Positions 1 through 20,359 of a stretch of DNA of 20,359 nt are shown here, in pieces. Made by a program: the position numbers and the translations under genes. The DNA is taken from positions 1-20,359 of IMG/VR virus record IMGVR_UViG_3300025062_000008; one strand, written 5' to 3'. Positions within the stretch are counted from its first letter, which is position 1. Every line of letters starts with the position of its first letter. The DNA comes from a virus. The notes beneath the pieces are model-generated. The model searched no databases and was not told the origin of the DNA. It was given only the letters and a program-made list of their open reading frames with translations.

Positions 1-14
1 TATTTCTCTCTTAT

Positions 15-656
15 TTATTTAGTGTAGTCACGCTTGCAAGGCTTACCCTCTGAGCGCCATTTGTTGATTAGATTGTTTAGGTCGGTCAAGATAGACTTAA
101 CCTCGTCCTGCATACCCTCATACGCATACATATCAAGCGAGTGGTAATCTTTGATTTCTACCGTCTGACCATATTCACGCACTGGCTTACACTCAAAAAC
201 CTGATAGGTAAACTTGCTCTTATTGCGCATAGTTAGATAGGTTCGCCACTGCCAAGCATCAAAATAACGCTCAGGCTTATAGCTACCAGTCAGCTTGTGG
301 TCAATGACAACGTGTGGCGTTTCAACATCAATCATTCCCACTAAGTCCACGCCACCTATGAGCTGTACTACGTGCTTATTCTCACGCTCGTTTGATTCAC
401 CTATATTGATTACTAACACCTCGTCGGTATCAAACAAGGCTTTCAGATCGAACACAAACCCGTCTTGCTGATAAACTCCAGCCGTTGGACTTAGGTAGGT
501 TTCTAGTATTTTGTGCCAAGCTGTCCCTGCTGCCATAGCAGGGTTTTGAGTAAAAGCGCCATAAAAGCGCTCATACAATTCATCTTCCGACATTTCGCTA
601 TCTAAGAAATACTGATAGCTATCAAGCCATGTGACTGATATGCGGTTATTCGACAT
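15..656 (-). CDS. PD-(D/E)XK exonuclease, RecB/Cas4-like
   Basis: Predicted phage recombination exonuclease of the PD-(D/E)XK superfamily, 213 residues. Visible motifs (numbered from MSNNRIS) are GTAWH with G44 and H48, the acidic residue D110 in GMID, the D119-H-K121 core, and a Q136-x3-Y140 motif, in the order seen in Cas4/RecB-type nucleases and lambda-Exo analogues. An in-frame start lies at 707, but the ATG at 656 has a Shine-Dalgarno (AGAGG, 6 bases upstream) and overlaps the end of the upstream ATPase gene by only 11 bases, so I chose it. It is the last gene of the left operon in this window, directly behind the RecA-like ATPase. The pair probably resects double-strand ends and pairs single strands for phage recombination. 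Family assignment is by motif; the exact substrate is inferred. Confidence 0.8.
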   Translation of the reverse strand: MSNNRISVTWLDSYQYFLDSEMSEDELYERFYGAFTQNPAMAAGTAWHKILETYLSPTAGVYQQDGFVFDLKALFDTDEVLVINIGESNERENKHVVQLIGGVDLVGMIDVETPHVVIDHKLTGSYKPERYFDAWQWRTYLTMRNKSKFTYQVFECKPVREYGQTVEIKDYHSLDMYAYEGMQDEVKSILTDLNNLINKWRSEGKPCKRDYTK

Positions 657-1620
657 TAGCCACCTCTGCTTCCTGCTCATTAGCAGGTTCAAATTCATCA
701 TCTTCAATCACCGGCTCAGGCTCGATAAAGCTATCGGACGGCTTGTCATAGATAAAACCTAGTGACTTGCTTCGGCTCATAACGCTTAACGCCATTTCCT
801 TGTAGAGTGGGTGTGACTTGTTGAGGTCAGCTTTTAGCTCGTCAAGGTCGCTTGCAGTTTCCGCATCTAGCAAGTCATTACGCAAGTCATCAAGCTCTTT
901 TTGCGCCTTGGCTGCCTCTGCTGATAGGCTGTTGATATGGTCTTTAGTAGCTTGGATGATGTTAGCTAGTTGATTAGGTGCTTCCGCCATCGGTACGATT
1001 TGAACATTACCAATTCGTCCACTGTCTTTAGCCAAATAAGTAGAGCTAGGCATAAAGTTGAGTACTTTAATATCACCGTTTTGGCTTTGTTGCGTGGTCA
1101 TATAAGCCATCATGTCAGCTATCTTATATGCTTCTTTTTTACTGCCACCAACCATATCAGGGCGCTTGATTACGTTGTCACCGTCTTTATCCTCTGACGC
1201 ATGAGCTAGCAATACAATGTCTTTGCCCATACCGCGTAGCATCTTGAGCCAGTCGGTAAAGATACTGCCTAGTTTGCCGTAACCTTGCATTGACAATTGA
1301 CCGCCTCGCGTTGTGTTTCGGCTATCAGTTTTTAGACTGTCAATTATCATGTCTAGTGCGCGACCTGCTGTGTCGATAATGATAGTGTCGTAATTTACTA
1401 AGTCTTGCGCTGTGAACGTTGCCACTTCTTGCCACTTTCCGATCTGTACCGTGTCTTTACGGTTGGACGCTCGATAAGCACCCTTGTCAAAGTCAAACAG
1501 GATAGGATTTTTAGCGGTAAACGCTAACGATGTTTTCCAGATACCAGGGTCGCCATAGATAAACGTGATAATATTCTCGATGTTCAACGGCTGCATTGAT
1601 GTAACAATATTAAGTGCCAT
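646..1620 (-). CDS. RecA-like ATPase (Sak4/AAA_24-type), probable recombinase
   Basis: Protein of 324 residues with a single RecA-like ATP-binding core. Walker A is GDPGIWKTS at residues 23-31 (K29, T30), with Trp28 where Gly or Ser is usual. Walker B is IIID ending at D83 in YDTIIIDTAG. A further conserved stretch, LFDFDKG (41-47), follows Walker A as in the phage AAA_24 ATP-binding family. The last 25 or so residues are very acidic, like the tails of single-strand-binding proteins. Known relatives include Sak4-type single-strand annealing proteins, often encoded beside a RecB-like exonuclease, as here. It probably promotes strand annealing or exchange during phage recombination. The start has AAGGA 8 bases upstream. 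An AAA ATPase with another role cannot be excluded. Confidence 0.75.
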   Translation of the reverse strand: MALNIVTSMQPLNIENIITFIYGDPGIWKTSLAFTAKNPILFDFDKGAYRASNRKDTVQIGKWQEVATFTAQDLVNYDTIIIDTAGRALDMIIDSLKTDSRNTTRGGQLSMQGYGKLGSIFTDWLKMLRGMGKDIVLLAHASEDKDGDNVIKRPDMVGGSKKEAYKIADMMAYMTTQQSQNGDIKVLNFMPSSTYLAKDSGRIGNVQIVPMAEAPNQLANIIQATKDHINSLSAEAAKAQKELDDLRNDLLDAETASDLDELKADLNKSHPLYKEMALSVMSRSKSLGFIYDKPSDSFIEPEPVIEDDEFEPANEQEAEVANVE

Positions 1621-1631
1621 GTTCGTATTCC

Positions 1632-1784
1632 TTATTTAGTATTCTGTGTTTGTTGAGCCTCGATAATCACATCATCAAAGCTACCTGATTGCTGCCATGC
1701 CTCGATTAATGTCGCTGCTTCATCATCACTCAGTAAGCATTGCTTCGTGTCGTGGTGGTCAAACTGTGCCCATTGGTGTCTCAT
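1632..1784 (-). CDS. small hypothetical protein, 50 aa
   Basis: A short open frame fills the gap between the ATPase gene and the 128-residue gene upstream. It begins MRHQWAQFDHHD and ends QTQNTK. Its ATG overlaps the stop codon of the preceding gene in the ATGA arrangement (1781-1784), a strong sign of translational coupling, and its stop lies 11 bases before the ATPase start. The composition is acidic and Gln-rich with no membrane segment. I recognise no family. Being in the left early operon, it is probably an early accessory protein. Confidence 0.65.
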   Translation of the reverse strand: MRHQWAQFDHHDTKQCLLSDDEAATLIEAWQQSGSFDDVIIEAQQTQNTK

Positions 1785-2167
1785 AATCCTGCCTCCGCTT
1801 GGGTCAATGGTTCGCCTTGGTTGTTGATTGGCTTGGGGTTTAAATACCTAACACCTTTAGAGTAAAAATACCCGTCTTGAAAAGTGTCGATAATCACAAC
1901 TTCTTTTATCGTGCCAACAACACACATAATGTAATTGTCGCCCCGTTCCAACATCGCCCTGCAAAGCTCACTACCAGTCAGCTCAATACTCAAATCAACC
2001 TCTGCCAACTCTTTTGCTATGTCGTCGCTTTGGTCTAGCTGCTTGAGCTGTGGTTTTGAGTTAATATCAATCACGTTATTTTCGGACAGCTCTATTTTTA
2101 GATTTGTTAATTCAGTGGCTAGGTTGTATATATCACGCTGCAATTGCTTCTTAGTTATCTTGCTCAT
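1781..2167 (-). CDS. hypothetical protein, N-terminal coiled coil
   Basis: Protein of 128 residues that I do not recognise. The first 60 or so residues are charged and Leu-rich (KKQLQRDIYNLATELTNLKIEL) and look like a coiled coil. The C-terminal half has a beta-rich look (YIMCVVGTIKEVVIIDTF), then a GYFYSKGVRYLNP stretch that could be a small fold for binding a ligand or partner. The start has an AAGGGG Shine-Dalgarno within 10 bases. The stop overlaps the next gene (ATGA). It is part of the left early operon; its role is unknown. Confidence 0.7.
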   Translation of the reverse strand: MSKITKKQLQRDIYNLATELTNLKIELSENNVIDINSKPQLKQLDQSDDIAKELAEVDLSIELTGSELCRAMLERGDNYIMCVVGTIKEVVIIDTFQDGYFYSKGVRYLNPKPINNQGEPLTQAEAGL

Positions 2168-2177
2168 AAATTACCCC

Positions 2178-2651
2178 TTATTCGTTGCATTGATACATGT
2201 ATTTTTTATGGCAGTTGTCACACTCACGCTCGCTAGTTTCGACAAACATACTGTCTACGTCTGGCAGCACATAAACGCTTGAGCAGTGAGGGCATGAAAC
2301 GGTTTTTTGCATCTTGGCGAACCCTAGTTCATCTAATTTGACCATCTGCTTGAATAGCTCGTTAGTCTCATTGATGACGTACTCTTTATCGCAGCTATAC
2401 TCGTCATCATTGAAGTGACAGGTATCAAAACCGATTATCCAGTCGCTATCATCAATGTCGTCAGGCTTAAAGCTAGCGTTTGATGCAAGGTCTGCGTAAG
2501 TTAAACCGCCGTGAACATCCACCGGAATATCATCGTATTCCATGCCATGCCATGAGCTTGATTTTGGTATAGCAACATAGCCGTTACCCCAACCAACATC
2601 CATACTCATACTGCTATCCATCCAGTCGTTACGTCTAATAAACTGTTTCAT
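2178..2651 (-). CDS. hypothetical protein with C-terminal zinc ribbon
   Basis: Protein of 157 residues in two parts. The N-terminal part contains GNGYVAIP, VHGGLTY and WIIGFDTCHFND, a combination that I recall from a conserved family of phage and plasmid hypothetical proteins. The C-terminal part has two CxxC knuckles, C120-P-H-C123 and C144-D-N-C147, spaced 20 residues apart as in a zinc ribbon, plus C155. The ribbon suggests binding to nucleic acid or a protein partner. It is a left-operon gene with short spacers (3 and 10 bases) to its neighbours. No enzymatic role can be read from the sequence. Confidence 0.7.
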   Translation of the reverse strand: MKQFIRRNDWMDSSMSMDVGWGNGYVAIPKSSSWHGMEYDDIPVDVHGGLTYADLASNASFKPDDIDDSDWIIGFDTCHFNDDEYSCDKEYVINETNELFKQMVKLDELGFAKMQKTVSCPHCSSVYVLPDVDSMFVETSERECDNCHKKYMYQCNE

Positions 2652-2654
2652 AAC

Positions 2655-2981
2655 CTACCCCTTAATCCGTTTCAAGCTCTCATTCGCTGCTCTAATCTCT
2701 TTCGCCTTTGCTGACTGGTCGTAGTCATCAACATAACCGTCAGCAGTCAGTGGCACCCATTCGTTGCTTGCTAAGCCGTCAACCATCTTGTAAGCCTTAC
2801 CGTCGATTGCTTGATAAGTCACATCGTCGTCAAGGTCGGCTTGGTTATCGAGATTGTCGTACTTGTGATTGATAACAGACGCTTGCTTACTGTCGTACTC
2901 GCTATCGATTGCCGGAGCCATTGCCCAAACATTAGCAGCGACGATTAACGCTGCTAGGGGTGCTATTATTTTTATGCTCAT
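2655..2981 (-). CDS. small exported protein with signal peptide
   Basis: Protein of 108 residues. It begins with a short basic start (MSIK) and a hydrophobic core (IIAPLAALIVAANVWA). Two plausible signal peptidase I sites follow: after A20 (V-W-A) or after A22 (A-M-A). No lipobox Cys is present. The mature part is acidic, rich in Asp and Tyr, and ends in a basic helix-like tail (KEIRAANESLKRIKG). It is thus likely exported to the periplasm. The start overlaps the stop of the upstream gene by 4 bases (ATGA). An exported protein inside an early operon suggests host-envelope modification or superinfection exclusion, but that is inference from location only. Confidence 0.65.
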   Translation of the reverse strand: MSIKIIAPLAALIVAANVWAMAPAIDSEYDSKQASVINHKYDNLDNQADLDDDVTYQAIDGKAYKMVDGLASNEWVPLTADGYVDDYDQSAKAKEIRAANESLKRIKG

Positions 2982-3208
2982 TTCGCCACCTCTCTGCCTA
3001 TCTCGTTAATCTCGCCCTCTATGTACTCAAAACCAACCCCTGCACTCTCTATTCTCGAGTGTAGGCTTACAGTCCAGCCCCTAGCAAGTAAGTACCTAAG
3101 AAGTGGCAATGGTATATCTAACCAGTAGACCTCACCGTCATGGTCAATACCTGCTGAACGGACCCAGTCAGGTGCGCCATTAAAAACATCTTGCGATAGC
3201 TGCTTCAT
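2978..3208 (-). CDS. small APxW-motif protein, left-arm copy
   Basis: Protein of 76 residues of unknown function. Its N-terminal 30 residues contain F-x2-APDWVRSA followed by D-x2-GEVYW-x-D-x-P. The same pattern occurs in the protein encoded at 10586-10864 on the other strand, and both end in a similar tail (GREVAK against EREAAK), so the two look like paralogues whose middle parts have diverged. The pattern looks like a short beta-hairpin domain with conserved Trp residues. Its start overlaps the preceding gene's stop, and its stop overlaps the next gene's start. The role is unknown. Confidence 0.7.
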   Translation of the reverse strand: MKQLSQDVFNGAPDWVRSAGIDHDGEVYWLDIPLPLLRYLLARGWTVSLHSRIESAGVGFEYIEGEINEIGREVAK

Positions 3209-3486
3209 GCCGCTACTCCCGTATGTACCGTCACATGCCCTAGTTTGCTGCTCAGTAGGTTCTCAAAATGGGTGAGTGCTTCGCTATCATCTAGCGGACA
3301 ATCAATCAGCATGGTGCTGTCAGCGGTAGGCTCTAGCTGTACGCGATGTAGTACCGCGTAATCTTCTTCGCCGTTCATCTTTTCTTTATATGTGTATTCG
3401 ACCAACTCATAAGTCATCACTACATTGCAGACGTTCATGCTGTCGTAGCGGTCGCCTTTACCGTAAATTCGTATTGTCTGTAACAT
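3205..3486 (-). CDS. hypothetical protein, 93 aa
   Basis: Protein of 93 residues that I do not recognise. It begins MLQTIRIYGKGDRYD, is predicted to be mixed alpha/beta with several beta-strand-like stretches (NVVMTYELVEYTYK, YAVLHRVQLEP), and has no membrane segment. An AAGGAG Shine-Dalgarno lies 8 bases before the ATG. It overlaps the next gene (ATGA at 3205-3208), so the two are translationally coupled within the left early operon. Confidence 0.7.
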   Translation of the reverse strand: MLQTIRIYGKGDRYDSMNVCNVVMTYELVEYTYKEKMNGEEDYAVLHRVQLEPTADSTMLIDCPLDDSEALTHFENLLSSKLGHVTVHTGVAA

Positions 3487-3497
3487 GGTCGCGCTCC

Positions 3498-3842
3498 TTA
3501 TCCGTAAATGAAATCTGAGTTAGTAAAGCCGTATGTGCGTTGATCCCAATAGTCTTCTTGAGGTTCGTAGCACTCGATAGGGTTATCAGCTAGATACTTG
3601 TCAATAACCGTCTTAATCGGCTGCTCGTGCTCGATAAGCATCACGTAGTCATAATCTTCACTGATACCCTCAATCTCTTGGTAGCAATCACCTACGCTTA
3701 GCAGGTTGATGTTCTGTCTAGCATCAGTCTCAAAGTAAATCTCAACTGATACATCGTTTGGCATTGCGATATAAACCGTACCGCTTGTACCTGATTCGCT
3801 TAACTCGTGGTCAGCATTGCTATCTAGTTTAAAATTTGTCAT
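3498..3842 (-). CDS. hypothetical acidic protein, 114 aa
   Basis: Unrecognised acidic protein. The frame is open from 3887, but the ATG at 3842 (MTNFKLDS) has an AAGGA Shine-Dalgarno at the proper distance. The upstream part of the frame overlaps a stable hairpin (3865-3898), so I chose the internal start, giving 114 residues. The N-terminal half is beta-rich (SGTVYIAMPNDVSVEIYFE). The C-terminal half is rich in Tyr, Asp and Glu, with a composition like the small acidic early proteins that some phages use as host-protein inhibitors or DNA mimics. That comparison is only compositional. It is the second gene of the left operon, behind the hairpin leader. Confidence 0.65.
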   Translation of the reverse strand: MTNFKLDSNADHELSESGTSGTVYIAMPNDVSVEIYFETDARQNINLLSVGDCYQEIEGISEDYDYVMLIEHEQPIKTVIDKYLADNPIECYEPQEDYWDQRTYGFTNSDFIYG

Positions 3843-3864
3843 AATGATTTCCTTGTTAGTAAGT

Positions 3865-3902
3865 AAGCCCTGTCTGGTGTCCGCCAATCGCAGGGCTTTT
3901 TT
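3865..3902 (+). terminator. hairpin with T-run (antisense terminator or leader element)
   Basis: A perfect 8-bp stem (3865-3872 with 3891-3898, AAGCCCTG/CAGGGCTT) is followed on the plus strand by a six-T run, the form of a rho-independent terminator. The flanking genes run on the minus strand, so in the sense transcript it reads as an A-run, a hairpin, then the ribosome-binding site of the 3498-3842 gene. A similar element sits at 7102-7158 in the rightward operon. Confidence 0.55.
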
Positions 3903-3909
3903 GTGGCTG

Positions 3910-4110
3910 TTATTCAGGGTCTAATTCGATAACGTCTAAATTGATTTGAAGTGTTTCCAGCCTTTCTTTGATAAGACCTTTGATTGCAGGCTGAGTCCTA
4001 TTGCTGGCTATAGCTCGCTCCATATCTTCTATTTCTGCTTTTAGTGCATTGACCGTATAAATTGATGTATCTCTATACGCCTTAAGTACTTTCATTTCCG
4101 CTTCACTCAT
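3910..4110 (-). CDS. first gene of left operon, small helical protein
   Basis: Protein of 66 residues, predicted almost entirely alpha-helical with alternating charge (KAEIEDMERAIA, IKERLETLQINL), probably a helical hairpin or coiled-coil dimer. An excellent Shine-Dalgarno (AAGGAG) precedes the ATG. It is the first gene after the leftward promoter, the position held by N in lambda, but it lacks the Arg-rich N terminus of N-type antiterminators. I therefore leave the function open. Confidence 0.7.
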   Translation of the reverse strand: MSEAEMKVLKAYRDTSIYTVNALKAEIEDMERAIASNRTQPAIKGLIKERLETLQINLDVIELDPE

Positions 4111-4136
4111 ACCCTTATCTCCTTAGTTAACTCAGC

Positions 4137-4162
4137 ATTGGCAGCTAGTGATAACTGCCAAT
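4137..4162 (-). promoter_or_regulatory. hairpin in left-operon leader
   Basis: Perfect 8-bp inverted repeat (ATTGGCAG at 4137-4144, CTGCCAAT at 4155-4162) with a 10-base loop, inside the roughly 120-base untranslated leader between the leftward promoter and the first gene. There is no T-run, so it is not an intrinsic terminator. Its location would suit an antitermination (nut-like) site or mRNA stabilisation; neither is proven. Confidence 0.4.
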
Positions 4163-4237
4163 AATTAGTTAGCTTTTAAATTGAGTTGTTAAATAGCTAT
4201 CGCTGCATCGTCTGCGTTGTTCGTTGCGATATGTGTA

Positions 4238-4265
4238 TTATTAAACAAAACGTTTAACGTGTCAA
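4238..4265 (-). promoter_or_regulatory. leftward early promoter (PL-like)
   Basis: On the minus strand, TTGACA (4260-4265) is followed after 16 bases by TAATAA (4238-4243). A perfect repressor operator (4241-4257) fills the spacer and overlaps the -10 box, so a bound repressor would block polymerase directly. The layout mirrors the rightward promoter at 5259-5287. It should drive the genes from 4110 leftward. Confidence 0.75.
4241..4257. promoter_or_regulatory. operator OL1
   Basis: 17-bp palindrome with perfect 6-bp arms TTAAAC/GTTTAA and a 5-bp centre (AAAAC). It lies between the -35 and -10 boxes of the leftward promoter. The same sequence pattern recurs in the control region between repressor and Cro, which identifies it as a binding site for those proteins. 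Confidence 0.75.
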
Positions 4266-4273
4266 CCACTTTA

Positions 4274-4290
4274 TTAAACAAAATGTTAAA
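4274..4290. promoter_or_regulatory. operator OL2
   Basis: One perfect half-site TTAAAC (4274-4279), centre AAAAT, and an imperfect second half (GTTAAA). It lies upstream of the leftward promoter, with its centre 33 bp from that of OL1. A further isolated half-site TTAAAC occurs at 4294-4299 and may be a third, weaker site. Confidence 0.6.
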
Positions 4291-4319
4291 ATTTTAAACA
4301 TAATGATTTTTCAGGGCGC

Positions 4320-4344
4320 AAAAAAACCGCCCTATAAAGGACGG
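4320..4344 (-). terminator. terminator downstream of repressor
   Basis: Read on the minus strand, a 7-bp stem (4338-4344 with 4327-4333, including one G-U pair) with a 4-base loop is followed by seven T residues. It lies downstream of the repressor and the small ORF at 4366-4485, and would keep repressor transcription out of the leftward promoter. Confidence 0.75.
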
Positions 4345-4365
4345 CTTGTTTAATAATAGTTTATC

Positions 4366-4485
4366 TTAATCCCAGTCTATGGCTTCTCTATAGACGCACC
4401 AACCAAACGGCAAATCAATTACCAGCTTTGAGTGTGCTATCAAGTGACACACCCACAAGTAAGACCATTCATTAGTATTCGGCAT
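4366..4485 (-). CDS. possible small Trp-rich protein behind repressor, 39 aa
   Basis: Candidate 39-residue ORF that begins MPNTNEWSYLWVCH and ends REAIDWD. It contains four Trp and two Cys residues and a mildly hydrophobic centre (LIAHSKLVIDLPFGW), too short and broken for a clear membrane helix. The ATG overlaps the end of the repressor gene by 14 bases, with a GGTGGG ribosome-binding-like sequence upstream, and the stop lies 22 bases before the terminator. Its place matches that of genes expressed with the repressor in lysogens, such as lambda rex. Its short length means it could be a chance frame. Confidence 0.4.
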   Translation of the reverse strand: MPNTNEWSYLWVCHLIAHSKLVIDLPFGWCVYREAIDWD

Positions 4486-5191
4486 ATTTACCCACCACTT
4501 TACCTACCAAGTTACAGTCACCCATAGGTAGCATTTTCTGTTCATGCCAATCAGGGTTAAGCGGCTTTAAGTACATATCATCAAAAGTTTCACCTATAAC
4601 CAACTGCTTAAAAGTTGCATCTGTATCGTCGTTGCATTGGACAACAACAAGATCACTATCTCTCAGCGCAAATAACCCAGTTTGTGGCTCAACATAGATA
4701 ATATCATCCGGCTTAAACTCGGGCATCATGCTGCGACCTTGAACCCTTAAAGCAAAGCCTAGCTTAGATAGATTAGGTGGTCTAGGCGCTTCACCTATCA
4801 CATCGTCCATAGTTACCGGCTCAGTGTTAGACCAACTGCCAGCCGCTACCCAGCTCAAAACAGGAACCATGCCTGAGTTACTAGCCATTCGTGCGCTTGT
4901 TGTTCCTTGTGGCGTAGGGTTGCCATTATTCTTTGTTCCATTCTCTATATCTCTTATCTGCTGCATTAAATCGCTGTGAGTTGGTTTTTTAATTTCACCC
5001 TCACCCGTCAGAACCCAATCCAAACTTAAACCAAAAACACGCGATACATCCATCGCGCCATTCTTAGATATGCCGCGCTTAGACCAGTTGGTTATGTTTT
5101 GTGGCGATGCGTTTATTTTAGATGCAAGCGCAGAAGGCTCTAGTCCTGTCTGCTCAAATACCCTTGCCATAGTTGGATGCGTGTCATTCAT
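4472..5191 (-). CDS. LexA/CI-like S24 phage repressor
   Basis: Main immunity repressor, 239 residues. An N-terminal helix-turn-helix (about residues 8-60, with ALASKINASPQNITNWSKRG) is joined by a Gln/Asn-rich linker to a C-terminal S24 autoprotease domain (about 108-235). The expected cleavage site is A117-G118 in SWVAAGSW. The catalytic Ser is S154 in GRSMMPEF, and the catalytic Lys is K195 in ATFKQL. It therefore should be cleaved with the help of activated RecA during the SOS response, inducing the prophage. Its operators are the TTAAAC-N5-GTTTAA palindromes. The ribosome-binding site (AAGGTG) lies inside operator 5194-5210, which suggests tight autoregulation. Divergent from the Cro gene, as in lambdoid phages. 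Confidence 0.92.
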   Translation of the reverse strand: MNDTHPTMARVFEQTGLEPSALASKINASPQNITNWSKRGISKNGAMDVSRVFGLSLDWVLTGEGEIKKPTHSDLMQQIRDIENGTKNNGNPTPQGTTSARMASNSGMVPVLSWVAAGSWSNTEPVTMDDVIGEAPRPPNLSKLGFALRVQGRSMMPEFKPDDIIYVEPQTGLFALRDSDLVVVQCNDDTDATFKQLVIGETFDDMYLKPLNPDWHEQKMLPMGDCNLVGKVVGKYAEY

Positions 5192-5193
5192 AT

Positions 5194-5210
5194 CTAAACA
5201 CCTTGTTTAA
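5194..5210. promoter_or_regulatory. operator over repressor ribosome-binding site
   Basis: 17-bp site CTAAAC-N5-GTTTAA with one mismatch between arms. It starts 3 bp upstream of the repressor ATG and contains the AAGGTG ribosome-binding sequence of that gene, on the opposite strand. It would act far downstream of the repressor promoter, so binding should serve as a roadblock on repressor transcription. Confidence 0.6.
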
Positions 5211-5233
5211 GTTTATGACATTAAAACAATTAT

Positions 5234-5250
5234 TTAAACGTTTTTGTTAA
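5234..5250. promoter_or_regulatory. operator in central control region
   Basis: TTAAAC with centre GTTTT and an imperfect second arm (TGTTAA). It lies upstream of the rightward promoter -35 box and in the region where the repressor's own promoter is expected. I could not pick a convincing -35/-10 pair for that promoter. Confidence 0.6.
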
Positions 5251-5258
5251 ACAAAGAC

Positions 5259-5287
5259 TTGACCTCTTTAAACATTTTGTTTAATAT
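5259..5287 (+). promoter_or_regulatory. rightward early promoter (PR-like)
   Basis: TTGACC (5259-5264), a 17-base spacer, and TAATAT (5282-5287), close to the sigma-70 consensus. The operator at 5268-5284 fills the spacer and overlaps the -10 box. It should drive the Cro-like gene and the replication operon; the leader before the Cro ATG is only some 25 bases. Confidence 0.8.
5268..5284. promoter_or_regulatory. operator OR within rightward promoter
   Basis: Perfect arms TTAAAC/GTTTAA around ATTTT. It lies between the -35 and -10 boxes of the rightward promoter. Downstream, 5291-5301 (CTAAAC then AAAAC) looks like a degenerate half-site near the transcription start. Confidence 0.75.
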
Positions 5288-5318
5288 CTACTAAACAAAA
5301 CGATGAAAGGAAATAACC

Positions 5319-5504
5319 ATGAGCGACAAAGAGCTAATAATGAAGCTAGGAGGGGTAAATGTTGTTTCTAGCTACCTCGGTCTTAGCTATCAATGCGTAT
5401 TCAACTGGCTATCTCGCGGTATTCCAGCTCAAGTAAAGCTAGATCATCGCGACATATTCCTTACTGATGACCCACAACCCCTAGAGGACTTAGAACATGG
5501 CTAG
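5319..5504 (+). CDS. Cro-like repressor
   Basis: Small DNA-binding protein of 61 residues, the first gene of the rightward operon and divergent from the S24 repressor. Residues 6-45 fit the Cro/YdaS-type helix-turn-helix (KLGGVNVVSSYLGLSYQCVFNWLSRG, then IPA), a pattern typical of lambdoid Cro proteins. It should bind the same TTAAAC-N5-GTTTAA operators and favour lytic growth by shutting off the repressor. AAAGGA precedes the ATG. Its end overlaps the next gene by 8 bases. Confidence 0.85.
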   Translation: MSDKELIMKLGGVNVVSSYLGLSYQCVFNWLSRGIPAQVKLDHRDIFLTDDPQPLEDLEHG

Positions 5505-5730
5505 TAAATCAAAACTCACTGACTGCATACCAACCCACTTAACCCGCGATAGCGCAAATGCGGTTAAAAACTTTGCGTTCGATGAAGATGCAACGCCTAG
5601 TCAGTGGGTTAGACGCTTGATTGATGATGAAATCAACCGTCGCCGCCTACAAGCTCAGGCTACGTTACGAGCACTTGGCAATCTAGCGAACGATGCGAAC
5701 GAAACGAACGATTTTGAGGATGAAGAATAA
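5497..5730 (+). CDS. ribbon-helix-helix-like regulator
   Basis: Protein of 77 residues. Residues 10-50 fit a ribbon-helix-helix DNA-binding fold: a strand-like IPTHLTR, a first helix DSANAVKNFAFDE, then TPSQWVRRLIDDEINRRR. The tail is acidic and contains a three-residue repeat (A/T-N-D/E) encoded by a 9-bp tandem repeat at 5686-5712. It occupies the position of cII in lambda, so a regulatory role at an early promoter is likely but not shown. It overlaps Cro by 8 bases and shares one base with the Rha gene start (TAATG). Confidence 0.6.
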   Translation: MASKSKLTDCIPTHLTRDSANAVKNFAFDEDATPSQWVRRLIDDEINRRRLQAQATLRALGNLANDANETNDFEDEE

Positions 5731-6233
5731 TGGAATTAATACTAAGCGAATTATTTAGTAGCAACACAGCCAAGATGACCAGTCTTGATATTGCGGAACT
5801 GGTTGGCAGTCGTCACGACAAAGTTAAGCAAAGTATTGAACGCTTAGCGACCAATAGAAAAAACAGAAACGCAATTATCGCATTACCCCCAATGGGGGAA
5901 GCGTCATTCAAAGACAGTATTGGCAAGACTCAGCACACCACAATTTATATTTTCTCAGGCGACCAAGCCAAACGAGACAGCCTGATTGTAGTCGCTCAGT
6001 TATCACCCGAATTTACCGCCGATATTGTTGACCGCTGGATTTATTTAGAAAAGCAAAACCGGTCATTAACCAAGAAGCTTGAATATTGGCAAAGAAAAGA
6101 AATGGTCGATTATGCAGAGGGTTCTTTTCATGGCAGAGGTTTAGCTAAGCGTAAAGAAACCAAGAAGTTAAACCACGGCAAGATTGATGAAATATCAAAT
6201 CAAATGCAGCCAGAGCTGGGGTTAAGACAATGA
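5730..6233 (+). CDS. rha: Rha family phage regulatory protein
   Basis: Protein of 167 residues matching the Rha (pRha) family of phage regulators. The winged-helix-like N-terminal part contains MTSLDIAELVGSRHDKVKQSIERL, the family hallmark, followed by a beta-rich stretch with LIVVAQLSPEFTADIVDRW (residues 89-107), also typical. The C-terminal part (after about 120) is basic and includes FHGRGLAKRK. Rha proteins are known to interfere with phage growth in hosts lacking IHF; the mechanism is poorly understood. The start overlaps the upstream gene's stop codon by one base. Confidence 0.85.
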   Translation: MELILSELFSSNTAKMTSLDIAELVGSRHDKVKQSIERLATNRKNRNAIIALPPMGEASFKDSIGKTQHTTIYIFSGDQAKRDSLIVVAQLSPEFTADIVDRWIYLEKQNRSLTKKLEYWQRKEMVDYAEGSFHGRGLAKRKETKKLNHGKIDEISNQMQPELGLRQ

Positions 6234-6367
6234 GCAACTACGACGAACGCGTGAACGATGAAGCAGACGAACACGCGCAGATGATGAATAAAGGGCGACC
6301 GATAAACATACTCGAACTTATCGAGTTAAAGCGAAACGAAATCAAGGACGACAACAATGAGAAGTGA
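6230..6367 (+). CDS. small acidic hypothetical protein, 45 aa
   Basis: Short ORF starting MSNYDERVNDEADEH and ending KDDNNEK, 45 residues, strongly charged and probably helical. It starts inside the Rha stop codon (ATGA) and overlaps the next gene by 11 bases, so it fits the operon exactly. I recognise no family and cannot assign a role. Confidence 0.6.
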   Translation: MSNYDERVNDEADEHAQMMNKGRPINILELIELKRNEIKDDNNEK

Positions 6368-6569
6368 ATATGACGCGATGCAAGGCTTGGCAAGTAGTAG
6401 CGCACAAGCAAAGCAAGAATATGTAGCAAGCCGAAATATTGTTACTAACTTTGAAGAAAGCGAGCGTAAGAAGCGTGTAAACGAAGCGTTTTGGCGCGGT
6501 GTGATGCGGTTTATTACTCAAATGACGGTAGTGCTGATCGCCGCTTATATGTTTTTTAATTTTATCTAA
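6357..6569 (+). CDS. small C-terminally anchored membrane protein
   Basis: Protein of 70 residues with a hydrophilic helical N-terminal part, a basic stretch (ESERKKR) and a single hydrophobic segment at about residues 51-70 (MRFITQMTVVLIAAYMFF). This is the form of a tail-anchored inner-membrane protein with the N terminus in the cytoplasm. No family recognised. As an early-operon gene it could alter the host membrane or exclude other phages, but this is inference. Confidence 0.65.
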   Translation: MRSEYDAMQGLASSSAQAKQEYVASRNIVTNFEESERKKRVNEAFWRGVMRFITQMTVVLIAAYMFFNFI

Positions 6570-6578
6570 GGATTAGAG

Positions 6579-7103
6579 ATGTCACTAACAGAACAATATT
6601 TCCCACCATTAAACCGCTATCCGAACACAAACAAAGGCGTATCGATGGAAGCGCAGGAAGCATGGCTTAAACGCTTTCCGCAAAAACGCGCTGAGAACAA
6701 ACCAAACGGGGGAATCATTCAGAGCGTAGCAGACACTAGAGAGTTATTTTTACGCCCAATGAGCGTAGCAGACCGCAAGAAAGCAATCGCACAGGCTCAA
6801 CGTGAGCACAGACAAGCCCTTAGAAATCTAGCCAAGCAAGATGCAATGGACGCAAAAGAGATAGCCAAGCAGCTAACGGTATGGCGTAGAGAGAATAGAA
6901 AGAAAGCGGAATCCGGCTTATCAACAGTTGGTCAAGATGTTTTTGACACGATGAAAGAGCAAGGGTTTTACGAAGTGGCAGATTTCAAAATGTCATATAA
7001 ATATTTGCAGCAAATCTTAGCAAAAATCAGAGCATTGGGTTATTCGACCACTGCTGAAAGAAAAGGCAAGAAAATCGTTCGATACGTTTTGAACAAGCAA
7101 TAA
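6579..7103 (+). CDS. hypothetical protein with possible winged-helix C terminus
   Basis: Protein of 174 residues of no recognised family. The central part (about 60-110) is a long, highly charged helix (KKAIAQAQREHRQALRNLAKQDAMDAKEIAKQL), probably coiled coil. The last 60 residues look like a winged helix: helices around VGQDVFDTMKEQ and YKYLQQILAKIRALGY, then a basic beta hairpin (TTAERKGKKIVRYVLNK). A DNA-binding role in regulation or replication is plausible. A GGATTAGAG sequence precedes the start. Confidence 0.65.
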   Translation: MSLTEQYFPPLNRYPNTNKGVSMEAQEAWLKRFPQKRAENKPNGGIIQSVADTRELFLRPMSVADRKKAIAQAQREHRQALRNLAKQDAMDAKEIAKQLTVWRRENRKKAESGLSTVGQDVFDTMKEQGFYEVADFKMSYKYLQQILAKIRALGYSTTAERKGKKIVRYVLNKQ

Positions 7104-7158
7104 AAAACCCTAACGACTGGAATCATTAGGGCTTACAACTTAACTGGAGTATTACGAC
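7102..7158 (+). ncRNA. hairpin leader of antirepressor gene, possibly C4-like
   Basis: Directly after the preceding stop lies an A-run, then a stem CCCTAA (7108-7113)/TTAGGG (7126-7131), extended by two pairs past one mismatch, with loop CTGGAA. The following ribosome-binding region repeats ACTGGA. The phage antirepressor mRNAs of P1/P7 are controlled by the C4 antisense RNA, a structured element just upstream of the ant gene, so position and shape suggest a similar role. I could not show the required complementarity to the start region, so the assignment is tentative. Confidence 0.35.
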
Positions 7159-7878
7159 ATGAATATTAGCAACTCAAGTAGCAACAACGGAGATTATGCC
7201 ATGCAATTACCAACTATTCAAGAAAATAACGATTTGCAGCAAGCCGTATCAGCTCGTGACTTATATAACTTCCTTCAGCCGAGTGAGCGTTTTAACAATT
7301 GGTTTGAACGTCAATTGCAGTATGGCTTTGTTGAGAATATTGATTATTTAGGGTGTGAAGTTTTTAACACCCTAGCTAGACAATCCCTTCAGGACTATTT
7401 TCTTAGTGTTGATATGGCAAAAGAAATATCAATGATCCAGCGTTCAGATAAAGGCAAGCAAGCGCGTCAATACTTTATTGAGTGCGAACGCAAAGCACAA
7501 CAGCTAACAGTACCAGCAATACAAATACCGCAATCATTCGCAGAGGCTTTACAGCTTGCAGCCAACCAAGCGTTACAGATTGAGCAAGACGCACCAAAAG
7601 TAGCACATTACGACAAGATTGTTGACCGCCACACACTACTCACAGCAACACAAGTTGGTCAAAAGATTGGTCTATCTGCTGTGATGTTGAATCGCGTACT
7701 TGATGAAATTGGCGTTTATAACAAAGCCCTAAAGCGCGGTAGAGCGTTCAAGCAATGGTTTATCGATAAAGAGCTTGGCGAGATGAAACAAACGGATATG
7801 GGCTATTCACAGCCGTTATTCAGCCTCAAAGGTGAGGCATGGGTAGTTGAGCGTTTGGCTAGTGAGGGGGCTGCGTAA
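7159..7878 (+). CDS. AntA/KilAC antirepressor
   Basis: Protein of 239 residues with two recognised phage domains. AntA/AntB-type antirepressor domain: residues about 20-115, with AVSARDLYNFL, RFNNWFERQ, FVENIDY and the end KGKQARQYFIECER. KilA-C/ANT domain: about 140-235, with LLTATQVGQKIGLSAVMLNRVLDE, then GRAFKQWF and the closing GEAWVVERL. Proteins of this kind inactivate the phage repressor or act as regulators of lytic growth. A second ATG in frame at 7201 (MQLPTIQ) also has a GGAG sequence, so the N terminus may be 14 residues shorter. A hairpin leader precedes it. Confidence 0.85.
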   Translation: MNISNSSSNNGDYAMQLPTIQENNDLQQAVSARDLYNFLQPSERFNNWFERQLQYGFVENIDYLGCEVFNTLARQSLQDYFLSVDMAKEISMIQRSDKGKQARQYFIECERKAQQLTVPAIQIPQSFAEALQLAANQALQIEQDAPKVAHYDKIVDRHTLLTATQVGQKIGLSAVMLNRVLDEIGVYNKALKRGRAFKQWFIDKELGEMKQTDMGYSQPLFSLKGEAWVVERLASEGAA

Positions 7879-8801
7879 TGAACACGCTAAAGAAAGAGGT
7901 TTATCAAATGGAAAGGTTTACAGCCAAGCCGAAATGGTGGAAAGCACTAAAGCATAAACAGCGCCTATCTCACAGCGAGTACATGGTCTTAGATACGATA
8001 TACGACAAAACTATCGACTGGAACAAGCTGACTGACAGAATCGCTATATCTCAATTTGTTGACGAATTAGGAATGAGCAACAGAGGTGTGATTGACGCTA
8101 TCCGATCATTGAAGAAAAAGGGCTTAATTTTCGTATTAGGTCAGGACAGAAAGACGAACACAATCACTATCAAAATGGATAAATGCGAGGTGTTAGCACT
8201 GTCCGAACTTGTGAGAAATTCTCATAAGGTAAAAACACCAACTTGTGAGAATTTTTCACAAACTTGTGAGAAAAACTCATATCAACTTGTGAGAAATTCT
8301 CACACACACGATACCCGAGACCATTACCCGATACCTTTTATATATGTAAGAGGTTATCCAATTTTAAAAAATTATGGTGTTTGTAAAAAAACAGAATCCG
8401 AGTTAGCTAAAAAACAAATTAATCAGTCGGCAAACTCATTGATTGATTTTTGGAATGACAATCACGGCAAAGGCGAATCAGCAAACATCAAACACAAAGT
8501 TTGGGTAAATACGATCAAGACACGTTTAAAAACTTTTAGCGAATATGAGATAAAAACAGCAATGCTGGCAGTCATCAACAGCCAGTGGCATCAACAAAAC
8601 AAACAGGTATTAATTAAAAACGCTATCGACAGTGACAAACGATGTGAGCAAGCAATCAGTAAATATCGCCAAGCAGCAACAGCAACCAAGATTGACCGCG
8701 CCACAGACAAATTAGCAGTTAATCAACATTGGGCAGGTGCAAATAAATCAAACATCGTGGAATCAAACACCACGCTAGAAGAAATGATGGGGAGCTGGTA
8801 A
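7878..8801 (+). CDS. phage replication initiator (O-like)
   Basis: Replication protein of 307 residues. The N-terminal 90 residues fit the phage O/winged-helix initiator domain (AKPKWWKALKHKQRLSHSEYM, then a helix-turn-helix with ISQFVDELGMSNRGVIDAIRSL and a beta wing). The middle (about 110-142) is encoded by four iteron repeats (8206-8303) and is probably a flexible linker, as in lambda O. The C-terminal part (about 190-260, SLIDFWNDNHGK and NTIKTRLKTF) resembles the helicase-loader-binding domains of such proteins. It binds the iterons and recruits the DnaC-like loader encoded next. The start shares one base with the preceding stop and has AGGGGG 7 bases upstream; an in-frame ATG at 7908 is an alternative. 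Confidence 0.8.
   Translation: MNTLKKEVYQMERFTAKPKWWKALKHKQRLSHSEYMVLDTIYDKTIDWNKLTDRIAISQFVDELGMSNRGVIDAIRSLKKKGLIFVLGQDRKTNTITIKMDKCEVLALSELVRNSHKVKTPTCENFSQTCEKNSYQLVRNSHTHDTRDHYPIPFIYVRGYPILKNYGVCKKTESELAKKQINQSANSLIDFWNDNHGKGESANIKHKVWVNTIKTRLKTFSEYEIKTAMLAVINSQWHQQNKQVLIKNAIDSDKRCEQAISKYRQAATATKIDRATDKLAVNQHWAGANKSNIVESNTTLEEMMGSW
8206..8303 (+). repeat. four iterons in initiator gene
   Basis: Four 20-base repeats beginning AACTTGTGAGAA occur at 8206-8225, 8240-8259, 8261-8280 and 8284-8303. Each carries dyad symmetry, perfect in the last copy (GTGAGAA-A-TTCTCAC). Their start-to-start spacings are 34, 21 and 23 bases, the last two about two helical turns apart. The copies are read in two frames, giving LVRNSH twice and TCE-containing peptides twice, which argues for selection on DNA and not on protein. 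Confidence 0.85.
8206..8400 (+). other. probable origin of replication
   Basis: The iteron cluster is followed by an AT-rich stretch (about 8326-8395, with runs such as TTTTATATATG and ATTTTAAAAAATTATG). Initiator-binding repeats beside an easily melted region, within the initiator gene and just before the helicase loader gene, match the lambda origin layout. The position is inferred from this layout. Confidence 0.75.
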
Positions 8802-9649
8802 TGGAATTAGCAAATATTTTACAGAGATTGACGGTTCACCACTTGGTAGCAGATTGCAGCATTCACGGTGAAACAGACCATTGGCGCGTAGGTAACAGCA
8901 AGCCTACTTGTAAACAATGCGAGGCAGAGGCTAGAGCGCAAAGAACACGCGAAAACAAGCAGCAATTAGGTCAAGTGTACAAACGCATCATGAGTGAGAA
9001 CGGTGTTAGCCCTACAGCAAAGGATTTTACAGACTGGCAGTTTGATAACGCTCAGATGGACAGACAGAAAAATATTATCTCAGTTTTAGAAAACCTAGCG
9101 GAAAAAATCGTTTTATCAGGCAGCCAATTAGCAAACGGCAAGCTACCAAATATCTTGCTGATCGGTGGCACAGGCTCAGGCAAGACAATGTTAGCAACTG
9201 CATTGGTTAAAGCGGTATATCGCAAAGCAGTATTAATCGATATGAAAAATGATGTTGATGCGTACAAAGCCAATAACCACTGTGCAAAATTAATCAAGTC
9301 ACGCGATATCACAGAAATGGCAAAAGCGACATGGGGTAATTACAACGAGAGCGAGTATGAGCTTATCGAGTATTTCTCAAGATTCCCGTTATTGGTCATT
9401 GATGACTTAGGTGACAGCGACGCGGCAAGCAGTGTTGATGCAAACGCTAAAGACCGTGGACGCATTGCAGATATTTTCGACAAGCGTTATCAGAAATTGC
9501 CGACGGTCATTACAACCAACTTAGACAAAGACGGTGTTGCAGCGCATTTAGGCGATAGAGCGTGGGACAGACTACAAGAAAACATCATCATCATTCGCTG
9601 TGATTGGGGCAGTCATCGTCAGTCGGTTGCTAAAGTTTTGGAGATTTGA
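8801..9649 (+). CDS. DnaC-like replicative helicase loader (AAA+)
   Basis: AAA+ ATPase of 282 residues. The N-terminal part has a putative zinc site (C19, H22, C37, C40 in CSIHG and TCKQC). Walker A is GGTGSGKT at 122-129. Walker B is LLVIDDLGD with D201/D202. Sensor I is TVITTN with N240, and R253/R257 in GDRAWDRL may be the arginine finger. The order and spacing fit DnaC/IstB-type helicase loaders. It should deliver the host DnaB helicase to the origin in the initiator gene just upstream. Starts on the last base of the preceding stop codon, so the two are co-translated. Confidence 0.88.
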   Translation: MELANILQRLTVHHLVADCSIHGETDHWRVGNSKPTCKQCEAEARAQRTRENKQQLGQVYKRIMSENGVSPTAKDFTDWQFDNAQMDRQKNIISVLENLAEKIVLSGSQLANGKLPNILLIGGTGSGKTMLATALVKAVYRKAVLIDMKNDVDAYKANNHCAKLIKSRDITEMAKATWGNYNESEYELIEYFSRFPLLVIDDLGDSDAASSVDANAKDRGRIADIFDKRYQKLPTVITTNLDKDGVAAHLGDRAWDRLQENIIIIRCDWGSHRQSVAKVLEI

Positions 9650-9651
9650 GC

Positions 9652-9693
9652 ATGAATATTGAATTAGCAGAACTACGGAGAATGGCGGTATGA
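9652..9693 (+). CDS. possible 13-codon coupling ORF
   Basis: A tiny frame MNIELAELRRMAV with a GGAG ribosome-binding site 8 bases upstream. Its stop codon overlaps the ATG of the next gene (ATGA at 9690-9693), so it may couple translation of that gene. It resembles the first residues of the helicase loader (MELANILQRLTV), and could be a remnant of a duplication. Support is only positional. Confidence 0.3.
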   Translation: MNIELAELRRMAV

Positions 9694-10094
9694 AATACGC
9701 AACTATGGATTATGAGCAATTAGCGAGAAGCCGACCAATCAACCGCACGGCTGCAAACATGATGAAAAAGCCTGAGACGATCAGCGAGTTTGAGGAAATA
9801 CGGGAAGAATTTAAAAACTGCGGCATGGCTATGAAAGCTGCGGCGACAAAGCTATCAACTCTGAATAAGAAATCAGATGAATACGTTATAGCAAATGCTG
9901 CATATCAAGAGCTAGTCCTGAAGCGAAAGCAGATGAAAAAAGATTATCCGCACGTAGTTTCAAATAATAAAAATAGGCAGGGTTACATCGTAGATGAGTT
10001 AAAAAAACGAATATCGGAGGCTGATTTTAAAGCGTGTGTTCGTCAAGCTGACAAAACCATGTTGCATGAGCTGAGATTTGGAGAGCAATCATGA
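9690..10094 (+). CDS. hypothetical protein, 134 aa
   Basis: Protein of 134 residues, mostly helical and basic, with a likely coiled coil at about 30-85 (SEFEEIREEFKNC to LVLKRKQMKKDY). No known domain recognised. It lies between the helicase loader and another unknown gene in the replication/recombination part of the operon, with a 4-base overlap at its end (ATGA). A role in replication or recombination is possible by location only. Confidence 0.7.
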   Translation: MKYATMDYEQLARSRPINRTAANMMKKPETISEFEEIREEFKNCGMAMKAAATKLSTLNKKSDEYVIANAAYQELVLKRKQMKKDYPHVVSNNKNRQGYIVDELKKRISEADFKACVRQADKTMLHELRFGEQS

Positions 10095-10444
10095 GTAAGC
10101 CAAAAGCGTTTAAACCAGTATTCGACGGTTACTTCAAAATATTTTTGCATGATGACGATTATAAAAAAGCAGCGGATAGAGCAGATTTTACCGGTCAATG
10201 GATTAGATCAAAGCGTCACCGGATTATGAAGAAAAACCGCAAGTTTCAAGTGACCTTGCACATATTCGACACGGACGGACACAAGCGCGGATTGCAAAGC
10301 ATGGTTTTCAAGGACAAGGGCAGTCAAGGGGATTTGTCAAAAGTGATATTTGGGTTTGGTAACAAGTTTGTTGATGAGATACGAGAAGAACATCCGGACG
10401 CTCAGATTGATTTGATTAACAGCTACGCCGTCGTGAGGGCTTAG
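10091..10444 (+). CDS. hypothetical protein, 117 aa
   Basis: Basic protein of 117 residues not assigned to a family. It has a helix-rich first half with many Lys/Arg (KKAADRADFTGQWIRSKRHRIMKKNRK) then strands (FQVTLHIFDTDG), consistent with nucleic acid binding. It starts inside the upstream stop codon and is separated by 2 bases from the next small ORF. Confidence 0.7.
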   Translation: MSKPKAFKPVFDGYFKIFLHDDDYKKAADRADFTGQWIRSKRHRIMKKNRKFQVTLHIFDTDGHKRGLQSMVFKDKGSQGDLSKVIFGFGNKFVDEIREEHPDAQIDLINSYAVVRA

Positions 10445-10446
10445 AG

Positions 10447-10581
10447 ATGAAAAACATAGCAAACAATAAAACAGTACAGCGCATGGAGTGGATCAAGACA
10501 AACACGGTGGTTATCACTTACACGGATGGTAAGAAAGAGACTATGAGCAGAGCCACGTTTAATCAGATTATTAAGGGGTAG
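10447..10581 (+). CDS. small hypothetical protein, 44 aa
   Basis: Small ORF starting MKNIANNKTVQRMEW and ending NQIIKG. It fits the gap between two convincing genes with 2 and 4 bases on either side. The pattern WIKTNTVVITYTDGKKETMSR looks like a beta hairpin followed by a helix. No family recognised. The operon spacing makes it likely to be real. Confidence 0.6.
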   Translation: MKNIANNKTVQRMEWIKTNTVVITYTDGKKETMSRATFNQIIKG

Positions 10582-10585
10582 GGTG

Positions 10586-10864
10586 ATGGAGTTTGAATTA
10601 GAGCAAAGTATTTTTATCAATGCGCCGAACTGGGTTAAAAGCGCAAGCGCAGACAATAACGGTGAAGTGTGGTGGCATGACGTACCGACTGCCGAGCTAA
10701 AGACTGGTGAGGGTGCGCTATACAGTGAAAATGCGATGTACGGATGCGGCAATACTGCGTTTTCTGGTGTAAGGGTACCGCGAATTGCCATGCGCTTTGG
10801 TGTGCCTAACGGGGTTTATGAATACTGGCAGAACAGCGCTATTGAACGTGAGGCCGCTAAATGA
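10586..10864 (+). CDS. small APxW-motif protein, right-arm copy
   Basis: Protein of 92 residues. The ATG at 10586 has AAGGGG 7 bases before it; a GTG one codon upstream is less likely. The N-terminal portion (F-x2-APNWVKSA, then D-x2-GEVWW-x-D-x-P) matches the 76-residue protein encoded at 2978-3208, and both end with a similar tail. The rest differs: a longer middle part contains ALYSENAMYGCGN and RIAMRFGVPNGVYEYW. The stop overlaps the RusA start (ATGA). Function unknown. Confidence 0.7.
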   Translation: MEFELEQSIFINAPNWVKSASADNNGEVWWHDVPTAELKTGEGALYSENAMYGCGNTAFSGVRVPRIAMRFGVPNGVYEYWQNSAIEREAAK

Positions 10865-11307
10865 CCAAGCCATTCTTTAAAGCTGACCTGCCAATGCCGC
10901 CGAGTGTGAATCATTACTGGGCAAAGTCAGTCGGCAGAGCAAAGGGCAAACAGTACGTTCACGTTAGATTGTCCGACAGAGCCGATAAGTTTAGAAATGA
11001 CGTAGTTGCACAGGTAGCGGATATTGCACAGCGTCACGGCTCGATTAGGACATATAGCGGACGTATTAGGGCGGTAGTCACGCTGCATGGAGCGACTAAG
11101 CGAAGTTACGATGTTGATAATTTCATGAAGGGCATTGGTGATGCGCTCACACACTCAATGGTCTACAAAGACGATAAGCAGATTGATGAATTGTTTATCA
11201 AGCGAGGCGAAGTGACTAAGGGCGGTCAAGCGACTATCGAGCTTTACGAGATTGTAGATGACACGGTTTGGAATAGCCTCATGAATTTTATCAAAGGGAT
11301 TAAGTGA
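10861..11307 (+). CDS. rusA: RusA Holliday junction resolvase
   Basis: RusA-family endodeoxyribonuclease, 148 residues, which cuts Holliday junctions in phage recombination intermediates. Visible family features are the N-terminal LPMPPSVNHYW (10-20) and the catalytic region YDVDNFMKGIGDAL (83-96), with D84, D86, N87, K90 and D94, followed by DDKQID (104-109). These match the Asp and Lys residues essential in E. coli RusA. The length is near the E. coli protein (120 residues) plus a C-terminal extension. It sits between small genes and before NinB, as in many lambdoid nin regions. Confidence 0.88.
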   Translation: MTKPFFKADLPMPPSVNHYWAKSVGRAKGKQYVHVRLSDRADKFRNDVVAQVADIAQRHGSIRTYSGRIRAVVTLHGATKRSYDVDNFMKGIGDALTHSMVYKDDKQIDELFIKRGEVTKGGQATIELYEIVDDTVWNSLMNFIKGIK

Positions 11308-11483
11308 TGATTGAGCCAAAAATAACAATGATGAGCTGCAAGGACGGGAAACTGTCGGGAAAGGTGGTTTTAAACGGCACTGAATGGTTCGTACAGCCGT
11401 TTCAAGTTGCAAGTGATGCAAGTGCTAGCGAGAAAGAAAACAAGCTGATTGAGCGAGCGATTAGGAGCAAGGGTGATGAGTGA
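11307..11483 (+). CDS. small hypothetical protein, 58 aa
   Basis: ORF of 58 residues starting MIEPKITMMSCKDG and ending AIRSKGDE. The ATG uses the last base of the RusA stop codon (TGATG) and the stop overlaps the start of the DUF3310 gene, the spacing of a real operon member. A beta-like first half (GKLSGKVVLNGTEWFVQPF) is followed by a charged helix. No family recognised. Confidence 0.6.
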   Translation: MIEPKITMMSCKDGKLSGKVVLNGTEWFVQPFQVASDASASEKENKLIERAIRSKGDE

Positions 11484-12000
11484 TATTACGGTTGGTAGTG
11501 AGTGGATTGATGATAGAGATGGCGATATTTTAAAAATACTTGTTGTTGATGGAATTGTACTTAGAGCTGAATCAAAAAACGAAGGTCTTTGCACAGTGTT
11601 AGCGAGCGATTTACTGCGGAATTACAGACCAAAAATCAAAAAAGATGATGAAGTGGCAGACATGGTAAACCATCCGCCGCATTACAAGGATGCAAGCGGG
11701 GTTGAGTGCATCGAAGTGACTAAGCACATGAGTTTTTGTGGTGGCTCATGCTTCAAATATTTATATCGCTGTGGCAAGAAGCATGACGATATCGAGGACT
11801 TAAAAAAAGCGGTTAAGTATGCGGAATGGGCGTGGGAAAACGAAGAAGTTGTGCTGATAACGCCTATGCGCCTAATTGAGCAAATAGCGGTGCATCGTGA
11901 GGGCAATATCAAGCAAGCCATGCTTTATATCGCTGAGGATTTTTGGGCAATGGCTAAGCGAAGCATTGAGGCTGAAATTGCAAGGCTAGAAAGTGAATAA
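11476..12000 (+). CDS. DUF3310 protein (nucleotide kinase-like)
   Basis: Protein of 174 residues. After an N-terminal domain (SDITVGSEWIDDRDGD, about 1-60) it has the DUF3310 signature VNHPPHYKDASGVECIEV, then KYLYRCGKKHDDIEDLKKA. This family is related to phage T7 gp1.7, a nucleotide kinase-like protein. The C-terminal 50 residues are helical. The open frame begins earlier at 11449 with TTG, but ATG 11476 follows an AAGG sequence and starts MSDITV, which I prefer. Its biochemical activity in this phage is inferred only. Confidence 0.75.
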   Translation: MSDITVGSEWIDDRDGDILKILVVDGIVLRAESKNEGLCTVLASDLLRNYRPKIKKDDEVADMVNHPPHYKDASGVECIEVTKHMSFCGGSCFKYLYRCGKKHDDIEDLKKAVKYAEWAWENEEVVLITPMRLIEQIAVHREGNIKQAMLYIAEDFWAMAKRSIEAEIARLESE

Positions 12001-12301
12001 CCGTGACAGTGGACTACTAAAGAAAATTAGGAAGATGATTTGCTGTGCTTGCGGAGCTGACGCACCAAGTCAAGCCGCACACAGCAATTTCATGTGTCAT
12101 GGCAAAGGTCGCGGTATTAAAGCGGACGACAGGTACACGATTCCGCTGTGTGCCAATTGTCATCAAAATTTAGATCAGAATTTACTACAGCAGACAAGAC
12201 AGCAGCAGTTGGATTGGTTTAACGAGAGATTAGCCAGCACAAACGAGACGTTAAAGAGGTTAGAGGATGCAGCCATTCAAAACTATCCGGAAAGTTTTTA
12301 G
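11993..12301 (+). CDS. HNH/Ref-like zinc-binding protein
   Basis: Protein of 102 residues with a compact metal-binding core: C17-x2-C20, H30, C35-H36 and, after IPLC, C53-x2-C56-H57. The pattern C-x2-C, His, PLCxxCH is that of small phage HNH nucleases or Ref/DUF968-type recombination proteins. The tail is helical (LLQQTRQQQLDWFNERL). The GTG start at 11993 has an AGG sequence 9 bases before it; the in-frame ATG at 12035 has no properly spaced site. It is located with RusA and NinB in the recombination block. Cleavage activity is unverified. Confidence 0.65.
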   Translation: MNNRDSGLLKKIRKMICCACGADAPSQAAHSNFMCHGKGRGIKADDRYTIPLCANCHQNLDQNLLQQTRQQQLDWFNERLASTNETLKRLEDAAIQNYPESF

Positions 12302-12782
12302 AGTTATCAGCTTAGATATTTTTACCAACCTATGCGCCTACGTTATGTCGATGTATCAGGCGCACAAAGATAACCAAGAAGTCGAAACGATTGTAACGGT
12401 TGAGGTGATTAGTAAGGATAGAGCGCGGTCAGTGGCTCAAAACGCCTTGTATTGGAAATGGGTAACAATCATTGCAGGTAAGGATGGCAACACCAAAGAG
12501 CAGCAGCACACGATACTGAAACGCGCTCACTTGGTTAGGATTTATCAGCGCGACGACTTAGAGACAGCAGAAACGGTTATCGCACTGAACGAGGCTAAAA
12601 AACATTTAAGCCAGCAGGATTACGAGAAATTGGCGCAAGGCGTCGCAAGGTTATTTAGCACCACCAAAGCAAGCACAAAGCAGATGGGTGAGTATCTACA
12701 CGAGATATATCACTTTTATAACGCGCAGGGATTATGGCTGCCACAGCCGGACGACTATCATTGGATTAGGGGTGGGGAATGA
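12267..12782 (+). CDS. ninB: NinB-like recombination protein
   Basis: Protein of 171 residues fitting the NinB family (lambda Orf), recombination mediators that help load RecA or annealing proteins on SSB-coated DNA. Family-like features are RARSVAQNALYWKWV (residues 52-66), the closing STTKASTKQMGEYLHEIYHF, and the end LPQPDDYHW. The N-terminal 30 residues are longer than usual; an in-frame ATG at 12345 (MSMYQ) is a possible alternative start. The gene starts inside the preceding gene's end and its stop overlaps the Q-like gene by 4 bases. Confidence 0.75.
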   Translation: MQPFKTIRKVFRVISLDIFTNLCAYVMSMYQAHKDNQEVETIVTVEVISKDRARSVAQNALYWKWVTIIAGKDGNTKEQQHTILKRAHLVRIYQRDDLETAETVIALNEAKKHLSQQDYEKLAQGVARLFSTTKASTKQMGEYLHEIYHFYNAQGLWLPQPDDYHWIRGGE

Positions 12783-13195
12783 GCGATTTATCAATAACAG
12801 ATTTATTGTTTGCGTATGGCGCATGGGTAAATGACGATAACGTAAGTCTTGATTGCAAAAGCCCGTCACTGATGCTTATGAAGTCAGCGCCTAAGCAGTG
12901 TAAAGACAGCGTTAAAGCGCCTAGCAAGCGCGTGGTGGCTCATATCACCGATGACGAGGCATTAGCAGTTGACCGAGCTATGAAGCTACTTAGAGAGCGT
13001 CACCTTGTCTTGTATCATGTAGTGAGATATTACTTTATCTACAACTGGACAGTGCTTGATATAGCCGTGGATTATCTGACCATCTTGGAATATGGCAATG
13101 AGAGCAAGAAGAAACTAAGCTCATACCATGCCAAGCCGTTATTAACTGAAGGCATGGGATTTATAAGTGGAGCGTTAGCAGTAGATATAGCTTGA
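12779..13195 (+). CDS. Q-like late antiterminator
   Basis: Protein of 138 residues resembling the phage antitermination Q family (Pfam Phage_antitermQ). Features are YGAWVNDD (13-20), the conserved ITDDEALAVDRAMKLL (56-71) and the helix-turn-helix-like NWTVLDIAVDYL followed by a C-terminal helix ending GALAVDIA. It is the last gene of the rightward operon and is followed at once by a promoter, a structured leader and a terminator, exactly where Q acts in lambdoid phages. Q should bind near that promoter and let polymerase read through the late terminators. Confidence 0.8.
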   Translation: MSDLSITDLLFAYGAWVNDDNVSLDCKSPSLMLMKSAPKQCKDSVKAPSKRVVAHITDDEALAVDRAMKLLRERHLVLYHVVRYYFIYNWTVLDIAVDYLTILEYGNESKKKLSSYHAKPLLTEGMGFISGALAVDIA

Positions 13196-13221
13196 CTGTG
13201 TTTTAAATAGTATGTTAGTAT
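13192..13221 (+). promoter_or_regulatory. late promoter (PR'-like)
   Basis: TTGACT (13192-13197), 18 bases, then TAGTAT (13216-13221) preceded by an extended -10 TG (13213-13214). The -35 box overlaps the last codons of the Q-like gene. The roughly 200 bases of leader downstream end at a strong terminator (13431-13460), as in the lambda late region. Confidence 0.6.
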
Positions 13222-13430
13222 CTGTATTAAGCTGCAATTACTTGTACGAGCAGCCATCTAATATAAGCCGTAACGCCTATCAAAGAATCGCAATTTTACG
13301 GCTATTCTATGAGCCATACGTGAATGGCTAGCCTAATAAGCTAAAGATGAAATTAGGAAATAATCTGGCTGCAATTTATTTGTTGGTTAGTGAAAAACTT
13401 TTAGTAATCATCACGCCTATTTTATTCAAG
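13222..13430 (+). ncRNA. structured late leader RNA
   Basis: Region without a gene. It contains an 8-bp stem AGCCGTAA/TTACGGCT (within 13264-13303), a 6-bp stem AGCCAT/ATGGCT (within 13310-13328) and a repeated GCTGCAATT. It would be transcribed from the promoter at 13192 up to the terminator. By position it corresponds to the short late leader made from lambda PR' in the absence of Q. No tRNA is seen. Confidence 0.45.
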
Positions 13431-13460
13431 CCCTATCATTAACGTGATGGGGTTTTTTTT
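13431..13460 (+). terminator. rho-independent terminator (tR'-like)
   Basis: 8-bp stem CCCTATCA/TGATGGGG (one G-U pair) with a 6-base loop and eight T residues. It ends the leader from the late promoter; Q-modified polymerase would read through it. Confidence 0.85.
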
Positions 13461-13488
13461 ACGTCCATCAATTAGCAAGGGATTGCAC

Positions 13489-13611
13489 ATGGGTCACATA
13501 ATCAAAGAACAGAGAGCAAAAGCACTAGCTTGGTCTGCCATGATGCGTGGCGGGATTATTGCTATATTGCCCAATGGTGATGGCAAGAACCCACCTAAGG
13601 GCAATGGGTGA
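13489..13611 (+). CDS. small hypothetical protein, 40 aa
   Basis: ORF of 40 residues beginning MGHIIKEQRAKALAW with an AAGGGA Shine-Dalgarno 7 bases upstream. It has a hydrophobic stretch (RGGIIAILP), and ends in a Gly/Pro/Asn-rich tail. It is the first frame behind the late leader terminator. I know no family; composition does not indicate holin or lysis function. Confidence 0.55.
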   Translation: MGHIIKEQRAKALAWSAMMRGGIIAILPNGDGKNPPKGNG

Positions 13612-13614
13612 TGT

Positions 13615-13782
13615 ATGAGTAACTACGCTAAGTCGCATGAGTGGGTTTTTAACGAATACCATAAGACAGATAATCCAGTCACTAAGCGATCTTATCTCGA
13701 TATATTAAAGACACGCGCAAATAACGGTAGTACCGATGCTGCTAAGCTGGTCGCTAAGATACAAGGCGCTAAACGTGTGTGA
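13615..13782 (+). CDS. small hypothetical protein, 55 aa
   Basis: ORF of 55 residues, starting MSNYAKSHEWVFNEYHK, basic and helical, with segments such as RSYLDILKTRANNG and AKLVAKIQGAKRV that suggest a helical nucleic-acid-binding or structural mini-protein. It begins 3 bases behind the previous ORF and overlaps the start of the next. No family recognised. Confidence 0.55.
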   Translation: MSNYAKSHEWVFNEYHKTDNPVTKRSYLDILKTRANNGSTDAAKLVAKIQGAKRV

Positions 13783-13912
13783 TGTAGATTACAGCCAGTC
13801 ATTACGGCAGATACTCGATAGCGAGTGTGATGTAAGTGATGATATGGACAACGCGTATTTATACGATGATGCGTGTGATAAGTATGATGATTTAAACACC
13901 TTGCCCACTTAA
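13775..13912 (+). CDS. small acidic hypothetical protein, 45 aa
   Basis: Asp/Tyr-rich ORF of 45 residues (VCDVDYSQSLRQILDSE... ending NTLPT) starting at GTG 13775, with AAGG 8 or more bases upstream. It overlaps the end of the basic 55-residue ORF by 8 bases, and its last codons run into the terminator stem at 13903. An acidic protein encoded right behind a basic one could be a partner pair, but this is guesswork. Confidence 0.45.
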   Translation: MCDVDYSQSLRQILDSECDVSDDMDNAYLYDDACDKYDDLNTLPT

Positions 13913-13926
13913 TTGTGGGCTTTTTT
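13903..13926 (+). terminator. rho-independent terminator
   Basis: 6-bp GC-rich stem GCCCAC (13903-13908)/GTGGGC (13915-13920) with a 6-base loop and six T residues, ending the group of three tiny ORFs and lying just before the metallopeptidase-like gene. Confidence 0.8.
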
Positions 13927-13954
13927 ATACATGGACGCTGGAGGCGTGACAAGC

Positions 13955-14521
13955 ATGATAAAACGTCCAATGCCTCCTGAGAGTATGCCGTTATTTGTAG
14001 CAGCTCCCGAAATATACGAATGGCTACACGCTACGATATTTAACCGTGACCATGCTTGGTTTAATCCTGACCATGAGCACGTATTTGATTATCAAGTTAA
14101 TGAGCTTGCTTTCATGTGGGCGCATAGTGGATTCGATAAATCAGGTAAACGTGTTATAGGTCAATGCGAAAAGCCCATGTTTATGGCAGGTGGCTGGAAA
14201 CGTGAACGTCAGATCATGTGGTTTGAGGATATGCTCGGTGAAGTGCCCGACATGCTTATCACATTAGACGCTCAGTATTGCAGAGAGTGCAGCTATCATG
14301 ACTTTGCCGCATTGGTCGAACATGAGCTATATCACATCATTCATAAGCTGGATAACTACGGTGAGCCAGCATTTAGATCAGACGGTAAGCCAAGACTAGA
14401 TTTAGTATCACACGACGTTGAGGAATTTAACGGAGTGGTGAGACGATACGGTGGTGATGAGGCTGTGATTAAGATGATGGACTTGCAGAATCAAGAGCCT
14501 GAATTAAAGATTGATAACTAA
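13955..14521 (+). CDS. putative phage metallopeptidase
   Basis: Protein of 188 residues with the zinc-protease motif HELYH (H123, E124, H127) in FAALVEHELYHIIH, and a second conserved region SHDVEEF (His153, Glu156) that could supply the third ligand. Residues about 50-110 contain ELAFMWA, GWKRERQIMWF and a CxxC (YCREC). This fits a putative metallopeptidase family found near terminase genes in prophages. The frame is open from a TTG at 13913, but that part overlaps the terminator; ATG 13955 has GGAGG 10 bases upstream. Its substrate is unknown; processing of head protein or a host target is possible. Confidence 0.75.
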   Translation: MIKRPMPPESMPLFVAAPEIYEWLHATIFNRDHAWFNPDHEHVFDYQVNELAFMWAHSGFDKSGKRVIGQCEKPMFMAGGWKRERQIMWFEDMLGEVPDMLITLDAQYCRECSYHDFAALVEHELYHIIHKLDNYGEPAFRSDGKPRLDLVSHDVEEFNGVVRRYGGDEAVIKMMDLQNQEPELKIDN

Positions 14522-14545
14522 CCATTTGGTTACGAGAGAGTAAAT

Positions 14546-15019
14546 ATGGCGACCCTTAGCAATGAGGTTAAGTCCTTTATTGTACAAGGGCTTGCTACAT
14601 ACATGACCCCCACACAAGTAGCGGATGCTGTAGCCGATGAATTTGGCGAAACAGTGGTACGTCAAACAGTGGCAAAACATGACCCAACAAAACCAGCCGG
14701 TAAAGACTTAGGGCAAGAGTGGGTAGAGTTGTTCAATGAGTGTCGTAAGGCATTTCAAGAGGACTTACAAGCTATTCCTATTGCCAATAAAGCTTACCGA
14801 TTGTCTTTGCTTAACGATATGGCTATTGATGCGCTCAAGTCTAAAAACAGACCGTTGGTAGCGGCATTAGCAGAACAGGCGGCTAAAGAGATGGGCGAAG
14901 TGTTTACTAATAAGCAAAAGGTAGACAACACATCAAGCGACGGCTCAATGACACCAGTACCAGCTTTAACGCCTGAGATTGCAAAAGCAATCAGCAAGGA
15001 CTTGGATGATGAGTACTGA
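14546..15019 (+). CDS. DUF2280 protein, probable small terminase subunit
   Basis: Protein of 157 residues matching the DUF2280 family: MATLSNEVKSFIVQGLATYMTP, then VADAVADEFGETV, VAKHDPTKPAGKDL and WVELFNECRKAFQED, ending in an acidic tail. The N terminus has a helix-turn-helix-like shape, in keeping with DNA recognition. Genes of this family sit directly before large terminase genes, as here (the two overlap by 11 bases), so it is probably the small terminase that recognises the packaging site. The family name itself is of unknown function. Confidence 0.75.
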   Translation: MATLSNEVKSFIVQGLATYMTPTQVADAVADEFGETVVRQTVAKHDPTKPAGKDLGQEWVELFNECRKAFQEDLQAIPIANKAYRLSLLNDMAIDALKSKNRPLVAALAEQAAKEMGEVFTNKQKVDNTSSDGSMTPVPALTPEIAKAISKDLDDEY

Positions 15020-16532
15020 TGTTAATAAAAAATCAATTATAAAAAGCCGATGCGAGACTGAGCACCTATTCTTTGTCAGATACTTTTTCAAGCAACGCAT
15101 GGGCGATAAGTTTTTAACCAACTGGCACCATCATCTAATTGCTTATGAGATTGACCGATTAATACAGAGAGCGCAGGACGGGTTAGAGACTGAGAACATC
15201 ATCTTTAACTTGCCCCCTGGTGGTTCTAAAACCGAAATGGCGATGAATATTATCCCTAGAGGATTAGCATTAAATCCACGCTCACGGTTTTTATATCTAT
15301 CATTCAGTGACAGTCTAGTGACGGATGTATCAGCAACAGCTCGCACCATTGTTAAGTCTAAATACTTTCAAGAGTTGTGGAATGTTGCTATCTCTAGTGA
15401 CACAGACGCAAAAGGCTCGTGGAAAACAGATATCGAGGGTTTTGAGGGTGGTCATATTTATGCTGCCTCAATGGGTGGTCAGGTAACTGGTCGTCGTGCA
15501 GGTCGTATGTCAAAAGAGTTTAACGGACTCATAGTTTTGGATGATCCGCTTAAACCTGAGGACGCGTTTAGTGATACTAAGCGCACAGCCGCTAACAGAA
15601 AGCTGCTTAATACAGTAAAAAGTCGTAAAGCAAAAAGTGACACGCCCATTATCTTGATTATGCAGCGATTGCACAGCCAAGACCCAACCCAATTCATCTT
15701 AGATGGCAACATGGGCGGTAAATGGCGGCACGTCAACATACCGGCATTGATTGATGATGCGTTTATCAAGACGTTACCGCCTAGCATTGCAAAGTTAGTG
15801 CCTACGGACGTTGAGCGTGACGACAAGGGCAGACAAAGCTACTGGGCTGCTAAAGAGTCGCTGTTATCGCTGCTAGAGTTAGAGCAGGGCGGTAGTGATA
15901 AAGACGGTCAAAAAGTCAGTCGCTACACATTCCACAGCCAATACATGCAAACGCCTACTAAGCTTGGCGGTGGATTAATCAAAGCCTTGTACTTTGGTCG
16001 CTACACGGTGCAACCTAAGCTCAAATGGTTAGCAATTTTTGCTGATACCGCGCAAAAGACAAAAGAGGTTAATGACTACAGTGTCTTTATGGCAGCAGGT
16101 GAGGACTATAGCGGCAATCTCGTTATAATCGATGTATTGCGTGGTAAGTGGGAAGCGCCTGAATTAATGGTTAAGGCAAGCGCATTTATCAAAAAGCATA
16201 ACGATGACACAAACACGCCTAATCTGCGCTATGTGGCGATTGAGGACAAAGCAAGTGGCACAGGGTTAATACAAACCCTAAAGACCACTAGCCGCATATC
16301 AATCAAAGCTGTGCAGCGCAATACAGATAAGCTCACACGGTTTATGGACGCACACCCCTACATTGAGGACGGCATTGTTTATTTGCCGCTTAATGCTAAC
16401 TGGGTTGGTGATTTTATAGACGAGGCTGAGGCATTTAGTGCTGATATGTCACATGACCATGATGACCAAATCGACCCGCTCATTGATTTAATTAATATCG
16501 GTAGGCAAGCATTCAGCTACGACAACATATAA
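15009..16532 (+). CDS. terL: terminase large subunit
   Basis: DNA-packaging motor, 507 residues. ATPase domain: Walker A variant PPGGSKT at 69-75, Walker B LIVLDDP at 174-180, and coupling motif LIMQRLH. Nuclease domain (RNase H-like): D346 in AIFADTAQK, E412 in VAIEDKASG and D485/D486 in DHDDQID, the three acidic clusters expected for the headful or cos cleavage site. It translocates DNA into the head with the portal and cuts the genome. The frame opens at 14979, but ATG 15009 has AAGGA 8 bases upstream; ATG 15006 is equally possible. Confidence 0.92.
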   Translation: MSTDVNKKSIIKSRCETEHLFFVRYFFKQRMGDKFLTNWHHHLIAYEIDRLIQRAQDGLETENIIFNLPPGGSKTEMAMNIIPRGLALNPRSRFLYLSFSDSLVTDVSATARTIVKSKYFQELWNVAISSDTDAKGSWKTDIEGFEGGHIYAASMGGQVTGRRAGRMSKEFNGLIVLDDPLKPEDAFSDTKRTAANRKLLNTVKSRKAKSDTPIILIMQRLHSQDPTQFILDGNMGGKWRHVNIPALIDDAFIKTLPPSIAKLVPTDVERDDKGRQSYWAAKESLLSLLELEQGGSDKDGQKVSRYTFHSQYMQTPTKLGGGLIKALYFGRYTVQPKLKWLAIFADTAQKTKEVNDYSVFMAAGEDYSGNLVIIDVLRGKWEAPELMVKASAFIKKHNDDTNTPNLRYVAIEDKASGTGLIQTLKTTSRISIKAVQRNTDKLTRFMDAHPYIEDGIVYLPLNANWVGDFIDEAEAFSADMSHDHDDQIDPLIDLINIGRQAFSYDNI

Positions 16533-16543
16533 CAGGATAACTC

Positions 16544-17878
16544 ATGTCACAAGTGATAAACGACAGTCTGACCTCGCTTATTACAAGCATGGGCGACCCA
16601 AACAGAGATAAGCTCGCAGCGGTACAGTATAGCGGTCAGGTACTGAGCGACCAGCAGATACAAAATGCTTATCGTACTGGGTGGATGGCTAAGAGATTGG
16701 TCAACACACCAGCTAAGGACGCGCTGAGAAACTGGCGTATTTGGCAAGGTACGGCTGAGCAGACGCAAACACTTGAAAAAACTGAGATGCGCTTAGGGTT
16801 GCAAGGCAAGTTGTTAAAATGTCTTATTTTGGCACGTGTCTTAGGCGGTGCTGCCCTATTCATTGGTACGGGTGACAAGGATTTATCTAAACCACTTGAT
16901 CCAAATCGTATTGACAAAGACGGCATTAAGTATCTAACTGTGCTGCCTAAGACAGCGCTAGCAGCAGCAGACCTTGACAGCGATGTACTAGGCGATAACT
17001 ACGGCAAGCCCTTATATTATGAGCTAATCACTAATAACAATCTGGTTAAGATACACCCTAGCCGACTGGTTATTTTAAAAGGTGAGGTGCACATTGACGA
17101 GTGGACGGTCATGGATTCAAGCCGAGGCTGGGGCGATAGCATTATTCAAGCGTCTTATGCAGCACTAAAAAATAGCAATGCGACTGATGATAACGTGGCA
17201 AGCCTTATCTTTGAGGCTAACATTAACGTGGTGGCTATCCCTGACTTGATGAGCAAATTAGGCGACCCACGTAGCGAGCAGCAATTGCTTAAACGTCTAT
17301 CATTGGCGGCAGCTCAAAAGGGCATACATGGTGATTTGCTGATTGATAGCGAGGAATCGTTCACGCGTAACAGTGCGTCATTTGCTAATCTTGATAACAT
17401 CATGGAGCGTTTTGCAATTTTAGTCGGTGCGACACAAGGCATACCAGCTAGTAAATTCTTAGGTCAATTACCGCGTGGCTTGAATAGCAGTGTCAGTGGT
17501 GAGCTTGATAACTACTATGACGACATTAAGACCATGCAAACGCTTGAGATTCAACCAGCCTTGCAAATCCTTGATGAGTGTTTGATTAGGTCAGCACTAG
17601 GCGCAAGACCAGACGACATTAGTTATCTATGGACACCACTTGCTCAAGCGTCATCTAAAGAGATTGCAGAGACAGGCGAAAAGCTAGCCAATACGATTAG
17701 AACACTGGTTGATAGCGGACTATATGAAGCAGGTGAGTTAAGAGAAGCGGCAACGAATCAGCTTGTGAATATGGATGTGCTGCCGAACTTAGGTGATGCG
17801 GTCATGTGCTCAAACAATGAGCTTGATGATGATTTTAACCTTGATAATGAGGGCGATATAACGCCTGATGTGGTATAA
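16544..17878 (+). CDS. phage portal protein (DUF1073)
   Basis: Protein of 444 residues matching the DUF1073 portal family (PF06381). Typical features are the N-terminal AYRTGWMAKRLVNTPAKDALRNW, the middle LARVLGGAALFIG, the RGWGDSIIQASYAAL segment and the LPRGLNSSVSGELDNYYD stretch. It forms the ring through which DNA enters the head and docks terminase, encoded just before it. Some databases label this family as Acb1-like because anti-CBASS Acb1 can be linked to it, but I see no paired His-x-Thr/Ser motif, so a nucleotide-cleaving role is not supported here. It has a 12-base spacer from terminase. Confidence 0.88.
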   Translation: MSQVINDSLTSLITSMGDPNRDKLAAVQYSGQVLSDQQIQNAYRTGWMAKRLVNTPAKDALRNWRIWQGTAEQTQTLEKTEMRLGLQGKLLKCLILARVLGGAALFIGTGDKDLSKPLDPNRIDKDGIKYLTVLPKTALAAADLDSDVLGDNYGKPLYYELITNNNLVKIHPSRLVILKGEVHIDEWTVMDSSRGWGDSIIQASYAALKNSNATDDNVASLIFEANINVVAIPDLMSKLGDPRSEQQLLKRLSLAAAQKGIHGDLLIDSEESFTRNSASFANLDNIMERFAILVGATQGIPASKFLGQLPRGLNSSVSGELDNYYDDIKTMQTLEIQPALQILDECLIRSALGARPDDISYLWTPLAQASSKEIAETGEKLANTIRTLVDSGLYEAGELREAATNQLVNMDVLPNLGDAVMCSNNELDDDFNLDNEGDITPDVV

Positions 17879-17884
17879 TTAAGC

Positions 17885-17948
17885 GTGGCTAGGGTGAGAT
17901 TAATTACCTCGCTTGAAAGAGTGAAACGCTTATCACTTTGCCACACCT
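17885..17948 (+). other. structured intergenic RNA before homing endonuclease
   Basis: Stem GTGGC (17885-17889)/GCCAC (17940-17944) encloses two short stems, AGG/CCT around 17891-17909 and GTGA/TCAC (17921-17936), giving a possible three-way junction. It lies between the portal stop and the endonuclease gene. I found no match to a known ribozyme core. Confidence 0.3.
17938..17948 (+). repeat. 11-bp direct repeat, left copy
   Basis: TTGCCACACCT, repeated exactly at 18605-18615. The two copies lie 667 bases apart and bracket all but the last 10 codons of the homing endonuclease gene. Confidence 0.6.
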
Positions 17949-17981
17949 ACCTAATAAGCGATTACAAAAGCGAGTAATATT

Positions 17982-18644
17982 ATGACTAAAAGAGAATTAA
18001 AACCAACTGTACACGGAGTTGGTTATGTTGGGATTGGTGACTTTAAACCATCCAATAATGGATTGGATACTAAAGAGTATTCAGTTTGGAAGGATATGTT
18101 AAAAAGATGCTATAGCGAAAAATTTATTCAAAAAAATCCAACATACAGAGGGTGTTCCGTCTGTGAGGAATGGCATAACTTTCAAAATTTCGCTGAATGG
18201 CTAGTTTTACAAAAGCATCACAATTGTAATTATCATTTAGATAAAGATATACTCTGTGATGGTAATAAAATTTATTCCCCCGAAAACTGTGTTTTAGCGC
18301 CAATACAAATCAACTCTTTGCTAGTAGATAGCCGAGCCTCAAGAGGGGTGTATCCTATAGGCGTTGGTTATAGTAAGTCCAAAGAGCGATATCAGGCTTA
18401 CATTACTATCGACGGAAAACAAAAGCATCTTGGTTACTATGGCGATTTAGATAGCGCATCTAAAGCCTATAGGTCGGCTAAACATGCAAACATAAAGCGT
18501 GTGGCATTAAAGTGGAGAGATAGTATTGATAAAAGTCTATTTGATGCTTTAATCAAAAAGTCGGAGCAATACAAATACAGCCGAAAGTCGGATTACACCC
18601 CCGATTGCCACACCTTTAGGGTGTATTATCTGAATAGGTGTTAA
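17982..18644 (+). CDS. HNH-type homing endonuclease with AP2 domain
   Basis: Protein of 220 residues of the free-standing phage homing endonuclease type. The nuclease-like half (33-115) contains EYSVWKDMLKRCY, YRGCSVCEEWHNFQNFAEW, HLDKDILCDGNKIYSPENC and PIQINSL. The DNA-binding half is an AP2 domain (119-178: RGVYPIGVGY, YQAYITIDGKQKHLGYYG). It would cut a related phage genome lacking the gene and copy itself in. It interrupts the head gene cluster, is more AT-rich and Lys-rich than its neighbours, and is bracketed by an 11-bp repeat. The nearby portal gene looks complete, so it is not inside an intron as far as I can see. Confidence 0.85.
   Translation: MTKRELKPTVHGVGYVGIGDFKPSNNGLDTKEYSVWKDMLKRCYSEKFIQKNPTYRGCSVCEEWHNFQNFAEWLVLQKHHNCNYHLDKDILCDGNKIYSPENCVLAPIQINSLLVDSRASRGVYPIGVGYSKSKERYQAYITIDGKQKHLGYYGDLDSASKAYRSAKHANIKRVALKWRDSIDKSLFDALIKKSEQYKYSRKSDYTPDCHTFRVYYLNRC
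18605..18615 (+). repeat. 11-bp direct repeat, right copy
   Basis: Second copy of TTGCCACACCT, within the 3' end of the endonuclease gene. Overlapping it, ACACCC (18595-18600) and ACACC (18610-18614) can each pair with the GGGTGT at 18619-18624, giving two alternative hairpins. Confidence 0.6.
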
Positions 18645-18648
18645 TGAT

Positions 18649-18930
18649 ATGAGCGATTTAAAATATTATTTTGTCAGCGCTTGGATTGACCCTAGTAACG
18701 GCGATATACCTAATGTTGTTGAGTTGTTTGTTGTTACCGATGAGCCTGCTATTGACTTGTGGCATGTTAGGGAGAGAATAAAAACACAGCACTGGAAACC
18801 GAAAAGAGTCTCCATTATCAACTTACAAGAAATTGATGCGGCTACCTATAAAATAAATGTCACACGACCAAGACAGGTTGGGTTGAGAATATTTAATAAC
18901 GAATCAAATTTTGATGTAGTGACTCGGTAG
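18649..18930 (+). CDS. hypothetical protein, 93 aa
   Basis: Protein of 93 residues starting MSDLKYYFVSAWIDP with AGGTG 8 bases before the ATG. It looks like an alpha/beta sandwich (YYFVSAWID, NVVELFVVTDE, then helix LWHVRERIKTQHW and strands). I do not recognise a family. It is in the head gene cluster, immediately behind the endonuclease insertion, and is followed by a terminator. Its own ribosome-binding site overlaps the end of the inserted gene. Confidence 0.65.
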   Translation: MSDLKYYFVSAWIDPSNGDIPNVVELFVVTDEPAIDLWHVRERIKTQHWKPKRVSIINLQEIDAATYKINVTRPRQVGLRIFNNESNFDVVTR

Positions 18931-18956
18931 ATAACGCCAATATAAATAAAACAAAA

Positions 18957-18980
18957 CCCCACCTAACCGTGGGGTTTTTT
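18957..18980 (+). terminator. rho-independent terminator
   Basis: 6-bp stem CCCCAC (18957-18962)/GTGGGG (18969-18974) with a 6-base loop and six T residues, between the 93-residue unknown protein and the head morphogenesis gene. Presumably bypassed by Q-modified polymerase. Confidence 0.85.
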
Positions 18981-19004
18981 AATGCCAATTTAAAAGGCTC
19001 AATC

Positions 19005-19826
19005 ATGGACTACAAACTATCTGAGCTAGTCAATAGCGACAAAGATATTGAGCTGCCTCAAATTGTCGAGCGTTTATCATCTGAGCGTGAATATCGCAGG
19101 TTAATGCGCTCAATCATACGTGATGCAAAACAAGCTGTTATTGACGATGTATTGCCTACCTACGCGCTATCTATCAGCGATGGTGCAATGATAACTGATG
19201 GGTTCTTTACGACTGCCGCCGACCTTGTAGCGTCACTTAGAGATAAGATGCGAGTAGCAGCCCTAAGAGTGTCATTAAGTGCAGGTATCTTGATTAATAG
19301 TGAGGCTCGCAGCTTAGATAGTAAGTTTGTGGCAGGGGTTAAGGCTAAAGCTAATACAGACATAAGCGCGTTTGTGCGTCCTGAGGATAACAGCCTGCTT
19401 ATTCGTAAGATAGTCGAGCGCAATACCGCACTGATTACCTCATTGACCGATGAAACGGTCGAGAAGATAACGCAAGCCGTTATTGATGCTCAAATCAAAG
19501 GGTTAAGCAAGGCACAGCTTAAAGACGAGCTGAGCAGGATATTGGGCAAACAAGCCAAACGTGCTGACCTTATCGCAAGTGACCAGATGGAGAAGCTCGC
19601 GGCGGATATTATCGCTGACCGTGCCAAGCAAGCCAACCTCAACATATATATATGGCAGTCAAGGCATGATGACAGGGTTCGTAGTTATCACCAATATTTA
19701 GATGGCAAACGCCAAGATACGCGAAACGCTAACCACGGTGACCACGGATTATTCCCTAGACAGCCGATAAGATGCCGATGTTCTGCTAAGTGGATAGTTG
19801 GTGGGCGTGGGTCGAAACTATATTAA
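19005..19826 (+). CDS. phage Mu gpF-like head morphogenesis protein
   Basis: Protein of 273 residues. A helical N-terminal part is followed by the C-terminal minor head protein domain of the gpF family, with WQSRHDDRVRSYHQYLDGK (217-235) and the closing PIRCRCSAKWI (C257-R-C259). These proteins bind the portal and are injected or packaged as minor head components. The start ATG 19005 has AAAAGG 8 bases upstream; the open frame extends to 18969 but there it overlaps the terminator. Order portal, gpF-like, then DUF2213 is usual for this phage type. Confidence 0.85.
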   Translation: MDYKLSELVNSDKDIELPQIVERLSSEREYRRLMRSIIRDAKQAVIDDVLPTYALSISDGAMITDGFFTTAADLVASLRDKMRVAALRVSLSAGILINSEARSLDSKFVAGVKAKANTDISAFVRPEDNSLLIRKIVERNTALITSLTDETVEKITQAVIDAQIKGLSKAQLKDELSRILGKQAKRADLIASDQMEKLAADIIADRAKQANLNIYIWQSRHDDRVRSYHQYLDGKRQDTRNANHGDHGLFPRQPIRCRCSAKWIVGGRGSKLY

Positions 19827-19835
19827 GGAATTGTT

Positions 19836-20084
19836 ATGAACTTCTTTCAAAGATTATTTGCAAAAGAAGAGTTTATTAAAATGCGGCGGTATCAACTTGC
19901 TTGCCAAGAGTTAGACAGATGGTTAGCGAGCGACCCAAAGGCTGTAATGATAATCAAGCATATTGATGATTATGCTAACGATAGAGGTGCTTTATGGCCA
20001 GATAAGTTGCGTAGGCAGTTGTCTGAGCTGGAAAAAGAAAATAAACCCCAGTCTAACCAACCTTTAGAGCCGCCTGTATTCTGA
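19836..20084 (+). CDS. hypothetical protein, 82 aa
   Basis: Protein of 82 residues with an amphipathic or weakly hydrophobic N terminus (MNFFQRLFAKEEF), a helical middle and a Pro/Gln-rich tail (KPQSNQPLEPPVF). It lies 9 bases after the gpF-like gene and ends just before a terminator. No family recognised; it could be a small head-assembly factor, judged only by position. Confidence 0.6.
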   Translation: MNFFQRLFAKEEFIKMRRYQLACQELDRWLASDPKAVMIIKHIDDYANDRGALWPDKLRRQLSELEKENKPQSNQPLEPPVF

Positions 20085-20103
20085 TTCTATTAAACAAACA
20101 CAG

Positions 20104-20126
20104 CCACTCAAACGAGTGGTTTTTTT
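20104..20126 (+). terminator. rho-independent terminator
   Basis: 6-bp stem CCACTC (20104-20109)/GAGTGG (20114-20119), 4-base loop, seven T residues. It precedes the DUF2213 gene. Confidence 0.85.
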
Positions 20127-20148
20127 ACGTCCATAAAAAGGGCATGAC

Positions 20149-20359
20149 ATGAAATTTACAGACCGCGCCACACTGACTGAGCCTAGAGAGACTGAGAACG
20201 GTTACTTGGTAGGTGACGTTAGGTGTGCGAGAACAGGAATACAGCAGTATTTAGGGGTTGAGCTTGGATTGCCTAGCATGGACATTATTAACGTCTATCG
20301 CTCACCCGAAGAAGTGTTTAATAAAGACAGCTTGGCAAGTTATCCGCATAAGCCTATGA
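20149..20359 (+). CDS. DUF2213 head protein, N-terminal part (cut by window end)
   Basis: The first 70 codons of a gene that continues beyond the window. It starts MKFTDRATLTEPRETENGYL and has ARTGIQQYLGVELG then VYRSPEEVFNKDSL and SYPHKP, the N-terminal signature of the DUF2213 family. Such proteins lie between the portal/head-morphogenesis genes and the major capsid gene, and are thought to act as prohead protease or scaffold. An AAAAGGG Shine-Dalgarno precedes the ATG. The protease role is family inference, not visible in the fragment. Confidence 0.8.
   Translation, partial: MKFTDRATLTEPRETENGYLVGDVRCARTGIQQYLGVELGLPSMDIINVYRSPEEVFNKDSLASYPHKPM

Follow-up and report, generated by a model that had tools for sequence, protein, structure and literature searches.

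Hairpins before early gene starts of Psychrobacter phages as predicted terminators of cis-encoded antisense RNAs

When two divergent early operons of one phage carry look-alike hairpins just before a ribosome-binding site, one of them in front of an antirepressor gene, it is important to ask which strand these hairpins serve: do they belong to the early mRNAs, to a trans-acting RNA common to both arms, or to transcripts that run against the genes? The question is raised by the window analysed here, a virus fragment of 20,359 bases. Its closest relatives are Psychrobacter phages and prophages, and its divergent early region is divided by a gene for a CI-like repressor (Table 1). Inverted repeats resembling TTAAACAAAACGTTTAA are repeated on either side of this gene (4240-4300 and 5205-5300) and probably represent the CI/Cro operators of both early promoters.

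Table 1. Annotated and predicted features of the window
Feature	Position	Strand	Details
orf114	3498..3842	-	left-arm early gene, predicted cis target; homologs carry the same cassette type; no family matched in comparison with Pfam and PHROG
Predicted left antisense promoter	3817..3845	+	-35 TTGCTA 3817-3822, 17-nt spacer, extended -10 tgtCATAAT 3840-3845
Predicted left antisense RNA	3852..3905	+	about 54 nt, from promoter and terminator; 5' end complements orf114 Shine-Dalgarno region
Left intrinsic terminator	3865..3902	+	hairpin AAGCCCTGT...GCAGGGCTT, then T6
Leftward early operon			starts with orf66, orf114
Leftward early promoter	4265-4237	-	TTGACA-17-AATAAT
CI-like repressor	4472-5191	-	divides the divergent early region
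Rightward early promoter	5259-5287	+	TTGACC-17-TAATAT
Rightward early operon			Cro-position small DNA-binding protein, Rha-like regulator, other small genes, AntA/KilAC antirepressor, replication-O-like gene, more genes
Predicted right antisense RNA	7098..7186	-	about 89 nt, from promoter and terminator; complements antirepressor leader, RBS and ATG at 7159
Right intrinsic terminator	7102..7134	-	13-bp stem, then T6; T6 overlaps stop codon of upstream gene
AntA/KilAC antirepressor	7159..7878	+	predicted cis target; Pfam AntA 2.9e-22, ANT 1.5e-7
Predicted right antisense promoter	7193..7221	-	-35 TTGAAT 7221-7216, 17-nt spacer, extended -10 tggCATAAT 7198-7193

Hairpins, strands and relatives

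Re-reading of the sequence on both arms showed that the two hairpins described in the first-pass annotation are present, that both lie within polycistronic early operons, and that the T-runs of both point antisense to the genes, as had been claimed. On the sense strand, the left hairpin (minus strand) reads AAAAAAGCCCTGCGATTGGCGGACACCAGACAGGGCTTACTTACTAACAAGGAAATCATTATG and the right one (plus strand) AAAAAACCCTAACGACTGGAATCATTAGGGCTTACAACTTAACTGGAGTATTACGACATG. The sequence CGA(C/T)TGG is, indeed, shared by both, but GACTGG and GATTGG are common in the window, so that the 7-mer alone is no proof. When the right hairpin was searched in IMG/VR as an exact DNA pattern, no match came up. The hairpins in the late half of the window (13428-13455, 13903-13920 and 18953-18978) are ordinary sense or bidirectional terminators, unlike both early ones; a similarity to the Rfam family of Pseudomonas rnk leaders at 18945-19052 on the minus strand stays below threshold (35.1 bits against a cut-off of 55) and is probably due to chance.

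Folding energies bear on the choice of strand. Relative to dinucleotide shuffles, the antisense strand folds with z = -3.9 on the left and -4.7 on the right, as against -2.6 and -0.6, respectively, for the sense strand; the right hairpin pairs much better on the antisense strand, which is the only one where its G-U pairs exist. Of 38 distinct hairpins, 30 are more stable when read on the antisense strand (p = 9e-5), partly via G-U pairs that read as A-C on the sense strand, but this contrast lacks a clean control, the plain terminators used for comparison being equally skewed on average, an effect of strand selection by the model, so that it counts as supporting evidence only. It is conceivable that the hairpins are sense-strand leader structures of the early mRNAs, that is, translation elements or attenuators, inasmuch as the sense hairpins fold too and occupy a fixed place before the ribosome-binding site. 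However, the right sense leader is close to its shuffles, the G-U pairs favor the antisense strand, and the promoters described below would be left unexplained; we consider such a role very improbable.

In related phages, hairpins of the same type stand upstream of orf114 and AntA homologs and of other early genes. Before the orf114 and AntA homologs, stems and loops differ between related phages, and the left terminator type recurs in relatives with varied stems, the count of stem variation being taken from hairpins selected for pairing and thus not amounting to independent proof. When 33 phage loci, including the window, were scanned systematically, 34 hairpins with an A-run on their 5' side were found at gene starts, of which two were set aside and 32 kept. 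The genes that bear such cassettes are orf114 homologs, AntA, Rha, replication-O-like genes (repO), one mom, and genes of no assigned function. Two to three cassettes were found per phage; those within one phage mostly differ in the loop, and near-identical ones stand before different genes in different phages. In particular, the loop CGATTGGCGGACACCAGA or a one-base variant occurs in the window and in loci L004, L007, L148 and L172-L174.

Several further observations concern the range of such hairpins. In Psychrobacter phage vB_PmaS_Y8A (L149:39345), a DNA-modification gene of the mom type is preceded by a hairpin that resembles the cassettes, with a good antisense -10 (TGCTATACT) and a weak -35. 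A-run hairpins occur, too, ahead of early genes in phages of Gram-positive hosts (L059, L060, L074-L085, L092, L093, L104, L112, L120). Many of these are accompanied by an extended -10 on the antisense strand close to the gene start, e.g. TGTTATAAT, and as a group they score above controls (p = 0.0035); several of their loops are CCGACCAAAG, which is found in some Psychrobacter cassettes too. A boxA/nut-type antitermination site, suggested by downstream tails resembling GCTTTAACA, was set aside, as these tails are inconsistent and the promoter evidence explains more.

Predicted antisense promoters over early gene starts

In the window, predicted antisense promoters lie over the starts of both downstream genes. 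By score (E. coli-type weights were used for this and all other promoter predictions), they rank 5 (left) and 4 (right) among 40,646 window positions, and a generic scan had listed promoter-like sites where the two genes have their start codons. The left predicted -10 overlaps the orf114 start codon, and equivalent positions were found in related phages; the right predicted promoter sits within the antirepressor 5' region, and TTGAAT-17-tgCATAAT occurs likewise in L007, L008, L010 and L011. More generally, the antisense strand in related phages carries TTGNNN-17-CATAAT or TATACT at the equivalent place. The antirepressor gene itself has in-frame ATGs at 7159 and 7201, 42 bases apart and each preceded by a ribosome-binding site; the start of the L008 homolog apparently corresponds to the second.

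The final, non-redundant set comprises 44 hairpins associated with gene starts, which come from Psychrobacter phages and from a small number of other Moraxellaceae genomes. Their mean promoter score is 10.2, as against 6.2 for 452 control gene starts in these phages (p = 5e-22). About 41 of the 44 have TTG at the first three -35 positions, 39 have a spacer of 17 nt, and 32 have an extended TG, the predicted promoters being weak in a few cassettes (L009 right, L149, L184). For the 19 dereplicated cassettes, which are contained in this set, the mean best score near the start is 9.49, and the corresponding mean over 452 control starts in their loci is 5.53 (p = 2.6e-10).

Such an enrichment could be an artefact of the start context, since ATTATG reads as CATAAT on the other strand. 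This possibility is countered by the control starts, by the -35 score at starts with a comparable -10 (3.10 versus 0.09 in controls, p = 1.1e-7), and by synonymous recoding of the first codons, upon which the mean score dropped in 300 of 300 trials, no single cassette being significant alone. In the orf114 homologs, conservation of the -35 could stem partly from conserved LDN codons; given that the target genes are unrelated, the common design is not explicable by shared protein sequence.

A further check came from a covariance model that describes the hairpin and spacer, with the promoter excluded, and was built on alignment A4 (A1-A3 were not structure-true). Run on 105 Psychrobacter genomes, it returned 11 new start-associated matches, all of which carry the promoter, with scores of 9.1-11.3 (L188, L193-L199, L201, L204, L206; the automatic filter for start codons found none in L197 and L199, where reading frames are nevertheless present). 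The 13 non-start matches, mostly ordinary bidirectional terminators, score 2.7-7.6 (L200, L202, L205, L207-L216). Two loci from a wider family search, L238 and L240, also have the promoter.

These results bear on the view that the hairpins face the antisense direction only to terminate stray transcription there and have no dedicated promoter. It accounts for the direction of the T-runs and for the excess, upstream of 714 gene starts, of antisense-type hairpins (A-run before, no T-run after) over sense-type terminators, 24 versus 8. Yet it predicts no promoter enrichment, whereas the enrichment is strong and the spacing of the promoter correct, which makes this view improbable.

A proposed cis-acting brake and its alternatives

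Taken together, sequence and statistics directly support the hairpins, the direction of their T-runs, their association with gene starts, the enrichment and spacing of the promoters, and the better antisense folding. The reading that we prefer, with a probability of roughly 75%, is that the hairpins serve as intrinsic terminators, each for a short antisense RNA that is encoded in cis and predicted to lower the expression of the downstream early gene. An extended -10 promoter of sigma70 type, situated over the start codon of the early gene and the codons that follow it, would launch transcription backwards across the ribosome-binding region of that gene, to end at the hairpin between the gene and its upstream neighbor. 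The resulting RNA would be fully complementary to the early-mRNA leader and Shine-Dalgarno region, the predicted left RNA being short and covering only the upstream part of the Shine-Dalgarno sequence. The targets would be orf114 on the left arm and the AntA antirepressor on the right arm. By analogy with the action of P22 sar on ant, repression would most likely proceed via blocked ribosome loading and/or creation of an RNase III target. We infer that the promoters are active, that the RNA is made and represses, and that lytic genes are held back. Thus, the option of antisense terminators in the first-pass annotation was right, with the qualification that the hairpins appear to terminate dedicated, predicted antisense RNAs.

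The main rival of this antisense-RNA reading accepts promoter and terminator as real and places the main effect in transcription: the backward-moving polymerase would collide with or block early transcription, and the RNA would be a by-product. A precedent is lambda pO, which has the same anatomy as the cassettes and reduces pR-driven readthrough (PMC3985674). Interference of this kind, however, requires no fixed cover of the ribosome-binding region and leaves the elaborate loops and the better antisense folding of the hairpins unexplained; as the main effect it appears unlikely, and it may act alongside antisense pairing.

The first-pass annotation had also raised the possibility of a C4-type antisense RNA at the antirepressor and of one RNA common to both arms and acting in trans. 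Antisense control of the antirepressor seems right as a general idea, but neither the C4 nor the shared-RNA part found support. No C4 match emerged from a lax scan against the whole of Rfam, up to E = 5, and a C4-type leader would lie on the other strand from the predicted RNA. The leaders of the window do have sequence in common, and raw duplex energies between them (-37.4 and -51.2 kcal/mol) exceed those of shuffles; this apparent link was rejected when the effect vanished with net energies and between-phage comparison. Net cross-pairing in nine phages is -1 to -13 kcal/mol, as against about -72 in cis, and is no better within phages than between unrelated ones. Moreover, the cassettes of one phage usually differ in the loop. 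A C4-like RNA serving both arms therefore seems most improbable, and the different loops of co-resident cassettes fit separate cis control.

Significance and relation to known systems

The recurrence of the cassette at unrelated early gene starts suggests that each of these genes has its own built-in RNA brake. Because co-resident loops differ while near-identical cassettes recur across phages before different genes, one may speculate, with little confidence, about a modular antisense-RNA kit, in which the RNA of a resident prophage could silence the early genes of an incoming phage that shares the cassette, providing RNA-based immunity independent of CI. The sar and oop RNAs are isolated examples from enteric phages; if the present reading is true, a recurrent cassette would make antisense braking standard in a phage group. 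It also offers a signature for finding others, namely, an antisense promoter over a start codon combined with a terminator before the ribosome-binding site, and a caution that hairpins before start codons need to be read on both strands.

Among known systems, sar, OOP and C4 are presented as single cases in papers such as PMC12197685 and PMC3985674; titles and abstracts of open-access papers on Psychrobacter and Acinetobacter phages, a source that provides weak evidence, contained no cassettes like these. In cluster K mycobacteriophages, SAS/ESAS elements recur within one phage shortly before numerous start codons, and half of the elements contain inverted repeats (PMC3203893). SAS, however, is a sense motif of 13 bp, conserved and present in 11-19 copies, whereas the cassettes have varied stems and 2-3 copies per phage, and their conserved part is the antisense promoter. 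With the C4 RNA of P1/P7 the cassettes share antisense control of an antirepressor via the ribosome-binding region (PMC12197685), but there is no covariance-model match, and the predicted RNA comes from the opposite strand and from its own promoter.

Lambda OOP/pO resembles the cassettes in its -10 tgtCATAAT (TTTGTCATAAT) at the start of gene O, its upstream terminator and its place in the right early operon; the pO -10 adjoins the O start codon (PMC3985674). The OOP RNA, of 77 nt, pairs with the 3' end of the upstream cII, whereas the RNA predicted here covers mainly the downstream leader and would end at about the upstream stop codon, no cII-like gene being annotated upstream. The OOP combination of a promoter at a replication gene start with an RNA antisense to the cII end is, accordingly, not seen here; the promoter layout matches.

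The same anatomy is found in P22 sar, where the promoter lies within the antirepressor gene, at its 5' end, an RNA of 68-70 nt runs over the leader and ribosome-binding site, and the terminator is located between the upstream gene and ant (PMC2629481, PMC12197685); in coordinates, the RNA occupies 15021-15090 and the promoter 15097-15125, within ant. The cassettes likewise have an opposite-strand promoter, at the level of prediction, within the target 5' end and an intrinsic terminator upstream of the target ribosome-binding site. The target is an antirepressor on the right arm only, the other cassettes standing before Rha, repO-like, mom and other genes; in contrast to sar, the -10 overlaps the start codon in most cassettes, and the RNA is a predicted one. 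P22 has one sar, which lies in a separate immunity region. What is new here is that one phage has several different cassettes, that both early arms carry them, and that the genes downstream of them are unrelated (AntA, Rha, repO, orf114).
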